64,000 nt of DNA, taken from NCBI RefSeq assembly GCF_009882935.1, contig NZ_WTVA01000002.1:335827-399826 (forward strand), in the 5' to 3' direction. How positions within the stretch are numbered: position 1 is the first letter of the stretch; each line of letters starts with the position of its first letter. Origin of the DNA: Sneathiella chungangensis (lineage in GTDB: Bacteria > Pseudomonadota > Alphaproteobacteria > Sneathiellales > Sneathiellaceae). The position numbers were made by a program, and so were the translations under genes. The notes beneath the pieces were generated by a model. It was not told where the DNA came from, searched no databases, and saw only the letters and a list, made by a program, of their open reading frames with translations. This document shows, piece after piece, positions 1 to 64,000 of the stretch.

Positions 1-267
1 GCTCAGGATTTTCTGGATCGTCGGTAGAAAATCGTCGGCCACCGTGCAACAGATGCAGCCGTTGGCGAGTTCGACAATATCCTCTTCCGTACAGTTTTCG
101 TTTCCGCAGCCCTTCAACAGTTCGCCATCAACACCAAGATCGCCGAATTCGTTGATGATGAGTGCAAGTTTCTTGCCGTCTGAATTCTCGATCAGATGGC
201 GGATCAGGCTGGTTTTCCCCGCGCCAAGAAAGCCGGTGATAACGGTCGCCGGAATTTTTTCACTCAT
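1..267 (-). CDS. cobW: CobW-type GTPase/metallochaperone, N-terminal part (cut by window edge)
   Basis: The first 89 codons are present, from an ATG at 267, and the gene runs off the left edge. The protein opens with a G3E GTPase P-loop (GFLGAGKT, about residues 10-17) and carries the metal-binding GCICC motif near residue 73, both typical of the COG0523/CobW family. The segment ELLKGCGNENC before it is also usual in the CobW subgroup. CobW is thought to supply cobalt to the aerobic cobaltochelatase CobNST; this role comes from family knowledge. A cobalamin riboswitch lies directly upstream on the same strand, which supports cobW over other COG0523 members such as zinc chaperones. The gene probably leads a B12 operon that continues outside the window. 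Confidence 0.93.
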   Translation of the reverse strand, partial: MSEKIPATVITGFLGAGKTSLIRHLIENSDGKKLALIINEFGDLGVDGELLKGCGNENCTEEDIVELANGCICCTVADDFLPTIQKILS

Positions 268-408
268 ATCTTACTCCGATATCCATGCGCGAAGCGGCAC
301 CGGCCAGGGATTCGGCCAAGGGCGAAAGCGTCAGTATGTATTATGATGTGCCGTAATGTCATTACGCTCACAATGATCCTCCGTCATGCAGCAAAAATAA
401 TAAAATAC

Positions 409-572
409 GATGGCAGGTCTCCTGGCTTGCGAATGGCACCGGCACATACCTTCCCGATTTACTCAGTGGTTCAGTGTGCTGGCTAATCGCTTACAGTTGC
501 GGGGACAGCCGCGGCCTTGATCCGTAAATCGCACCGCATTCCCTTATAATCCCGGATTGGGAACCATCGCTT
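409..572 (-). ncRNA. Cobalamin (AdoCbl) riboswitch
   Basis: Read on the minus strand, this stretch has the conserved cobalamin riboswitch blocks in order: GGTGCG near the 5' end, AAGGCCGCGGCTGTCCCCGC, AACTGTAAGC, GCCAGCACACTG, CCACTGAG, GGGAAGG, and finally the B12 box AAGCCAGGAGACCTGCC. It ends about 140 nt upstream of the cobW start, so it should repress cobW and any downstream B12 genes when adenosylcobalamin is plentiful. The neighbouring cobC gene is also on the minus strand but lies upstream of the riboswitch, so it is not in its controlled transcript. Confidence 0.95.
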
Positions 573-620
573 GCGACGCTACGGCGGAATGCCAAAACTG
601 TCAATCCATAGCGGGCGATT

Positions 621-1655
621 TTACCTGATTGCCCAATCACGGAGTGCCGTTTCAAGCCGCTGCCAGTCATTTTCCGCGCCGAGAAGTCCGAAGCGCAAGA
701 AATTGGGGCGCTCGGGAAATTTTCGAACGAGTATGGCCCGTTCGCAAAGATGCCGGTACAGCGCTTGCGATTCTGGTGATTCTGTCAGACAGAAAAGATC
801 TGTATGCCCGGAAATTTCGAGCCCGGCTGCACGCAAAAGCTCCACCAATTTACGGGCAGCAACGGCCAGCTCAGCGCGTGTTTGCGTAATCCAGTTTCGA
901 TCTGCCAGAGCACTTGCGCCGATTTCGAGGGCAATTCCGCTGACCGCCCAAGGGCCCAGTTCCGGGCGGACTTTTGCCATGAAGTGAGGCGTCGAGATCA
1001 GAAATCCGAGGCGCAGGCCGGCGAGACCGAAAAACTTTCCGAAGGAGCGAAGAATTATGGGTCCTTCAGGCAATATATCGGATGCAAGAGATATATCTGG
1101 CGTGACGTCCGCGAAGGCTTCATCGATGATCAACCATCCGTTTCGCTGCCGCATTGCGATAGCGAGGTCCAAAAGCATTGTTTTCGGAAACTGTCGGCCG
1201 TCCGGATTATTGGGATGCACAAGGATGACTATGCCTGCGCTTTCAGGTATTTTCGACAATTCCTCTATCTCATAAACTCTATGTCCGGCGCGCCGCCAGT
1301 TGGCGGCATGTTCATTATAGGTTGGCGAGAGGATGGCAACCTCGGAAGGCGCCAGGAGTCTCGGCAAGAGTTGAATGGCCGCTTGCGTTCCGGGCAGGGC
1401 ACAAATCTCCGCGCCATCAGGCAGACCAAAATAAGCCCGCGCCGCGTCCAGCAGTTGCTTTTCCGCGGCTTTGGAGGGAAGGCGGTGCCAATGCTCTGCT
1501 CGCAATTGGGGGATCGGGTAGGGGCGAGGATTGATTCCGGTGCTTAAATCAAGCCATTCCGCGCGTGCGTGAGCGAATTCCGCCGTGACGCTCTCGAGAT
1601 CACCGCCGTGCAGTTGGGCGTCGCTCTCCGCCGCTATCGGGAATGTCGGGATCAT
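621..1655 (-). CDS. cobC: L-threonine-O-3-phosphate decarboxylase (CobC; CobD in Salmonella naming)
   Basis: A PLP-dependent fold-type I enzyme of the histidinol-phosphate aminotransferase branch. It makes (R)-1-aminopropan-2-ol phosphate, the linker of the cobalamin nucleotide loop. Visible landmarks are the N-terminal LHGGDL and LSTGINP segments usual in CobC/CobD, HPNNPDG, the DEAFAD strand with the PLP-contacting Asp, and SFGKFFGLAGLRLG with the Schiff-base Lys. Length (344 aa) fits the family. The ATG at 1655 is preferred over 1688 because GAGAGG lies just upstream and homologues begin close to LHGGDL. The gene neighbours the B12 riboswitch and cobW but lies on the upstream side of the riboswitch. 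Confidence 0.9.
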   Translation of the reverse strand: MIPTFPIAAESDAQLHGGDLESVTAEFAHARAEWLDLSTGINPRPYPIPQLRAEHWHRLPSKAAEKQLLDAARAYFGLPDGAEICALPGTQAAIQLLPRLLAPSEVAILSPTYNEHAANWRRAGHRVYEIEELSKIPESAGIVILVHPNNPDGRQFPKTMLLDLAIAMRQRNGWLIIDEAFADVTPDISLASDILPEGPIILRSFGKFFGLAGLRLGFLISTPHFMAKVRPELGPWAVSGIALEIGASALADRNWITQTRAELAVAARKLVELLRAAGLEISGHTDLFCLTESPESQALYRHLCERAILVRKFPERPNFLRFGLLGAENDWQRLETALRDWAIR

Positions 1656-1736
1656 CTGCCTCTCGCTCTCGTAAAACTGCCCTCTCATAACAGAATGCGG
1701 TTTGTTTTCGCAAATTTATCCTGTAGTTTCTTGCCC

Positions 1737-2525
1737 ATGACGGAGAGAGCAACAAAGAAAATTGTCGTCAAGGACCTGCGCAAAAGCTTTGATGGCGTTC
1801 CGGTCCTGAACGGCATTAACCTCGAGGTGAAAACCGGCGAAATCCTGACGCTGATCGGTCCGTCGGGCTCGGGTAAGACTCTGACCCTAAAGTGTATTTT
1901 GGGGCTTGTGAAACCCGATAGCGGATCGATCCTTCTCGATGGCGAGGATGTGAAGGACATGCCGGAGCGCGACCGCATGGAGTTTTTTCGGAACTTCGGC
2001 ATTCTCTTTCAGCGCTCGGGCCTGTTTGACGGGCTAAGGGTCTGGGAAAATATTGGCTTCCGCCTGTCGCAGCAACCGGGCATGCGGAAGCGGCAGGTGA
2101 AAGCCATGGCGATCGAGAAGCTGCGCTCCGTTGGTCTCTCCGCGGATGTCGCGGACCTGTATCCCGCGGAGCTTTCCGGCGGCATGCAAAAGAGAGTGGG
2201 ATTTGCCCGGGCGATAGCCGGGGACCCGCCGATCCTGTTTCTTGACGAGCCGACTGCCGGCCTCGATCCGATCATGAGCAACGTTATCAACGATCAGATA
2301 TTCAATAACGTTCGGGAACTTGGCAGTACCGTCATGGCGATCACCAGCAATCTGTTGACGGCACGGATTATTTCAGATCGCATTGCGATGCTGCATGAGG
2401 GCCGCGTCGTATGGACCGGCGATGTCCAGGAAGCGGTAAGGTCGGAAAATCCGTATGTTTCGCAATTCTGGAACAAGCGGAAAGATGGCCCCATACAGAT
2501 GTCGGTATCGACAATCTCCGCCTGA
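1737..2525 (+). CDS. MlaF-like ABC transporter ATP-binding protein with altered H-loop
   Basis: A 262-aa ABC ATPase, closest in style to MlaF/Ttg2A of phospholipid or solvent-resistance (MCE) importers. It has Walker A GPSGSGKT, signature LSGGMQKRVGFARAIA, and Walker B ILFLDEPTAGLDP followed by I-M-S, which resembles MlaF. The usual switch His after Walker B (ITHDL in most relatives) is replaced: the segment reads MAITSNLLTARIISDR, so His and Asp become Ser and Asn. No MlaE permease or MlaD-type MCE gene lies beside it, so partners would be elsewhere. The ATG at 1737 matches the family N-terminus; an upstream in-frame extension to 1569 overlaps cobC antisense and is unlikely. The role is inferred from the family. 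Confidence 0.8.
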   Translation: MTERATKKIVVKDLRKSFDGVPVLNGINLEVKTGEILTLIGPSGSGKTLTLKCILGLVKPDSGSILLDGEDVKDMPERDRMEFFRNFGILFQRSGLFDGLRVWENIGFRLSQQPGMRKRQVKAMAIEKLRSVGLSADVADLYPAELSGGMQKRVGFARAIAGDPPILFLDEPTAGLDPIMSNVINDQIFNNVRELGSTVMAITSNLLTARIISDRIAMLHEGRVVWTGDVQEAVRSENPYVSQFWNKRKDGPIQMSVSTISA

Positions 2526-2607
2526 CGCGAGAGCCTAATTCCTCACGCGAACTCTGGGCCAAACGTCTGGATTGTCACATGCCGACAACCAGAAAAGCGC
2601 CAATTAA

Positions 2608-3348
2608 ATGACTCTTGGTGAGACCGACGCCCTCTCGGCTTCCAATCTGCTGAAGCCGCGTGCCTGCCTTCCCTGGAAGACGGAGAAACGACAGTTTGCC
2701 TACCGGGTCCGTCCTTACTTTATCGATAACCGGATCGTCCGGGACCATCGCAACAGGGTTTTGGCGGAAGAAGGGAAGGCGCGCGCGGTGCTCCGTGACA
2801 GCATCGACGGGGAACTCGCCGCGCTTTCTGCGGCAGAACGCCGGTTCTGGATGTCGGAATTTCGGTTTGTCGAAACAACCTTGACGCTCAATCAACTCGC
2901 CATTTATGCGCCCGCATTTGTGCGTTTGTCGCAGATTATGCCAAGAAAGATGGTGTTTTGCCGGCGGATGATCGTTCGGAAGTATCTCGATGGTCACCCG
3001 CTTCCGAAGTCCCCGTTTTTTTCAACCTTGGCGCGTCATTTTGTCCGCTCCAGTGTCCTGTTTTTTCCCTCGGAGAGGCTGACGGCCGCCGCTGACAGGT
3101 TTATCGTCCTTGCGACGCGGTCGGCGGATCAATCCCGCGCCGCAAATCGCCAACGGGTCGCCCTGCATATCCGCTCCATCCATTTGATGAGTGACGCGGA
3201 AATCTGCGAACTATACGAGGATGAAGATGAATATCTTGAGGAACTCGCGCTTCTTGCCGATCTTACGCGCCATTATGGTGTCGGTGTTGATGAAGTTTTC
3301 CGCATTTCCGCCGCAGAAATCGGTCATTTCTGGAGTCCTGACCGGTAA
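2608..3348 (+). CDS. Hypothetical protein, 246 aa
   Basis: I do not recognise this protein. It has no signal peptide, clear membrane segment or nucleotide-binding motif. It is rich in Arg and aromatic residues in the middle (about residues 60-140), and has an acidic run CELYEDEDEYLEELALLADL near residue 200 followed by a short helical tail ending HFWSPDR. It follows the MlaF-like ATPase by 82 nt on the same strand and could be transcribed with it. Codon use looks like the surrounding genes, so it is likely a real soluble protein. The ATG at 2608 has only a weak ribosome-binding site. Confidence 0.6.
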   Translation: MTLGETDALSASNLLKPRACLPWKTEKRQFAYRVRPYFIDNRIVRDHRNRVLAEEGKARAVLRDSIDGELAALSAAERRFWMSEFRFVETTLTLNQLAIYAPAFVRLSQIMPRKMVFCRRMIVRKYLDGHPLPKSPFFSTLARHFVRSSVLFFPSERLTAAADRFIVLATRSADQSRAANRQRVALHIRSIHLMSDAEICELYEDEDEYLEELALLADLTRHYGVGVDEVFRISAAEIGHFWSPDR

Positions 3349-3464
3349 GGCCGGATAATACAGACCGAAAATTCGGTTGCCAGCGGCTCGACACCTTGCG
3401 CTTTGGCGCCGGTAATCGTACCCTTTTTACCTAACGTACTTTTGCGCAGAGTCCGAAGCATCAC

Positions 3465-4889
3465 ATGCATCAACTAACCGAAATCGCTATTATCGCGACG
3501 ATCGCCCTGATTCTCGGCATGATCATGACGCGGCTCAAGCAACCGGCGATCGTCGGTTACCTGTTGACCGGTATGGTGCTGGGCCGATCTGCCTTCGGCT
3601 TCGTCGAGGATCGCGAGAATGTGGAAATTCTGGCGGAGCTCGGCGTCCTGATGCTGCTGTATCTGATCGGGATGGAGCTGAATCTCAAATCCTTCATGCG
3701 GATATGGAAAACGGCGATTGGCGGTGTTTTCCTTCAGGTGGCCGTCGCCTATGTCGTGGTGGGGCTGATCGCGCTCTATCTCGACTGGCCCTGGCAATTG
3801 ACAATCCTTCTGGCGTTTAGCTTGTCGATCAGCTCGACGGCGGTTGCCGTGAAAATACTGGAGGACATAGGGGAACTCCATCAACGGACTGGCAATATAG
3901 CGATTGGCCTTTTGATCGCGCAGGACCTCGCCGTCGTTCCGATGCTGCTGATCGTTGGCAGCTTGTCGGGGGAAACACTGAACCTGCCGGTGCTTTTGTT
4001 GACTGTGGGCCTGGCGATCGCTTTTTTGGTCGGCTTGATCCTGTTTCTGAGCCGGCGGGAGCGCATCCATCTGCCCTTTCTTCAGGTCATATCCGGTCAC
4101 TCAGACCTGACACCGCTATTCGGCATCGTTTTTTGTCTTGGCCTTGCCGCGATCAGCGGCCTTCTCGGCACGTCGCCAGCCTTCGGCGCCTTCCTGGCGG
4201 GGCTTATTATCGGCAACAGCCAGGAACGCAAAAACGTTGTGGAGGCGACAAAACCGATCCAGTCAATTCTTTTGATGATCTTTTTCCTCTCCATCGGCCT
4301 GCTGATCGACATTACCTATATCTGGCAGAATGTCGGCCTTGTGCTGCTGATGCTGCTGAGCGTGATCCTTGGCAAAACGGCCATCAATATTGTCATCATA
4401 CGGGTGACGGGCATAGACTGGCGCTCCGCCTTTATCGCGGGAACCGCCCTCGGGCAGATCGGTGAATTTTCGTTTCTACTGATGGCTATCGGGGGCGGCA
4501 GCGGTTATGTGTCGCGGGATATCTCCCAATTGATGATTACCGTCATCGCGCTCAGCCTGATGATCAGCCCGCTCTGGTTGCTGACGGCAAGGCGCGCGCA
4601 AACGGTTGCGGCGGGTCAGGCAAGCAACTTCCGGAATTTCTGGAACAAGGCTTACGGCAAGGAGACGGTGGCCGTCGCCCGGGTCATGAAAGCGACCTCC
4701 GGCTATCTTGTGGCGCTGCCACGGCGGAAATTCTCGCGTCGGCAAGAACCACCTGCAGCCGAGACTGACGACCGAAGTGCCCATTCTCGTGCCGAAGGAA
4801 CAGAAACAGTTATCCAGAGCGAGGACGCGGCCTCCTATCAGGCGTTGTTGGAAGACGAGCGGGGCGAGGGACGGGATGATAAAAGCTAG
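3465..4889 (+). CDS. CPA2-family monovalent cation:proton antiporter (Kef/YbaL-like membrane part)
   Basis: A 474-aa integral membrane protein with about 12 hydrophobic segments through residue 385, then a charged cytoplasmic tail of about 90 residues. The N-terminus (IVGYLLTGMVLG), the LSSTAVAVKIL stretch and the AQDLAVVPMLL motif are typical of the Na+/H+ exchanger domain of the KefB/KefC group. The usual C-terminal TrkA-N (RCK) domain is missing; the tail has Glu/Asp/Arg-rich low complexity instead. It probably exchanges K+ or Na+ for protons in pH or osmotic homeostasis. Substrate and direction cannot be read from sequence. Confidence 0.88.
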   Translation: MHQLTEIAIIATIALILGMIMTRLKQPAIVGYLLTGMVLGRSAFGFVEDRENVEILAELGVLMLLYLIGMELNLKSFMRIWKTAIGGVFLQVAVAYVVVGLIALYLDWPWQLTILLAFSLSISSTAVAVKILEDIGELHQRTGNIAIGLLIAQDLAVVPMLLIVGSLSGETLNLPVLLLTVGLAIAFLVGLILFLSRRERIHLPFLQVISGHSDLTPLFGIVFCLGLAAISGLLGTSPAFGAFLAGLIIGNSQERKNVVEATKPIQSILLMIFFLSIGLLIDITYIWQNVGLVLLMLLSVILGKTAINIVIIRVTGIDWRSAFIAGTALGQIGEFSFLLMAIGGGSGYVSRDISQLMITVIALSLMISPLWLLTARRAQTVAAGQASNFRNFWNKAYGKETVAVARVMKATSGYLVALPRRKFSRRQEPPAAETDDRSAHSRAEGTETVIQSEDAASYQALLEDERGEGRDDKS

Positions 4890-5017
4890 ATTTCAGGTCC
4901 CGGTCGTCAAATTTTCGCGCCATGGCTTGTAATGGGTCGTTGTCCCCTATAAGTTTTGAAAACGGCAGATTTGCCATTTCCCCTATCATCCGGCCTTAAC
5001 TTGGTAAGAGGTAACTA

Positions 5018-5581
5018 TTGGACCGTATTCAGGAAATTCTCGACTTTTGGTTTCTGCCACCTGACCATGAAAATTATGGCCAGCCGCGCGAGGAATGGTT
5101 CGTAAAGAATGCCGAGTTCGATGCGGAAATTCGCGACCGTTTCTTGTCGGATTTCGAAAAGGCGGAGAATGGGGAGTATCTGGACTGGACGGATAGCGCG
5201 CGCGGGTCGCTTGCGCTTATCCTCCTTTTTGATCAGTTTACCCGCAATATGTTCCGCCAGTCACCGCGCGCCTTTTCGGCGGACGGTAAAGCGCGGGAAA
5301 TTGCCCGTCATATCCTCTCGACCGGCTTTTATGAGGAATTGAATCTTGTCGAGAAGCAATTCGCGGCGCTTCCCTTCGAACATAGTGAGAATCTGAAAGA
5401 TCAGAAACTATCCCTCAAGCTTTTCGGGGAAATGGGGAATGAAAATTTACTGGATTACGCCCAGCGGCACTATGTCATTATAGAAAAATTCGGCCGGTTC
5501 CCTCATCGGAACCGGCAACTCGGACGTCAAAGCACGCCGGAAGAAGAGGCGTTCCTTAACGAGCCGAACTCTTCATTCTAA
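5018..5581 (+). CDS. DUF924 family protein
   Basis: A 187-aa soluble all-helical protein of the DUF924 family. Family hallmarks are the opening ILDFWF, the GSLALILLFDQFTRNMFR segment (about residues 64-81) with a following AFSADGKAR, and the C-terminal FGRFPHRNRQLGR motif near residue 160. The function of the family is not established; the fold is TPR-like. The start is a TTG at 5018 with AGAGG just upstream, and no ATG would preserve the conserved N-terminal motif. It precedes the SDR gene by 35 nt, so the two may share a transcript. Confidence 0.9.
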   Translation: MDRIQEILDFWFLPPDHENYGQPREEWFVKNAEFDAEIRDRFLSDFEKAENGEYLDWTDSARGSLALILLFDQFTRNMFRQSPRAFSADGKAREIARHILSTGFYEELNLVEKQFAALPFEHSENLKDQKLSLKLFGEMGNENLLDYAQRHYVIIEKFGRFPHRNRQLGRQSTPEEEAFLNEPNSSF

Positions 5582-5616
5582 TCACGAACTCTACTCAATC
5601 GTCAGGAAGGACTTTC

Positions 5617-6381
5617 ATGAATCAGCTAACAGATCAGGTCATAATTGTCACCGGGGCGAGCCGGGGCATCGGCGCAGCAGCGGCGATTGCGCTTGCCGAA
5701 AGCGGCGCGAAACTCTGCCTGAGTTCGCGCAGTGCCGCCGCCTGCAGTGGCGTCCTCGAAGAGATAAAAAATGCCGGCGGCGATGCCTTCGCGGCAAGCT
5801 GCGATGTGTCCGATTTTGCGGCCGTGGAGAAGATGGTGGATGAAACGCTCGATCGATACGGGCGGATCGATGCGTTGATCAATAACGCGGGCATCATCGA
5901 TCCCATCGGTGCGATTGCGACCAGCAACCCGGCGGACTGGGCGAAAAATATTTCGGTCAATCTTGTCGGCGTCTACCACGGTACGCGTGCCGTATTGCCC
6001 CATTTCCTCGATCAGAAATCCGGCGTGATTATCAATATCAGTTCCGGGGCGGCGCATGGCCCGATGGAAGGCTGGAGTGCCTATTGTTCCGGAAAGGCGG
6101 GCGTATACATGATGACGCGGGCGACCGCCCTAGAAGCCGGTGAAAAGGGCGTCCGGGTCTATGGATTCGCGCCGGGAGTCGTGGATACGGAAATGCAGGT
6201 CGCGATCCGCGCCTCCGGTATCAATGCGGTCAGTCAGATACCGCGTGAAAACTTGGCATCGGCCGCGGATCCGGCGAAGGCAATCGCCTGGCTATGCACG
6301 GAAGAGGCGCGTGATCTGGCGGGGCAGGAACTGACGATCCGGGACGAGGCGCTACGCAAGAGAATTGGACTTGCCGTTTGA
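5617..6381 (+). CDS. SDR family NAD(P)-dependent oxidoreductase
   Basis: A classical short-chain dehydrogenase/reductase of 254 aa. Landmarks are the TGASRGIG dinucleotide-binding motif (residues 13-20), CDVSD near residue 64, the NNAG motif (about 92), catalytic Ser in INISSGA, and YCSGK giving the Tyr-x3-Lys pair near residue 155. The substrate is unknown. AGGAAGG precedes the ATG. It follows DUF924 closely, and its 3' end nearly touches the start region of the protease gene. Confidence 0.92.
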   Translation: MNQLTDQVIIVTGASRGIGAAAAIALAESGAKLCLSSRSAAACSGVLEEIKNAGGDAFAASCDVSDFAAVEKMVDETLDRYGRIDALINNAGIIDPIGAIATSNPADWAKNISVNLVGVYHGTRAVLPHFLDQKSGVIINISSGAAHGPMEGWSAYCSGKAGVYMMTRATALEAGEKGVRVYGFAPGVVDTEMQVAIRASGINAVSQIPRENLASAADPAKAIAWLCTEEARDLAGQELTIRDEALRKRIGLAV

Positions 6382-6391
6382 CGTTGCCGCG

Positions 6392-7225
6392 ATGAGGGCA
6401 GCCTGGAAGCTCTCTGGCCGACGCCTCTATCATGGCATGGTGGCGGGGATATTCTCGCTTTTCATCAGTTGTCTTCCGCCGGATGCGGCGGCGGATATGT
6501 CTGTTCCCGCCAAGGCGCTTCAGGTTCCCGGTATCAAAGGCGCTGATAATCGGGTGCGGGTTGACATATCAGCCTATCCTTGGCGGATGATAGGTCGCCT
6601 GAACCGGAATGGCAGCCATTGCACGGCTATCCTTGTAGGACCATCGACGATTCTGACAGCCGCCCATTGCTTCTGGGATAAACGGCGCAACCAATGGTCA
6701 GTCCCGAGCGCCTTTCATTTTGTCGTCGGATATGAAAAAGGTGCCGTCAAGGCCCATTCGAAAATCAATGGCTTTACCCTGTCGGATGGCCGCCCCCCGT
6801 CAGATTCGTTACAAAAGCCTCCGGTCGAGGAGGATTGGGCCCTTGCGTCGCTCGACAGGCCGCTCGGCGATCAATTCGGCTATGCGCCGCTCGCGCAATT
6901 CGGTTCTTCCAGGTTACAGCATAGATTGTCGAAAGGCACCACTGTCGTCCAGGCCGGCTACAGCCGTGATATCGCCCATATCTTGACCGCGGATGAAGAT
7001 TGCAAGATCAGCGGCGTCTCCCGCAGCAAGAAGGGATTACTTCTCCTTCATCAATGTGATGCGACGCAGGGGGATTCAGGATCCCCGCTTTTCATATATG
7101 AGGGCGGCGAGTATGAACTTCTGGGAATCCATGTTGCGACATTGACACGAAAATCGGGCGCGAGCGAGGGCGTTGCCGTATCCGTAGACATGTTCGGCGA
7201 TCAGGTTCGGCAGCTGCGAAAGTGA
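6392..7225 (+). CDS. Secreted trypsin-like (S1) serine protease
   Basis: A chymotrypsin-fold protease with the full catalytic triad: His in LTAAHCFW, Asp in EEDWALASLD and Ser in TQGDSGSPLF. A hydrophobic stretch near residues 17-35 ending in an Ala-rich DAAAD site looks like an export signal, so the mature enzyme is probably periplasmic or extracellular. Cys pairs around His and Ser fit the fold. Length (277 aa from the ATG at 6392) is that of a single S1 domain without PDZ. An in-frame TTG at 6365 would overlap the SDR gene and is less likely. Its target is unknown. Confidence 0.87.
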   Translation: MRAAWKLSGRRLYHGMVAGIFSLFISCLPPDAAADMSVPAKALQVPGIKGADNRVRVDISAYPWRMIGRLNRNGSHCTAILVGPSTILTAAHCFWDKRRNQWSVPSAFHFVVGYEKGAVKAHSKINGFTLSDGRPPSDSLQKPPVEEDWALASLDRPLGDQFGYAPLAQFGSSRLQHRLSKGTTVVQAGYSRDIAHILTADEDCKISGVSRSKKGLLLLHQCDATQGDSGSPLFIYEGGEYELLGIHVATLTRKSGASEGVAVSVDMFGDQVRQLRK

Positions 7226-7243
7226 CCGGAAACATAAAATTTT

Positions 7244-7271
7244 ATGAAATTTCATCGAAATTTATTATAAT
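7244..7271 (+). promoter_or_regulatory. Putative promoter with palindromic operator
   Basis: A perfect 12-bp palindrome ATGAAATTTCAT (7244-7255) lies just ahead of a consensus -10 box TATAAT (7266-7271) and covers the -35 position. It is about 100 nt upstream of the small acidic gene at 7372. The site looks like a regulator-bound promoter, but the regulator is unknown. Confidence 0.45.
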
Positions 7272-7371
7272 CTACCTCAAATGAGGGATGAAAAGCCGGA
7301 TGGCGAGCGGTAATGTAAGAAAGAATTAACCAAGTATGTTCTTTCGAGCCGCAGGTTGAGCGGGGGAAGTA

Positions 7372-7695
7372 GTGACAATGAGTGATGGGCAGACAGACGG
7401 CTCCGGGATGGCCGAAGAAGATCAAATCGCGCAGGAAGAGAGCGCGAATGCCGATCTGACTTTTCTGGAACTGGACCAGAACGGGACAGTCGATCTCGAC
7501 GCGCTGTTCGATGCCCTGAATATTGCGGCGGTGGAAGGGAATGCCTCCGTGGAATTCCTCCCCGGCGGGAATGAGGGCGGCGGAACTTTATCGATTTCTG
7601 GCTCCGATCTAACGCTCGGCACCGCAGCTGCGGAAGATTTACCGGATGTTTCCGATCTCTTGCTTAAAAGCAGTATCGCGTCGGACGAATCCTGA
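7372..7695 (+). CDS. Small acidic protein of unknown function beside the type I secretion locus
   Basis: A 107-aa protein very rich in Asp/Glu and small residues, with no Cys and no signal peptide. The central part (GTVDLDALFDALNIAAVEG, then a Gly-rich turn, then LSISGSDLTL) loosely resembles the C-terminal secretion regions of type I secreted proteins, and the sequence TAAA occurs near residue 85. Neither resemblance is strong enough to assign it as substrate. It converges with the HD-GYP gene, with stop codons 2 nt apart. The start is GTG at 7372 (GGGGGAAG 2-4 nt upstream) or ATG at 7378. A strong-looking -10 box lies upstream. It may be a small substrate or regulator of the locus, or unrelated. 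Confidence 0.6.
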   Translation: MTMSDGQTDGSGMAEEDQIAQEESANADLTFLELDQNGTVDLDALFDALNIAAVEGNASVEFLPGGNEGGGTLSISGSDLTLGTAAAEDLPDVSDLLLKSSIASDES

Positions 7696-7697
7696 CT

Positions 7698-9758
7698 TCA
7701 GCCTCTTTTCATTTCAATATTGGCCTTGAAGGCGGCTCCGATTTCGGTTTCGAAGAACCGGACCATGGCCTCGACCACAGCCGGGTCATATTTTTCCGGG
7801 TTGTTCTTGAACACGCGCAACGCCTCATCGACACCGATCGCCTCGCGGTAGGATCTCGGTGAGATCCGGGCGATCAGAATATCCGCCATGCCAAGGATCC
7901 GGGCAGGCATGGCAATGTCCGCTTCCGTGAGGCCCTTGGGATACCCACTACCATCCAGCCGCTCGTTAATCTGCGTTACCGCATCCAGAACCTGTTTGTC
8001 CACATCCGCATTGGACAGGATCTTTTCCGACGTCAGGACATGACTTTGCATGATTTCCTGTTCCTTGGGGGTCAGGCGGGATTCCTTTTCCCGGATTTGA
8101 CGCGGAATGGAAATCTTGCCGATCTGCGATAGATGGGCGCCGGTATTGATTACCTTGACGACCTCTGCTGACAGGCCAAGTTCCGCTGAAATGTGATTGG
8201 CAAGCTGCGCCACCCGTAGTGAATGATCCGAAAGATAGGGGTCGTTCGCTTCCAGCATCTGCGAGAGGACGGTAATCGCCTTGCGGTCCATCTCTTCCTT
8301 TCGGCGCTGATACTTGACATATTCCGTAATGTCACTGCTGACCGTCACGATGCCGAGAAACGCACCCTCTTCATTCAGGAAACGGGATTTGGCGACGCGC
8401 AGGGTCCGGACACCGTCACGTGTTTCGATCTCGACAAACGCATTGACAGTCTGTTCCGTCGCGATGGCTTTGCGGTCGTGTTCGGCCAGGTCGCGCGCGG
8501 CCTTCTCGCCGAAAAGCTCCCGATCCGTTTTGCCGGGGATCGACCGGAGCGGGTAATCGGCAAGACGCGCGAGTGAGGGGTTCGCATAAATGTAGCGCCC
8601 TTCAGGGTCGGTCAGGCCGATCAGCTCGTCAATGGTGTTGTTGATGCTTCCCAGAAGCCGCCGCTGGGCATTGATCTGGGCAGCGAATTCCTTGTATTGA
8701 TGGGCAAGCGCCCGGGCATTCTGGCCTTTCAGCATCAACCAGATGACCGTTAGAATGGTAAAGATGATAACCAGAAAGCTGATGGCAAGTCCGACAACGA
8801 ACAAGTTGTAGGTCCGAAGGGAGGCAAGCGCCTCGCTACTGTCGACCTGCTGGAATACAACGAGATTGGTCCCATCGACAAGGGCGCCGGATGAATAGAA
8901 GCTGTTGCCGCTACTGTCCGTGGTTTCACGAAAGCCGATGGCATCCGGCGCAATGCCGGCATCGGCCGTCGCTGAAACGTAGGGTGGCTTTCCGGGAAAC
9001 AGTTCGAAATACTTGCCGCCCGTTTCCTGATATAGCCGCGTCACGTGCTCACTGCTGCTATATGGCGATGGTTTCAGGAAGTCCGACAGCGCATCTGAAG
9101 CCGGGACGGTGAGCAGAAGAATGCCGACGACATCGGCAGTGTTATCAGTCGGATTGCTTTGCGCCGCCCGGATTGGCAGTAAAAAATCGAATACCAGACC
9201 GGCATTACCAGCCCGGATCGGCAGGAGCCTGATTTCCGCCCTGTCATATTGCTCCTGTGCTTCGGCCCGTTGATCTTCCGTCAACGCTGGCGCGCCGCCC
9301 GAGGCGAGATAGGCGCGACCATCCCGGCCAATCAGATACGCACCGATCAATCCATCCTGGTTGGCGAAATTGGTAAAGGCGTTTTGCATATAGGGAAGCT
9401 GTTCGTTCAGCGATCTAGGTAACTTCCCGCCACCGGCGATGTTTATTTCCGTTGCAAACAACTGGAACAATTCATTGCCGGCAATCCTGTTGGAATCCTC
9501 AACCGTGCTGGCGAGCCAGGTTTCTATCACCTGTGCCTTACCGGCGGCGCTGATATCCAGCCGCTTTTGCAGCTCGCCAACCAGTTCCTGTTTGCGGGAC
9601 TGGATTGCATAATCGCCAACGAAGTAGCCGAGGACCGCCAGCACGACAAAAAATAATGCCGCAAATTTCCAGGGTGCCTTGCGGATCAGGCTGCTGTCAT
9701 CGGGGGCGTTGCCGGACAGGAATGAATTCAACTCAAACTTCAGCGTCGCGTCAGTCAT
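7698..9758 (-). CDS. Membrane protein with periplasmic sensor, PAS and degenerate HD-GYP domain (1)
   Basis: 686 aa. Transmembrane segments at about residues 32-50 and 319-342 flank a periplasmic region of roughly 265 residues that looks like a Cache-type sensor. A PAS domain (about 370-490) and an HD-GYP domain (about 500-670) follow. The first His (DHSLRVA) and the DGSGYP loop (D602) remain. The HD dyad is replaced by S544-Q545 (AHLSQIGKI), and the HHE before the GYP loop reads I597-N598-E599. It is therefore unlikely to hydrolyse c-di-GMP and is better seen as a receptor or relay. The ATG at 9758 overlaps the stop of the upstream protease-like gene (ATGACTGA) and has AGGGGA upstream, implying coupled translation. 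It is last in the secretion operon. Confidence 0.85.
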   Translation of the reverse strand: MTDATLKFELNSFLSGNAPDDSSLIRKAPWKFAALFFVVLAVLGYFVGDYAIQSRKQELVGELQKRLDISAAGKAQVIETWLASTVEDSNRIAGNELFQLFATEINIAGGGKLPRSLNEQLPYMQNAFTNFANQDGLIGAYLIGRDGRAYLASGGAPALTEDQRAEAQEQYDRAEIRLLPIRAGNAGLVFDFLLPIRAAQSNPTDNTADVVGILLLTVPASDALSDFLKPSPYSSSEHVTRLYQETGGKYFELFPGKPPYVSATADAGIAPDAIGFRETTDSSGNSFYSSGALVDGTNLVVFQQVDSSEALASLRTYNLFVVGLAISFLVIIFTILTVIWLMLKGQNARALAHQYKEFAAQINAQRRLLGSINNTIDELIGLTDPEGRYIYANPSLARLADYPLRSIPGKTDRELFGEKAARDLAEHDRKAIATEQTVNAFVEIETRDGVRTLRVAKSRFLNEEGAFLGIVTVSSDITEYVKYQRRKEEMDRKAITVLSQMLEANDPYLSDHSLRVAQLANHISAELGLSAEVVKVINTGAHLSQIGKISIPRQIREKESRLTPKEQEIMQSHVLTSEKILSNADVDKQVLDAVTQINERLDGSGYPKGLTEADIAMPARILGMADILIARISPRSYREAIGVDEALRVFKNNPEKYDPAVVEAMVRFFETEIGAAFKANIEMKRG

Positions 9759-10467
9759 TTTTCTCGTCCCCTGAGGCTTCTTGCGCAACCAGGAAATCTT
9801 TCGGAATATGCGCCCATCTTCTCTTTTCATTTACCGAATAGAGCGGCACATAATAATTCACGAGGCGTTCCTCCAGAATTGTGTCGTTTAGACTGTCAAG
9901 AACGTAGCGTTTTCCTCGCAGGCTGACACTTAAGACGGCATGGTCCTTGTTCCGGAGAACATCGTTGGCGACAACGATCCGCATGGAATCCGGATCAAAC
10001 CCGAGCTCTTTCAGGCTTACATATTTCATAATCGCGAAATCGCGGGACCTGCCGCCATTCGAAAGGAATTGAAGAGGCGTGGCCCAGTCATCACTTGTAG
10101 CCGCCGCATCCTCTTCCTGGATATGTTTCCAGCCATTCAGGAAACGGTTTATTTCCTGCAACTGCGCGCGCCTGTTAGTCCGTTGCAATTCAGCAATTTT
10201 GGTTCGCCACAAGGTCATTTGCTGCGACTGGCAGTCTTCAATGCGGTCATCGCATTTGGATGCCGCTTTGGCCAGTTCGGGAAAACTTGACATTACCTCC
10301 AGCCAGCGCGGCAGGGCGGCAAGATTGTCGGACGATATTTCGACCATGCCGAACAATCCCTCCTCCGTTACTTCGGCGCGGGCAGGCGCGCCGGCGACGG
10401 TCCCGAACAGGAAGAAGGCGGAGAATAGGGCCAGAGATATCCGTTTATGTCCTGCGAAAATGCGCAT
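9751..10467 (-). CDS. LapG-like transglutaminase-fold protease homologue lacking the catalytic Cys
   Basis: A 238-aa exported member of the bacterial transglutaminase-like cysteine proteinases (BTLCP, LapG family), with an N-terminal signal (about residues 9-31, ending APARAE). Aligning with its paralogue at 16353-17048, His176 (KDHAVLSV) and Asp191 (YVLDSL) are kept with identical spacing. The nucleophile position is Ser141 (codon 10045-10047) and the segment reads GGRSRDFA where active members have GDCEDYA. The flanking Asp and Glu, which bind calcium in characterised LapG proteins, are both Arg. This is probably a catalytically dead decoy, inhibitor or adaptor. Its start overlaps the HlyD stop by one base (TGATG), and the HD-GYP gene overlaps its end. 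Confidence 0.86.
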   Translation of the reverse strand: MRIFAGHKRISLALFSAFFLFGTVAGAPARAEVTEEGLFGMVEISSDNLAALPRWLEVMSSFPELAKAASKCDDRIEDCQSQQMTLWRTKIAELQRTNRRAQLQEINRFLNGWKHIQEEDAAATSDDWATPLQFLSNGGRSRDFAIMKYVSLKELGFDPDSMRIVVANDVLRNKDHAVLSVSLRGKRYVLDSLNDTILEERLVNYYVPLYSVNEKRRWAHIPKDFLVAQEASGDEKND

Positions 10468-11795
10468 CAGCGTTCCCTCAGGGCCGTATCCCGGGTTTTC
10501 AGGATCGGCTTCAGAATATAGTCGAGCACCGTTTTATGCCCGGTGAGGATATCGACGGAGGCGACCATTCCCGGAATGATCGGGTAGGTATTTTCCCCGC
10601 GTTTCAGGTAGTTCTGATCGGTGCGGACAATGATTTGATAATAGCTTTCGCCCGATTTTTCGTCGACGATCGTATCGGCGCTGATCCGTTCCAGTTTTGC
10701 CGGCAGACCGCCGTAAATCGAATAATCATAGGCCGTGATTTTGACGGTTGCTTCCTGTCCCGGACGCAAAAATGCGATGTCCGACGGCCGGATATTCGCC
10801 TCCACAAGAAGGGTATCGTCGATGGGGACTATTTCTATGATATCCTGTCCCGGCTTCACGACACCCCCGATGGTTTGAATCTTCACATCCTTGACTTCGC
10901 CGGCGACGGGAGAGCGTACGTCTGTTCTGGCCACCCGGTCCTTGACGCCGAGGATTGCCTGCCGGGCCGCTTCATAGTCGGCGCGAACCTGGCTGAGTTC
11001 CTGAGCGGCGCCGCTCTTGAAACTCAGGATTTTCTCCTCGATACGCTGATTTGCCTCCTTCAGCGCCCCCTCGACCCTCGGCAAGGAGAGTTCGGAGGCG
11101 GAAATCTGTCCGCGCAGATCGTTGACCTCTCGCCTCAATTTCAGAGAATCGACCTTTGGAACGATGCCCTTTTTGACAAGTGGTTCGGTAATTTCCATTT
11201 CCTCATTTGCCAACGCAAGACTGGCCCGCAATTGTCTTAGTCGTCCATTGATCTCTGCAATCTCCTGCTGGCGCTGTTGCGCCTGCTGTCGCAGAATCTG
11301 GATTTGCGATTGCAATTCTGCTTGTCTTGCGTTGAACAGGTTCTGCTCGCGAACCGTTATGTCCTTGCGCTCGGCCAGCAATTCCGCGGGGAAGGTCAAC
11401 GGCTCGCCCGTCGCTTCCGCTTCAAGACGGGCAATGCGTCCCATCAGGTTTAGGTAGTTGGATTCAATTTCCCCGGCGCGCGAGGCAAACCCCGTATCGT
11501 CAATCCGAAGAATAATCTGGCCCTTCTCGACGATATCTCCTTCATGCACGAGCAGTTCACGAAGAATGCCGCCTTCCAGATTCTGGATAATCTGTACCTG
11601 GCTGGACGGAATTACCTTGCCATCGCCCCGCGTTACTTCATCGAGAACGGCATTGCTTGCCCAGAAATAGCCGACGACGAAGAAGGCGACGATGCCAAAT
11701 AACAGCATATATGCGCGCGGATGCGGTCCCTGCAATTTAGCGGCAACGACATCCGACGCGAAATCCGAGTCATCCCATTTGAGGTTTGTCGACAT
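10467..11795 (-). CDS. HlyD-family type I secretion periplasmic adaptor (LapC-like)
   Basis: A 442-aa membrane fusion protein that links the inner-membrane ABC exporter to TolC. It has one N-terminal transmembrane helix (about residues 29-48, LLFGIVAFFVVGYFWA), a biotinyl-lipoyl half-motif EGGILRELLVHEGDIVEKGQ, a long coiled-coil region (about 125-285, rich in Gln/Glu/Arg), and the C-terminal beta-barrel segment with VRSPVAGEV and LVEANI. The order and length match HlyD/LapC/PrtE. It begins 2 nt after the stop of the ATPase gene and its stop shares a base with the next start, so it is an internal gene of a tight operon. Confidence 0.95.
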   Translation of the reverse strand: MSTNLKWDDSDFASDVVAAKLQGPHPRAYMLLFGIVAFFVVGYFWASNAVLDEVTRGDGKVIPSSQVQIIQNLEGGILRELLVHEGDIVEKGQIILRIDDTGFASRAGEIESNYLNLMGRIARLEAEATGEPLTFPAELLAERKDITVREQNLFNARQAELQSQIQILRQQAQQRQQEIAEINGRLRQLRASLALANEEMEITEPLVKKGIVPKVDSLKLRREVNDLRGQISASELSLPRVEGALKEANQRIEEKILSFKSGAAQELSQVRADYEAARQAILGVKDRVARTDVRSPVAGEVKDVKIQTIGGVVKPGQDIIEIVPIDDTLLVEANIRPSDIAFLRPGQEATVKITAYDYSIYGGLPAKLERISADTIVDEKSGESYYQIIVRTDQNYLKRGENTYPIIPGMVASVDILTGHKTVLDYILKPILKTRDTALRER

Positions 11796-11797
11796 CG

Positions 11798-14158
11798 TTA
11801 TTCCCTCGTCCCGCGAACCGTCGGTTTGCCGACCGTCGCCGTTACCGACTTGGTGGTATTTTTGCCGCTCTGGCCAAGTTTCAGGATTTCATCACGCGGT
11901 CCATCGGCGGCAACCTTGCCGTTCCCGAGGACGATAATGCGGTCGACCAGCGAGAACAGGGACGTACGATGGGTGACCAGAAGGACCGTTTTACCCTCCA
12001 TATAATTCTTCAGGCGGGCGATCAGCCGGCGTTCGGAATTGAGATCCATCGAACTTGTCGGCTCGTCCAGCATCAAGATCGGCGGATTGGGCAGGAAAGC
12101 GCGGGCAAGGCCAATCGCTTGCCGCTGCCCGCCGGACATCGTCGCGCCTTTCTCGCCGACATGCAGGTCGTAACCGTGCGGATGTTTGCTGATGAAGTCA
12201 TGAACGCCGGAGAGCTTGGCCGCATTCAGGATCATTTCGTCATCCGCCTGTGGATGCCCCATGGTTATATTCTGGCGCACCGTGGCCTGGAAAAGCGTGA
12301 TGTCCTGCATCACGCTGCCGATGCTCCGGCGGATGTCGGAAGGGTCAATCTGGCGGATATCCGTCCCGTCAATCAGAACGGCACCTTCATCCGGTTCGTA
12401 GAGATTTATGAGTAAGCGGGAGATTGTCGTCTTGCCGGATCCGACCGGGCCGATAATGCCGACTTTCTCACCGGCGCGGATCTTGAAGGACACGTTGTTG
12501 AGCGAGGGCAGGTCGCTTCCCGGATATTTGAATGTCACGTCCTTGAATTCGATATCTCCGCGAATGTTTGGACGGCTGAGTTGCCGCTTTTCCGCCCCTC
12601 TTTCCACCGGCAGGGACATGATTTTGTTAAGCCCTTTCAGCGCGACCATCGCCTGATTGAGGCGGGTCAGCAGGCCTGCGATCTGGCCAAGGGGCGCCAT
12701 CGTTCGGCCGGTCAGAATGGTGCAGGCTATCAAGGCGCCGACGGTTATGCTCGAATCCGGCTCGCCCATCAGGATAACGCCGTAAACGACGACGCCGACG
12801 GTCACGAGCTGCATCGCAGCGGCGGAAAGATTGATGCCGAGGCCCGCGAAAAACCGTGCTGCGACGCTTGTTTGCGCCGTCTTGCCGACGAAGCGTTCCC
12901 ACTCCTTCTGCATGTGTCCTTCGATCCCCATGCTTTTCACCGTATCCAGGGCGGAGATCGTTTCGATGATCACGCCATGTTTCTGCGCTGCCTCTTCCGA
13001 AGTCTTGGCGACGGCGCGACGCATGGGCCATTGCAGGAAGAGCCCGACAAACAACACGATCGGGATCGCCACGGCGGGAACAATGAAGAGAGGGCCACCA
13101 ATCAGATATATGATAAACAGGAAAATCGCGAGAAACGGCAGATCGACCAGCGCTGTCACGGTAACCGAGGTGAAAAAATCACGAAGGGTTTCGAATTCGC
13201 GCAGGTGGTTGGCGAATGCGCCGGCGGAGGCCGGACGTGCCTTGACCTGCAGATTGAGGACCTGCTCGAATATCCGGCTTGATAAAAGGATATCCGCGCG
13301 CTTTCCGGCATTGTCCACGAAATAGGCCCGCAGGGTCTTTAGCAAAAGATCGAAACCGATGACGGTGATGACGCCGATGGCCAGCACCCAGAGGGTCTCG
13401 AGCGCCCGGTTGGGAACAACCCGGTCATACACATTCATGATGAAAAGCGGGCTCGCGAGCGCGAAGCTGTTGATTAGGAAGGCAGCGATAAGAACCTGTA
13501 CAAAGGTCGGCCAGAATTGCCACATCGTTCCCCAGAACCAGGAGCCGGTCCGCTGCAGCAGCTTTTCGTCCTTATCGACACGGTATTTGAAATTCGGCCG
13601 GGTAAGGATGGCGTAGCCGACGTATAGGTCTTCCAGTTCCTTGAGCGGCAGGCTGTCCGTGCCTTCGCCCGTCTCCGGGAAAATAACTTTTGCCCTGCCG
13701 TTGTCCCGCTCCAGCAGCACGCACGCGCGGCGACCGTTCAAAAGGATGACGCAGGGCAGGACAACGTCGGGAATATTTTCAAGCTTGCGGTTGGTGATGC
13801 GCGCGCTGATGCCCACCCGTTCGGCGGCGCGCACGAAAAGAGACGGCGTAAGCTTGTTGTCTTCAAGCGGCAGACCATAGATCAGCGCATCCGGTGTGCG
13901 TGGATCGTCAAACAACTTGGTGAGAGCGGCCAGACAGCCGAGGAGGGGGTCCTGATCGGCGCGCGTCACTTCGGAAAGGTTTATCTGCCAGTCGGCCGCA
14001 TTTTCAGTTTCGCCGCTTTCCACCGGTTCCGACGGCGGCCGGCTATCACGGGCGATCGTATCCTTTTCGACCTTCGTCGCATCGCCCCCTTTCGATACGA
14101 AAAGGTCTTCAGCGGCCTCGATGTCCAGAGTAACGGGATTGCGCGAATTTTCGTTCAC
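11798..14158 (-). CDS. Type I secretion ABC exporter, LapB/LssB type with degenerate C39-like domain
   Basis: A 786-aa exporter. The N-terminal region (about residues 60-190) resembles a peptidase C39-like domain whose usual catalytic Cys is absent, as in LapB-type exporters of large RTX adhesins. Six membrane helices follow (about 220-480), then a nucleotide-binding domain with GPVGSGKTT, MSGGQRQ, ILMLDEPTSSMD and the THR switch His. The GTG at 14158 is preferred over GTG 14206: AAGGA sits 7 nt ahead of it, and it overlaps by four bases (GTGA) with a small upstream ORF. It leads the order exporter, HlyD, pseudo-protease, HD-GYP protein. The substrate is not in this window. Confidence 0.94.
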   Translation of the reverse strand: MNENSRNPVTLDIEAAEDLFVSKGGDATKVEKDTIARDSRPPSEPVESGETENAADWQINLSEVTRADQDPLLGCLAALTKLFDDPRTPDALIYGLPLEDNKLTPSLFVRAAERVGISARITNRKLENIPDVVLPCVILLNGRRACVLLERDNGRAKVIFPETGEGTDSLPLKELEDLYVGYAILTRPNFKYRVDKDEKLLQRTGSWFWGTMWQFWPTFVQVLIAAFLINSFALASPLFIMNVYDRVVPNRALETLWVLAIGVITVIGFDLLLKTLRAYFVDNAGKRADILLSSRIFEQVLNLQVKARPASAGAFANHLREFETLRDFFTSVTVTALVDLPFLAIFLFIIYLIGGPLFIVPAVAIPIVLFVGLFLQWPMRRAVAKTSEEAAQKHGVIIETISALDTVKSMGIEGHMQKEWERFVGKTAQTSVAARFFAGLGINLSAAAMQLVTVGVVVYGVILMGEPDSSITVGALIACTILTGRTMAPLGQIAGLLTRLNQAMVALKGLNKIMSLPVERGAEKRQLSRPNIRGDIEFKDVTFKYPGSDLPSLNNVSFKIRAGEKVGIIGPVGSGKTTISRLLINLYEPDEGAVLIDGTDIRQIDPSDIRRSIGSVMQDITLFQATVRQNITMGHPQADDEMILNAAKLSGVHDFISKHPHGYDLHVGEKGATMSGGQRQAIGLARAFLPNPPILMLDEPTSSMDLNSERRLIARLKNYMEGKTVLLVTHRTSLFSLVDRIIVLGNGKVAADGPRDEILKLGQSGKNTTKSVTATVGKPTVRGTRE

Positions 14159-14337
14159 AGATTTGTCCTTGTCATTAACCGGCTCAGCCTGTCGGGCGTA
14201 TCGCACATATACTCTGCGAATTCGCCGGCAGGCCGGAGCAGGTCAGATGGCATCCGCCGCTTCATTTTAATGCCTGAAATCATGATGTCGTCCCGTCCGA
14301 GCCTCTCCGTAAAATCCGGCTTTTTCATGATCTGCAT
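14155..14337 (-). CDS. Possible small coupled ORF upstream of the type I exporter
   Basis: A 60-codon ORF whose TGA stop overlaps the exporter GTG start in a GTGA junction, a typical sign of translational coupling. The product is basic and Met-rich (MKRRMPSDLLRPAGEFAEYM in its middle), with no membrane segment or known motif. A GTGGA lies 5 nt ahead of its first ATG; a second ATG follows three codons later. It may be a leader peptide that sets expression of the secretion operon, or chance. Confidence rests mainly on the overlap and the strong RBS placement for the next gene. Confidence 0.35.
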   Translation of the reverse strand: MQIMKKPDFTERLGRDDIMISGIKMKRRMPSDLLRPAGEFAEYMCDTPDRLSRLMTRTNL

Positions 14338-14950
14338 TCAAAGTCCACTGTAGCCGAATGATTAAAAATTTCCGAGCCGTTACCCTTTTCCGGCCATTTC
14401 GATGAATCCGTCGGTCCCTCCACGTTAAAGCATTGACGATATTGAACGCTAATTTCGTGAAAATGCAGTTAACATACTGACAAAAGCAGCCTTTTTAAAA
14501 ATCTTATCATGCGCGGCCATAGGCTGCAAAAAAGCCAAATCTGCCCGTATCACGGGTGATCAGATTGTAAATATATAAGAATAATTGCGGGCTTTCGTCC
14601 CAACTTTCAACAAAAATTAACCATGAATTACCGCAATGTGACGTGCTGCTGCTGTATCCGCCGCCGCTGAACCGTTGTTTGGCTGCCAGAAAAATCATGC
14701 AAGGCTCTGTTTTAATTTAGAAGTTGCGTCGTCAGCTATATCTCTGTTGTATTTTAGACACAGCATATCCGGCTCCCCATGATTTTTCCGCCGCCTGCGG
14801 TCTTATAAAGTTGATTGATAGCGGAAAGAGCGCGTACATTACCGGCGAATGAAAACAGGTTTTGATCGGTTCATTTGTTATAAGTCTGGCAAATATGAGT
14901 GGGGTTGAATATTTGTGTGGTCGACGAAATGGACCTGATGGGAGAGGGGC
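14338..14950. promoter_or_regulatory. Divergent promoter region between the secretion operon and tolC
   Basis: About 610 bp without a convincing gene, clearly richer in A+T than the flanks. It holds an imperfect hairpin at 14538-14566 (outer arms AATCTG and CAGATT, inner arms CCCGT and ACGGG). It also has a near-CtrA box at 14617-14631: TTAA, seven bases, then TTAC, containing the TTAACCAT half-site form. A short ORF at 14507-14698 is not persuasive. Promoters for both directions presumably lie here, but no clear -35/-10 pair stands out. Confidence 0.4.
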
Positions 14951-16294
14951 ATGATGCTTAGAAACCGTGCGGTAAAGACGAAAAATGTTCTTTCCGCCAG
15001 TATTCTAACAGCTGTATTCGGTAGCTTTCTTGCGGTGGGGGCCGCGCAGTCTGAAACGTTGAATGAAGCCGTACAGCAAACAGTTTCGACCTATCCCGAA
15101 ATTGCAGAAGCCTCGGCAAACCGCCGGGCGGTGGATCAGGAACTTGAACAGGCCAAAGGCCTTTATCTACCCTCCCTCGATCTGGAAGCCGGAATCGGCT
15201 ACGAATGGACCGACACGGTTACCATCGATAACGAGGATCTCCGCCGGACAGAGTCAAGCTTGCTGCTGGTTCAGACCCTGTATGATGGCGGGTTCAGAAG
15301 CGCGGAAGTCGATCGTCAGGGCAACCGGGTCGATAGCGCCGCCTACCGCGTGAAGGAGCGGGCGGAAGCGATTGCGCTCGATGCTGTTCGGGCATATCTG
15401 GATACACTGCGTAGTCTCGAAATTGTCGAACTTGCCAAAGAAAATGTTGAAAAACATCGTCGTACCTTGAATGAGATTCAAGATCGCGTTCGGGCGGGAC
15501 AAAGTGGCATTGGTGACGATCAGCAGGCGCTGGCTCGGCTTGCCGCCGCGGAAGATACGCTGGTTGAAACCATGCGGGCTCTGGATGACGCGGAAATCAC
15601 CTATCTCCGGGTTGTCGGCGCTCAGCCTGTCAATCTTGAACTGCCGGTTTTTCAGGACGGCGTGCTTCCCGATAATATCGACGATATCGTCGCGCTTGCG
15701 CTTGAGAATAACCCGGATATCCTGTTTGCCTCGTCAGACATAAAAACATCCGAAGCCGAAATCCGCGCGACCCAGGCAAGTTATTATCCAACGGTAAATC
15801 TTGAGGTTGGCGCCTCCGCCGATAACAATCTGGACGGTGTGGAAGGTCATAATGATGACTTCCTTGCGATGCTTCGGCTGCGCTACAACCTGTACCGCGG
15901 CGGCATTGATGAGGGCCGCGAGAAAGAGGCGATAGCCCGCAAGGCGGAAACGGAACAGCGGAAACTCCGGTTCGAACGGCTTGTTGAAGAGGAGGTCCGG
16001 CGGAGCTGGAGCGCCCTCGCACGGTCGGAAGCGCGAGCCGAAGTTCTGGCCGCGGCTGTTGTCGCCAACCGGGAAGTCGCATCTACCTATCGCCAGGAAT
16101 TTGAAATCGGCCAGCGGGATCTTCTGGATCTTCTGGATGCGGATAACGAGCTTTTCAATTCGCGCACATCGTTGGTGACCGTTGAATATGCGGTCCGGTT
16201 TGCAAAATACCGTCTGCTCGCCACCATGGGCACGCTCAACAGCACACTCGGCGTTACCCTGCCGCAGGAAGCGACGTTGCCTGGTAAAGGCTAA
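14951..16294 (+). CDS. tolC: TolC-family outer membrane channel
   Basis: A 447-aa outer-membrane efflux protein with a cleavable signal (to about residue 35, VGAAQSETL) and two tandem OEP repeats. Each begins with a helical segment on the pattern of LNEAVQQTVSTYPEIAEA and IVALALENNPDILFASSD. The second repeat carries ATQASYYPTVNLEVGAS and LRYNLYRGG, characteristic of TolC. It should form the outer-membrane part of the type I exporter encoded divergently. GGGAGAGGGG precedes the ATG at 14951; an adjacent ATG at 14954 is possible. Confidence 0.94.
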   Translation: MMLRNRAVKTKNVLSASILTAVFGSFLAVGAAQSETLNEAVQQTVSTYPEIAEASANRRAVDQELEQAKGLYLPSLDLEAGIGYEWTDTVTIDNEDLRRTESSLLLVQTLYDGGFRSAEVDRQGNRVDSAAYRVKERAEAIALDAVRAYLDTLRSLEIVELAKENVEKHRRTLNEIQDRVRAGQSGIGDDQQALARLAAAEDTLVETMRALDDAEITYLRVVGAQPVNLELPVFQDGVLPDNIDDIVALALENNPDILFASSDIKTSEAEIRATQASYYPTVNLEVGASADNNLDGVEGHNDDFLAMLRLRYNLYRGGIDEGREKEAIARKAETEQRKLRFERLVEEEVRRSWSALARSEARAEVLAAAVVANREVASTYRQEFEIGQRDLLDLLDADNELFNSRTSLVTVEYAVRFAKYRLLATMGTLNSTLGVTLPQEATLPGKG

Positions 16295-16352
16295 CTAGTA
16301 TCAAAATTCGAAATGGCTTAGCCGGTGTCTTATGACGAGTGGCTTTTTCAGC

Positions 16353-17048
16353 CTAATTGTTGGCGATTTTCGGCTTGTGACGCCACCAGCCATTTTCGTT
16401 TACAGAATAAATCGGCTTGTAATGACGGATCCGGCTTGAGTCGACCACCTGACCGATCTGGTTGTCCAGCACCAGTTTCTTGCCCTTGAAGTTCACGACG
16501 AGAATGGCATGCGCGACGCCGAGATTGACGTCCTGAAGAACAACGATTTTCATATCCTCGGCAGGCCAGCCGAGGGCGCGCAGAGTGAAATATTTGACAA
16601 TCGCGTAGTCTTCGCAGTCACCAAAGCGGGCGAAGAATTCCTTCGGAATTTCCCAATAATCCTTAACGCCCCAGTTTACCGGATCGAGGATGTACCGAAA
16701 CAAATTCATATGCCGGTTGACCTGGGCGAGTTGCTCTTCCTTTGACAATTGTTGCCATTCGTCGATCAGCGCGACCCATTTCTGGTAGGCGCACCGGTTA
16801 TATTTTCCGGTAACGCAGTCGCCGGGGTCGTCCTTGTAGGTGTTCAGAACCTTCCGCCATTTCGGAAAAGGTTTAAGGCCCGAATACGGGGTTTCCTGAT
16901 ATCCGAATAATCCGGCGGCCTGCGCGGGGGAGGTTGATGGCGTTAACAGCAGCAGTGCGGCGAGTATCACTACCCGCAAAACCACAAATTTTCGTAATCC
17001 GGCTGATGTCACCTTGGGTTTCCCTGCGTGTCTGGAAATGCCGTCCAT
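16353..17048 (-). CDS. LapG-like periplasmic cysteine protease (BTLCP) with intact triad
   Basis: A 231-aa exported transglutaminase-like cysteine peptidase. A hydrophobic signal (about residues 25-45) ends PAQAAG. The catalytic residues are Cys145 (FGDCEDYAIVKYF), His180 (GVAHAILVV) and Asp195 (LVLDNQ), with the Asp and Glu next to Cys that bind calcium in LapG. In pseudomonads LapG cuts the N-terminal retention module of the adhesin LapA and frees it from the surface; the same job is inferred here. The gene converges on tolC with a 58-nt gap and is divergent from the second HD-GYP gene (133-nt gap). GGGGAGAA precedes the start. Confidence 0.92.
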   Translation of the reverse strand: MDGISRHAGKPKVTSAGLRKFVVLRVVILAALLLLTPSTSPAQAAGLFGYQETPYSGLKPFPKWRKVLNTYKDDPGDCVTGKYNRCAYQKWVALIDEWQQLSKEEQLAQVNRHMNLFRYILDPVNWGVKDYWEIPKEFFARFGDCEDYAIVKYFTLRALGWPAEDMKIVVLQDVNLGVAHAILVVNFKGKKLVLDNQIGQVVDSSRIRHYKPIYSVNENGWWRHKPKIANN

Positions 17049-17181
17049 TTCTCCCCGGCATTATGGGCAACAAATCGTTAACAAAGCCTGACCTGGCCAC
17101 CTAATGTCGTTGCGCGGCAGCGCATTAATTGCGTAGGTTAGTTATCAGGAATTTACCGATCTTAAAGAGTTTCAAGGCATT

Positions 17182-19350
17182 ATGCCCTCTCGTGAAATAT
17201 ATAACCGGATTGTCATGGCCGATATTGAGATTGAAGCATCAGGAAAAAAGAAGACCTACAAAACGCTGAGCCTCGGCGTGTTGCTGCTTCTTGCCGTTAT
17301 CGCCGCGGGGATCTGGGGCACTTTTAAATTCGTTGATGAACAGCGCGTGCGCGACGTTCGGAATTGGGAAATCCGTCTTGGAATTGTTGCCGACAGCCGC
17401 GCGGCAAGCGTCGATGAATGGCTCCGCAAGCAGGAGCAGGCGATCGGCACCCTCGCGACGAATGCATCTTTACAGGTCTACCTGACACAGTTGGTAATCG
17501 AGACCGCGGAAAACGGCAATTCGATTTCCGAGGTTCCGGAGGCCGGTTACCTCATCAATCTTTTGAATAACCAGGCGGTGATCAGTGGTTTCTGGGAGCC
17601 GGAGGAGCCGCAGATAAGGGCCAATGTCGCGCGACCGGGCCGGGCGGGAATCGGGCTTACGGATGCATCGGGAACGCTTCTCGTTTCCAGCGGCAACATG
17701 CCGCCGATGAACCCGACCATCCGCGCGGCCATGGCCAAGGCCGGTGAAGGACAGGCGGCGCTTATCGATCTTTACGAGGGGATAAACGGTGATCCTACGC
17801 TTGGCTTTGTCTGGCCGGTCTTCGCCGTTCAGGACGAAGGGAGCAGCAAGGATATCATCGGATATGTGATCGGCCTCAGAACAGTGGAGTCATCGCTCTT
17901 TCCGCTCCTGTTTCAGCCGGGAGACACGTTGCAGACAGCGGAGAATTATCTCGTCCGCCGTGACGGAAATCTGGTGCAATATATCTCGCCGCTCGCCGAT
18001 GGTACGCTCGCCCTTGCCCGCAAGCTAAGTATCAAGGATGACCTTGCCGCGGCTTTCGCTGTTGAGCGGCCCGGCGATTTCGCCATCCTCTCGAACTATC
18101 TCGGTAGCAAGGTGCTGGTCACCGGGCGCGCCCTGACAGTCGCGCCCTGGTATCTTGTGCGCACGGTGACGGAGCGTGAAGCGCTTGCGGAAACCGACCA
18201 GCGGCTCTCCACGATGCTCGGAATCTTTCTGCTTCTGATTTTTGCGGTTGCCGGAACGGTTGTTGCCGTCTGGCGGCACGGTACGTCGATCAGGGCGGCG
18301 GAGCTGGCGCTGCGTTACAAGGAAATTGCCAACCAGCTGAAAGACCGTAGCGAGTTTTTAAAGATTGTTACCGATCAGCAGCCGACCGCCATCGCGGTAT
18401 TCGATTCGGAAGACAAATATACCTTCGCCAACAGCGTCGCCGCCGCAGACGTCGATATCTCGCAAGACGAAATGATCGGTAAAAAGGTTGCCAGTGTCCT
18501 CGGCCCGTCGCAGGCCAAGGAAATAATCGAGATGAGCAACCTGGTGCGCAAAGATTACGAGCCGCGTTCGCAGATCAGCCGCCTGCACAGCGATGACGCG
18601 GAAAAGCCGGAACGGGTCATCAAATCCGATTTTGTCCCTTTGCGCTCGGCCAGGGTAAACAGCAAAGAGGTCTTGACCGTCTTTCAGGATATTACCGATG
18701 TCGTCATGGCCCAGGAACGGCGAGAAGAGGTCATGCGCGATCTCGTGTCAACACTTGTCGCCTTTGTCGATCGCCGCGATCCCTATTCCGCCGATCAGTC
18801 GCGCCGCGTGGCGAAGGTCGCGGTTGCCGTCGCGCGTGAAATGGGTGCCTCCGACGAGTTGGTGCGCACGGTCGATATCGCCGGCAACCTGATGAATATC
18901 GGCAAGATACTGGTTCCGGCGGATATCCTGACCAAGACCAACAATCTGACGAAAAAGGAAATGGACGTCATTCGCAATAGCCTGATTTCGAGTGCCGACC
19001 TGCTCGAAGAAGTCGATTTTGACCTGCCGGTTGCCTCGACGTTGCGTCAACTTCAGGAAAACTATGACGGCAGCGGCCAACCGAACGGCCTCGTCGGAAC
19101 GCAAATCAGCGAGGCGGCCAGAATTATTGCCGTCGCCAACGCATTCGTCGGCATGGTCAGCCCGCGGGCCTATCGGGGGGCTCTCGGGTTCAGCGAAGCG
19201 ATAAAGAATTTGCTGGATGCGGCGGATACGCGCTTCGACCGCCGTGTGGTCAGCGCGCTTATCAATTATCTCGAGAATCGCGGTGGGCGCGAGAACTGGA
19301 AATATTTCTCGGAAAGCCTTGATGAGAAGCCTTCCGACATCGGAAGTTAG
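17182..19350 (+). CDS. Membrane protein with periplasmic sensor, PAS and fully degenerate HD-GYP domain (2)
   Basis: 722 aa with the same layout as the HD-GYP protein at 7698-9758. Membrane segments lie near residues 31-52 and 346-364, with about 290 residues of Cache-like periplasmic region between them, then PAS (about 390-510) and HD-GYP (about 525-705). All metal ligands appear lost: the first His is Gln (DQSRRVA), the HD dyad is Met571-Asn572 (NLMNIGKI), the third His is Ser, HHE reads Leu624-Gln625-Glu626, and the later Asp is Asn (VANAF). The GYP loop reads DGSGQP. It cannot be a normal phosphodiesterase. It is divergent from the active LapG-like gene, which suggests it senses or holds that protease. 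AAGG precedes ATG 17182; ATG 17215 is an alternative. Confidence 0.86.
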   Translation: MPSREIYNRIVMADIEIEASGKKKTYKTLSLGVLLLLAVIAAGIWGTFKFVDEQRVRDVRNWEIRLGIVADSRAASVDEWLRKQEQAIGTLATNASLQVYLTQLVIETAENGNSISEVPEAGYLINLLNNQAVISGFWEPEEPQIRANVARPGRAGIGLTDASGTLLVSSGNMPPMNPTIRAAMAKAGEGQAALIDLYEGINGDPTLGFVWPVFAVQDEGSSKDIIGYVIGLRTVESSLFPLLFQPGDTLQTAENYLVRRDGNLVQYISPLADGTLALARKLSIKDDLAAAFAVERPGDFAILSNYLGSKVLVTGRALTVAPWYLVRTVTEREALAETDQRLSTMLGIFLLLIFAVAGTVVAVWRHGTSIRAAELALRYKEIANQLKDRSEFLKIVTDQQPTAIAVFDSEDKYTFANSVAAADVDISQDEMIGKKVASVLGPSQAKEIIEMSNLVRKDYEPRSQISRLHSDDAEKPERVIKSDFVPLRSARVNSKEVLTVFQDITDVVMAQERREEVMRDLVSTLVAFVDRRDPYSADQSRRVAKVAVAVAREMGASDELVRTVDIAGNLMNIGKILVPADILTKTNNLTKKEMDVIRNSLISSADLLEEVDFDLPVASTLRQLQENYDGSGQPNGLVGTQISEAARIIAVANAFVGMVSPRAYRGALGFSEAIKNLLDAADTRFDRRVVSALINYLENRGGRENWKYFSESLDEKPSDIGS

Positions 19351-19362
19351 CAGCCGTTTACC

Positions 19363-20427
19363 TTAAAGGAGTGGGGTCGCCTGAAGCGCCGCCGGTCCGG
19401 TCAGGATTAATTTCACGACCTCGCTTTGCCGGCTGGTGTCGGTCTTGCGGAAAATCTGCCGCAGCTGGGATCGAACGGTATGCATGCTCACCCCCCATTC
19501 ATCAGCAAGATCATCAAGCTTGTGACCGTTTGTCAGCCCGAGAGCAAGCCGCCCTTCGGCTGGTGTCAAACCATAGAGACGGCAAATCGTTTCAATCGAT
19601 AGCTCCACCGGTTCGGCCGGATCGGAGACGAACAGGACCGCCCCTTTGCCGGCGACGCCCGTGCCGATCGGCGCGACCATGACATTGAGCGGGTAATCGC
19701 TCTCCATGCGCGTCAGGGATATGGCGAAATCGCCTTCCGATTTCGTGTCGTCAGGCGGCGAAAGGGTATCCGCGAGCAGTTTGGCAAGCGCCCGGCTCTC
19801 TCCCGGCAGGGTCGCCCGGCAGATCCGATCTGCGCCGACGACAAGTCCGTCCCCCTGTTCGAGGTAGCGTTTCGCCTTACCGTTAAAGAACAGGATCTTG
19901 GAATCTGCCGTTACCAGAATTACGCCGATGGGCAATCTATTGAGGACCGCCGTTGCGGAATCAAGGAGCGGCGCCGTTTCGGCGCTCCGCCGGTGTCCCT
20001 GATGACGTTGGATTGCGTTCAGGAGGCTGCGGGAAATGCCATCGGTGGTTAGCTGGCTCTTGATGAGATAGTCCTGGGCCCCCTTACTAATCGCTTCTCG
20101 GCCTACTTTTTCGTCTTCATCGGTCATGACGACGACGGGAGTCTGCGGAATTTTCTGCGACAGAAGGGAGATTGCGTCAAACCTATTTTCCGACTTTTCC
20201 GTCAGATCAAGGATGATCACATCGCCATTTTGCGACCGGGCCGCCTTGGCAAAGTCGTCAAGGCAGGCAACATGCTCGAATGAAAATTTTGCATTCGCGG
20301 CGTTAGAGAGCAACCAGCTCAACTGCTGGGCATCCTCCTCCTTGCGTCCTATAAATCGGACGGTCGCGATAGAATTTTCGTCCATTGGGTACGATTTTCC
20401 GGTTTTTGCCTGACGGGCCTCGGCCAT
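19363..20427 (-). CDS. Response regulator: receiver, PAS-like middle, LuxR-type HTH
   Basis: 354 aa. The receiver domain (about residues 20-145) keeps the phospho-acceptor Asp (VIILDLTEKS), the Thr (VVMTDEDE) and the Lys (DYLIKSQL). The usual acidic pair at the first strand is replaced (VRFIGRKEED), so phosphorylation may be unusual or absent. A PAS-like middle (about 155-270) precedes a C-terminal LuxR helix-turn-helix (LTPAEGRLALGLTNGHKLDDL, then MHTVRSQLRQIFRKT). No histidine kinase is adjacent. It converges with the second HD-GYP gene (12-nt gap), so it may control the secretion locus. ATG 20385 is a possible alternative start. Confidence 0.85.
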   Translation of the reverse strand: MAEARQAKTGKSYPMDENSIATVRFIGRKEEDAQQLSWLLSNAANAKFSFEHVACLDDFAKAARSQNGDVIILDLTEKSENRFDAISLLSQKIPQTPVVVMTDEDEKVGREAISKGAQDYLIKSQLTTDGISRSLLNAIQRHQGHRRSAETAPLLDSATAVLNRLPIGVILVTADSKILFFNGKAKRYLEQGDGLVVGADRICRATLPGESRALAKLLADTLSPPDDTKSEGDFAISLTRMESDYPLNVMVAPIGTGVAGKGAVLFVSDPAEPVELSIETICRLYGLTPAEGRLALGLTNGHKLDDLADEWGVSMHTVRSQLRQIFRKTDTSRQSEVVKLILTGPAALQATPLL

Positions 20428-20557
20428 ACAGCCGGGGATTCACCTTGTACCATGGCCAAAATTACCTAAAATTTTGATAATTTGGTTAAAAACAATTGCA
20501 TTCCCGACTCTCGTCACGCCTGTACATAGACTATAGTTCTAATCAGCGGTAAATTTA

Positions 20558-21112
20558 ATGCCAAGATACATTGCGTTTCACAAACCCTACGATGTCCTCA
20601 GCCAGTTTACCGGCGAGGCGGGCCAGAAGACGTTATCAGAATTTTCTCTTCCAAAGAAAGTTTATGCGGCCGGCCGGCTCGATAAGGATAGCGAGGGTCT
20701 CCTTTTATTGAGCGATGACGGCCCGCTGATCAAGAAGCTGCTCGATCCGGAAAATGGTCATGAGCGGGTTTACTGGGCGGAAGTGGAGGGAGAACCGACG
20801 CAGGACACCCTTGCCAGGCTTTCGCGCGGTGTGATTTTCAAGGGGCATAAATCGAAACCCTGCCGCGTAAACCGGTTGGTCCCACAGCCGGAAATTTCGC
20901 CGCGGGACCCGCCCGTGCGGTTTCGAAAATCCATCCCGACCTGCTGGATCGAACTCGTCCTGACGGAAGGGAAAAACCGGCAAGTGCGGCGCATGACGGC
21001 CGCAGTCGGCCATCCGACCTTGCGTCTTGTCCGCAAACGCATCGGGAAGCTTATGCTCGGCGATCTGCTGCCCGGTGAGTGGCGCGACGTTCAGAAGTCG
21101 GATATTTTCTGA
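20558..21112 (+). CDS. rluE: 23S rRNA pseudouridine synthase, RluE/RsuA family
   Basis: A 184-aa pseudouridine synthase with no S4 domain, as in RluE, which modifies U2457 in the 23S rRNA peptidyl-transferase region. The catalytic Asp is in AAGRLDKDSEGLLLL (about residue 43). The family motifs FHKPYDVLSQF at the N-terminus and EGKNRQVRRMTAAVGHPTLRLVR near the C-terminus are both present. The ATG has no strong SD but matches the family start. It is a single gene, convergent with the stress-protein gene. Confidence 0.92.
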   Translation: MPRYIAFHKPYDVLSQFTGEAGQKTLSEFSLPKKVYAAGRLDKDSEGLLLLSDDGPLIKKLLDPENGHERVYWAEVEGEPTQDTLARLSRGVIFKGHKSKPCRVNRLVPQPEISPRDPPVRFRKSIPTCWIELVLTEGKNRQVRRMTAAVGHPTLRLVRKRIGKLMLGDLLPGEWRDVQKSDIF

Positions 21113-21141
21113 ACGGCGCCAGCCACCTGGCTGCTTGATTA

Positions 21142-21966
21142 TTAATGGGCAAACAGGACCGGAGCGGTCATATGCTCGAGAATATTTTTAGTGGCGCCGC
21201 CCAGGATCATTTCGCGAAGCCGGCTATGGCCATAGGCCCCCATCACCAGCATATCGCCGCTGTAATCGACAAGCGCATCCAAAATCGCATCGCCGACGGC
21301 AAGATCCGGCCAATGCCCGGATTTGAACGTCGCCTTGATCCCGTGCCTCTCAAGATGAGCGAGAATATGCGATGTCTCGAACGATTCATCTTCAGTTGCA
21401 TTGACGCGAAGAAGGGTCACTTTATCCGCCTTTTTCAGAAACGGAAGCGCTTCATGCAGCGCGCGCGACGCTTCGCGGGTATTGTTCCAGGCAACGATGA
21501 CATGGTTGCCGAAGTTGGCGTACTTGCCGGCAAACGGGATAATCAAGACCGGGCGCGGGGAGCTCACCACAATTTCTTCAGCTATGTAACGTGTCTGCGC
21601 ATTGTTTTCGGCATCCGGGTCTCCCTGGCCGACAACAACGAGATCGGCCGCAAGCGCATGGGCATTGAGAAGATCCGGCGCGTATCCTTCCTCGATGACG
21701 ACCTCGATCGAGCGATCCACCTTGGCGGCAAGCGCCTCAAGTTTCGCTTTCGCCGCAACGGCATTTTCTTCCTCCACCTTGCGGGTTTGCTCGATAAATT
21801 CCGGCGGCACATACCCCATGAAAGATGTCGGAACGGTGACCTGCGAGATCGTATACAAGCCAATTACGTGAGCGTCATGTTCAACGGCAAGACCGAGAGC
21901 CGTCTCAATACGGGCATCTAATTGAGAATCATTGTTGAGATGTAACAATATGGTTTTTATGGACAT
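21142..21966 (-). CDS. Universal stress protein, tandem UspA domains
   Basis: A 274-aa protein of two Usp domains. The C-terminal one carries the ATP-binding pattern of the family (VMGAYGHSRLREMILGGAT, a Gly-x2-Gly-x9-Gly-Ser/Thr type motif); the N-terminal half starts IKTILLHLNND and is more divergent. Such proteins act in the cytoplasm under starvation or redox stress; the precise role here is unknown. AAGGAAA lies upstream of the ATG. The gene stands alone, with 244 bp of non-coding sequence before the divergent nitroreductase gene. Confidence 0.9.
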   Translation of the reverse strand: MSIKTILLHLNNDSQLDARIETALGLAVEHDAHVIGLYTISQVTVPTSFMGYVPPEFIEQTRKVEEENAVAAKAKLEALAAKVDRSIEVVIEEGYAPDLLNAHALAADLVVVGQGDPDAENNAQTRYIAEEIVVSSPRPVLIIPFAGKYANFGNHVIVAWNNTREASRALHEALPFLKKADKVTLLRVNATEDESFETSHILAHLERHGIKATFKSGHWPDLAVGDAILDALVDYSGDMLVMGAYGHSRLREMILGGATKNILEHMTAPVLFAH

Positions 21967-22210
21967 AGCACTTTCCTTTTTTCCACCCTGGACGGTAATG
22001 CGTTATTCTTATCGACGTTTTTGTCAGGAGCATTGATTTGAGACAAACTCTCCCGCGGCGACTCACAGCCGTTAATGGCGCTCGCATCTTCTATTACTGT
22101 ATGAACTGTTTACGCAGATAACAACCGGATAAATGCAAGGGCGTAGGCAGGGCTGACGTTCTCTGTTATGAATGCAAAAGGGCAGAATTTGAAAAGGAAT
22201 ATTTTGTTTG

Positions 22211-22777
22211 ATGGATGCCATAGAAGCTCTGCTTACACGTAAATCCTCCGCCAGACTCATAGCGCCCGCGCCGGGGCATCAGGATCTGAAAGTGATGATA
22301 CAGGCGGCTGCGCGCGCCCCCGATCATTGCCGGCTTCGACCGTGGCGGTTTTTGGTGATTGAAGACGAGGCGCGCGCGCGGCTGGGCGATATTTTCCAGC
22401 AGGCATTAAGGAACCGCGATCCGGAGGCGAGCGATGCCGCGCTCGAAAAGGAACGGCTGAAACCATTCAGGGCGCCGATGCTGATCGTTGTCATCGCGAA
22501 AATCGACGATCATCCGAAGGTACCGGCTGTCGAGCAAATCCTGTCTGCCGGCGCTGCCGCGCAGAATATAATGCTTGCGGCTCATGCGCTGGGATATGGC
22601 GGCATATGGAGATCAGGCAAACCCTGCTTTGATCCGATCGTGAAGGCTGCTCTCGGCGCTGGCGAGATGGACCAGATTGTCGGATTTCTCTACCTCGGCA
22701 CGGCGGAGCGGACACCGGTGCTTCCGGAAGACTCGATTTCCGACTACCTGGAAATCTGGGAAAACCAGCCGGAATAG
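22211..22777 (+). CDS. Nitroreductase family protein (YdjA-like)
   Basis: A 188-aa FMN-dependent nitroreductase-fold protein of the compact YdjA type. The FMN-contacting N-terminus has LLTRKSSARLIAP; AARAPDHCRLRPWRFLVIED is the family motif that includes the SPD-like turn, here APDH. Near residue 120, AGAAAQNIMLAAHALGYGGIWRSG is well conserved. It probably reduces quinones or nitro compounds with NAD(P)H; the physiological substrate is unknown. ATG 22211 follows an in-frame TTG at 22208. The GST-like gene begins 45 nt downstream, so the two may share a transcript ending at the terminator near 23750. Confidence 0.92.
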   Translation: MDAIEALLTRKSSARLIAPAPGHQDLKVMIQAAARAPDHCRLRPWRFLVIEDEARARLGDIFQQALRNRDPEASDAALEKERLKPFRAPMLIVVIAKIDDHPKVPAVEQILSAGAAAQNIMLAAHALGYGGIWRSGKPCFDPIVKAALGAGEMDQIVGFLYLGTAERTPVLPEDSISDYLEIWENQPE

Positions 22778-22822
22778 ACAAGCCTGGGACGTGACATATA
22801 ACAATAATCAGGGAGACAATTA

Positions 22823-23731
22823 ATGTCCGAACTTATTTTCCATCACTACGATGCATCGCCATTCGCCGAGAAGGTGCGTTCCGTTTTCGGTTTCAAGGGG
22901 CTTAGCTGGCGGTCCGTGCAGATACCGCGGATGATGCCGAAACCCGAGCTCGTGCCGCTGACCGGTGGGTACCGAAAAACGCCGGTATTGCAGATTGGCG
23001 CCCATATCTATTGCGATACGCAAATCATTATCCGCGAATTGGAAGCCCGCCATCCGAAACCGACGCTCTTTCCCGGAAACAGTCAGTTTCTCGGCTGGGG
23101 AATGAGTTTCTGGACGGACAAGCTTTTGTTCAGCAACGCTGCCGCAATTGTCTTTGGCACATTTGGCGACCAAATGCCGCCCGAATTCGTCAGGGATCGC
23201 GCCGAATATTCCGGTGGCGGCATAAATATCGAGAAGATGAAAGCCGCTCTGCCTGTTTCTCTGCAGCAGTTCGCCGCCATGATGGACTGGGCGGAACAGG
23301 GCCTGACCGATGGCCGTGACTATTTTCTCGGCAGTGAGGCAAGCCTTGTCGATTTCGATCTTTATTATGTTACCTGGTTTGCCGGCCGGGCGCCGGAGGC
23401 TAAAAAAATCCTTGAAGGCTTTCCGAACCTCGCAAGCTGGATGGGACGGATGGCTGCCGTCGGCCATGGCAAGCCGGAAGAGTTAACCGCGGGCGAAGCT
23501 CTTGACATTGCGAAAGGAGATGACGTTTCCGGCTATACAGGCGTTGTCGCCGCCGGAGAAGCGAAGAAGGCCGGTGATCCGGTCACCGTCGCGCCGAATG
23601 ATACGGGACGCGTTCCGGTATCGGGCGAACTTGTGGCATTGAATAGCCGGGAAATCGCGATCCGTCACTCGAACGATATTGTCGGCGAGGTCATAATTCA
23701 TTTTCCGCGCGCCGGATTTGTCGTCCAGTAA
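22823..23731 (+). CDS. Glutathione S-transferase family protein
   Basis: A 302-aa protein with a thioredoxin-like N-terminal GST domain (residues 1-80: HHYDASPFAEKVRSVFGFKGL, then KTPVLQIG and a cis-Pro loop) and an all-helical C-terminal part. The last 80 residues are an extra beta-rich segment (VTVAPNDTGRVPVSGELVAL...) beyond the usual GST length. The N-terminal active position is Ser or Tyr, not Cys. The substrate is unknown. A GGGAG site precedes the ATG. Confidence 0.88.
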   Translation: MSELIFHHYDASPFAEKVRSVFGFKGLSWRSVQIPRMMPKPELVPLTGGYRKTPVLQIGAHIYCDTQIIIRELEARHPKPTLFPGNSQFLGWGMSFWTDKLLFSNAAAIVFGTFGDQMPPEFVRDRAEYSGGGINIEKMKAALPVSLQQFAAMMDWAEQGLTDGRDYFLGSEASLVDFDLYYVTWFAGRAPEAKKILEGFPNLASWMGRMAAVGHGKPEELTAGEALDIAKGDDVSGYTGVVAAGEAKKAGDPVTVAPNDTGRVPVSGELVALNSREIAIRHSNDIVGEVIIHFPRAGFVVQ

Positions 23732-23743
23732 GCCTGCGGAGCC

Positions 23744-23771
23744 ACGGCGAAATCACGGTTTCGCCGTTTTT
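23744..23771 (+). terminator. Rho-independent terminator
   Basis: A 9-bp stem (ACGGCGAAA paired with TTTCGCCGT) closes a 6-nt loop and runs into five Ts. It lies 13 nt after the GST-like gene and should end the nitroreductase/GST transcript. Confidence 0.85.
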
Positions 23772-23880
23772 GATGAATAATATTAAGGGGCAGCGGCGCT
23801 GGCATTGGCATGACGGTTCTGGATTTATTTATCTGTCAGTGTTATGAAGCCTAGGAAATCCCCATTCTCCGGAGAGACCA

Positions 23881-24489
23881 TTGAATAAAAAAATTCAGAT
23901 GTTGCTTATTGGATTGCTTGTTCCAGCGGCGGTCCTTACCCTGAATTTACAGGGGGCATCGTTGGCGCTTGCGCAGTCCAAATTGCCGGAAGCCGTCATC
24001 GCGGTGGTTGATATTAATCAGGTCCTGCAGGTTTCCGAGCCGTCGAAAAAAGCCGAAGAAGATGTCAAGGCGCTCCTTAAAACCAAGGTTGACGAATTGA
24101 ACAAGCGCGGTGATGCCCTGCTTGTGGAGAAAGAGGCCCTCGATAAACAACGGGCGATCTTGTCGCCGGACGCGTACCAGAAAAAGCTGTCAGAGTTGAA
24201 CGTCCAGAGGCAAAATCTGCAACGCGAATTCCAGGTTATTAATGGCAAGATGAACGAAGTTCTCGTCGGGATCCGCCTCCGGTTTCGTGAAATTATCATT
24301 CGCATCGCGGCGGATGTGAGCAAGGAAAAGGGCGTCAATATCGGCATCGACCGGGACAAGACGGTTTTCTTTAATCCAGATATGAATATTACCGAGGAAG
24401 TTCTCGCAAGATTTAACAAGGCCAATCCAAAAGTCGATATCAAGATTGAAGAAACGCCGCCGGCTGCCGCGCCCGCGAAGAAGCAGTAG
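23881..24489 (+). CDS. OmpH/Skp-family periplasmic chaperone
   Basis: A 202-aa exported protein with a signal peptide (about residues 5-32, LALAQS) and a long charged coiled coil (about 50-140), as in Skp, which guards unfolded outer-membrane proteins. The start VIAVVDINQVLQVSE and the QNLQREFQVINGKMNEV helix fit the family; the C-terminus is an Ala/Pro/Lys tail. It starts at TTG 23881 after GGAGAGACC, which also sets the right signal-peptide length. It is not next to bamA or lpxD, where skp usually lies, so it may be a paralogue. Confidence 0.87.
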   Translation: MNKKIQMLLIGLLVPAAVLTLNLQGASLALAQSKLPEAVIAVVDINQVLQVSEPSKKAEEDVKALLKTKVDELNKRGDALLVEKEALDKQRAILSPDAYQKKLSELNVQRQNLQREFQVINGKMNEVLVGIRLRFREIIIRIAADVSKEKGVNIGIDRDKTVFFNPDMNITEEVLARFNKANPKVDIKIEETPPAAAPAKKQ

Positions 24490-24491
24490 CG

Positions 24492-25457
24492 TCAGATTTT
24501 CTCCAGCAATTCTTCCTTGAGCGTCTCGCTACAGAAGGCGGCGCGGATGGCGTTTCTTGTAATGCCGGTAAGGTCCGCTTCTGACAGGCCGTAAAAGCGG
24601 GCGGCCTCCGTATATTCATGACCGATGGAGGTTGCGAAAAAGGGCGGATCGTCGGAATTAAGTGTGACGATTGCCCCCGCCTTCATAAAGGCTTTAAACG
24701 GGTGAAGCGCGCGACTTTTATAGAGACCCGTCGCGACATTGCTGCCGGGACACATCTCGAGAGGAATTTTCTTCTCGGCGAGTTCTTCCAACAGCTCGGC
24801 ATCTTCAATCGCCCGCACGCCATGCCCGAGACGACTAACCGGCAGTTCGTCGAGACAGGCACGAATACTCTCCGGGCCGCCAAATTCTCCCGCATGATTT
24901 GTCGTTGGAAACCCGGCGTCCCGCACCAGGTTGAAGGCAGGGGCGAAATCCCTGGGATGAAACTGTGCTTCGTCGCCACCCATGCCGAAGCCGACAACGT
25001 AGTCGTGGGGCGTGGCAACGAACTTTCGGGCGACGTTCAGCGCCCGTTCCGGGCCGAAATGACGGACGCATGTCACGATGATCCGTCCTTCGATGCCGAA
25101 GGCGGTCCGCGCATCGTCAATACCGGCGGCGATGCCATCCAGATGATCGGCGTAGCTCATCCCCACCTCCGCCGCGTGATCGGGGGAGGAGAACATCTCG
25201 ACATAGATGGCATCTTCCCGCGCGCATCTTGCGAGATAGTCAAAAGTAACCGTCCGGTAGTCGTCTTTGGTGAGGATTGCCGCCGCCGCTTTGTCGTAAC
25301 AACTGAGAAAGTCCCAGAAATCAGTCCAGGCGAATTCCCCGTCCGATTTGAACGTCGCCGGATCAATCCTCGCGCCGTTTCGCGCCGCCATTTGCCGGAC
25401 AAGCGCGGGCGTTGCCGTGCCTTCCAGATGCACATGAAGTTCCGCTTTCTTGACCAT
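24492..25457 (-). CDS. add: Adenosine deaminase
   Basis: A 321-aa amidohydrolase that converts (deoxy)adenosine to (deoxy)inosine. Metal and catalytic motifs are present: HVHLEG (residues 8-13), HAGE (about 190), LGHG (about 212) and NSDDP near residue 270. It is the last gene of the nucleoside operon, starting 2 nt after the deoB stop, so it feeds inosine to the purine nucleoside phosphorylase encoded upstream. It converges on ompH with a 2-nt gap. An adenine deaminase function cannot be excluded from sequence alone, but context favours adenosine. Confidence 0.92.
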   Translation of the reverse strand: MVKKAELHVHLEGTATPALVRQMAARNGARIDPATFKSDGEFAWTDFWDFLSCYDKAAAAILTKDDYRTVTFDYLARCAREDAIYVEMFSSPDHAAEVGMSYADHLDGIAAGIDDARTAFGIEGRIIVTCVRHFGPERALNVARKFVATPHDYVVGFGMGGDEAQFHPRDFAPAFNLVRDAGFPTTNHAGEFGGPESIRACLDELPVSRLGHGVRAIEDAELLEELAEKKIPLEMCPGSNVATGLYKSRALHPFKAFMKAGAIVTLNSDDPPFFATSIGHEYTEAARFYGLSEADLTGITRNAIRAAFCSETLKEELLEKI

Positions 25458-25459
25458 GG

Positions 25460-26662
25460 CTAGCCCAAAAAACTCTTACCATGTGCCAGAGGCGGCAGGC
25501 CAAGATGACTGGTGATCGACTGGCCGATATCGGCAAAACTGTCCCGCTCCCCGATGGGGCCGCCCGGGATGCCCGGCCCGAAAGCGATTATCGGCACCAC
25601 TTCTCTTGTGTGGTCCGTGCCCTCCCATGTGGGGTCACAGCCATGATCGGCGCTCAGTATCACGATATCACCATCCTTAAGCCTGGCCATCAAATCGGGT
25701 AGGCGCGCATCGAATTCCTCAAGTGCCCTGGCATATCCGGCGACATCGCGCCGATGGCCGTAGGACTGATCGAAATCCACCAGATTAGTGAATACAAGGC
25801 TGCCATCCTCTGCGCGCGCGATGGCGTCGATGGTGGCATCCGTCAGGGCCATATTCCCGGCCGCCTTGACGATTTCACCTGTTCCCTGATGCGCAAAGAT
25901 ATCCCCGATTTTGCCGATTGAAATCACCTGGCGACCGGCGGCGGTCAGTTGATCAAGCAGCGTGGGTTCCGGCGGGGGAACGGCAAGGTCCTTGCGGTTG
26001 GCCGTGCGGGTAAACTGTCCCGCCGTGCCGATAAAGGGGCGGGCGATAACGCGTCCGATGCCCAGTGGATCGACGAGGCCCCGGGAGACGTCACACAGCG
26101 CATAAAGCCGGTCCAGCCCGAAGGTTTCTTCATGGGCCGCGATCTGAAGGACGCTATCGGCGGAGGTGTAGAGGATGGGCTTGCCACTTTCCATATGCTC
26201 GACGCCCAGCCGTTCGATGATTTCCGTGCCGGAGGCATGGCAATTGCCAAGAATACCGGGGAGATTGCCGCGATCGATCAGCGCGTCCGTCAGGTCCTTC
26301 GGGAAACAGGGAATGGTTCTCGGAAAATATCCCCAATCGAACATGACGGGCACGCCCGCCATTTCCCAATGACCGGATGGGGTGTCCTTGCCCTTGCTTC
26401 GCTCCTGTGCGATCCCGTAAAGCCCGGTATAGCTTCTGCGATCCCCCGGTTTGCCGTGATATTCGTCATGGGCGGCGAAAAGCCCGAGGCTCCTGAGGTT
26501 TGGTAAATTCAGCGGTCCCGAGCGTCCCGCCGCATCCGCGCGGCCCAGGGCCGCCGCTTCCAGAATATGGCCAAAGGTATCCGCGCCGACATCGCCGAAA
26601 ACATCCGCGTCCCGCGCGGCGCCGAGACCGAAGCTGTCAAGAACAATGAGGATTGCCCGCAT
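25460..26662 (-). CDS. deoB: Phosphopentomutase
   Basis: A 400-aa alkaline-phosphatase-superfamily enzyme that interconverts (deoxy)ribose-1-phosphate and -5-phosphate. The N-terminal metal Asp is in [27 protein letters not shown] carries the phosphorylated Thr, and [19 protein letters not shown] near residue 340 carries the remaining metal ligands. It directly follows deoA with no gap. Together with DeoA/PNP upstream and DeoC it completes the path from nucleosides to glyceraldehyde-3-phosphate and acetaldehyde. Confidence 0.97.
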
Positions 26663-28009
26663 CTATATATCCCCCTTTGTGAGGCGGTGACGAACTGGCG
26701 CTGAGAGGCTCGGCGGTTCCTCCGAAATGGTGATCGCGTCCAGAATTCTCCGCTCCGCGCGGTCTGCATCTGCGTCATTCCGGGCAATAATGGTCGCGAT
26801 CGGGCTTCTCGGTCCAAGCTTGGCGCCAAGCCCGGCAATATCAGCAAGGCCGACACCATAATCAATGGTATCCGATGCTACATGCCTGCCGCCGCCGAGA
26901 TCCATGACGGCGACACCCATCTCACGCACATTTATCGCGCCAATATAGCCGCGCTTCGGTGCGATGACGTCACGTCGAACAGGGGCAAGGGGAAGATGCC
27001 TGTCCATATTCGTCATAAGATCCTTGGGGCCCCCGAGGGCGGCAATCATCTGGGCGAACTTTTCGGCTGCCGTACCGCTGGTCAGGGCGCCTTTAACGGC
27101 GAGCGGAGCCGTCACTTCGTCGGCAATCCCCGCGATGACCAGCATTTCGGCGGCGAGGGCGGAAACCACTTCCAGGAGCCGCGGTTCGACATTTTCGCCC
27201 ATCAGGAAATCTATTGTTTCGCACACTTCTATAGCGTTTCCTGCCGTTTTGCCGAGAACTTCATTCATATCCGTCAGAAGCGCCGTTGTCGGCAGTCCGG
27301 CGCCGTTGGCGACCGCGACGATGCTGCGGGCGAGTTCGGTTGCGTCGCCATAGTTCTCCTTGAACGCGCCGGAGCCGAATTTCACATCCATCACCAGTGC
27401 ATCCAGCCCGGCCGCCAGCTTCTTCGAAAGGATCGACGCAGTGATAAGCGGGATGGACTCAACCGTCGCTGTCACGTCACGGATGGCGTAGAAGCGTTTA
27501 TCCGCAGGCGCAAGGTCATCCGTCTGGCCGATGATGGCGCATCCGATATGCTTGACGGTCTTCGTCAAGAGAGTCGGGTCTGGGGCCGTGTTATAGCCGG
27601 GCACACTGTCGAGCTTGTCGAGGGTGCCGCCGGTATGGCCGAGGCCGCGCCCGGAAATCATCGGCACCGCCCCGCCGCAGGCGGCAACGATCGGCGCCAG
27701 CATCAGGCTGACCTTATCACCAACGCCGCCGGTGGAATGCTTGTCAACAACCGGTCGGCCAAGATCGGCTTTCGACCAGTCCATCACATGGCCGGATTTG
27801 ACCATGGCGCGGGTAAGTGCCACCCGTTCATCCATGGTCATGCCCTGAAAGAAGACGGCCATGGCGAAGGCGGCGATCTGCCCCTCCGAAATCGAATTAT
27901 CCGTGAGACCCCTTACCAGAAAAAGGATTTCGGCCTCACTCAAGGCCGAGCCATCGCGCTTTTTGCGAATAATTTCCTGGGGGAAGAATTTTTCCGGTTT
28001 AGTCGCCAT
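26663..28009 (-). CDS. deoA: Thymidine phosphorylase
   Basis: A 448-aa enzyme that splits thymidine (and deoxyuridine) with phosphate to the base and deoxyribose-1-phosphate. The family signature [21 protein letters not shown] (about residues 118-138) and the phosphate-binding [15 protein letters not shown] (about 88-102) are present. Its start overlaps the end of the aldehyde dehydrogenase gene by 11 nt, and deoB starts directly after it. It is the pyrimidine entry point of the operon. Confidence 0.97.
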
Positions 28010-30383
28010 AAGGTATCCAGATGTTTTTGATTTGCGTGGCCTGGCGCAGGAATTCCCGGCCTTCGCCCTGGGTCACGTCGAACCAGTTTCGCGCCCTGCC
28101 GTTGTTCACCCAGGTCCGTTTCATATTGCCTGTTGAGGCGGCCTCAACGAGCTTACCGCCGGTTTGAGGGCCGAAATACCAGACGGATTTAACGTCATCA
28201 TGCTCGGCGAGTGTTTTGGTAAGGCTGTCCCGCGGGCCGGTTATGATATTGAAAGCTCCCGCCGGGACATCCGAAGTTTCCAGTACCTGATAGAAATCGG
28301 TCGCGGAGAGCGGATGCCGTTCCGAGGCGATCAGCACAATGCGGTTGCCCATGGCTAGGGCAGGGGCCGCGAGCGAAATCATGGAGAGGAGCGGGCTTTC
28401 ATCCGGGCAGACCATGCCAATTGTCCCGATGGGCTCCTTCATGGCAAGAGTGACCCCACGCATCGGTGGGGAATGGACCGCGCTTTCATATTTGTCCGTC
28501 CAGGCGCCATAGGAAAACAGTCTCTGGATCGTTGCCTCGACTTCATCAACGGCTTTCTTGGCGCTGACGCCGGTTGTCTGGCGGAGGCGTTCCGCGAACT
28601 CGGCTTTCCGGATGTCCAGATTTTCTGCGAGATAATAGAGAACCTGTGCCCTGTTATGGCTGCTCGCCTTGGTCCAGCCGGTCGCTTTTCGCGCGGCTTC
28701 AACGGCGTTGCGGACATCCTTGCGGTTGCCGTCGCCGACGTCGCCGATTTTTTCACCCTTTGCTGAGAAAACGGGAAGGCTGTAACCGGAATCCGGCCGC
28801 GCCTGCTTGCCGCCGATATATAGTTTCGCTGTTCGGTCAACATGGGCGAGTGACGAGGTGCTTGCGCTCTTGCGCTCCGGCGTCTTCTCCGCATCTTTGG
28901 AAAGTTGCAGTTTCGAGAGGAAATTCGGCTTCAAGACCTCCATCATGCCTTCATGACCGCCTTCTCGTCCATAGCCGGATTCGCGGTTTCCGCCAAAACC
29001 ACAGGCGGCGTCGAACTGGTTGGTCGAGTTGATCCATACGACGCCGCAATCGAGCTTTGGCGCGATATCGAGGGCGAGATTGATATTCTCGCTCCAGACC
29101 GAGGCGGCCAGTCCATAGCGGGTGTTATTGGCGATGGCGACAGCTTCATCCGGTGTGCGGAAGGTCATGGAGACGATAACGGGGCCGAAAATCTCCGCCT
29201 GCGCGACCGTCGCCGCCGGAGCGACATTGCTGATTAACGTCGGCGGATAGAAGCATCCTGCCGTTGGCAACTTGCATTCCGGTTGCCAGACAATGCCGCC
29301 TTCCTCCGCCCCTTTGCCGACGAGTGATGTTATCGTTTCCAGTTGCACCGGATCGACGATGGCGCCCATGTCGATGGATTTATCGAGGGGGTCGCCAACG
29401 CGCAACGTCTCCATCCTTTTTTGGAGCTTGGCGATCATTCTCTCCGCGATGCCCTCCTGCAGCAGCAGGCGAGATCCGGCGCAGCAGACCTGCCCCTGAT
29501 TGAACCAGATGGCGTCGACAACGCCTTCGACGGCACTGTCGAGATCCGCATCCTCGAACACGATAAAGGGGGACTTTCCGCCAAGCTCGAGCGTGAGATG
29601 CTTGCCGCTCCCTGCCGTCACGCTTCGAATGCGGCGGCCCACGTCGGTGGAACCGGTGAAGGCGATCTTGTCGATATCGGGATGTTTGACCAGGGCTTCC
29701 CCGGTCTTGCCGTCACCCGTCACGATATTGACGACGCCAGCGGGAAGCCCGACATCCTTGCAGATTTCGGCAAAACATAGAGCGGTGAGAGACGTATATT
29801 CCGCGGGCTTCAGAATAACCGTGTTTCCGGCCGCAATGGCGGACGCTATTTTCCATGCGAGCATGAGGAGCGGGAAGTTCCAGGGAATAATCTGACCGAT
29901 GACGCCCATGGGCTCAAACTCTGCGAATTCCTGCTCCTGCAATTGCGCCCATCCGGCGTGGTGGTAGAAATGCCGGGCGACGAGCGGGATATCAATATCC
30001 CGCGTTTCACGCACAGGCTTTCCATTATCCAGCGTCTCCAGCACGGCAAGCAGCCGGGCATTGCGCTGGATCGCGCGGGCGAGGGCATAGAGAAAGCGCG
30101 CGCGGGCCGGACCGCCGAGGGCGCTCCATCCCTTTTGCGCCTTGCGCGCCGCCGCAACAGCAGCATCGACATCCTTTGTATTTCCCGCGGCGATCTTGGC
30201 CAGAGGCTCGCCCGTTGCCGGATTGCGGCTCTCGAACCATTTTTTGGACTGCGGCTTGGTCCAGTCGCCATCGATGAAATGATCGAACTTGCCCTGTCGC
30301 GCGGCAATCCATTGAAGCGCCGCCTCACAACTTTCCGGGGCGGGACCATAATTCATGCTGTCAAATTTTTCGGCAATGCTCAT
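27999..30383 (-). CDS. ALDH16-type two-domain aldehyde dehydrogenase
   Basis: A 794-aa protein with two aldehyde dehydrogenase domains. The first (about residues 35-490) is complete: [17 protein letters not shown] with the general-base Glu, and GQVCCAGSR with the nucleophile Cys. The second (about 520-780) keeps the fold ([27 protein letters not shown]) but lacks the Cys and Glu motifs. This matches bacterial ALDH16. Sitting between deoC and deoA, it probably oxidises the acetaldehyde that DeoC releases, or a deoxysugar aldehyde; this is inferred from position. It starts 9 nt after deoC. The second domain likely serves in dimer assembly, as known for ALDH16. Confidence 0.93.
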
Positions 30384-30392
30384 TGTCTTTCC

Positions 30393-31379
30393 TCACGCCA
30401 TCGGATGACGGAAATCGGCGGAATAACGGCCGGTAACGAAATGCTCCAGCTGGCGCTCGATATCGCCCAAGAGGCTGGAAGCGCCAATGCGGAAGAGATC
30501 GGATTGCAACCAGTCATGTCCGAGTTCCTCCTTCATCATGATCTGATACGCGAGCACGTCTTTCGCGGTGCTGATCCCGCCCGCAGGCTTGTAGCCGACC
30601 TTGTGCCCCGTCATTTCAAGATATTCGCGGATCATGCGGACCATGACGAGGGTCACCGGCAGGGTCGCGTTCACGCTCTCCTTCCCCGTCGAGGTTTTGA
30701 TGAAATCCGCGCCGGCCATCATGGCGACCATGCTGGCCTTGGCCACATTGCGAAGGGTGACGATGTCGCCAGTGCCAAGGATGGCCTTCATATGCGCGTC
30801 CCCGGATGCGGCGCGAAAAGTCTTCACTTCGTCATAGAGCGCCTGCCAGTTGCCGGTCAGCACATGACCGCGAGTGATGACGATATCGATTTCCTCTGCG
30901 CCTGCCGCAACAGAGGCTTCAATCTCTTTCACGCGCAAATCAAATGGGCTGAGCCCGGCTGGAAATCCGGTCGAGACGGCGGCAACAGGAATATTTGTGC
31001 CCTTCAAGGCCTCGACTGCGGTTTCCACCATGCTGTGATAGACGCAAACCGCGCCGGTGGTGATGCGGCGATCTCCCATCCCCATAGCGTCAAGAAGATC
31101 GGCGCGCACCGGCTGACGGGCCTTGGCGCAAAGTCGCTTGACCCGACCCGCCGTGTCATCACCGCTCAAAGTTGTCAGGTCGATACAGGTGACGGCTTTC
31201 AGCAGCCAGGCGGCTTGCGTCTCCTTCTTGACGGTGCGGCGGCCGCCCAGGGTGGCCGCGCGGCGTTCAACCGCGCTTAAATTCACGCGGATCCGGTCCA
31301 GCGCATCGAGATCGAGCGGCATGCCGGGATTGCGCGCATGGCCTTCTGGGGCCGGCTTCAGGGGGCTAATTGACGCCAT
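30393..31379 (-). CDS. deoC: Deoxyribose-phosphate aldolase
   Basis: A 328-aa class I aldolase that cleaves deoxyribose-5-phosphate to glyceraldehyde-3-phosphate and acetaldehyde. The Schiff-base Lys lies in DFIKTSTGK, and the second active Lys in VGYKPAGGISTAKD. It is longer than the E. coli enzyme because of an N-terminal extension of about 60 residues, as seen in many DeoC2-type proteins. Its start overlaps the PNP gene by 14 nt. Confidence 0.96.
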   Translation of the reverse strand: MASISPLKPAPEGHARNPGMPLDLDALDRIRVNLSAVERRAATLGGRRTVKKETQAAWLLKAVTCIDLTTLSGDDTAGRVKRLCAKARQPVRADLLDAMGMGDRRITTGAVCVYHSMVETAVEALKGTNIPVAAVSTGFPAGLSPFDLRVKEIEASVAAGAEEIDIVITRGHVLTGNWQALYDEVKTFRAASGDAHMKAILGTGDIVTLRNVAKASMVAMMAGADFIKTSTGKESVNATLPVTLVMVRMIREYLEMTGHKVGYKPAGGISTAKDVLAYQIMMKEELGHDWLQSDLFRIGASSLLGDIERQLEHFVTGRYSADFRHPMA

Positions 31380-32235
31380 TTTCCGTACTCCGGATGTGAG
31401 CTTTCAAAAGTTCGCGTTTCAGGGTTTCCAAAAAGACGATAACCAGACTTTCAAGATCCGCCGCCGCAATTTTCGCGCATTCGAGTGTTTGTTCGTGGCT
31501 GAGCTGGGTCTTGCTCATGCCGGCGGCCAGATTAGTAATGTTGGAAATCGCGGCGACGCGCAGGCCGCAATGCCGGGCGACGAGCACCTCCGGCGTCGTC
31601 GACATACCTACCGCGTCCGGCCCCAAGGTTTTAAAGGCCCTGATCTCCGCCGGAGTTTCGAAATTGGGTCCGAGGTAATGCAGATAGACGCCTTCATGCA
31701 ATGTGATGCCGAGTTCCTTGGCGACCGCCGCGAGATGCTGGCGCAAGGTGGGATCATAGGCATCCTCCATCGAGAAAAAGCGCGGTCCGAATTCATCATC
31801 ATTTGCACCCACCAAAGGATTCAGGGCCGTGAAGTTGATATGATCCTTGATCATCATCAGGCTGCCCGGCCCCATTTTCTTTTTGAAACTCCCCGCCGCA
31901 TTGGTGAGGAGCAGAATTTCAATGCCAAGCAGTTTCAGCATCCGGATCGGCAGGGCCAGATCCTGCGGATTTACCCCTTCGTAATAATGCACACGCCCCT
32001 GCATGCAGGCGACGGCCATGCCGCCCAGTCGTCCGAGAATGAGTCGCCCCGCATGCCCTTCCACAGAGGAACGGGGAAAGTCCGGGATTGTTTCGTAATC
32101 GATGCTTGCGACCATTTCAATTTTCTCGGCGAGGTCGCCAAGGCCGGAACCCAGCACGATACCAACGCGAGGGGTAAAGCCCGGCGCTGCCTTTTTTACG
32201 AAATCAGCGGCCTTGTGCGGATCAAGTGTCATCAT
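31366..32235 (-). CDS. punA: Purine-nucleoside phosphorylase (trimeric class)
   Basis: A 289-aa phosphorylase of the PNP/MTAP class. GIVLGSGLGDLAE is the phosphate loop, PRSSVEGHAGRLI and GRVHYYEG carry active-site residues, and GMSTTPEVLVARHCGLRVAAISNITNLAAG is the family signature (split over about residues 190-220). It cleaves inosine and guanosine, giving (deoxy)ribose-1-phosphate for DeoB. Its ATG overlaps the permease stop (ATGA), and the next gene overlaps its end, so translation is coupled. Confidence 0.94.
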   Translation of the reverse strand: MMTLDPHKAADFVKKAAPGFTPRVGIVLGSGLGDLAEKIEMVASIDYETIPDFPRSSVEGHAGRLILGRLGGMAVACMQGRVHYYEGVNPQDLALPIRMLKLLGIEILLLTNAAGSFKKKMGPGSLMMIKDHINFTALNPLVGANDDEFGPRFFSMEDAYDPTLRQHLAAVAKELGITLHEGVYLHYLGPNFETPAEIRAFKTLGPDAVGMSTTPEVLVARHCGLRVAAISNITNLAAGMSKTQLSHEQTLECAKIAAADLESLVIVFLETLKRELLKAHIRSTENGVN

Positions 32236-33203
32236 CTTTCCTTAATATAGGGCTCGCCGATGGCTTTTGGTGGATTCGCCTTGCCGACAAATCCGGCGAG
32301 CAGCAATACCGTCAATATATAGGGCAGCGCTTGGATAAACTGAACCGGAATGACGCCGACGACCGGCAGTTCCACCCCCTGCAGGCGTGCCTGCACGGCA
32401 TCGGTAAAGGCAAACAAAAGGCAGGCGAACAAGGTTGGTACCGGACGCCATTTCCCGAAGATGAGCGCGGCGAGGGCCAGATACCCCTTGCCGGCCGTCA
32501 TGTCGCGGATAAAACCGGCGCCATGGGCCGTCGAAAGGTAGGAGCCGGCAATGCCGCACAGCAGGCCTGTCACGGCGAGTGCCTTGTAGCGGAGCAGATC
32601 AACAGTGATCCCGGCGGTATCCACGGCATGGGGATTTTCGCCGACGGCGCGGACGCGAAGCCCGAATCGGGTCTTGTAAAGTATCCAGGCGCAGATCGGA
32701 ACCGCCGCGGCCGCCATATAGACGATGATGTTATGGCCGGATATCAGTTCCGCATAGATATAGCCGACGATGGGGACGTCACGCATGGTTTCTGCAAAGG
32801 GCAGGGTGAGCGAGCGGAACCGCGCATCGCCGCTGAGCGGTGGTGTCTGGCCGCCCATACGGAACCAGGCATAGCCCAGCGTCGGGGCAAGCCCGGCGAC
32901 AACAATATTGATCGCCATGCCCGAGACCACCTGGTTGCCTTTATGGGTGACGCAGGCATAGGCATGCAGCATGGATAATGCGATTGATGTAATGATTCCG
33001 GCGCCAAGCCCGACCCAGGCGGAGCCGGACAGGGCCGCAACCGCCGCCGCCGCGAATGCCGCGCCGAGCATCTTGCCTTCAAGGCCGATATCGACGACGC
33101 CGGAGCGTTCGGAAAACATCCCGGCGAGTGCGGCCAGCACTAGCGGCGTCGCCACGCGGAAGGTCGCGTCAAGAAGCAGCACGATAATATGGAAGGTTTC
33201 CAT
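32232..33203 (-). CDS. Nucleoside ABC transporter permease (NupQ-like)
   Basis: A 323-aa inner-membrane permease of the branched-chain/nucleoside (BPD_transp_2) type with about eight to nine hydrophobic segments. The opening FRVATPLVLAALAGMFSERSG and the segment VDIGLEGKMLGAAFAAA are characteristic of the second permease of BMP-type nucleoside importers. It partners the permease directly upstream, with which it shares one base at 33203. Its gene overlaps PNP by 4 nt. Confidence 0.93.
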   Translation of the reverse strand: METFHIIVLLLDATFRVATPLVLAALAGMFSERSGVVDIGLEGKMLGAAFAAAAVAALSGSAWVGLGAGIITSIALSMLHAYACVTHKGNQVVSGMAINIVVAGLAPTLGYAWFRMGGQTPPLSGDARFRSLTLPFAETMRDVPIVGYIYAELISGHNIIVYMAAAAVPICAWILYKTRFGLRVRAVGENPHAVDTAGITVDLLRYKALAVTGLLCGIAGSYLSTAHGAGFIRDMTAGKGYLALAALIFGKWRPVPTLFACLLFAFTDAVQARLQGVELPVVGVIPVQFIQALPYILTVLLLAGFVGKANPPKAIGEPYIKER

Positions 33204-34324
33204 CAGCTCGCCTCCACCGGCCGGCGTGGGGCAATGCGGCGATAGGCAGCCTCGATCTTCGGGCGGAACATATGTTCAAGCGCGCCGGAGAAGAGAATGA
33301 TCAGTCCCTGAATGACGATCACCATTTCCTTGTTGATCGACTTCATCTCGAAGGCCAGTTCCGAACCACCCTGATAGAGAGCCCCGAAAAGGAGGGCCGC
33401 AAGAAAAATGCCGATGGGATGGTTGCGGCCCATCAGCGCGACGGCGATTCCGACAAAACCATATCCGCCGGTAAAGTCGAGGATCAGGCGATGCTGCACA
33501 CCCTGAATTTCATTTATACCGACGAACCCCGCCAGCGCGCCCGAAATCATCATGGCGAGGATAATGTTTTTCGCGGGGGAAATACCGGCATAGCGCGCCG
33601 CCGTTTCATTTTGCCCGACGACCCGGATCTCGTAGCCCCACCTTGTCTGCCAGACAAGGAAATAGAACCCGGCGCTTAGCGCGAGCGCATAAATAAAGGA
33701 GAGATTAAGCGGCGTTTCCGGCATGGCCAGGAAATCATGGAAATAGGGCAGCCAGGTGGTTTCGATAAACCGCCGGCTCTCCGGGGATTGTCCGTTCGGA
33801 TCGATCACGACCTCGACCAGCAAATAGGTGAGGAGAGACGCCGCGATGAAATTGAACATGATCGTCGTGATCACGATATGACTGCCGCGCTTTGCCTGAA
33901 GATAGGCGGGAATATAGGCCCAGGCCGCCCCGAAAACTGCGGCGGCGATGATCGCGAGCGGAATAATCATCCAGAACGGCAATCCGTCAAGGTAAAGACA
34001 GATAAGACCGACGCCGATCCCGCCAAGTGCCGCCTGTCCCTCCGCGCCGATGTTGAACAGGCCGCAGTGAAAGGCGATCGCGACGGCGAGGCCGGTGAAG
34101 ATAAAGTTCGTTGTATAATAAAGCGTGTAGCCGATGGCTTCGGGATAGCCGAAAGCACCGTAGAGAAGAACTTTCAACGCTTCCAGCGGGTCGTCGCCGA
34201 CAATCAGGATGACGATGCCAGAGAGCACGAACGCCGCGACGAGATTGACCAGGGGAATCAGCGCATAATTTACCCAGCCGGGGATTTTAAGGGGCGCGCC
34301 GAATCTTACCTTCTCTTGCGTCAT
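33203..34324 (-). CDS. Nucleoside ABC transporter permease (NupP-like)
   Basis: A 373-aa permease with nine to ten hydrophobic segments. The FNIGAEGQAALGGIG motif (about residue 90) and TIMFNFIAASLLTYLL (about 160) mark the first permease of BMP-type nucleoside importers. It forms a heterodimeric channel with the permease encoded next. Both ends share a base with the neighbouring genes (34324 and 33203), so the transporter genes are translationally coupled. Confidence 0.93.
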   Translation of the reverse strand: MTQEKVRFGAPLKIPGWVNYALIPLVNLVAAFVLSGIVILIVGDDPLEALKVLLYGAFGYPEAIGYTLYYTTNFIFTGLAVAIAFHCGLFNIGAEGQAALGGIGVGLICLYLDGLPFWMIIPLAIIAAAVFGAAWAYIPAYLQAKRGSHIVITTIMFNFIAASLLTYLLVEVVIDPNGQSPESRRFIETTWLPYFHDFLAMPETPLNLSFIYALALSAGFYFLVWQTRWGYEIRVVGQNETAARYAGISPAKNIILAMMISGALAGFVGINEIQGVQHRLILDFTGGYGFVGIAVALMGRNHPIGIFLAALLFGALYQGGSELAFEMKSINKEMVIVIQGLIILFSGALEHMFRPKIEAAYRRIAPRRPVEAS

Positions 34325-35877
34325 CAGCCCGCCGCCTTCTTATTGCGCGCATTTTCGCGTACGCCCGCCATCATCAGGCCGAGGCGGGTTTCCGTCGCCT
34401 CTGATGCTGCTATTTCGCCGACGATCTCGCCATCGAACATCACCGCGATACGATCGGCGATGGACATAACCTCTTCGATCTCAACAGACACGACCAGAAT
34501 AGCCTTGCCCGCATCCCGCATTTTGATGAGCTGGTTATGGATAAATTCAATGGCGCCGATATCCACGCCCCGCGTCGGCTGGCCCACCAGCAGGACGTCG
34601 GGGTTCTGCTCCATCTCTCTCGCCAGCACAAGCTTTTGCTGATTGCCGCCCGAAAATCCGGATGCTGTCAGATACGGGTCGGGGGGGCGAACATCGTATT
34701 TTTTGATATAGGCCTCGCAGGTCTCGACAATTGCTCTGCGGTCGAGGCGGAGACCCTTGTTGAATTCCGGTTTGTCATGGTAGCCCAGGATTGCGCATTC
34801 GTTGGCGCTGAAAGAAAGAACCAGCCCGGCGCGGTGACGGTCCTCCGGTACATGGCCGAGGCCTATTTTCCGGAGGTTTCGGGCCGTGAAGGCCTTGCTG
34901 CCGACAAGTTCCTGATCTTTGAAACGAATGCTGCCTGACGTGGGCGTGAGAATGCCGCCAAGGACTTCCAGAAGTTCCGACTGGCCGTTGCCCGAAACGC
35001 CGGCGATACCGAGTATCTCACCGGCCCTGATGTCGAGATTGATGTCTTTAAGACGCGGGACATCGTCCGCATCCAGATAGTTCAGGCCGTGAATCGAGAC
35101 GAGAGTATCCTTCGGTGCGGCTGGCTCTTTCTCGACCTGCAGAAGGACGGAACGGCCAACCATCAGTTCCGCCAGTGCCGCCTGACTGGTTTCGCTCGTT
35201 TTCAGGTGAGCGACCATTTCCCCGCGCCGCATGACCGACACATTGTCCGTAATCGCCATGATCTCGCGGAGTTTGTGGGTAATCAAAATGACCGTTTTTC
35301 CTTGCTCGCGGAGGGTATCCAGGATGCGGAAAAGATGGTCCGCCTCCTGCGGTGTCAGGACGCCTGTCGGTTCATCGAGAATGAGGATTTCCGCGCCCCG
35401 ATACAGGGCTTTCAGAATTTCGACGCGCTGACGGAGGCCAACCGGCAAGTCACCGACAATCGCATCGACATTCACTTCAAGCGCATATTCCTTTTCAAGG
35501 CGGATCAGTTCCTTCCGCGCCGCTGTCATTCCGTCCGCCAGACGAAACCCTCCCTCGACGCCGAGAATGATATTCTCAAGGACGGTGAAGGTATCGACCA
35601 GCATGAAATGCTGATGCACCATGCCGATCCCGGCCTTGATCGAGCTTTGCGGATTCTCGATATCACAGCGATCGCCTTTGACGAATATCTCGCCGCTATC
35701 GGCCTCGTAAAAGCCGTAGACGATACTCATCAATGTTGATTTTCCGGCGCCGTTTTCGCCGACAATGCCGTGAATGCTTCCCCGGTCCACGGACAGGGAA
35801 ATATCCCTGTTGGCGTGGACCGGTCCGAAGCTTTTATTCACACGGCGCAGCTCCAGCGCCGGAGCTTGTTCCGACAT
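34324..35877 (-). CDS. Nucleoside ABC transporter ATP-binding protein (two NBDs, NupO-like)
   Basis: A 517-aa protein of two fused ATPase domains, as in RbsA/NupO. The first NBD has Walker A GENGAGKST and Walker B LILDEPTGVLTPQE with switch His (ITHKLREI). The second has the GNGQSELLEVL P-loop variant, FSGGNQQKLVLAREM and a reduced Walker B (LLVGQPTRGVD), and lacks the switch His (VVSVEIEEV), which is usual for the second half in this family. It powers nucleoside import with the two permeases downstream. It starts 11 nt after the BMP gene. Confidence 0.95.
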   Translation of the reverse strand: MSEQAPALELRRVNKSFGPVHANRDISLSVDRGSIHGIVGENGAGKSTLMSIVYGFYEADSGEIFVKGDRCDIENPQSSIKAGIGMVHQHFMLVDTFTVLENIILGVEGGFRLADGMTAARKELIRLEKEYALEVNVDAIVGDLPVGLRQRVEILKALYRGAEILILDEPTGVLTPQEADHLFRILDTLREQGKTVILITHKLREIMAITDNVSVMRRGEMVAHLKTSETSQAALAELMVGRSVLLQVEKEPAAPKDTLVSIHGLNYLDADDVPRLKDINLDIRAGEILGIAGVSGNGQSELLEVLGGILTPTSGSIRFKDQELVGSKAFTARNLRKIGLGHVPEDRHRAGLVLSFSANECAILGYHDKPEFNKGLRLDRRAIVETCEAYIKKYDVRPPDPYLTASGFSGGNQQKLVLAREMEQNPDVLLVGQPTRGVDIGAIEFIHNQLIKMRDAGKAILVVSVEIEEVMSIADRIAVMFDGEIVGEIAASEATETRLGLMMAGVRENARNKKAAG

Positions 35878-35888
35878 GATGGTCAGAC

Positions 35889-36875
35889 TTACTGATCCAT
35901 ATAGTTCGTGACCTTGATTTTGCCCTCAATGATGTCAGCCTTCGCCTTTTCCATTGCCGCAATCATATCATCCGTAAGAACGCCCTTGTTCCATTCATCG
36001 ACAGAGAAGCCGACGCCATCTTCCTTGAGGCCGAGGACCTGAATGCCAGGCTTCCAGGTGCCGTCTTTCGCCGACATCAGGGCGTTATATACGGCGACAT
36101 CCACCCGCTTGAGCATGGAGGTCAGCATCGTACCGGGGTGCAGGTAGTCCTGGTTGCTGTCAACGCCGATCGCGAGTTTCTTCTCATCTGCGGCGGTTTG
36201 CAGAACGCCGAGGCCCGTACCTCCGGCCGCAGCAAATACGACATCCGCGCCGCGGTCAAACTGGCTCTTCGCAAGTTCGCTTCCTTTCGTCGGATCGTTC
36301 CAAGCCGCCGGCGTCGTGCCCGTCATATTCTCGATCACTTCAGCCTTCGGATTTGCATATAAAACGCCTTCCTTGTAACCGAGGGCAAATTTCCGGATCA
36401 GCGGAATATCCATGCCGCCGATGAAGCCGACTTTGCCGCTCTTGCTGGCCATGGCTGCCGCCACACCGACGAGGAAGGAGCCCTGTTCTTCACGGAAAAC
36501 GATGGACTGGACGTTCGGCAGATCGACGACCATATCGATCAGGGTGAATTTGGTGTCGGGATTGGCCTTAGCTGCCTTTTCAACGGCCGCGGCCTGTGCA
36601 AATCCCATGGCGATAACAATGTCGGCACCTTTTTTGGCCATGCGCTGTGTGGCCTGTTCGCGCTGGGAAACCTGCGTGACCTCAAACTCCATATAGTCGA
36701 TGCCGGTCTCTTTCTTGAATTTCTCGATGCCGTTATAGGCCGCTTCGTTAAAGGACTTGTCGAACTTACCGCCCATATCGAAGACAATCGCGGGATTGAA
36801 ATCGGCAGCGTTGGCAAGGCCGCTGAGCGCCACGGCCGCGGTTGCGACGAGCCCTAAGGCAAATTTCTTCATCAT
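35889..36875 (-). CDS. BMP-family nucleoside-binding periplasmic protein
   Basis: A 328-aa periplasmic binding protein of the BMP/Med (PnrA-like) family. Its signal peptide (KKFALGLVATAAVALSG, then LANAAD) lacks a lipobox Cys, so it is likely soluble in the periplasm. The IVFDMGGKFDKSFNEAAYNGIEKF opening (two blocks) and IAMGFAQAAAVEKAA are family features. It captures nucleosides for the importer encoded next. ATG 36875 is preferred to GTG 36884 because GGGAG lies 8 nt ahead of it. It is first in the ten-gene operon, behind a possible operator near 36955. Confidence 0.93.
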   Translation of the reverse strand: MMKKFALGLVATAAVALSGLANAADFNPAIVFDMGGKFDKSFNEAAYNGIEKFKKETGIDYMEFEVTQVSQREQATQRMAKKGADIVIAMGFAQAAAVEKAAKANPDTKFTLIDMVVDLPNVQSIVFREEQGSFLVGVAAAMASKSGKVGFIGGMDIPLIRKFALGYKEGVLYANPKAEVIENMTGTTPAAWNDPTKGSELAKSQFDRGADVVFAAAGGTGLGVLQTAADEKKLAIGVDSNQDYLHPGTMLTSMLKRVDVAVYNALMSAKDGTWKPGIQVLGLKEDGVGFSVDEWNKGVLTDDMIAAMEKAKADIIEGKIKVTNYMDQ

Positions 36876-36954
36876 GTCAGTCACTCCCTATGAAAATCCC
36901 GCTCGCCCTTCCCATTAAAGAACAAGTGGGAGACTTGAAATCCAAAACAAAATC

Positions 36955-36968
36955 TGACCGATTGGTCA
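36955..36968. promoter_or_regulatory. Candidate operator of the nucleoside operon
   Basis: The inverted repeat TGACC-GATT-GGTCA, with AA and TT flanks two bases out, lies 80 nt upstream of the BMP start and about 160 nt upstream of the divergent upp gene. The form suits a TetR- or GntR-type dimer. No such regulator is encoded nearby, so the binder is unknown. Confidence 0.45.
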
Positions 36969-37125
36969 AGTTTTATGATCGTCTTCCTTAAAGTATAGGA
37001 GGGAAATTTTACTGTCGCTAGAAATTATCGCCTTTTTTGGCGCACGGAATAGTGATTTTAAAATCGAAGTCGGATATGGTCAGGCCGAAACTTTCAATGC
37101 ACAACAGCGCAAGGGCATCCCAATC

Positions 37126-37776
37126 ATGGCTTATGATCCGCGATTTCCGAATCTGCATATTCTCGATCACCCGCTTATCGTCCATAAGCTCAGCCATATG
37201 CGGAACAAGAAAACTTCAACCAAGACCTTCCGCCAGTTGCTCAAGGAAATTGCCCTTCTGATGGGATATGAAATCACCCGGAACCTGCCGATGGTCCACG
37301 AGAAGATCGAGACGCCGATCTGTCCGATGGAAGCATCGGTGCTGGCTGGCAAGAAAACCGCCATCGTACCAATCTTGCGGGCCGGCCTCGGGATGGCGGA
37401 TGGATTGCTCGAATTGATGCCGTCGGCGCGCGTTGGGCATATCGGCATGTATAGGGATCCGGAAACAAAACGGCCGGTCGAATATCTCAGGAAGCTCCCG
37501 ACGGCGGACGACCGCCTCTTCATCCTTGTCGATCCTATGCTGGCGACCGGTTATTCCGCGGCTGCCGGGGTGGATGTCTTGCTCGACCATAATGTAGCCG
37601 CGGAGAATATCCGCTTCATGGCGTTGGTTGCGGCGCCGGAAGGGGTGCAGGTCATGCTTGAAAAACATCCGTCGGTCAATGTCTATGTCGCCGCACTGGA
37701 TGAGAAGTTGAACGAAAAGGCTTATATCGTTCCCGGCCTTGGCGATGCGGGCGACCGGCTCTACGGGACTCTGTGA
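37126..37776 (+). CDS. upp: Uracil phosphoribosyltransferase
   Basis: A 216-aa enzyme that turns uracil and PRPP into UMP. The PRPP loop [12 protein letters not shown] (about residue 130), the RAGLGMADG motif (about 85) and the C-terminal uracil-contact [17 protein letters not shown] are all present. It is divergent from the nucleoside operon, so uracil released by nucleoside cleavage can be salvaged. AAGGG lies 9 nt ahead of the ATG. Confidence 0.96.
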
Positions 37777-37903
37777 CGACCGCCATTTACCATGATTTTG
37801 TGCAGCGCAGTAATAATTGGTAACAATGTTTGATTTGTGTGGACGTATCGCCTTTCGTACATTCACGATGCAAAATTCGTAACAGTAACAAAAGTGGCGG
37901 AAA

Positions 37904-38839
37904 ATGGTCGTTTTTCAGAAAACATTGCGTAACAGTATAAGCTGCACCGGCGTTGGCCTGCATGGCGGCAACCGGATCAATATGAAATTGATCCCGGCTC
38001 CGGTGAACAGCGGCATTGTTTTCAAGCGCACCGATGTTGATCCGGATGTGGCGGTTATTCCGGCGCATTACAACGCCGTGTCCGACCTTATGATGTGTAC
38101 GACGGTCGAGAATGACGCGGGCGTGAAAGTCGCCACTGTCGAGCATCTGATGGCCGCGCTTTCCGGTTGCGGCATTGATAATGTTGTTGTTGAGCTTGAC
38201 GGACCGGAAGTTCCGGTGATGGATGGCTCCGCCGCTCCATTCGTGTTCCTGATCGAATGTGCGGACATGGTGGAGCAGGATGCCCCGCGCCGCTATATCA
38301 AGGTCTTGAAGGAAGTGGAAGTAAGCGAGGGCGCGGCGAAAGCGGCCTTGTCTCCGGCAGATAATATCTCGGTTGCCTTCGAGATCGATTTCGATAACCC
38401 TCGGATCGGCAATCAAAACTGCAGTTTCAATCTGCGTAACGGCACTTTCAAGAACGAGCTTGCCCGGGCGCGGACATTCGGTTTTCTCGGTGATTTCGAG
38501 CAGCTTAAAAAACTTGGTCTCGCCAAGGGCGGATCGCTTGAAAATGCCATCGTGTTGAGCGGTTCGGATATCCTGAACGAAGAGGGACTGCGCTATGACG
38601 ACGAATTTGTCCGTCACAAGGCGCTTGATGCCGTTGGCGACCTTTATTTGGCGGGCGCACCGATTATTGGTGAATTCTACGGATTTCGCTCAGGGCATGC
38701 ATTGAATAATAAGCTTTTGCATACTTTTCTTTCTGACAAGGATGCCTGGTGCTACACAACCGAGGCACCTGTCCGCATAGGTAACGTCGGCGGCGCGAAC
38801 TGGCCGGCGAAGAAAGCGGCGGCGCCGGTAACGGATTAA
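37904..38839 (+). CDS. lpxC: UDP-3-O-acyl-N-acetylglucosamine deacetylase (LpxC)
   Basis: A 311-aa zinc deacetylase, the first committed step of lipid A synthesis. TVEHLMAALSGCGIDN carries the first zinc His, and the second half has KALDAVGDLYLAGAPIIGEFYGFRSGHALNNKLL with the other zinc ligands and the catalytic His. The N-terminal FQKTLRNSISCTGVGLHGG is typical. It lies apart from ftsZ, with bamD, recN and ligA following after the XRE gene, an order common in alphaproteobacteria. A hairpin terminator follows. Confidence 0.97.
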   Translation: MVVFQKTLRNSISCTGVGLHGGNRINMKLIPAPVNSGIVFKRTDVDPDVAVIPAHYNAVSDLMMCTTVENDAGVKVATVEHLMAALSGCGIDNVVVELDGPEVPVMDGSAAPFVFLIECADMVEQDAPRRYIKVLKEVEVSEGAAKAALSPADNISVAFEIDFDNPRIGNQNCSFNLRNGTFKNELARARTFGFLGDFEQLKKLGLAKGGSLENAIVLSGSDILNEEGLRYDDEFVRHKALDAVGDLYLAGAPIIGEFYGFRSGHALNNKLLHTFLSDKDAWCYTTEAPVRIGNVGGANWPAKKAAAPVTD

Positions 38840-38893
38840 TCCGCCAGCGGGCGCACAATTAGGCGCTGAATTAAATCCAGAGGCACAAAGAGA

Positions 38894-38917
38894 GGCGCGG
38901 AACGTCCATTCCGCGCC
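38894..38917. terminator. Hairpin between convergent lpxC and XRE genes
   Basis: A perfect 9-bp stem, GGCGCGGAA paired with TTCCGCGCC, around a 6-nt loop. The tail is only moderately T-rich on both strands, so it may act as a two-way terminator of lpxC and the XRE gene. Confidence 0.6.
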
Positions 38918-38939
38918 TTCATACATTTCAAATTATCCG

Positions 38940-39326
38940 TTAGGCGGACTTGCGCCGCCGTTCCTTGCCAGCGAGGCTCTTTATCAGGCCACTTACCGCA
39001 GATCTGACACCCGGTTCGTCAATCTCGCTATAATTGCGAACGAGTTCTATGGTCGAACGGTTTTTTCCGCCATGCTCAAGCGGAATACTGGTCGTCGACG
39101 GCTCCAGATTTTCAAAGAAATATGCGACATCCACTTCAAGACGCTTCGCTATTTCATATAGCCTGCCCGCGCTTACCCGGTTGGCTCCCGTTTCGTATTT
39201 CTGAACCTGCTGATAGGAAATATCCAGAGCTTTTGCAAGATGCTCCTGAGTTAATCCCATCATGGTTCTTCTTTCACGAATCCGTTCGCCGACGTGATCA
39301 TCGACTCTTTTCGCGACTTTGCCCAT
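38940..39326 (-). CDS. XRE-family helix-turn-helix regulator
   Basis: A 128-aa DNA-binding protein. The HTH_3 domain spans about residues 12-70 (VGERIRERRTMMGLTQEHLA, then ALDISYQQVQKYETGANRVS), and a short C-terminal tail (LVRNYSEIDEPGVRSAVSGL) ends in a basic KERRRKSA. This layout is very common in alphaproteobacteria. Its targets are not known. It is transcribed away from an A+T-rich gap ahead of bamD, where it might regulate itself. Confidence 0.9.
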   Translation of the reverse strand: MGKVAKRVDDHVGERIRERRTMMGLTQEHLAKALDISYQQVQKYETGANRVSAGRLYEIAKRLEVDVAYFFENLEPSTTSIPLEHGGKNRSTIELVRNYSEIDEPGVRSAVSGLIKSLAGKERRRKSA

Positions 39327-39736
39327 TGCTGTTTGGTACCTTTCTTTAACTACAAAATTATTTTTCTAGTTGTTTTACTAACGAGGGCGTCGTCGATAAT
39401 TCGAGACATTTTTTTAGATTGTTATAGGAGAAAATCGAACCGCGGCTCCACCCTTATAGGTAATATAACACACACAAACAGAAAAAGAAAATACATAAAA
39501 TCTAACAATATTTCGATAAAAAAAATTTATCGCTCAAACGAGAAGGAAAATTTTTTATTACTCCGCCAAAATATTAAATCTGAAATTTACTTACCTAACC
39601 CGGGCATCGCGCGCGGATTTTGGCGGGCGGGCGCCCCCTGCAAAGAAAACTGAAACCATAACTTCCCCTTGGCCTTCTGATTGGATAAAATGCCGCTGCT
39701 TCTGAATTTTGTCGGCTATGGGCCAAGAGGAACAAG
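39327..39736. other. A+T-rich intergenic region between XRE gene and bamD
   Basis: About 410 bp without a credible gene. The stretch from roughly 39340 to 39600 is far richer in A+T than the rest of the window, with runs of A and T and a hairpin at 39514-39532 (arms CGATAAA and TTTATCG, loop of five As). It probably holds the divergent promoters of the XRE gene and bamD. A 119-codon plus-strand ORF across it has a Lys/Asn/Ile-rich composition expected by chance in such sequence. Confidence 0.5.
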
Positions 39737-40561
39737 TTGCATCATAATTTATATTTGAGCTTTGCGAGGGCCATGCTCGGCCTCTTTCTGTTCGTGGCGA
39801 TCGCCGGGTGCAGCTCAAGCGAACAGGACGCCTATGTCGAACGCCCGGTGGAGGAATTGTATAATCAGGCGCTGGCTGACCTGAACAGTGAAAATTACAT
39901 CGAGGCGGCGCGCGGTTTTGATGAGGTGGAGCGTCAGCATCCCTATTCCGTCTGGTCGACAAAGGCTCAGATCATGTCCGCCTTCGCCTATTACCAAAGC
40001 AACGAGTATGATCAGGCGATTCTCGCGGCCGAGCGCTTTATCGAACTGCATCCGGGAAACAAGGATGTGGCCTACGCCTATTATCTCGTCGCGATCTCCT
40101 ATTACGAACAGATCACCGGTGTTGAGCGGGACCAGAAGGTGACCCGACAGGCGCTTGATGCCCTGCAGAATCTTGTCCGGCGCTTTCCCAACACGGAATA
40201 CGCACAGGATGCCCGCCTAAAGATTGACCTTACCCGGGATCATCTCGCCGGAAAGGAAATGGCGGTGGGGCGTTATTACCTCAAACAGAAATACCTGATC
40301 GGCGCCATCAATCGATTCCGCATTGTCGTCGAGGAATATCAGACAACGACCCATGTGCCGGAAGCTCTGCACCGGTTGACCGAAGCCTATCTTATGCTTG
40401 GTATCACGGAGGAGGCGCAGACGGCGGCGGCGGTTCTCGGCTACAATTTTCCGGGCAGCGAATGGTACCAGGATTCCTACGCACTTCTCGATGCGAATTA
40501 TCTCAAGCCGGAAGTTGATGAGGATTCCTGGATGGTCAAAATCTGGAAAACCGTGTTTTGA
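39737..40561 (+). CDS. bamD: Outer membrane protein assembly factor BamD
   Basis: A 274-aa lipoprotein of the BAM complex. The signal ends in a lipobox (AIAGC, acylated Cys at residue 25), followed by about five TPR-type repeats: PVEELYNQALADLNSENYIEAARGF, then repeats around residues 85, 120, 175 and 215, each on this pattern in shorter form. It starts at TTG 39737 with AGAGGAAC upstream; the next ATG (39773) would cut into the signal peptide. recN follows 14 nt later. Confidence 0.95.
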   Translation: MHHNLYLSFARAMLGLFLFVAIAGCSSSEQDAYVERPVEELYNQALADLNSENYIEAARGFDEVERQHPYSVWSTKAQIMSAFAYYQSNEYDQAILAAERFIELHPGNKDVAYAYYLVAISYYEQITGVERDQKVTRQALDALQNLVRRFPNTEYAQDARLKIDLTRDHLAGKEMAVGRYYLKQKYLIGAINRFRIVVEEYQTTTHVPEALHRLTEAYLMLGITEEAQTAAAVLGYNFPGSEWYQDSYALLDANYLKPEVDEDSWMVKIWKTVF

Positions 40562-40575
40562 CGCGCTGATCCGAG

Positions 40576-42237
40576 ATGCTGGAAAAACTCTCCATCCGCA
40601 ATATCGTTTTGATCGACAAGCTGGATATTGCCTTTGAAAAGGGGCTTTGCGTGCTCACAGGAGAGACGGGCGCTGGCAAATCGATCCTGCTTGACAGCCT
40701 TGCTCTGGCGCTTGGTGTTCGCGCCGACGCCGGACTTGTCCGTGCCGGAGAGGAGCAGGGATCCGTCACGGCCACTTTCAACCTGCCGCGCGTGCATCCC
40801 GTGTTTGATCTCCTGCAAGATATCGACGTGGAAAGTGGAGAGCCGCTTATCTTGCGGCGGACGTTGACCTCTGACGGGCGGAGCCGGGCCAGCATCAATG
40901 ACCAGGCGGTGAGCGCCGGCCTACTTCGCAGCGTCGGTGAGTTGCTCGTCGAAATTCACGGGCAGAATGCGGAGCGCGGATTGCTCGACGCCAGAGGCCA
41001 TCGTACCCTGCTCGATCAATACGGACGGCTGGAGCCGGAGGTCGCGGCAATCGGCGGCCTCTTCAATGATTTGCAGGCTGCGGAGAAAAAACTGAATGAC
41101 GCTCTGCGCGACGTGGAACAGGCGCGGATTGACGAGGAATATCTCCGGCATGTCGTCGAGGAACTGACGGAGCTTGCGCCGCAGGAAGACGAGGAGGAGG
41201 CGCTCGCCGTGGCACGTTCCAACCTGATGCATGCCGAGAAAATTGCCGAAGCCCTGCGCGATGCGGAAAAGGCGCTCAGTGATAACGGCGGTGTTGAAAA
41301 CCGGATTCGGACGGCAACCCGTGCGGTGGAACGCGTCATCGAGAAAGCGGCGGGCAAGCTTGATCCGGTCCTTGAAAGCCTTGAACGGGCGGCAATCGAA
41401 ATGGCCGAGGCCCAGAGCGTGATCAATTCCGTTTCCGGGGATCTGGAGATGGATCCGGCGGGACTTGAAGCAGTCGAAGAGCGGCTCTTCGCGCTCCGGG
41501 CGGCAGCCCGCAAGCATAAATGCGAGGTCGCCGACCTTCCCCGCCTGCTCGAGAGCTTTGCAGCCCGGCTTCTGGCGGTGGAGGAGGGGGATCGGGAGAT
41601 CGGTGTCCTTCGCGCCGCCGCCGCCGCGGCCCGGGAAAGATATGCGGCGGCCGCCGCGGCGCTTGGCGAGAAGCGGCGGACTGCTGCAGCGCAGATGGAT
41701 CGGGCGGTGATGGAGGAGTTGGAGCCGCTCAAGCTCGGTGCCGCCCGTTTCACGACGGAAGTGGCCGATCTTCCCCCCGAGAACTGGGGAGCATCCGGTA
41801 TGAACAAGGTTGCGTTTCTGGTTGCCACCAATCCCGGAAGTTCGGCGGGTCCGCTGATAAAGATTGCCTCGGGCGGCGAGCTTTCGCGTTTCATGCTGGC
41901 GCTCAAGGTGGTGTTGGCGCGCTCGGGATCGGCGCCGACCCTGATTTTCGATGAAGTCGATCGCGGTGTCGGTGGGGCGACGGCGGACGCCGTGGGGGAA
42001 AGGCTTCGCCGCCTTGCCGAGGATTTGCAAGTCCTCGTCGTCACGCATTCCCCGCAGGTCGCGGCGGCTGGCGAGGCGCATTGGAATATCCGGAAATCTG
42101 AAGTCGGTGCGGCGACGGTTACATCCGTCGACCGGCTTGATCCGGCCGCGCGAACTGAGGAAATTGCACGCATGCTCTCGGGCGCGAGTATTACCGAGGA
42201 AGCAAGAGCGGCGGCGCTTAGCCTTATCGAAGGATAA
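40576..42237 (+). CDS. recN: DNA repair protein RecN
   Basis: A 553-aa SMC-like ATPase acting in double-strand break repair. The N-terminal Walker A is GETGAGKSILLDSL (about residues 33-46); long coiled-coil arms fill about 150-360; the C-terminal half has the signature IASGGELSRFMLALKVVL and Walker B PTLIFDEVDRGVGG. Length is normal. It sits between bamD and ligA with short gaps, a common alphaproteobacterial order. No LexA-type box is obvious directly upstream. Confidence 0.97.
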   Translation: MLEKLSIRNIVLIDKLDIAFEKGLCVLTGETGAGKSILLDSLALALGVRADAGLVRAGEEQGSVTATFNLPRVHPVFDLLQDIDVESGEPLILRRTLTSDGRSRASINDQAVSAGLLRSVGELLVEIHGQNAERGLLDARGHRTLLDQYGRLEPEVAAIGGLFNDLQAAEKKLNDALRDVEQARIDEEYLRHVVEELTELAPQEDEEEALAVARSNLMHAEKIAEALRDAEKALSDNGGVENRIRTATRAVERVIEKAAGKLDPVLESLERAAIEMAEAQSVINSVSGDLEMDPAGLEAVEERLFALRAAARKHKCEVADLPRLLESFAARLLAVEEGDREIGVLRAAAAAARERYAAAAAALGEKRRTAAAQMDRAVMEELEPLKLGAARFTTEVADLPPENWGASGMNKVAFLVATNPGSSAGPLIKIASGGELSRFMLALKVVLARSGSAPTLIFDEVDRGVGGATADAVGERLRRLAEDLQVLVVTHSPQVAAAGEAHWNIRKSEVGAATVTSVDRLDPAARTEEIARMLSGASITEEARAAALSLIEG

Positions 42238-44352
<2,115 letters not shown>

Positions 44353-44355
44353 GGG

Positions 44356-46359
44356 TCAAAGCGGCGACGTCGCCTGTTGCAGCCAGTCGAGAGCCGACCC
44401 CTTCAAAAGCGGCGACAGCTTCTCGCGCACGGCGAAATGATAACCGTTGAGCCAGGCAATTTCCGTATCGCTCATCAGGCTTTTTTCCACAAGCGTCTTG
44501 TCGATCGGCGCGAAGGTCAGCGTTTCGAAGCCGTAAATCACCCGCTCCGACCCTTGCGGCGGGATAACTTCGCGGACGGTCACCAGATTCTCTATCCTGA
44601 TGCCATAGGCGCCGGTCTTGTAATATCCGGGTTCATTGGACAGGATCATTCCGGGCGCCAGCGCCACTGTACTTGGCATCTTCGAAATTCTTTGCGGCCC
44701 TTCATGGACGGAGAGATAACTGCCAACGCCATGGCCGGTGCCATGGTCGTAGTCGAGACCGGCGGACCAAAGCGGCGCGCGGGCGAGCGTGTCGAGCTGG
44801 CTTCCTGTCGTGCCTTTCGGGAAGACGGCCGTGGCGAGCGCGATATGCCCTTTTAGAACCAGCGTAAAGCGGTGGCGCATTTCCTCACTCGGCTCGCCAA
44901 TGGCGACGGTCCGCGTGATATCGGTGGTGCCGTCCAGATACTGCGCGCCACTGTCCACAAGATAAAGAGAGCCGGGTCCAAGCGGGCGGTTTGACGCTTC
45001 GCTGGCGCGGTAATGGACGATCGCGCCATTCGGGCCGGAGCCGGAGATGGTGTTGAAACTGAGGTCGCGGAAATTCTCACCGCTCTCCCGGAAAGATCTG
45101 AGCTTTGCTTCCGCTGACAGCTCGTCCAGGGTTCCCGACGGCCCGTTTTCTGACAGCCAATGGAGGAATTTTGCGACCGCCGCGCCATCGCGGATATGGG
45201 CGCGTCTCGATCCCTCGATTTCAACGGAATTCTTGGTTGCCTTTGGCAAAAGGCAGGGGTCGTCCGCGCGGGTGATCTTCGCCCCTGCCTCGGTCAGGCG
45301 ATCGACGATATACTGGCTGGTGACTGCGGGGTCGATCTGCACGGTCTTGTTTTTGAGCGCGGCAAGGGCCGATTCAAATTCCGCGGGCGCCTTCACCTCT
45401 ACCATATTGCCAAGGTGTTCGCGGAGGTTCGCCGCAAATTTCCGTTCTTCCATGAAGAGTTCCACCCGGCCATCCTGGTGGGTAATGGCGAAACCAAGCG
45501 CGAAGGGGGTGCAGGGAAGATCGGCGCCCCGGATATTCAGCAGCCAGGCAATGACATCGGGCAGGGTATGCACGACTGCGTCGGTTTGTCGTGCGGCGAG
45601 ACTTCCGGCGATGCGACTGCGTTTGCTCGCGGAACTCTCGCCTGTGAATTCCTCAGGATGCGGCTGGACGAGTGCGAGGGGTCGCGGCGGCTGGTCTTGC
45701 CAGGCCTTGTCGATCAGATTTTCCTTGATCGATTTCAGCTCGATACCGGCATCATTGGCGGATTTTCTGAGAGACGACATAGCAGATTCGGTATGCAGCC
45801 AGGGATCGACGGCGAGAACGTCGCCGCTGGACATATTCTCGGCAAGCCATGCGCTCATCGGCTCTTCGGAGACGTGGCAGGGTTGGAAAAGGTCGGTATC
45901 AACCTCATTTCGGACCTGCAGGGTATAGCGGCCATCGACAAATATCGCGGCTTTCTCTTTGAGAACCGCCGCGACGCCCGCAGATCCCGTGAAACCGGTC
46001 AGCCATTTAAGGCGTTCGGCCGCGGCCGGCGCCGCCTCCCCATGGAATTCGTCATTAAGCGGGACGATAAATCCGTCAATATGCTCGTGGGCCATTTCCG
46101 CCCGTAACTTCGCTAGTCGGTCTCGCGATGCGGAAGGGTTCAGAACGATCGATCGAATCTCCCGGCGAAAGTCATCTCGTATCGACAGCAGATTTGCGAA
46201 CTGATCCTCGGTCAGGTCGGGGAACAGCTGATGAAGAAGAATATCCTCGTCATTGCGGGGCGGCGCAGCAGCCGCAGCACGCAAAAGCGCGACAGTCTCG
46301 TCGCTATTAACATTTGGCGGCAATGTGGCCGTGAGTTGTTCTAATTCTGCAAGGGTCAT
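44356..46359 (-). CDS. M24-family Xaa-Pro aminopeptidase with an N-terminal extension
   Basis: A 667-aa aminopeptidase P-type enzyme with two creatinase-like N-terminal domains and a C-terminal pita-bread domain. Metal ligands are visible: LVDSGAQYLDGTTDITR (two Asp), GTGHGVGSYLSVHEGP (His), ILSNEPGYY (Glu) and IRIENLVTV (Glu). It begins at ATG 46359 with AGGA 8 nt upstream. From there it carries about 75 residues (an Ala- and Leu-rich helical stretch with DEDILLHQLFPDLTEDQ) ahead of the usual start region LRAEMAHEHIDGFIVP. A start inside that stretch cannot be ruled out. It converges on ligA with a 3-nt gap. Confidence 0.92.
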   Translation of the reverse strand: MTLAELEQLTATLPPNVNSDETVALLRAAAAAPPRNDEDILLHQLFPDLTEDQFANLLSIRDDFRREIRSIVLNPSASRDRLAKLRAEMAHEHIDGFIVPLNDEFHGEAAPAAAERLKWLTGFTGSAGVAAVLKEKAAIFVDGRYTLQVRNEVDTDLFQPCHVSEEPMSAWLAENMSSGDVLAVDPWLHTESAMSSLRKSANDAGIELKSIKENLIDKAWQDQPPRPLALVQPHPEEFTGESSASKRSRIAGSLAARQTDAVVHTLPDVIAWLLNIRGADLPCTPFALGFAITHQDGRVELFMEERKFAANLREHLGNMVEVKAPAEFESALAALKNKTVQIDPAVTSQYIVDRLTEAGAKITRADDPCLLPKATKNSVEIEGSRRAHIRDGAAVAKFLHWLSENGPSGTLDELSAEAKLRSFRESGENFRDLSFNTISGSGPNGAIVHYRASEASNRPLGPGSLYLVDSGAQYLDGTTDITRTVAIGEPSEEMRHRFTLVLKGHIALATAVFPKGTTGSQLDTLARAPLWSAGLDYDHGTGHGVGSYLSVHEGPQRISKMPSTVALAPGMILSNEPGYYKTGAYGIRIENLVTVREVIPPQGSERVIYGFETLTFAPIDKTLVEKSLMSDTEIAWLNGYHFAVREKLSPLLKGSALDWLQQATSPL

Positions 46360-46380
46360 CAGCGCGTCCTGAAATGAGGC

Positions 46381-46403
46381 AAACTCTATTAAATATAGAG
46401 TTT
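46381..46403. repeat. 9-bp inverted repeat upstream of the aminopeptidase gene
   Basis: Arms AAACTCTAT and ATAGAGTTT flank five A/T bases, 22 nt ahead of the minus-strand aminopeptidase start. It may be an operator or a leader hairpin. Confidence 0.5.
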
Positions 46404-46434
46404 CTAAAGAGAAATATGGCGCTTTTTTAGCATA

Positions 46435-46523
46435 AGTGCAACGTAAGCCATGCGTTTTTTGCAGGGCACCTTTTCGATCTTTGCGGGCAAAAGTGTGATG
46501 TAAGTCATTGTTTTTTAATGCAT
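46435..46523. repeat. Imperfect direct repeat pair upstream of the DUF1127 genes
   Basis: Two copies about 57 bp apart share the order AGTG, GTAAG, CAT, a T run and TGCA. The first spans 46435-46463 (begins AGTGCAACGTAAGCCAT) and the second 46492-46523 (begins AGTGTGATGTAAGTCAT). They sit 50-135 bp before the small gene at 46571 and could be paired regulator sites. Confidence 0.4.
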
Positions 46524-46570
46524 GCAGTGCAATATATTCGTCATCAAGAACGCTTGGTAAGGAAAGTATA

Positions 46571-46852
46571 ATGTTCGCGAGAAACGCAAAATACGGTGAT
46601 GCATTGCAGTTGCAGTATGGTCCTTTGATGGGGGCTCGGTTTGATCCGGCATCTGTCAATCGCCATTTCGGCCTTTCAACGCTGTTGCAATCGCTGCGAA
46701 AGCGCATACGCCTTGCCAATGAGGAGAATATCGTGGTGGTGGATCTTGAAAAAAGCCCCATCGGTAAAGCCGTCAGATACGGCAACGGAATTTTGGGCGA
46801 CGCTGTCAATGAAAACAGCTTCGGCCTGACGAACAAAACGAACAAGCGGTAA
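46571..46852 (+). CDS. Small hypothetical protein preceding a DUF1127 gene
   Basis: A 93-aa protein that I do not recognise. It has no signal or membrane segment. A basic amphipathic stretch (LLQSLRKRIRLANEENIVV, about residues 35-53) recalls the Arg-rich start of DUF1127 proteins, but the DIG motif is absent. AAGGAAAG precedes ATG 46571. The DUF1127 gene begins 45 nt after it, after another good RBS, so the two are likely co-transcribed. Confidence 0.65.
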   Translation: MFARNAKYGDALQLQYGPLMGARFDPASVNRHFGLSTLLQSLRKRIRLANEENIVVVDLEKSPIGKAVRYGNGILGDAVNENSFGLTNKTNKR

Positions 46853-46897
46853 TGACCGCCTTGAGGGGCGGAATGAGGGAATTGAAGGAGTAGTAAG

Positions 46898-47422
46898 ATG
46901 ATTAGCTACAGCAAGAAAGAGATTGAAGCGCTGGCGATGATTGAGCCAGTCAATGCCAATAGTCTTCATTTGGATACGCAAGCCTATATCAACCATGCCC
47001 GGAAGTTGAGGAGCGAGTACATGACAAAAAAACTGTCAGATCTTTATCAGGCGGTTGTCGGGAAATATCTCAAGAATCGCGAAATCGCGGCGGCAAAGGA
47101 TGCCCTTTACGCCATGAGCGATCGCGAGTTGCAGGATATCGGGATTTCGCGGTCTGAAATCGAACAAGCCGTTGTAGGGTCCAAGGAAGTGTCCGAAGTG
47201 CAGAGCAAGGGTTTCTGGAAAACGCTTGCCGAGAAGTTCGTCGAGGCCCAGAAAGCCCGTGCGGCATATGTCCATCTTATGGCGATGAATTCCCGTGAGC
47301 TGGCCGACATCGGCCTGACCCGGGGCGAAATTGACGCCGCCATTCACAGTGGGCGTAAAGGCCGGGCCAATGACAATCTCGCCCAGCCGAGTAACATAAA
47401 CGATCACCGCAAAGCGGTCTGA
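46898..47422 (+). CDS. Tandem DUF1127 protein
   Basis: A 174-aa protein with two DUF1127 units. The first has AKDALYAMSDRELQDIGISR (about residues 67-86) and the second YVHLMAMNSRELADIGLTRG (about 127-146), each after a basic helix. Most DUF1127 proteins are 45-70 aa with one unit, so this is a duplicated or fused form. Short DUF1127 proteins of alphaproteobacteria have been linked to RNA turnover and phosphate or growth control; whether this applies here is unknown. GAAGGAG lies upstream of the ATG. Confidence 0.88.
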   Translation: MISYSKKEIEALAMIEPVNANSLHLDTQAYINHARKLRSEYMTKKLSDLYQAVVGKYLKNREIAAAKDALYAMSDRELQDIGISRSEIEQAVVGSKEVSEVQSKGFWKTLAEKFVEAQKARAAYVHLMAMNSRELADIGLTRGEIDAAIHSGRKGRANDNLAQPSNINDHRKAV

Positions 47423-47428
47423 TCGTTC

Positions 47429-47475
47429 GCAGCCGGCTCGTCTTCGCCTCCCCATATTGTGGGCGGGCCGGCTGC
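47429..47475. repeat. Long inverted repeat between convergent DUF1127 and prmA genes
   Basis: 9-bp arms GCAGCCGGC and GCCGGCTGC enclose 29 nt that can pair further (GCCTCCCCA with TGTGGGCGG, imperfect). Neither strand has a T tract after the stem, so it is not a standard terminator but may still end transcription or stabilise 3' ends. Confidence 0.5.
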
Positions 47476-47483
47476 AAAACTCT

Positions 47484-48344
47484 CTATCGGCCGAGAACGA
47501 GTGCGTTCCAACTGCCGATACGATAACGCCGTTTCAGTATAAGTCCCTGTTGCAAATAGGCGTTTCTTACCATCACATCCCGGGTTCCCAATAGTCCCGA
47601 CAGGATCAGCGTGCCGTTCGCTGTGAGTGCGGCGCTGATATCCGGCGCCATCCGCACAAGCGGCCAGGCCAGGATATTTGCCACGATCAGGTCATAGGGC
47701 GCATTTTCCTTCAGCTTCCGGCTGTTGAGCCCGCTCGCCTGCACCGCCGTGATCAGCGGCGCCAGATTATTTCTCTTCGCGTTATCCAGGCTTACGGAAA
47801 CTGCCGCCGGGTCAATGTCGCTCGCGATGACTGGTTTGGACCAGGCCTTGGCAATGGCGAGAGCCAAAACCCCCGATCCGCATCCAAGATCGAGCGGGTT
47901 TTTCACCGATTTCCATTTCCGCAAGTCATGGAGGGCCATCAGACAACCGAATGTTGTCTCATGCAGTCCTGTACCGAAGGCCGCTCCGGCGTCTATCAGG
48001 AGATTGTGTCGGGAAGTCGCGGGATGCGGCTGATCATGCGAGCCATGAATATAAAAACGTCCCGCATCGACGGGCGGCAACATTTTCTGGCTTTCGCTCA
48101 CCCAGTCCTTTTGCGCAAGAGGCGCAAGTTCAAAGTCGGTACCGGAGGGAATCCGGTCAAGCAGAGCAGCCGCCGGCTCCTGATCAAAAAGAATATCGAG
48201 GCGCCAGCGAGAGCCATCACTGACGGCTTCCTGCGTCGATATTGTCAGGGCATCCTCCTCGAAGTCCGCGGCGATGTCATCGGCCTGCTTCAAGGGAAGG
48301 GTGAAAGAGAGCTGCCAAAGGGCCGGTTCAGGCTGCCTGGACAA
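47484..48344 (-). CDS. prmA: Ribosomal protein L11 methyltransferase
   Basis: A 286-aa SAM-dependent methyltransferase. The SAM-binding motif I is LDLGCGSGVLALAIAK (about residues 150-165), motif II is VIASDIDPAAV, and the substrate-side NPP-like motif is VANILAWPLV (about 217). DAGAAFGTGLHETT is the PrmA signature. It trimethylates L11 on the ribosome. The start overlaps the uvrD 3' end by 17 nt, so the two form an operon. Confidence 0.94.
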   Translation of the reverse strand: MSRQPEPALWQLSFTLPLKQADDIAADFEEDALTISTQEAVSDGSRWRLDILFDQEPAAALLDRIPSGTDFELAPLAQKDWVSESQKMLPPVDAGRFYIHGSHDQPHPATSRHNLLIDAGAAFGTGLHETTFGCLMALHDLRKWKSVKNPLDLGCGSGVLALAIAKAWSKPVIASDIDPAAVSVSLDNAKRNNLAPLITAVQASGLNSRKLKENAPYDLIVANILAWPLVRMAPDISAALTANGTLILSGLLGTRDVMVRNAYLQQGLILKRRYRIGSWNALVLGR

Positions 48345-50607
48345 AATTTTCCATCACTTTCTTCACCCCGGCCTTTTCAAAGGCGATTTCAAGTTTGGGC
48401 CCGTCCTTCCGGACAATCCGGCCATAGCCGAATTTTTGGTGGAATATCCGGCTGCCGACGGCTAAACCATCCTCATCGGCAGCTTTGACGACCGGCTTCG
48501 TGCTGTTATCGATGAGCTTTTCATTGGCGCGCGCGCGGTTATCCAGAACTTCCGCGAGATGGGAGCTGTCCGGGTTGCGCCAACTAGTATGGGAAAACCC
48601 CTCGCTCCGGCGTGTCGTGTTGTAGAGGCCCTGTTCGGATTGATCGGCGATATGCTCACGCGGCAGCTCATCGATGAAACGGCTCGGCAGGGAGGATTGC
48701 CATTGTCCGTGAATTCGCCGGTTACTGGCGTGGCTGATATAGCACCGTTCCTTCGCGCGGGTGATGCCGACATAGGCGAGTCGGCGTTCTTCCTCCAATG
48801 CCTTCAGCCCGTTTTCATCGAGCGCCCGCTGATGGGGAAAGAGGCCTTCCTCCCATCCGGGCAGGAACACCACGTCATATTCGAGGCCTTTGGCGGAATG
48901 CAGGGTCATCAGGCTGACCATATCGCTGCTATTGTCCGCGTTATTCTCCATCACCAGCGAAACATGCTCAAGAAACTGCGCGAGGCTTTCATATTCGCCG
49001 ACCGCCGGGATCAGTTCTTTCAGGTTCTCGCGCTTACCCTCTGCTTCCAGGGATTTGTCCTGTCGCCACATCTCGAAATAGCCGCTGTCTTCGAGAACCG
49101 CCTCGACCAGCTCATCCGGTGGGATTAGGTCCTTTTGTGCCCGCCAGTCATCGAAGCAGGTCATCAAATCCTTCAGCGCGGCAAGTGGCTTGCCCTTGAA
49201 CAGGCCCTTTTCCACTGCCAGTTTGGCCGCGCGGGAAAGGGAGAGATTTTCCGCCCGGCCAACCTCCCGGAGTTTTTCAAGTGCCTTCTCCCCAAGACCG
49301 CGCTTGGGCAGGTTGTAAATCCGTTCGAACGCCAGATCATCCTCCGGCTGGTTTATGACGCGGAGATAGGCCAGCACGTCGCGGATTTCCCGCCGTTCGT
49401 AAAAGCGGAGGCCGCCGATCACGCGGTATTTGATGCCCATGCTGAGGAAGCATTCTTCAAAATCGCGGGTCTGGAAACTCGCGCGGACCAGAATCGCCAT
49501 ATCCTGCAGGCTCTTGCCTTTGCGCTGCATATTCTCGATCTCATCGGCGATCCAGCGGGCTTCATTCTGGCCATCCCATAGTCCGTTGAGAACAACCAGC
49601 TCGCCGTCATTTCCTTCTGTAAAGAGGGTCTTGCCAAGGCGGCTTTCGTTATGTGCGATCAGGCCGGAAGCCGCGCCCAGAATATGCGAGGTGGAGCGGT
49701 AGTTCCGTTCCAGCCGGATAACCCTGGCACCCGGAAAATCATCCTCGAATTTGAGGATATTCCCGACTTCTGCCCCGCGCCAGCCATAGATTGACTGATC
49801 ATCATCGCCAACGCAGCAGATGTTGCGATGGGTCTGGGCGAGCAGGCGCAGCAGAAGGTACTGCGCGACGTTGGTATCCTGATATTCATCGACAAGGATG
49901 TATTTGAAGCGGTTCTGATAAAGCGAGAGGATATCCGGGTTCCGCTGGAAGAGCGTCAGGACATGGAGCAACAGATCCCCGAAATCGCAAGCATTCTGCG
50001 CGGAAAGGCGTTCCTGGTAGAGTGCATAGAGTGCCGCCGCCTTGCCATGGGCAAAATCGGAACTGTTTGCACCCTGAACCTGATCGGCGCGCAGGCCCTT
50101 GTCCTTCCACCGATCGATGATCGCAGCAAGGCCCCGTGGTGGCCATCGCTTCTGGTCTATCCCCTCTTCGGTCATGATCTGTTTGAGGAGGCGGAGCTGG
50201 TCGTCAGTATCAAGAATAGTGAAATTCCGGTCAATGCCGATCAGTTCGGCATGGCGGCGCAGGAGCCAGACGCCGATCGAGTGAAAAGTCCCAAGCTTGA
50301 TCTCGACGGCTTGCGGCCCAATGATATTCGCTGTTCGTTCCTGCATCTCGGCGGCGGCCTTGTTGGTGAAGGTCACCGCGAGGATTTCCCAGGGCCGCAC
50401 ATTCCGAAGATTGAGGATATGGGCAAGGCGGGAAATAAGCACACGAGTCTTTCCCGTGCCTGCGCCCGCGAGCACGAGTACCGGGCCGTCGAGCGCCTCG
50501 ACCGCCGCGCGCTGCCCGTCGTTTAGTCCGTCGAGATAGCCAAAATCTGCCGGCGCTGACGTCGCGCCGGTTTCATCGAAGCTGCCAATGTCAAACCTGT
50601 CTTCCAT
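48328..50607 (-). CDS. uvrD: UvrD/PcrA-type 3'-5' DNA helicase
   Basis: A 759-aa superfamily 1A helicase. Motif I is LAGAGTGKTRVL (about residue 50), II is VDEYQDTN, III is DDQSIYGWRGA, V is MTLHSAKGLEYD and VI is AYVGITRAKERCY. The C-terminal Tudor-like segment (SRIFHQKFGYGRIVRKDG) that binds RNA polymerase in PcrA is present. It works in nucleotide excision and mismatch repair. It is followed by prmA with an overlap. Confidence 0.95.
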   Translation of the reverse strand: MEDRFDIGSFDETGATSAPADFGYLDGLNDGQRAAVEALDGPVLVLAGAGTGKTRVLISRLAHILNLRNVRPWEILAVTFTNKAAAEMQERTANIIGPQAVEIKLGTFHSIGVWLLRRHAELIGIDRNFTILDTDDQLRLLKQIMTEEGIDQKRWPPRGLAAIIDRWKDKGLRADQVQGANSSDFAHGKAAALYALYQERLSAQNACDFGDLLLHVLTLFQRNPDILSLYQNRFKYILVDEYQDTNVAQYLLLRLLAQTHRNICCVGDDDQSIYGWRGAEVGNILKFEDDFPGARVIRLERNYRSTSHILGAASGLIAHNESRLGKTLFTEGNDGELVVLNGLWDGQNEARWIADEIENMQRKGKSLQDMAILVRASFQTRDFEECFLSMGIKYRVIGGLRFYERREIRDVLAYLRVINQPEDDLAFERIYNLPKRGLGEKALEKLREVGRAENLSLSRAAKLAVEKGLFKGKPLAALKDLMTCFDDWRAQKDLIPPDELVEAVLEDSGYFEMWRQDKSLEAEGKRENLKELIPAVGEYESLAQFLEHVSLVMENNADNSSDMVSLMTLHSAKGLEYDVVFLPGWEEGLFPHQRALDENGLKALEEERRLAYVGITRAKERCYISHASNRRIHGQWQSSLPSRFIDELPREHIADQSEQGLYNTTRRSEGFSHTSWRNPDSSHLAEVLDNRARANEKLIDNSTKPVVKAADEDGLAVGSRIFHQKFGYGRIVRKDGPKLEIAFEKAGVKKVMENFVQAA

Positions 50608-50660
50608 GGGCTCAAGATATAGCCCAAGCGTCGGCGCGAGGCTACCGCCGATCGCCCGTT

Positions 50661-52454
50661 TTATCGGAAAACTTTGTCGCGGGATTCGTCCTGAGCGGAG
50701 AGCAGGGCCGCGTTATAGGCATGCAGCAGATCCTTGTGATGAAGGATGCCGATCAGTCGTCTCTCGTTTGCGCGGTTGATAACCGGGACATGGTCAATGC
50801 CGGCTTTTTCAATAATCTCGATTGCGGATTTCAGGCTGGTATCCGGGAAGAGAACCGGGCTTCCCTCATGCACGAGATCAAGGGCGGTTATATTTTCCTG
50901 CGGTTCATCGCCAAATAGTCCGGTTTTGAGATCACTGTAATCAATCCGGCCGATGAACTCATGGGTGTCGGGCTCGACCACGACGAATTTATCGTGGCTG
51001 GTGTTAGTGACGATCTTGCGGAGCTCCTTCATGGGCGTATGCTTCGGCACCTCGATAAATTCACGGTCCATAATCCCGCGAACCTGACGGAAACTCAGCT
51101 GGCGGAGGGCCCGGCTTTCATTGACGTCGACATTCCGGTTGAGAAGCTGCGTCTGCCAGATGCTCCGTCCATAGATATGCTTTGTGATCAGCGTTGCGAC
51201 CGAGACGGCGACCATCACGGCGATGGAAATTTTATAGTCGCCGGTAAGCTCGAACACGATCAGAATCGTCGAGATCGGCGCGCCAAGAACGGAGGCGGCA
51301 ACCGCAGACATGCCGATGATGGCATAGAGGCCGTGACTTGCCGCCATTTCGGGGAAGGCCATTGCCGCGATCAGACCGAAAGCGCCGCCGGTCATGGCGC
51401 CGATAAAAAGGGAGGGCGAGAAAAAGCCGCCGCCAAATCGCGACCCGAATGTCACGCCGACGGCGATGGTCTTCACGACAATCAGCAGCAGCAGGAGAAG
51501 CAGGGGGTAATTCCCTTTCAGCGCGTTATCCGTCGCCTCATAGCCGACGCCGATAATCTGCGGGAAGAAGAGGGCGATGGCGCCAAGAACGACCCCACCG
51601 GCTGCGGGCCGAAAAACCTCCGGAATGCGGAAACGATCAATGGTCTTCTCGGCGAAGCCGATACTCCAGATGAATAGCAGGGATACCGCCGCCGCAACGA
51701 CACCGAGCAGGGCAATCGCCGGGAACTCCCAGAGGGAGACAATCTGGTAATTTGGGATGATGAAAGCTGGAAAATCCCCGATATAGATTCGGCTGATTAC
51801 CGTGCCGATGACGGAGGCAATCACGATCGGCGCGAAGGCCTGCGTGGCGAGGGAGCCGACAACAACTTCCAGCGCGAAGAACATCCCGGCGATGGGCGCA
51901 TTGAAGGAGGCGGCAACGCCGGATGAGACACCGCAGGCGATTAAGGTCATATAATATTTGGATGGCAGGCGCAGGCGTTGGCCCAGCTGGCTGGCGATCA
52001 GGGCGCAGAAATGCACGACCGGCCCCTCCCGTCCGCTCGACCCGCCACATCCGAGGGTGAGGGCATTCACGAAAAGACCGCCGATGCCGGGCCCCAGCTT
52101 CATTTTCCCGCGATTGACAATCACGGATTCCATGACGTCCGCGACACCCTGTGCGCGATAGCCCGGCAGAATGAATTTCCAGAAAAGCCCGATTATCAAT
52201 CCGCCGATGATCGGTGCCGCCATGATCTGCCACCAGTGAAGATTCTCGGCCTGTGCGAGGATTTCCTGACTGCCGAACCCATAGAACAGCGTCTGGATTT
52301 CACTGATGGCGAGGCGGAAGCCGACCGCGCCATATCCCGCGAGAAGACCGATCGCGATGGCGCAGGCGATCAGCTTGACCGGCGTGCTGCTTGTCGCGGT
52401 GAGAATCGGATTGATTATTTTTTCCCCGGTTCGGGCATTTTCAGAGACGGCCAT
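50661..52454 (-). CDS. ClC-family chloride channel/antiporter with C-terminal CBS pair
   Basis: A 597-aa membrane protein. The ClC core (about residues 25-440) has GSSGREGPVVHF with the gating Glu, ASFNAPIAGMFFALE and FGGGFFSPSLFIGAMTGG. Two CBS domains follow (about 460-580: IMDREFIEVPKHTPMKELRK and LVHEGSPVLFPDTSLKSAIE). It probably moves chloride or another anion, with regulation by nucleotides through the CBS pair. It stands alone between uvrD and hyi. Confidence 0.93.
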   Translation of the reverse strand: MAVSENARTGEKIINPILTATSSTPVKLIACAIAIGLLAGYGAVGFRLAISEIQTLFYGFGSQEILAQAENLHWWQIMAAPIIGGLIIGLFWKFILPGYRAQGVADVMESVIVNRGKMKLGPGIGGLFVNALTLGCGGSSGREGPVVHFCALIASQLGQRLRLPSKYYMTLIACGVSSGVAASFNAPIAGMFFALEVVVGSLATQAFAPIVIASVIGTVISRIYIGDFPAFIIPNYQIVSLWEFPAIALLGVVAAAVSLLFIWSIGFAEKTIDRFRIPEVFRPAAGGVVLGAIALFFPQIIGVGYEATDNALKGNYPLLLLLLLIVVKTIAVGVTFGSRFGGGFFSPSLFIGAMTGGAFGLIAAMAFPEMAASHGLYAIIGMSAVAASVLGAPISTILIVFELTGDYKISIAVMVAVSVATLITKHIYGRSIWQTQLLNRNVDVNESRALRQLSFRQVRGIMDREFIEVPKHTPMKELRKIVTNTSHDKFVVVEPDTHEFIGRIDYSDLKTGLFGDEPQENITALDLVHEGSPVLFPDTSLKSAIEIIEKAGIDHVPVINRANERRLIGILHHKDLLHAYNAALLSAQDESRDKVFR

Positions 52455-52557
52455 AGCCCGCCAAATTTCCAGAATATTTATTATCTTTGGACAGATTTTC
52501 CGCCCTGTTTAACAGATGTACCGCGATTGCTTTAAAGATTCAATAATTTCAAGGCAT

Positions 52558-53349
52558 TTAGGATTTTGCCGAAAGAAACGCGCGTGCCCATCCGAGAGTT
52601 TCCCGCGTGCCCGCCGAAGGTTTGTATTCACAACCGATCCAGCCGGCGTATCCTTCACCGTCAAGAAATTCAAAAATGTAGGGGTAGTTGATTTCGCCAT
52701 TGTCCGGCTCGAACCGGTGCGGCGGGTTGGCAATCTGGATATGCCGGATGATGGGCGCGAATTTCAGATACTGGTTAATGATGTCGCCATCCGTCCGTTG
52801 CACATGGTAGATGTCGAACTGCAATTGGAGATGCGGATTGTTTATCTCCGCGATCAATGTCGCCGCCATGCGGCAATTCTCGAGAAAATAACCGGGCATA
52901 TCCTTATCGTTTATCGGTTCGATCAGGGCGGTGATCCCGGCGTCTTGCGCGGCCCTGGCCGCAATCTCCAGATTGCCGCGGTACACGGCGTATTGCCTGT
53001 CTCGGTCAATCGATTTGTCGCGGATCCCCGCCATGACATGAAGCCGTTTGCAGTCAAGGTCGGTCGCATATTCAAGTGCGCGCTCAAGGCTGTCGGCGAA
53101 GTCCGATTCCCGCCCCGGCAGACTGGCGAGACCTCTTTCCCCCTTGGCCGCGTCACCGGCGGAAAGGTTGAACAGAACCTGGGTCAGGCCGTTGTCGTCC
53201 AGTCGGCGCCTGATCTCGGATGAGGGGAATTCATAGGGGGAGAGATATTCGACTCCCGTGAAACCATCCTGCGCGGCGGCAGAGAAGCGATCCAGAAACG
53301 GCAGATCCTGATAGAGGAAGCTCAGGTTGGCGGCAAATTTCAACGGCAC
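52558..53349 (-). CDS. Hydroxypyruvate isomerase / 2-oxo-tetronate isomerase family (Hyi/OtnI)
   Basis: A 263-aa TIM-barrel sugar isomerase. Family markers are FAANLSFLYQDLPFLDRFSA at the N-terminus, GFTGVEYLSPYEF, LIEPINDKDMPGYF (metal Glu), LQFDIYHVQRTDGD (Asp) and WIGCEYKPSAGT (Glu). It could act on hydroxypyruvate or 2-oxo-tetronate; no glyoxylate-pathway gene is adjacent to decide. GTG 53349 is chosen because AGGG lies 8-9 nt upstream and it follows the gpt stop by 4 nt; GTG 53367 would overlap gpt. Confidence 0.87.
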   Translation of the reverse strand: MPLKFAANLSFLYQDLPFLDRFSAAAQDGFTGVEYLSPYEFPSSEIRRRLDDNGLTQVLFNLSAGDAAKGERGLASLPGRESDFADSLERALEYATDLDCKRLHVMAGIRDKSIDRDRQYAVYRGNLEIAARAAQDAGITALIEPINDKDMPGYFLENCRMAATLIAEINNPHLQLQFDIYHVQRTDGDIINQYLKFAPIIRHIQIANPPHRFEPDNGEINYPYIFEFLDGEGYAGWIGCEYKPSAGTRETLGWARAFLSAKS

Positions 53350-53353
53350 GCTG

Positions 53354-53854
53354 TCAACCCTGCGCACGTGTTTCTTCGACGATTGGCTTGACGAAGGACG
53401 GACCCTGATCCCACGGGAACAGGATCCAGGTATCCTGGCTTACTTCGGTGATGAAGGTATCCACCTGGTCCAATCCTTTCGGTTTCGCGTAGATGGTCGC
53501 GAAATGCGCCTTTGGCACCATTTTCCGGACATGGCGCGCCGTAATTCCGCTGTCGACGAGATCATCGACAATCACCCAGCCTTCCCCGTCATCGGGGATA
53601 TTCAGCGGCTTGATGATATTCACTTCGCCCACCGATTTGTCGTCGCGATAGGCGGCAATGCAGACCGTGTCAATATGGCGGATATCAAGCTCCCGGGCAA
53701 CGATCGCCGCGGGAACCATGCCGCCGCGGGTTACGGCGATCACGCCCTTGAAGGGCGCTTTTTCCATCAGGCGCCAGGCGAGCGCCCGTCCGTTGCGATG
53801 CAGTTCCTCCCAGGAAACAGGAAAATATTTTGTATAACCCGCGCCCGTCGACAT
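53354..53854 (-). CDS. gpt: Xanthine(-guanine) phosphoribosyltransferase
   Basis: A 166-aa type I phosphoribosyltransferase of the E. coli Gpt type. The PRPP loop is WVIVDDLVDSGITARHV (about residues 87-103), GVIAVTRGGMVPAAIVARELD is the ribose-5-phosphate side motif, and WILFPWDQG lies near the C-terminus. It salvages xanthine and guanine. ATG 53854 follows GGGGGAA; an in-frame TTG at 53866 is less likely. hyi follows 4 nt later. Confidence 0.94.
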   Translation of the reverse strand: MSTGAGYTKYFPVSWEELHRNGRALAWRLMEKAPFKGVIAVTRGGMVPAAIVARELDIRHIDTVCIAAYRDDKSVGEVNIIKPLNIPDDGEGWVIVDDLVDSGITARHVRKMVPKAHFATIYAKPKGLDQVDTFITEVSQDTWILFPWDQGPSFVKPIVEETRAQG

Positions 53855-53984
53855 GAATTCCCCCAATATTTTTTTGATGTTTGCAATGTTTTAAACCGCC
53901 TTTGTTAAGAATCAAAGCGCCGTTTTGACGAACGGCGTTTGAGGGAACCTTTTGTCAGCTTTGAAATTAGGGTAGGCTTTTGTA

Positions 53985-54230
53985 ATGGCATCCAGACCAC
54001 CCAGCGCCGCACAGCTTAAATATCTTCGCCTCGGTCGTTTCCAGCCGGGCGGCAAGTTGCCGCTTTTCGATCCCAATGGACAACAGATCAGCCGGACCGT
54101 GATCAAAAGCTGCCTCAAGAAAGGCTGGGTGGAGACCTGGTTCGATAATCCGATAAAACCGGACTGGCTGGTTTGCAAATTAACCAAAGAGGGAATCCGG
54201 ATGATCGACAAATATGGGGACCGTCATTGA
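53985..54230 (+). CDS. Small conserved-type hypothetical protein
   Basis: An 81-aa basic protein with the order SAAQLKYLRLGRFQPGGKLP, LFDPNGQQISRTVIKSCLKK, GWVETWFDNP and CKLTKEGIRMIDKYGD. The helix, turn and strand pattern resembles a small winged-helix domain, but no known family is named. It is encoded opposite gpt with a 130-bp gap. Its residue pattern and codon use are gene-like, while the overlapping ORF on the other strand is not. Confidence 0.7.
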   Translation: MASRPPSAAQLKYLRLGRFQPGGKLPLFDPNGQQISRTVIKSCLKKGWVETWFDNPIKPDWLVCKLTKEGIRMIDKYGDRH

Positions 54231-54354
54231 CCAAGACTGCCGCTTTTGTGACCACGTTCGCATCTTTTCCATATTTTGCGGGCGAAAGGCTTTTGAAATT
54301 CGGCATTTGATGACAAACTTCCGGCGTCCGATTTTCACGAGGTGAGGCAGAAAT

Positions 54355-55047
54355 ATGACGGGAACCCTTGGCGAGTTGATTCTGGCGGCGCTGGCCTTTT
54401 GGCTTATTCACATCGTGCCCTCCAGCATTGTGCGGGAGCGTCTTATTTCGCGGATCGGCGAAAAAGGCTATCTCGCCGGTTTCAGTCTCCTCTCGATTTT
54501 GATCTTTGTCTGGCTGATCTTCGCATATAGGGGCGCCCCGGTGGGGGACATGTTATGGGATGCCGGAAATATCGGGCGCTATATTGCGATGCTGTTGATG
54601 CTGATCGCCTCGATCCTGTTTATCAGCGCCAATACCAGCCCGAACCCGACGGCGGTCGGTGCGGGAAAGCTGATCGAGAAGGAAAGCGCCTATAGCGGCA
54701 TCAACGCCATCACCCGTCATCCGCTGATGTGGAGCATAACCCTCTGGTCGATCGCCCATATTCTCAATAACGGGGAGATTTCCGCGCTTATCTTTTTCGG
54801 CGCCTTTGGATTGCTGGCCTTTTGCGGCACATTCCTGATCGACGCCAAGAAAGCGCGTCAGTTGAAAGACGGATGGACGACCTACAAAAGCCGAACCTCC
54901 AACATTCCCTTTGCCGCCATCCTTCAGGGGCGGGCGAAACTGTCAGTTAGGCCATTGTGGTGGCGTGTATTGCTCGGCATTGTGCTCTATGCCGTCCTGT
55001 TCCACTTCCACGCCTTCGTGTTCGGCGTGTCGCCCAACCCGGTTTAG
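54355..55047 (+). CDS. NnrU-family membrane protein
   Basis: A 230-aa inner-membrane protein with about six hydrophobic segments. ITRHPLMWSITLWSIAHILNNG is the NnrU signature (about residues 119-140), like that in isoprenylcysteine methyltransferase-type proteins; LAFWLIHIVPSSIVRERL and TFLIDAKKARQLKDGW also fit. NnrU is linked to nitrite/NO reduction or carotenoid isomerisation in relatives; there is no denitrification gene here. ACGAGGTGAGG precedes the ATG. Confidence 0.92.
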   Translation: MTGTLGELILAALAFWLIHIVPSSIVRERLISRIGEKGYLAGFSLLSILIFVWLIFAYRGAPVGDMLWDAGNIGRYIAMLLMLIASILFISANTSPNPTAVGAGKLIEKESAYSGINAITRHPLMWSITLWSIAHILNNGEISALIFFGAFGLLAFCGTFLIDAKKARQLKDGWTTYKSRTSNIPFAAILQGRAKLSVRPLWWRVLLGIVLYAVLFHFHAFVFGVSPNPV

Positions 55048-55074
55048 GCTGGGTGAGTTCGGCGCCATCTTATA

Positions 55075-55542
55075 TCAGTAAATGGCGCAGGTGGTATTGC
55101 CGGTCGCGTAAAGCTTGCCGTCCTCACCGATGAGACGCGCCTCGGCCGTCGCAATTTTTCGTCCCTTGTGCACGACTTCACTTGTAACGGTAACCTTGCC
55201 CATCCCGGGAAACATCGCCCGTAGATATTTAACGTTCAAATCGACGGTCGTATATCTTTCACCCGGCTCCAGCACGGTATGGATGGAGCAGCCGAGAGCG
55301 GAATCAAGAAGCGTCGCGGCATAGCCGCCATGCACGGTGCCGAGCGGATTAAGGTGCTTTTCGCCGGGTACGCCGGAGAAAACAGCCTTGCCGAGCGCGA
55401 TTTCATCAAGGTCGAACCCCATCGTGACCGCAATCGCCGGCGGCTTGCCGCCCTTGATGAAGGCCTGCATCTGCTCTAGCCCGGTCATTCCCTTGCGGGA
55501 ATCTTCGAGTTCCTTTTTCTTGTTCATCGCGTTCATTGCCAT
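55075..55542 (-). CDS. PaaI-family thioesterase
   Basis: A 155-aa hotdog-fold acyl-CoA thioesterase. NPLGTVHGGYAATLLDSALG carries the PaaI motif (HGG with following Asp) near residue 65, and the strands TTVDLNVKYLRAM and ATAEARLIGEDGKLYATG follow. The substrate is unknown. The LysR gene at 55640 is divergent (97-bp gap), so it may regulate this gene. CGGAG lies upstream of the ATG. Confidence 0.9.
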   Translation of the reverse strand: MAMNAMNKKKELEDSRKGMTGLEQMQAFIKGGKPPAIAVTMGFDLDEIALGKAVFSGVPGEKHLNPLGTVHGGYAATLLDSALGCSIHTVLEPGERYTTVDLNVKYLRAMFPGMGKVTVTSEVVHKGRKIATAEARLIGEDGKLYATGNTTCAIY

Positions 55543-55639
55543 ACTCCGTTGCGGGAAGCTATTGACCTTGAAGATATGAATTTTTATTGAAACGAAAATA
55601 TGTTAAATTCGTTTATCGTCTATTCAAAAATGTATAAAT

Positions 55640-56533
55640 ATGTCCTGGGATTTTTATCGGTATTTTCTTGCGGTGGCGGAGACGGGGAGCCTTTCGGCCG
55701 CCGCCCGCCAACTTTCCGTCTCGCAGCCGACGGTTGGCCGGCAAATTGCTGAATTGGAGAAACGGCTGGAAACCCGCCTGTTCGAGCGCGCGTCGCATGG
55801 CTATCTGCTGACGCCGGCGGGTCAGCAGATCAAGGCGCGGATCGAGAAAGTTGCCGCCGATCTCGTCGGGGCGGAGCAGCAGGTGCGCGGACTGGATAAA
55901 TCCCTTTCCGGACTGATCCGTGTTTCCGCCACGGAAGGGCTGGGCAGTTACTGGCTGACGCCCAGGCTCAGCGAATTCCAGAAACGCCATCCGAATATTC
56001 AGTTCGAACTGATGCTCAATATTTCCGTCGTTGATCTGCGCCGGCGCGAAGCGGATGTCGCCTTGCGTCTTGCCAATCCCCGGGTATCCGACCTCATCGG
56101 CCGGCAGGTTGGACGTACAGGTTTCGGTCTTTACGGCGCAAAAACCTATGTTGATAAAAGGGGCGCGCCGGAAACTTTAGCGGATCTCGCTCACCATGAT
56201 TTTATCGGTTGGCAAGAAGGGCCGGAGAATTTCGTGCTCTCCGCCGCGTTGGAAAAGTTGACCGCGCCTGCGCAAGTCAAGTTTCGCTGCAATACGGTAG
56301 CCGCGCAAATAGCCGCTGTCGCGAACGGGATGGGCTTGTTTCTTGCGCCGCACTATCTCGTGCCGCGTGATGGCAGCATTGTCCGCTTGTTACCGGCGGA
56401 AATCGATCAGAAAGTCGATCTTTGGCTTCTTACCCATCAGGACCTGATCAAGACGAGACGGATCAGGGCGCTTCTCGATTTTCTCTATGAAAAATTCCGA
56501 AATGACAGGCAATCTCTGCTTGGCGGCGTGTAA
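55640..56533 (+). CDS. LysR-family transcriptional regulator
   Basis: 297 aa. The N-terminal winged helix (about residues 4-62: FYRYFLAVAETGSLSAAARQ, then LSVSQPTVGRQIAELEKRL) and a LysR substrate-binding domain (about 88-290) are complete. It is divergent from the PaaI thioesterase and convergent with the phosphate transporter (2-nt gap). The effector is not known; by position it most likely controls the thioesterase. Confidence 0.92.
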   Translation: MSWDFYRYFLAVAETGSLSAAARQLSVSQPTVGRQIAELEKRLETRLFERASHGYLLTPAGQQIKARIEKVAADLVGAEQQVRGLDKSLSGLIRVSATEGLGSYWLTPRLSEFQKRHPNIQFELMLNISVVDLRRREADVALRLANPRVSDLIGRQVGRTGFGLYGAKTYVDKRGAPETLADLAHHDFIGWQEGPENFVLSAALEKLTAPAQVKFRCNTVAAQIAAVANGMGLFLAPHYLVPRDGSIVRLLPAEIDQKVDLWLLTHQDLIKTRRIRALLDFLYEKFRNDRQSLLGGV

Positions 56534-56535
56534 CC

Positions 56536-58026
56536 TTATCCCGCGAAATACGCGATCGCGAAGAAGATACCGGCGGCGATCAGCGCCGCACAGGGCACCG
56601 TGATGATCCAGGCCGCAACGATGGTCAGCAAATGGGACCGGCGCACCAGCTTCTTGCGCCGGTTGTTGGTGGTCTCGATTTCCGAAATCGGCAGGTTGCT
56701 GTCGGGATGGATTTTCTGTTCTCTCAAATTGGCGCGCAGCAGTTTCGCCCGCCGTTCCGTATCCCATTCCCGGAAGAAGCCGACGCCGAACACGGCTCCG
56801 ACGGCGATATGGGTCGAGCTTACCGGTAAACCGAGCGCCGAGGCGATAAGGACCGTGATCCCGGCCGACAGCGCCACGCAATAGGCGCGCATGGGATTCA
56901 TTTTGGTGATCTGTTCGCCAAGTGTGCGGATCAGCTTCGGCCCGAAGAGGAAAAGCCCCGCGCTCAAACCCGCGGCGCCGATCAGCATGACCCAAAGCGG
57001 AATGCCTACCTTGATTGCAATGGCGCCGGAGGTTGAAACGCCGACGATGGCAGCCAGCGGGCCGACCGCGTTCGCAACATCATTTGCGCCATGGGCGAAG
57101 GAGAGGAGGGCGGCTGAGCAGATGAGCGGAATAGTGAAAAGCGCGCGCACCGATTTATTCCGGTTTTCCATGCCTCTCGACGCCTTGTGGATGATCGGCT
57201 TCACCACCGCGAAGGTGCCCGCAAAGAAGAGGAGCGACAAAACAAGGACCGTCGTTGCATCCGGCCGCCAGATTTTTTTCAGTCCCTTCATGACGAGATA
57301 GGCGGAAAAAACACCTGCCATAATGCCGACAAGAACGGGAACCCAGCGCCGTGCGGCGGCCACCTTGTCTTCTTTGTAAATGATATTGTATTTGATGAAA
57401 GCCAGGAAAATTGCGGCGATGCCACCGCCCATGACCGGGGAGATAACCCAGCTGGCAGCAATCGCGCCCATCATGTTCCAATTAACGACGCTGAATCCTG
57501 CGGCGGCGATCCCGGCGCCCATGACACCGCCGACGACCGCATGGGTCGTGGAGACAGGTGCGCCAATCCAGGTCGCGACATTTACCCAGAGCGCGGCGGC
57601 GAACAGAGCCGACATCATGGCCCAGACGAAAATTTCGCTGCTCGCCATTGACGCGGGATTGATGATTCCTTTTTGAATGGTACTGACAACATCGCCGCCG
57701 GCAAGGATTGCCCCTGCCGCCTCGAAAATGGCGGCGATCACGATGGCGCCGAACATTGTCAAGGCGCGCGAACCGACGGCCGGTCCGACATTGTTGGCGA
57801 CGTCATTCGCCCCGATATTGAGCGCCATATAGCCACCAATGATGGCGGCGATGATAATCAGCGTTGAATGTTCGCCCGCTGTCGTCAGGCCGGCGGCAAC
57901 CGCCCAAACGATCAGCAAAAACAGTCCGGCAAATGCCAACGGCACAAAACTCTTGCCGGCCCTCGATACCTGCGTTTCGATCGACTCGATACGGCCAAGA
58001 TCCTTATCGAGGGTTTGCTTTACCAT
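56536..58026 (-). CDS. Inorganic phosphate transporter, Pit family
   Basis: A 496-aa membrane protein with about ten to twelve helices in two PHO4 repeats. Each repeat has the signature on the pattern GANDVANNVGPAVGSRAL (about residue 72) and GANDVANAVGPLAA (about 311). STTHAVVG and SSTHIAVGAVFGVGF are the matching second motifs. An extra cytoplasmic region lies near 420-465. It is a low-affinity metal-phosphate:H+ symporter by family. No PhoU-like gene (as in pit operons) is adjacent. Confidence 0.94.
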   Translation of the reverse strand: MVKQTLDKDLGRIESIETQVSRAGKSFVPLAFAGLFLLIVWAVAAGLTTAGEHSTLIIIAAIIGGYMALNIGANDVANNVGPAVGSRALTMFGAIVIAAIFEAAGAILAGGDVVSTIQKGIINPASMASSEIFVWAMMSALFAAALWVNVATWIGAPVSTTHAVVGGVMGAGIAAAGFSVVNWNMMGAIAASWVISPVMGGGIAAIFLAFIKYNIIYKEDKVAAARRWVPVLVGIMAGVFSAYLVMKGLKKIWRPDATTVLVLSLLFFAGTFAVVKPIIHKASRGMENRNKSVRALFTIPLICSAALLSFAHGANDVANAVGPLAAIVGVSTSGAIAIKVGIPLWVMLIGAAGLSAGLFLFGPKLIRTLGEQITKMNPMRAYCVALSAGITVLIASALGLPVSSTHIAVGAVFGVGFFREWDTERRAKLLRANLREQKIHPDSNLPISEIETTNNRRKKLVRRSHLLTIVAAWIITVPCAALIAAGIFFAIAYFAG

Positions 58027-58230
58027 GACGTCAACCCTGTCTTTTGCATTAGCGCGACATAATATTGTAACAAATTGACTTGCTTTCTAGTTCATGACGC
58101 TTCGGAATGAAAGAGCAATTCGGGTGGTTCGCTCAACCACGCGGTTTTTTCCCCGCTTTTAATTTTCCGGCAGCTTGTGATAGGGTTTCGAAAAGAAGCG
58201 GGCGATGGCGCATTTAGAAGGACAAGAACA

Positions 58231-59406
58231 ATGAAGATACTCCCTGAAATTAAAGAGATGCATGCCGAACTGACGGAGTGGCGGCACCGTATTCACAAGC
58301 ATCCGGAGACAGCGTTTGAGGAATATAAAACGTCCGACTTCGTTGCCGAAAAGCTGGAGAGTTTTGGAATCGAAGTTCATCGCGGGCTTGGCAAAACCGG
58401 CGTTGTCGGGACGCTGAAGCAGGGGAGCGGCAACCGGGCGATTGGCCTGCGGGCCGATATGGATGCGCTTGACCTGCAGGAACTCAATGAATTCGACCAT
58501 CGCTCGCAAATTGATGGCAAAATGCACGGCTGTGGCCATGACGGTCATACCGTGATGCTGCTTGGCGCCGCGAAGCATCTGGCGGCGACAAAGAATTTCG
58601 ACGGGACGGTCCGATTTATTTTTCAGCCCGCCGAGGAGAATGTTGCGGGTGGCCGAGTGATGATCAGCGATGGCCTTTTCGAGAAGTTTCCTGTCGATAG
58701 CGTGTATGGGATGCATAACATGCCGGGGCACCAGGTTGGGACATTTGCGGTCCGCAAGGGCCCGATCATGGCTTCCGCGGATTTCTTCGAGGCCCGAATC
58801 ATCGGGAACGGTGGGCACGGCGCGTTTCCGCATCTGGCGACGGACCCTGTCGTGATTGCTTCTGAAATCGTGCTCGCATGGCAGAATATTGTGAGCCGCA
58901 ACACCGACCCGCTGCAATCCGCTGTGGTGACGGTGGCGCAGATCAATGGCGGTCACACCGGCAATGTCATTCCGGCCGATGTCACCTTGAAAGGGACGAC
59001 GCGGGCGTTCGATCCGAATGTTCAGGATATGATCGAGAACCGGATGCGCCAGATCGCCGTCGGCATTGCCGAAGCGCATGGTGCAAAAGCGGAATTTACC
59101 TATGACCGCCGGTATGCGCCGACGATCAATACCTCCGATGAGACAGAGGAGGCCATCGCCGCTGCGGTAGAGTTGGTCGGGGATGCGGCCGTGAACAAGG
59201 ATGTCACGCCGGTTATGGGCGCGGAGGATTTTTCCTGGATGCTGCGGGAACGGCCGGGCTGCTATATCATGATTGCCAACGGCTCCGGCGAGGGGAGCTG
59301 CCATGTGCATAACCCCAATTACGATTTCAACGATGAAATCCTGCCGCTCGGCGCCAATTACTGGGTCCGTCTGACCGAACGGATTCTGGGGAAAGAAGCA
59401 AACTGA
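58231..59406 (+). CDS. M20-family amidohydrolase (hippurate hydrolase/aminoacylase type)
   Basis: A 391-aa zinc amidohydrolase of the M20D/HipO group. RADMDALDLQE, GCGHDGHTVMLLG (metal His and Asp), FQPAEENVAGGRVMI (Glu) and VMGAEDFSWML are all present, with the dimerisation lid domain between about residues 185 and 290. It removes acyl groups from amino acids or cleaves dipeptides; the substrate is open. ATG 58231 has AAGGACAA upstream and fits family length; the frame extends to 58177 but has no RBS there. It is divergent from the Pit gene. Confidence 0.93.
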   Translation: MKILPEIKEMHAELTEWRHRIHKHPETAFEEYKTSDFVAEKLESFGIEVHRGLGKTGVVGTLKQGSGNRAIGLRADMDALDLQELNEFDHRSQIDGKMHGCGHDGHTVMLLGAAKHLAATKNFDGTVRFIFQPAEENVAGGRVMISDGLFEKFPVDSVYGMHNMPGHQVGTFAVRKGPIMASADFFEARIIGNGGHGAFPHLATDPVVIASEIVLAWQNIVSRNTDPLQSAVVTVAQINGGHTGNVIPADVTLKGTTRAFDPNVQDMIENRMRQIAVGIAEAHGAKAEFTYDRRYAPTINTSDETEEAIAAAVELVGDAAVNKDVTPVMGAEDFSWMLRERPGCYIMIANGSGEGSCHVHNPNYDFNDEILPLGANYWVRLTERILGKEAN

Positions 59407-59554
59407 CGACATATATGCTCACTTTCTCGCAGAATCCCGCCAAATTTTCGTGATCACGGTTACAAACCTGATGGAAAGTTGGTGGTTTTCATCGTTTGGT
59501 GACATCACATTATGTATTGTAATGGTTCCAAAGTATGGAGTGATGTCGACTTAG

Positions 59555-60415
59555 ATGACTATGCATGTGAAATTCTGGGGGGTTAGAGGATCCATCGCGA
59601 CGCCTTCCGCTGATCATATGAAATATGGCGGGAATACGTCCTGCGTTGAGGTTGTCATCAATGACCGTATCATTATTCTGGATGCAGGAACGGGGGTGCG
59701 GCTGCTCGGGGAATGCCTGACGCGCCGCGGAATAAAAGATTATCTGTTCCTGCAATCCCACACCCACTGGGACCATATCAACGGGTTCCCATTCTTCAGC
59801 CCGATTTACCGCGAAGACGTGAATATCAAGGTAATGGCCGGCCATTTGAGTGAGCTTGGCGGTATTAAAAAGGTTCTCTCTTCGCAAATGTGCCAGCCGA
59901 CATTCCCTGTTCCGTTCGCCGAACTCGCCGCGAATCTGAGTTTTGAGGATTTCAAATCCGGGGATTCCTTCTCCCTCGGCGATGGCATCTTCGTGCGTAC
60001 CGCCCCGATGAAGCATCCTGATGGCGGCACCGGTTACAGAATTGATTTTGAAGGAACCTCTCTTTGCTACGTGACGGATACGGAGCATGTGATCGGGCAT
60101 CCGGACAAGGATATTCTTGAACTGATAGACGGGGCTGATCTGGTTATTTACGACGCCACCTATACGGACGAGGAATATCCGAAGTTCAAGGGATGGGGAC
60201 ATTCGACCTGGCAGGAAGGTGTCCGGTTATGCAAGGCGGCGGGTGTGGGCCAGCTCGCAATTTTCCATCATGACCCCTCTCATGATGACGCCTTCATGGA
60301 CGGCGTCGCCCGCGAAGCCCGAAAGGCCTGGCCCAATGCCTTTGTCGCCCGTGAGGGCATGAGTGTCGAAATCAAGGCGGCATCCTATCCCAACAAAATC
60401 TCGATGGCGCTCTAA
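59555..60415 (+). CDS. MBL-fold metallo-hydrolase
   Basis: A 286-aa metallo-beta-lactamase fold protein. HTHWDH (about residues 70-75) is the metal motif; FWGVRGSIATP and GGNTSCVEV form the N-terminus. MKHPDGGTGYRI, YVTDTEHV and FHHDPSHDD supply the other ligands. This looks like the cyclic-phosphodiesterase/PhnP-like branch, acting perhaps on a cyclic phosphate or nucleic acid; this is not certain. It converges on a LysR gene, with a 4-nt overlap. Confidence 0.9.
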   Translation: MTMHVKFWGVRGSIATPSADHMKYGGNTSCVEVVINDRIIILDAGTGVRLLGECLTRRGIKDYLFLQSHTHWDHINGFPFFSPIYREDVNIKVMAGHLSELGGIKKVLSSQMCQPTFPVPFAELAANLSFEDFKSGDSFSLGDGIFVRTAPMKHPDGGTGYRIDFEGTSLCYVTDTEHVIGHPDKDILELIDGADLVIYDATYTDEEYPKFKGWGHSTWQEGVRLCKAAGVGQLAIFHHDPSHDDAFMDGVAREARKAWPNAFVAREGMSVEIKAASYPNKISMAL

Positions 60416-61293
60416 TCCGCTGGCGAAATACCCGTTGACCCCGCGGCGCTGTTGAAAAAAGAGGCAATGATGGGGGACTCTCTCTCGTCGGCAAGACAAA
60501 TCATATAAGTGGCCTCTTTCATCCTCCCGTCGTTAACGTCGATTGCGTGAATTCGGTCGTCCCACCGGATATCCCTGTCAGTAAAAAAGGTCATGCCGAG
60601 GCCGTTGGCGACCGTCTCGCGCCCGGTTTCCTTGTTTTGCAGGACAAAGGCTTGATCCCTTTCAAACTGGACGAATTCTGACCAGTGCCCGCGGATGCGC
60701 CCCGTTGTTTCAAGATCGAACGGGAGGATGATGACTTCATTCTGCAGGTCGGTCAGCTCCACCGATGTCTTTTCCGCCCAGGGATGATCTTTCGAAACCG
60801 CCAGCTTGAGCGGGAGTTCTTCTATTTTCAGTCCGAGCAGTCTCTTGTCCTTGGGGGGTGCAAAATGAATCGCAATATCCGCCCGGAAATCGAAAATTTC
60901 CGTTTCGATGGCGTTGGACGGGATGGTCCTGTAGGAGACGAGGATCTCAGGATACCGCGCCCGAAAGGTACTGACCAGGGGCAATGATGTCAGGGAAGAG
61001 GTGGCGACGATTTTCAGGTGACCGGCCTCCAGGGAGGCGAGAGAGGCGAGCAAATTCTCTGCTTCCTGCTCGAGGCTGAAAATTCTTTTGGAAATATTAA
61101 GAAGGAGTTGGCCCGAAGCGGTGATTTCCGTTTTCCGCCCGCGCCGTCTGAAAAGCTTTGTGTTGTAATGCTGTTCGAGCGCTTGGATTTGAAACGTGAC
61201 GGCCGGTTGCGTGAGTCCCAGCATTTTTGCGGCGGCTGAAAATCCGCCAGTCTTCGCGACGGCGTGAAATGCTTTTAACTGTGCATGGTTCAT
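60412..61293 (-). CDS. LysR-family transcriptional regulator
   Basis: A 293-aa regulator with the HTH (MNHAQLKAFHAVAKTGGFSA, then AKMLGLTQPAVTFQIQALEQ) and an effector-binding domain (about residues 92-290). The start ATG 61293 gives the normal LysR length; the upstream in-frame extension has no support. It shares four bases with the convergent MBL gene. About 270 bp of non-coding sequence separates it from the SixA-like gene, so its target may be there or elsewhere. Confidence 0.93.
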   Translation of the reverse strand: MNHAQLKAFHAVAKTGGFSAAAKMLGLTQPAVTFQIQALEQHYNTKLFRRRGRKTEITASGQLLLNISKRIFSLEQEAENLLASLASLEAGHLKIVATSSLTSLPLVSTFRARYPEILVSYRTIPSNAIETEIFDFRADIAIHFAPPKDKRLLGLKIEELPLKLAVSKDHPWAEKTSVELTDLQNEVIILPFDLETTGRIRGHWSEFVQFERDQAFVLQNKETGRETVANGLGMTFFTDRDIRWDDRIHAIDVNDGRMKEATYMICLADERESPIIASFFNSAAGSTGISPAD

Positions 61294-61566
61294 CGTCACG
61301 TTCCGGTCTACGTCACAGTACGGTATTCCATTTTTGCGCCTCGTATTCGGAGTATAAAACAAACACAATTGACGCATAAGTTATCAAATAACCCTTGTCA
61401 ATTGAAATAATCGTATACAATACACCAATAAAGAGTATTTTTTTATTATAATTGTCTTGGTTTATTTGAAGCTGCTTTGAATTTCTCGTTTATGATGTGA
61501 CGTTTTGCGTTATAACCGCCATGAACTATCAGTTTAGCGACGTGTAGAGCGCTAGAAGGAGTATAT

Positions 61567-62121
61567 GTGAGTACGACAGTGTATCTGGTCCGTCATGGCG
61601 AAGCGGCGGAATCCTGGGAAAATTCCCTTAATCCGGGATTGAGTGAGCGGGGTGGGGAGCAGGCGCGGACAATGGCGGAACGACTTCATGGGGAAATTGT
61701 TCCTGCCGATCTTTTCAGCAGCCCGCTCCAACGGACCCGTGAAACGGCGAAACCGCTTGCTGATCTGTGGCAGAAGGGGGCGATTATCGCGCCGGAACTC
61801 TCCGAGGTTCCCTCCGCCGGACTGGATTTGGGGAATCGGCGGGCCTGGCTGACCCGGGTTCTGGAGGGAAAATGGTCGGAACAGTCGGATCATCTGCGGC
61901 ACTGGCGATCAACAATCCTGGATTTTACGGCGGGGCGGACGCGGGATGCGGTTTTCGTAACCCATTTTGTTGTAATCAATGCCATTGTCGGGGCAATCGG
62001 CGGGAGCGATGATGTCGTGGTTTTTCGTCCCGATTATTGCTCGGTCACCAAATTGCATATTTCCGGCGGTAGAATGAGCGTTGTTGAAATAGGACAGGAA
62101 GCTGTTACAGTCGTGAAATAG
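61567..62121 (+). CDS. SixA-like histidine phosphatase
   Basis: A 184-aa member of the histidine phosphatase (phosphoglycerate mutase-like) superfamily. The catalytic motif is VRHGEAAESW (His at about residue 10), and VFVTHFVVINAIVG carries the second His. SSPLQRTRETAKPL is the Arg-containing loop. It may dephosphorylate phospho-His or small phosphate esters; the substrate is unknown. GTG 61567 follows GAAGGAG. MarR follows 56 nt later, so both may be in one transcript. Confidence 0.9.
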   Translation: MSTTVYLVRHGEAAESWENSLNPGLSERGGEQARTMAERLHGEIVPADLFSSPLQRTRETAKPLADLWQKGAIIAPELSEVPSAGLDLGNRRAWLTRVLEGKWSEQSDHLRHWRSTILDFTAGRTRDAVFVTHFVVINAIVGAIGGSDDVVVFRPDYCSVTKLHISGGRMSVVEIGQEAVTVVK

Positions 62122-62177
62122 CGCCGCGCCGCATTTTCGCTGGCCCCTGATCGGCAAATTTTGAAAAGATACCCAGT

Positions 62178-62642
62178 ATGACACATGTGAAACCGTTGAA
62201 AAAACAGGAAACGGATAGTTGTTCTATTGACGATTATCATGTCGAGTTGCAGATCGGACATCTGCTGCGGCGCGCGCATCAGCGGGCCAGCGCCATTTTC
62301 CAGTCTAATATGGGGTATCAACAGATTACGCCAACCCAGTTTGCGGCGCTCTGCAAGCTGCGGGACGAGGGGGAACTGTCGCAAAATCACCTAGGCCGTC
62401 TGACGGCGATGGATCCGGCGACCATTCAGGGCGTGACCCGGCGTTTGATGGATCGCGGGCTGATCGAGACACGGCCGGATCAATCCGACCGGCGGCGGAT
62501 GCTGCTGCGTCTGACGGATGCGGGGCAGGTGATGATTGCGACGCTGATCCCGCATGGTTTCGATATAACAGATGAAACACTTGCGCCTCTCTCGCCCGAG
62601 GAGCAGGAGATGATCATCACCTTATTGCAAAAGATTAGCTGA
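62178..62642 (+). CDS. MarR-family transcriptional regulator
   Basis: A 154-aa winged-helix regulator. The HTH lies at about residues 70-95 (LSQNHLGRLTAMDPATIQGV), with the wing RPDQSDRRRMLLRLTDAGQ typical of MarR. Flanking helices would form the dimer. MarR proteins sense small phenolic or oxidant ligands. It may autoregulate, or control the SixA-like gene. It is not obviously tied to the SOS genes downstream. Confidence 0.93.
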   Translation: MTHVKPLKKQETDSCSIDDYHVELQIGHLLRRAHQRASAIFQSNMGYQQITPTQFAALCKLRDEGELSQNHLGRLTAMDPATIQGVTRRLMDRGLIETRPDQSDRRRMLLRLTDAGQVMIATLIPHGFDITDETLAPLSPEEQEMIITLLQKIS

Positions 62643-62694
62643 TATCCGACGATTGAGCGGTCGGAAGACTTGACTCTTGAAGTGGAAAAAAATA

Positions 62695-62709
62695 GAACAA
62701 AACAAGAAC
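62695..62709 (+). promoter_or_regulatory. LexA box upstream of imuA
   Basis: The direct repeat GAAC-N7-GAAC, at 62695-62698 and 62706-62709, is the known alphaproteobacterial LexA site (GTTC-N7-GTTC on the other strand). It lies about 70 nt before the imuA start, so imuA and imuB should be induced by DNA damage. Confidence 0.85.
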
Positions 62710-62778
62710 ATTTGCGATAATGGAAAATGATCCGGATTGCCGGAGCCCCGCCAGATATGCCAAGCGATGGGATCGGAG

Positions 62779-63537
62779 ATGACAAAGCATGTTCTTCAAA
62801 AGCTGCGGTCGGATATACGCCGGCTGGATCACACGGCTCTGTCCGGACGGGCGGAAGCGGATGTGATCCCCTTTGGGGCGCCAGCTGTAGATCGGTCTTT
62901 GCCCTGGGGCGGGCTGCCAAGAGGGGCGTTGCATGAAATTGGAACGCCACCGAAGGCGGCCCCCTCTTTTTTCGCGTCGGCGGCGGGTTTCGCCGCGGCC
63001 CTCCTGGCCCGGTCAGTCGCGCCTTCGGGAATGGCGATCTGGTGTCAGAACCGGCGGCGGGCGCGGCGATACGGTCAGATTTATGGCCCCGGCCTGGCGC
63101 CATACGGGCTTGATCCGAACCGCCTGCTGATGGTCAATGCAGAAAGCGATGCGGACGTTTTATGGGTAATGGAGGAAGGGCTGCGTTCCTCCGCCATCCA
63201 GGCAGTGCTGGGGGAGGTGGCCGGGCTGGACCTGACGGCCAGCCGACGGTTGCAGCTGGCTGCGGAAAAATCCGGATCTACGGCATTTTTGTTGCGTGGT
63301 CCGGAAGGCGCGGCCGGCAACAATGCGGCGCTGACCCGCTGGCACGTCCGTCCCTTCATCCTCCCGCAGGAGGTTGACAAGACAGGCGCGGAGCAAGTGA
63401 CCGGGTGGCAGGTGGCCTTGTGGCGTTGCCGGGGCGGAGGTCCGGCCGAATGGAAGGTTATGTGGAAAGATGAAGCGTTTTATTGCCATATGGCTGGCGC
63501 GATGGCCGACCGACTGCCGGCGGCGGCCGTCTGCTGA
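62779..63537 (+). CDS. imuA: Mutasome protein ImuA (RecA/SulA-like)
   Basis: A 252-aa RecA-fold protein without a full P-loop. FGAPAVDRSLPWGGLPRGALHEI is the family N-terminal signature, split over about residues 32-54, and AIQAVLGEVAGLDLTASRRLQLAAEKSG matches the core (about residues 140-167). It works with ImuB and DnaE2 in error-prone lesion bypass. The start at 62779 fits the family (QKLRSDIRRLD); in-frame TTG 62737 and ATG 62767 are alternatives. A LexA box lies upstream. imuB overlaps its 3' end by 68 nt. Confidence 0.92.
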   Translation: MTKHVLQKLRSDIRRLDHTALSGRAEADVIPFGAPAVDRSLPWGGLPRGALHEIGTPPKAAPSFFASAAGFAAALLARSVAPSGMAIWCQNRRRARRYGQIYGPGLAPYGLDPNRLLMVNAESDADVLWVMEEGLRSSAIQAVLGEVAGLDLTASRRLQLAAEKSGSTAFLLRGPEGAAGNNAALTRWHVRPFILPQEVDKTGAEQVTGWQVALWRCRGGGPAEWKVMWKDEAFYCHMAGAMADRLPAAAVC

Positions 63538-64000
63538 TACCCCCTTTGCGCTCACCTGTGAAGAGAGCGGCGGCATCCGCCTTTATTCGGTTGATGCGGC
63601 CGCAGCGATGCTTGGTCTGGAAGCGGGAATGACGCTCGCGAATGCCCGGGCGATGGTGCCAAACCTGGCGGTGGCCCCGGCAACACCGGAACGGGATGAG
63701 GACAGGCGGCGGATGCTCGCCGACTGGTGCGGCCGTTTCAGCCCCTGGTGTGCGCTGGATGACGGAGATGGCATCCGCCTTGAGATCACCGGCGTCGCCC
63801 ATCTTTTCGGCGGGGAGGAGAAGATGCTGTCCCTGATGCTGGCGAAATTTCAAAAAATGCGGATCACGGCTCAGTTTGGCCTTACCGATACCCCCGCTGT
63901 TGCCTGGGCGGCGGCTCGTTTTGCCGGGCAGGAGATCATGATCGTTCCGCCGGGCGCCGGAACGGCCTTTATGGCAGACCTGCCCGTCAGAGCGTTGCGA
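63470..64000 (+). CDS. imuB: Y-family polymerase-like protein ImuB, N-terminal part (cut by window end)
   Basis: 177 codons from ATG 63470 to the window end. The start MKRFIAIWLARWPTDC and the segments LEAGMTLANARAMVPNL, LDDGDGIRLEITGVAHLFGG and ITAQFGLTDTPAVAWAAARF match ImuB (catalytically inactive Y-family scaffold). It binds DnaE2, the beta clamp and ImuA. GGAAAG precedes the ATG. It overlaps imuA by 68 nt in another frame, and dnaE2 is expected beyond the window. Confidence 0.92.
   Translation, partial: MKRFIAIWLARWPTDCRRRPSADTPFALTCEESGGIRLYSVDAAAAMLGLEAGMTLANARAMVPNLAVAPATPERDEDRRRMLADWCGRFSPWCALDDGDGIRLEITGVAHLFGGEEKMLSLMLAKFQKMRITAQFGLTDTPAVAWAAARFAGQEIMIVPPGAGTAFMADLPVRALR

Follow-up and report, generated by a model that had tools for sequence, protein, structure and literature searches.

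A LapG-family gene in a T1SS operon of Sneathiella chungangensis was found to have lost its catalytic cysteine and to have been conserved in that state, and its status as a pseudoenzyme is well supported by the sequence comparisons given below. The gene (pseudo-LapG, P0001) lies at 9751-10467 on the minus strand of the window, the whole stretch of 64,000 nucleotides that was analysed, and was identified by ORF translation and profile match as a Cys-less Peptidase_C93 protein of 238 amino acids. On phylogenetic grounds it was shown to be a vertically kept LapG homologue, descended through one old nucleophile loss in the T1SS-operon LapG of one alphaproteobacterial lineage. We lean towards an account in which this conserved Cys-less LapG, provided with its own HD-GYP receptor, does not cut and would bind as a decoy or shield against adhesin release. 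The best reading of the locus as a whole is that a single secretion system serves two DvhDG-like pairs, and that the protease of one of them is dead and acts through binding.

Sequence and predicted structure of pseudo-LapG

Translation of the minus-strand ORF gave the site motif GGRSRDFA. Ser141 (codon TCC, 10045-10047) occupies the position of the catalytic Cys, so that the Cys-His-Asp triad of active LapG is incomplete, and Arg140 and Arg142 on either side of it (nucleophile region 10042-10050, minus strand) stand at the positions of the calcium-site Asp and Glu, so that the calcium site is lost as well. His176 and Asp191 are kept and align with His180 and Asp195 of an active-type paralogue (P0002; 16353-17048, minus strand), which reads FGDCEDYA, with the GDCEDYA motif placed around Cys145. 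The reading frame of pseudo-LapG is open and the N-terminus carries a Sec-type signal sequence. The Ser replacement in GRSRDFA, the Cys-bearing paralogue, the retained His and Asp, the intact frame and the signal peptide had all been put forward in an earlier sequence-only reading and were confirmed here by translation and alignment. The claim that both calcium-site flanks are Arg stood for the window and fell for most congeners, which read GDSED with Asp and Glu both present.

Pseudo-LapG scored 49.1 bits against Pfam Peptidase_C93/BTLCP (PF06035; cut-off 27), which places it in the family, and P0002 scored 67.5 bits against the same cut-off. Both proteins fell below the cut-off of 320 bits for the NCBIfam LapG equivalog NF045674, with 69.5 bits for pseudo-LapG and 93 bits for P0002. 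These two are the only C93 genes of the whole 3.81-Mb genome. The fold of pseudo-LapG was predicted with AlphaFold2 from a 46-sequence alignment, giving a mean pLDDT of 88, with most core positions exceeding 95. When the model was compared with the PDB using Foldseek, the top match was Legionella LapG (4fgq, E 4.7e-12), followed by 4u65, the LapG of the LapD-output complex. As modelled, pseudo-LapG has the LapG transglutaminase-like fold.

Organization of the locus

The operon is tight and head-to-tail, and consists of an ABC permease/ATPase of the LssB/LapB type (11798-14206, minus strand; TIGR03375, 941 bits), a HlyD-type T1SS adaptor (10467-11795, minus strand; TIGR01843, 417 bits), pseudo-LapG and the receptor HD-GYP1 (7698-9758, minus strand). 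The stop codon of the HlyD gene overlaps the pseudo-LapG start in TGATG, and the stop of pseudo-LapG overlaps the start of HD-GYP1 by 8 bases, ATGACTGA. On the other side of the operon stand a TolC-family outer-membrane T1SS channel (14951-16294, plus strand; TIGR01844, 295 bits), the active-type LapG and, divergent from it, a second receptor, HD-GYP2 (17182-19350, plus strand). A receiver plus LuxR-like regulator (19363-20427, minus strand) is conserved beside the module in Sneathiella. The order ABC, HlyD, pseudo-LapG, HD-GYP1 was conserved wherever the contigs reach. Each half of the locus is also found by itself: the ABC-HlyD-LapG-HD-GYP1 half, with a Cys-bearing LapG, stands alone in Kiloniellales and others, and the divergent LapG-HD-GYP2 half stands alone in many families.

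The window also contains a trypsin-like secreted protease (6365-7225, plus strand). In Kiloniellales and other MAGs whose operon is Cys-bearing (L083, L086, L087, L089-L091), a homologue of this protease comes after HD-GYP1. A small acidic protein conserved in the genus is encoded at 7372-7695 on the plus strand (core VDLDALFDALNIA, C-terminus SDES). Its C-terminal DES is invariant across Sneathiella at this locus and it gave no Pfam match; that it is a small T1SS substrate or an accessory protein is speculative.

The best adhesin candidate (G000 C10, L166:2789-6913) is a protein of 1375 amino acids without Cys that is encoded on a separate contig. Its N-terminus is FecR-like or retention-like, with a retention-module match below the cut-off, and no conserved [TAP]AAG site was found in it. 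The search for retention modules returned only sub-threshold matches, and VCBS repeats are absent from the genome of the window. From these sequence features the 1375-residue protein is a candidate LapG substrate. Its gene adjoins an apparent CHASE2-type cyclase gene, and the protein ends in DES like the small acidic protein, an end that is possibly a T1SS signal shared by both.

Conservation and selection in Sneathiella

The orthologue of pseudo-LapG was readable in 23 of the 24 Sneathiella congeners searched, and the nucleophile position is Ser in every one of them. A Cys at this position in sister species, which the sequence-only reading had named as the finding that would speak against it, was looked for and was seen in none. 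The same state in all 23, which is far more than chance would give, ruled out a single-strain mutation, and likewise a sequencing or frame error.

The residues around the nucleophile position are less uniform. Most Sneathiella species read GDSEDFA, with Asp and Glu present, the closest relatives of the window read GGGSRDFA or GGGSKDFA, and the double Arg of GRSRDFA occurs in the window alone among the congeners compared. The His is also replaced, by Gln, in the pseudo-LapG of S. litorea (G018). Since most species still have GDSEDFA, Cys was lost first, with the remaining site eroding within one subclade; on these alignments the loss of the calcium residues is a late, local step that followed the loss of Cys.

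An active-type copy was recovered in addition to pseudo-LapG from 20 of the 23 congeners, the other three assemblies being fragmented or without a full second copy, and every active-type copy read from those congeners retains Cys. A Cys-bearing copy was also present in G025, G116, G120, G125 and G220, while no full one was found in the two MAGs G117 and G118. Two C93 copies occur in each of G192 and G358 and all have Cys, so that a second copy is insufficient for the loss of Cys.

Between close species dN/dS was 0.04-0.10 for pseudo-LapG and 0.04-0.11 for the active-type copy, values that are approximate because synonymous sites are partly saturated. Trp, Asn, Cys72, Cys79 and Asp191 are among the invariant residues of pseudo-LapG, and the protein is full length wherever the contig allows and is present in more than one genus. 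With a mean distance of 0.62, compared to 0.22-0.30 for the T1SS genes, pseudo-LapG is the faster to diverge, a pattern that is still unlike that of a pseudogene. As judged from these rates, pseudo-LapG is under strong purifying selection across species despite the loss of a catalytic residue. The proposal that it is a maintained pseudo-protease rather than a decaying gene thus agrees with the lack of Cys in sister species, with a single Cys-less clade and with a dN/dS equal to that of the active-type copy.

Phylogeny of Cys-less C93 proteins

The subfamily of pseudo-LapG was recognised by SQQMTLWR and NExxRWAHI and has members in other alphaproteobacteria. Outside Sneathiella the site residue is Ser in three MAGs, Thr in one and Ala in one, and the remaining lineages, Kiloniellales MAGs included, read GDCEDYA, GDCEDYS or GDCEDFA. 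A search of the taxonomic order (26 genomes) added just one further genus, with Pro at the nucleophile position. After removal of the site columns, the tree placed all 26 Cys-less sequences of this group in one clade (UFBoot 98, SH-aLRT 92), and this clade was also obtained from a smaller sequence set with support of 91/80. Cys-bearing relatives surround it in the tree and the active-type paralogues fall outside it, so that a single loss of Cys is enough to explain it. Repeated loss within the Sneathiella clade was considered and set aside, the tree requiring one loss only. Whether the Cys-less form is a conserved subfamily among BTLCP relatives, a check suggested in the sequence-only reading, was answered positively.

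Cys was lost a second time, independently, in G220, where Asp is found at the site and a Cys-bearing C93 copy is carried elsewhere in the genome. The Cys-to-Asp gene (L216:9105-9884) adjoins a degenerate HD-GYP gene (L216:6982-9084) in which HD has become AG. Among 60 further C93 copies sampled across the class, three more were without Cys, and no T1SS or HD-GYP genes were found around the two of these whose settings were read. Cys-less C93 copies with Ser were noted outside T1SS loci at L291:1783-2646, L292 and L293:8386-9168. In G188 and G279, which are 1.4-Mb genomes, a Cys-less C93 protein in which Arg takes the place of His in the alignment is the sole C93 protein found, so that dependence on an active partner is not needed there. 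C93 genes have thus lost Cys more than once, but the form found in the T1SS operon is a subfamily that is both old and conserved. A search of plasmids gave distant relatives only.

The HD-GYP receptors

HD-GYP1 is a dCache-PAS-HD-GYP receptor of 686 amino acids that matches the crystal structures of DvhD (9rc0, 3.7e-47; 9rbz, 2.1e-38; dCache 9rc2, 3.6e-14), and HD-GYP2 matches 9rc0 (1.7e-44) and 9rbz. DvhD is a c-di-GMP receptor that is unable to hydrolyse its ligand, its HD having become SQ, and is thought to restrain DvhG at high c-di-GMP (PMC13090378). SQ likewise replaces HD in the HD-GYP1 beside every pseudo-LapG of the Cys-less clade, and MN replaces HD in HD-GYP2, so that both are likely to be receptors. 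Of the DvhD c-di-GMP contacts, Y523, L577, Y621, R650 and Y652 are kept in HD-GYP1 of the window and K582, M646 and E668 are lost. L577, R650 and Y652 are kept in the HD-GYP1 beside every pseudo-LapG, whereas Y523 and Y621 vary in a few; Y621 is missing from HD-GYP2. By their residues the two proteins are probably c-di-GMP receptors rather than phosphodiesterases, and the arrangement in the operon is of the DvhDG type, a LapG-family gene adjoining a dCache-PAS-HD-GYP receptor without the HD metal residues.

The evolutionary rate of pseudo-LapG co-varied weakly with that of the HD-GYP1 periplasmic domain (r 0.32, p 0.018), r having fallen from 0.56 under a quadratic baseline and the pair being one of about a dozen compared, and did not co-vary with that of the cytoplasmic half. 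Co-variation of this type was absent in Cys-bearing operons. The result points weakly to an interface between pseudo-LapG and the periplasmic domain of HD-GYP1. Between HD-GYP1 and HD-GYP2 the rates of the periplasmic domains were correlated across Sneathiella (r 0.61, p 0.0005), the HD-GYP1 domain evolving approximately three times faster than its HD-GYP2 counterpart (0.97 compared to 0.33).

Discussion

Descriptions of Lap-type switches involve a single protease and a single receptor. The closest known arrangement to the Sneathiella operon is DvhG/DvhD of Desulfovibrio vulgaris, in which a LapG-family protein also stands beside an SQ-type dCache-PAS-HD-GYP receptor in a T1SS adhesin operon; DvhG, however, has C317 and the Asp/Glu calcium residues and cuts, whereas in Sneathiella the copy in the operon has no Cys and is accompanied by a neighbouring second pair that is Cys-bearing (PMC13090378). 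Pseudo-LapG shares fold and sequence with the LapG of the LapG/LapD systems of Pseudomonas and Legionella (4fgo-4fgq), as the locus shares the LssB/LapB-type T1SS, but a GGDEF-EAL LapD is absent and the nucleophile and calcium residues are gone. HvyA and other alphaproteobacterial BTLCPs are periplasmic members of the same Pfam family; unlike pseudo-LapG, HvyA requires its Cys, and it acts on capsulation (PMC4241560).

Loss of activity follows from comparable substitutions in these enzymes. DvhG C317A does not cut and the DvhG calcium-site double mutant, Asp and Glu to Ala, is inactive (PMC13090378), LapG C135A does not cut (PMC3032545), and HvyA C192S and H226Q are non-functional (PMC4241560). 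From its residues and by analogy with these Cys-to-Ala and Cys-to-Ser mutants, we infer that pseudo-LapG would not cut. It is very improbable that Ser141 is instead a working nucleophile, as in a serine-type peptidase or acyltransferase. The Ser-His-Asp arrangement is retained in the window and most congeners, which would suit such an enzyme, but the HvyA C192S result weighs against it, as do the Gln for His in S. litorea, the missing calcium-site residues in the subclade of the window, and the occurrence of Ala, Pro and Thr in place of Ser within the same clade, a tolerance that makes nucleophilic catalysis unlikely as the conserved role. It is also improbable that pseudo-LapG is a non-functional relic kept only by its translationally coupled operon position. 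Its faster divergence than the T1SS genes and the drift of calcium residues in the subclade of the window are consistent with a relic, while the low dN/dS, full length, invariant residues and retention in more than one genus argue against one.

What selection has preserved is the fold together with the association with HD-GYP1, so that pseudo-LapG most likely acts by binding; the sequence-only reading had suggested a decoy, an inhibitor or a structural partner. Dead relatives of proteases kept for regulation by binding are known in iRhoms and CspC (PMC6451368, PMC6636752), which belong to protease families unrelated to LapG. The main rival to a competitor is a positive role, with pseudo-LapG serving HD-GYP1 or the secretion channel as a structural or allosteric partner that would dock the adhesin, stabilise the receptor or activate or position P0002, as iRhom pseudoproteases do with other clients. 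This we regard as rather unlikely. Its fixed position between HlyD and HD-GYP1, the co-variation confined to the HD-GYP1 periplasmic domain and the co-variation between the two receptors, a hint of a joint complex, would fit such a partner, but the co-variation of pseudo-LapG with HD-GYP1 is weak. In the decoy or shield account that we favour, HD-GYP1 would hold or release pseudo-LapG depending on c-di-GMP, and pseudo-LapG would occupy what active LapG needs, be it the retention region or cleavage site of the adhesin or a surface of the receptor. This occupancy would shield the adhesin from release. The Cys-less C93 proteins that stand alone in G188 and G279, and the lack of rate co-variation in Cys-bearing operons, weigh against this account. 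The second pair beside the operon, the Cys-bearing LapG with HD-GYP2, retains the cutting motif. We offer tentatively a circuit in which a cutting LapG competes with a dead one, both paired with a degenerate HD-GYP receptor of their own, and c-di-GMP sets adhesin retention through this competition.

No LapG-family pseudoprotease was found in the open-access literature searched. Complexes of the adhesin or dCache domain with a LapG-type protease were left as a model in the 2026 DvhDG study (PMC13090378), and pseudo-LapG may serve as a natural non-cutting LapG for crystallising them. Marine Sneathiella keep a working-type adhesin-cutting protease together with a long-dead second copy that has its own second-messenger sensor and that probably binds the partners of the first without cutting them. 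If the preferred reading is true, this protease-dead LapG, fixed in a genus and coupled to its own c-di-GMP receptor next to an active-type pair, would mean that competition is a way of tuning the release of adhesin, and a dedicated pseudoprotease antagonist would be built into a Lap/Dvh-type biofilm switch.

Follow-up and report, generated by a model that had tools for sequence, protein, structure and literature searches.

In 2026, an HD-GYP-based replacement of LapD was described in the Desulfovibrionales (PMC13090378). As the main text of that report describes it, the receptor DvhD has Ser-Gln in place of the HD motif and Met-Asn in place of the double His, shows no metal, and does not hydrolyse c-di-GMP whatever ions are added. 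It binds c-di-GMP, with three molecules per dimer and Tyr621 as a phosphate contact, and has been proposed to restrain the protease DvhG (PMC13090378). The word “alphaproteobacteria” is absent from this main text, where the class-level distribution is given as a figure. A comparative study of c-di-GMP genes in alphaproteobacteria likewise mentions neither LapD nor degenerate or inactive domains in its main text, and no description of an alphaproteobacterial system pairing a dead HD-GYP protein with a BTLCP was found in the literature searched, subscription journals lying mostly outside it. In the LapD-LapG system of Pseudomonas, the receptor is built on a dead c-di-GMP enzyme domain, the output is a periplasmic BTLCP, and the adhesin is exported by a T1SS. 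Degenerate HD-GYP proteins of the PA2572 type are non-catalytic and have a regulatory role, and we know of no BTLCP or T1SS partner for them.

Organization of the locus

The locus described here lies in a 64,000-nucleotide stretch of DNA from the marine bacterium Sneathiella chungangensis (contig NZ_WTVA01000002.1; “the window”) and contains T1SS genes together with two units, each formed by a degenerate HD-GYP protein and a BTLCP (Table 1). Like HD2, DvhD is a dCache-PAS-degenerate HD-GYP receptor that has lost its metal ligands and is encoded beside a BTLCP and a T1SS. HD1 shares with DvhD the Ser-Gln replacement, and in both cases the T1SS genes are followed by the protease and then by the receptor; the B1 and HD1 reading frames overlap, whereas HD2 and B2 are divergently arranged. 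The Sneathiella locus also differs from DvhD-DvhG in comprising two units, one of them with a pseudoprotease.

Table 1. Genes of the two HD-GYP/BTLCP units and their neighbours (positions in the window)
Feature	Position	Strand	Description
HD1	7698..9830	-	DvhD-type degenerate HD-GYP, 710 aa, HD replaced by SQ, GYP kept
B1	9751..10467	-	Pseudo-LapG; Ser for Cys (GGRSRDF); LapG fold predicted
HlyD-type T1SS membrane fusion protein	10467..11795	-	TIGR01843, 417.3 bits (cut-off 208.65)
LssB-type T1SS ABC transporter	11798..14206	-	N-terminal C39-like domain; TIGR03375, 941.5 bits (cut-off 693.1)
TolC-family T1SS outer membrane channel	14951..16294	+	TIGR01844, 295.3 bits (cut-off 225.15)
B2	16353..17048	-	LapG-like BTLCP (Peptidase_C93), Cys-His-Asp intact (GDCEDY), divergent from HD2
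HD2	17182..19350	+	722 aa: TM, dCache-like periplasmic domain, TM, PAS, degenerate HD-GYP
Receiver-domain regulator	19363..20427	-	Probable LuxR-like C-terminus; convergent with HD2

The family of the ABC transporter, TIGR03375, presumably includes LapB. All 16 Sneathiella cluster loci (L064-L079) have the receiver-domain regulator in this place, as does Oceanibacterium. In the whole genome (3.81 Mb, 15 contigs), PF13487 and PF06035 are each matched twice, every match falling within this locus, and there are nine GGDEF matches, eight of them above the cut-off. No adhesin gene adjoining the T1SS was found among the listed open reading frames of the window. Near HD1, the frame at 6365-7225 (+) encodes a secreted trypsin-like serine protease, judged by eye from its AAHC and GDSG motifs.

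HD2 has lost its metal ligands and is conserved in that state

HD2 is encoded by an uninterrupted frame of 722 codons; its residues 528-689 match Pfam HD_5 (E = 8.2e-35) and residues 398-507 match PAS_4. We aligned its ligand positions with those of its relatives, DvhD and HD-GYP domains that retain the HD motif (14 in the site table). The first His is replaced by Gln539, HD by Met571-Asn572, the third His by Ser600, HHE by Leu624-Gln625-Glu626, GYP by Gly632-Gln633-Pro634, and the last Asp by Asn653. The original prediction, that HD2 lacks every metal ligand it named and reads GQP for GYP, is borne out by this alignment, and the HD and HHE metal ligands of a catalytic HD-GYP domain are not present as a set. 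One more Glu ligand has been reported for trinuclear HD-GYPs. HD2 is also the more degenerate of the two proteins, as had been proposed: HD1 has Ser-Gln for HD but retains GYP, the last Asp and both the first and the third His.

One scan returned 253 relatives of HD2, in alphaproteobacteria; among the best 80, which were kept, the nearest named ones are from Sneathiella genomes. The site table was built from 122 domains, less three long-branch rows (none of them HD2), and holds 81 HD2 and 22 HD1 rows. In the HD2 rows the HD motif is replaced by Met (75/81) and Asn (77/81), the third His by Ser, Ala or Gly (79/81), and the last Asp by Asn (80/81). Met-Asn and the Asn for the last Asp are thus a fixed signature of the clade, and this conservation indicates that the loss of ligands goes beyond chance. 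Of the 81 rows, 71 retain the first His and nine have Gln there, so its loss is limited to a minority that includes Sneathiella. The middle position of GYP is unconserved within the clade (a gap in 41 rows, Gln in 11, Tyr in 8, other residues in the remainder), and we rejected GQP as a key character. In the HD1 rows, the HD motif reads Ser (18) or Ala (4) followed by Gln (17), Gly (4) or Ser (1); the third His is kept in 21 of 22, the last Asp in all 22, and the GYP Tyr in 20.

Selection was estimated by the Nei-Gojobori method in four close Sneathiella pairs. The dN/dS values are 0.025-0.051 for HD2 (three pairs, the fourth being saturated), 0.055-0.080 for HD1, 0.042-0.096 for B1 and 0.046-0.106 for B2. 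Since dS is high in three of the four pairs, the safest comparison is G019-G002, which gives 0.025 for HD2, 0.055 for HD1, 0.088 for B1 and 0.090 for B2. The HD2 reading frame is open in most genomes. Progressive decay of HD2 is rejected by the low dN/dS together with the replacements fixed across the clade. The suggestion that HD1 and HD2 stand at different stages of degeneration therefore does not hold: each has its own fixed set of replacements and is under strong purifying selection, and HD2, judged from these alignments, is in a state of its own and not half-decayed. In one locus HD2 is read as two overlapping frames (L079:12250-13860 and 13790-14365), through a frameshift or an assembly error, and in S. 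glossodoripedis (L128) it is split at the same place.

An intact and a Cys-less protease

B2 has the Cys-His-Asp triad and the acidic residues beside the Cys that characterize LapG and the BTLCPs, although its score against the NCBIfam LapG equivalog (93 bits) is below the cut-off of 320. Its N-terminus appears by eye to be signal-peptide-like, unlike DvhG, which is membrane-anchored. The pairing of HD2 with an active LapG-like protease is thereby upheld at the level of motifs. The pairing extends beyond this genome: in 62 named loci HD2 is full-length and preceded by at least 1.5 kb of sequence, and 49 of these have a divergent BTLCP beside HD2, in every case with the Cys motif. L135 and L156 have a BTLCP beside HD2 as well, which the overlap rule had missed. 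In the other 11 of the 62, HD2 has no adjoining BTLCP; two Rhodospira genomes among these keep a BTLCP elsewhere in the genome. A tight HD2 subclade (L157, L161, L164, L168, L170) has no BTLCP as an adjoining gene, and GQP occurs in those of its members whose GYP motif was read.

In B1 the catalytic Cys is replaced by Ser in 22 of 22 aligned Sneathiella sequences, and the acidic residues on either side are gone too. An AF2 model of B1 keeps the BTLCP fold, with LapG (4fgq, E = 5.4e-12) as best match. From its sequence and its dN/dS, B1 of Sneathiella is a predicted pseudoprotease, catalytically dead yet retained under selection, so that one pair at the locus has a protease active by motif and the other an inactive one, as originally proposed.

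Outside this lineage the picture for B1 is different. An HD1-type gene with a BTLCP was found in 11 of 20 regions around HD1-profile matches in other genomes, and GDCED[YF] is kept in 10 of the 11 pairs sampled from other alphaproteobacteria. Whenever these regions extend to the HlyD and ABC genes, the latter lie upstream on the same strand, as in Dvh. By these motifs, the second unit, HD1/B1, which is related to B2/HD2 and shares its stock, generally comes with an active protease of its own in other lineages. The contrast between the Cys loss in Sneathiella and the active-motif partner in 10 of 11 HD1-type pairs elsewhere is what is new here. As the Cys is kept in most relatives outside the lineage, its loss is read as later than the HD1/B1 unit itself; for the protease, the proposed split of roles is to that extent upheld. 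The ten relatives with an intact Cys offer natural before/after comparisons for B1.

The Cys of HD1-type BTLCPs is replaced by Ser in Sneathiella, by Pro in Oceanibacterium and by Gly in a proteobacterial MAG (L187); it is also lost in two Rhodospira genomes and, independently, in G181, where it is Asp. The tree requires at least two such events. Every lineage with a Cys loss retains a further BTLCP whose Cys motif is present; in Rhodospira this gene is unlinked. Two genomes (G159, G307) hold both units with intact B1 motifs, and all B2 rows in the tree, theirs included, carry the Cys, which argues that a second protease permits the loss in B1 and does not force it. G181 has two HD1-type units (L228:11106-11885 and L240:11003-11725); the BTLCP has Asp for Cys in one and an active motif in the other, so that an active and an inactive partner occur together here independently.

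In a wider survey of the phylum, 397 genomes were searched with the HD1 profile and eight matched at E ≤ 1e-55, including one (G407) from another class; the loci of G407 and G626 hold HD2-type pairs, not HD1-type ones. A B2/HD2-type pair also occurs in another class of the phylum, at L277:6401-7126 (-) and 7318-9429 (+), beside TolC, ABC and HlyD genes. In plasmid records a DvhD fragment gave 155 matches, every one below 60% identity, with generic HD-GYP proteins among the 40 listed.

The fold of HD2 and its putative c-di-GMP site

HD2 comprises a dCache periplasmic domain, a PAS domain and a C-terminal HD-GYP domain, with membrane helices judged from sequence and model. A profile search of solved structures placed DvhD chains at the top (9rc0, E = 4.9e-66; 9rbz, E = 4.6e-53). 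The AF2 model of HD2 (27 sequences, pLDDT 83.5, pTM 0.47) has among its leading matches the PAS/HD-GYP part of DvhD (E = 7.8e-18), its c-di-GMP-bound HD-GYP domain (E = 3.2e-17) and, separately, its periplasmic domain (9rc2, E = 6.2e-9). The C-terminal fold is also that of the HD-GYP phosphodiesterases PmGH (4mcw) and PA4781 (4r8z); unlike these, HD2 is without the metal ligands, and catalysis of the PmGH type, as it is known, would be impossible. LapD has a LapD/MoxY periplasmic domain followed by HAMP-GGDEF-EAL, where HD2 has dCache, PAS and HD-GYP; the domain search found neither LapD_MoxY_N nor GGDEF-EAL in HD2. A search for LapD through PF16448 gave no match in the S. chungangensis genome, and the same search matched no control either.

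When the canonical c-di-GMP site of DvhD is traced through the HD2 rows, Arg650 and Leu577 are each found in 80 of 81, an aromatic residue at Tyr652 in 73, and Met646 in 75. The HD2 of the window keeps the contacts Arg650, Leu577, Tyr652, Met646 and Tyr523 and is without Tyr621, Lys582 and Glu668. Tyr621, the GYP Tyr, is Gln in this protein and missing or changed in most HD2 rows; Lys582 and Glu668 are unconserved in them. Arg650, Leu577 and Tyr652 are equally conserved in intact HD-GYPs, so their retention indicates a nucleotide-type pocket and not c-di-GMP specificity.

Ancient divergence of the pairs

A quick tree of 122 HD-GYP domains (81 HD2, 23 HD1, 16 intact, DvhD and one other) joins the degenerate rows in one group (support 98), in which HD1 with DvhD (90) stands apart from HD2 (81). 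The careful tree was built from 68 rows (31 of the 81 HD2) after nine columns of the ligand region had been taken out; it separates the degenerate group (100/99) from 14 HD-GYPs with an intact HD and resolves HD1 plus DvhD (99/92) with HD2 (100/99) as sister clade. That the ligands were lost a single time depends on this sample, as the intact rows are all of the same class. HD2 further differs from DvhD in its Met-Asn for HD, its replaced third His and its variable GYP; the replacement of the last Asp is shared with DvhD. Because HD1 groups with the Desulfovibrio protein apart from HD2, the split between HD1 and HD2 is far older than the genus, and a recent local duplication is rejected.

The BTLCP tree has 88 rows, labelled by the type of HD-GYP gene within 1.5 kb; 39 loci, mostly Sneathiella near-copies, were skipped, and L080 and L132 are one genome present twice. 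Among the 78 labelled rows, 77 fall in the clade that matches their HD-GYP neighbour. The lone mismatch, L187_8763, is a labelling artefact: it has an HD1 gene on one side and an HD2 gene on the other and took its label from whichever was closer. When the catalytic motif is left out, a tree of 54 rows still recovers B1 as a clade (100/99). Gammaproteobacterial LapG forms a long branch that does not root B2 reliably, and DvhG is absent from this tree. The trees support a paired divergence of HD-GYP and BTLCP that appears ancient, neither local nor a staged decay. Of the earlier proposal of duplication with a split of roles, the part stating that related pairs were inherited together is retained, and local duplication is not.

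How the two pairs came together is nearly balanced. Separate acquisition, in which a DvhDG-like unit was transferred beside a resident B2/HD2 pair, has slightly less than an even chance against duplication in one ancestor. It is favoured by the clustering of HD1 with DvhD and not with HD2, by a distribution that looks patchy for B1/HD1 and is widespread for B2/HD2, and by the position of the two units on different contigs in G159 and G307. The partners nevertheless split in parallel with no swaps seen, a pattern that paired duplication predicts as well.

Proposed role of HD2

By analogy with DvhD and LapD, HD2 is probably a catalytically dead c-di-GMP receptor that controls B2 and hence the release of an adhesin. 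The ligand loss, the conserved replacements, the constraint on the gene, the pairing with an intact protease, the T1SS context and the resemblance of each of the three domains to DvhD in sequence and fold back this reading. Against it count the changed GYP Tyr and the unconserved Lys582 and Glu668, the 11 loci whose HD2 has no adjoining BTLCP, and the adhesin side, with no adhesin gene found beside the T1SS and no obvious cleavage site in the candidate. The HD-GYP domain would bind cytoplasmic c-di-GMP without metal, and the PAS domain, stalk and TM helices would pass its state to the dCache-like periplasmic domain, which may restrain the divergently encoded B2. At high c-di-GMP, B2 would be held and the T1SS-exported adhesin would remain anchored; at low c-di-GMP, B2 would cleave the retention module of the adhesin, and the cell would be released.

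HD2 might instead control B2 without reading c-di-GMP, its HD-GYP domain serving as a dimerisation scaffold and its input being a periplasmic dCache ligand or a PAS signal. Both domains are sensor folds, and the absence of the GYP Tyr from most HD2 rows (lost or gapped), with Lys582 and Glu668 unconserved, is what such a scaffold would allow. However, the near-complete retention of Arg650 and Leu577, and the frequent retention of the aromatic at Tyr652 and of Met646, speak against it, as do the low dN/dS along the whole gene and the metal-free binding of c-di-GMP that the main text on DvhD describes (PMC13090378); we regard a pure scaffold as unlikely. Far less credible still is a residual phosphodiesterase or other hydrolase with an unusual metal site: Glu626 and Lys575 are still present, yet almost every row has other residues in place of HD, HH and the last Asp, and DvhD, with a similar ligand loss, hydrolyses no c-di-GMP with any ions according to the same text (PMC13090378). 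That every named ligand is replaced could also mark HD2 as a decaying, pseudogene-like relic of a phosphodiesterase. This is extremely improbable and already contradicted by 81 rows with the same fixed replacements and by the dN/dS range, with the frame open in most genomes and the partner gene retained alongside.

With HD2 taken as a c-di-GMP receptor, the Desulfovibrionales replacement of LapD has a large alphaproteobacterial sister clade, which suggests that dead HD-GYP receptors stand in for LapD broadly. Proteins of the HD2 type would probably be annotated as phosphohydrolases by automatic pipelines. We also put forward, as a tentative and rather doubtful possibility, a switch with two receptors. 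In it, B1 would attach to the retention module of the adhesin or to the HD receptors but not cut, and would thereby shield the adhesin from B2 or titrate B2, each arm being gated by its own dead HD-GYP domain. If this antagonist reading were true, a second messenger would control a protease together with a pseudoprotease at this locus. The conserved pseudo-LapG is a testable case in which loss of protease function changes one half of an adhesin switch.

A candidate adhesin

On another contig (C10) of the same genome, L264:4787-8914 (-) encodes a 1375-aa protein with FecR, Calx-beta, VWA and RTX matches, adjoining a CHASE2 cyclase. It matches the NCBIfam LapA retention model below the cut-off, and we consider it a lead as a candidate substrate of B2. 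Its N-terminal region was matched in 19 of 30 genomes searched and in 16 of 18 of the genus Sneathiella, S. chungangensis included; the two Sneathiella genomes without a match have completeness values of 56% and 66%, and identity is just 35-39% in three of the 16 matches. Close Sneathiella relatives have in common a DPxxIxPEAG-like linker after the retention domain, which is reminiscent of, but not identical to, the DP plus [T/A/P]AAG site of LapG substrates. The candidate shows no obvious [T/A/P]AAG site; one TAAG falls inside the FecR match and was not credited as a cleavage site. Two tandem small secreted-looking proteins, L265:6806-7429 and 7556-8242 (+), both match the N-terminal region of the candidate, and a weak hit of the LapA retention model coincides at least in part with the second. 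These families are linked once more in G275, where a BTLCP of another type is encoded in the vicinity of a CHASE2 cyclase and of a FecR-like protein (L269:5474-6202 (+), 7099-9240 (-) and 9274-11940 (-)).
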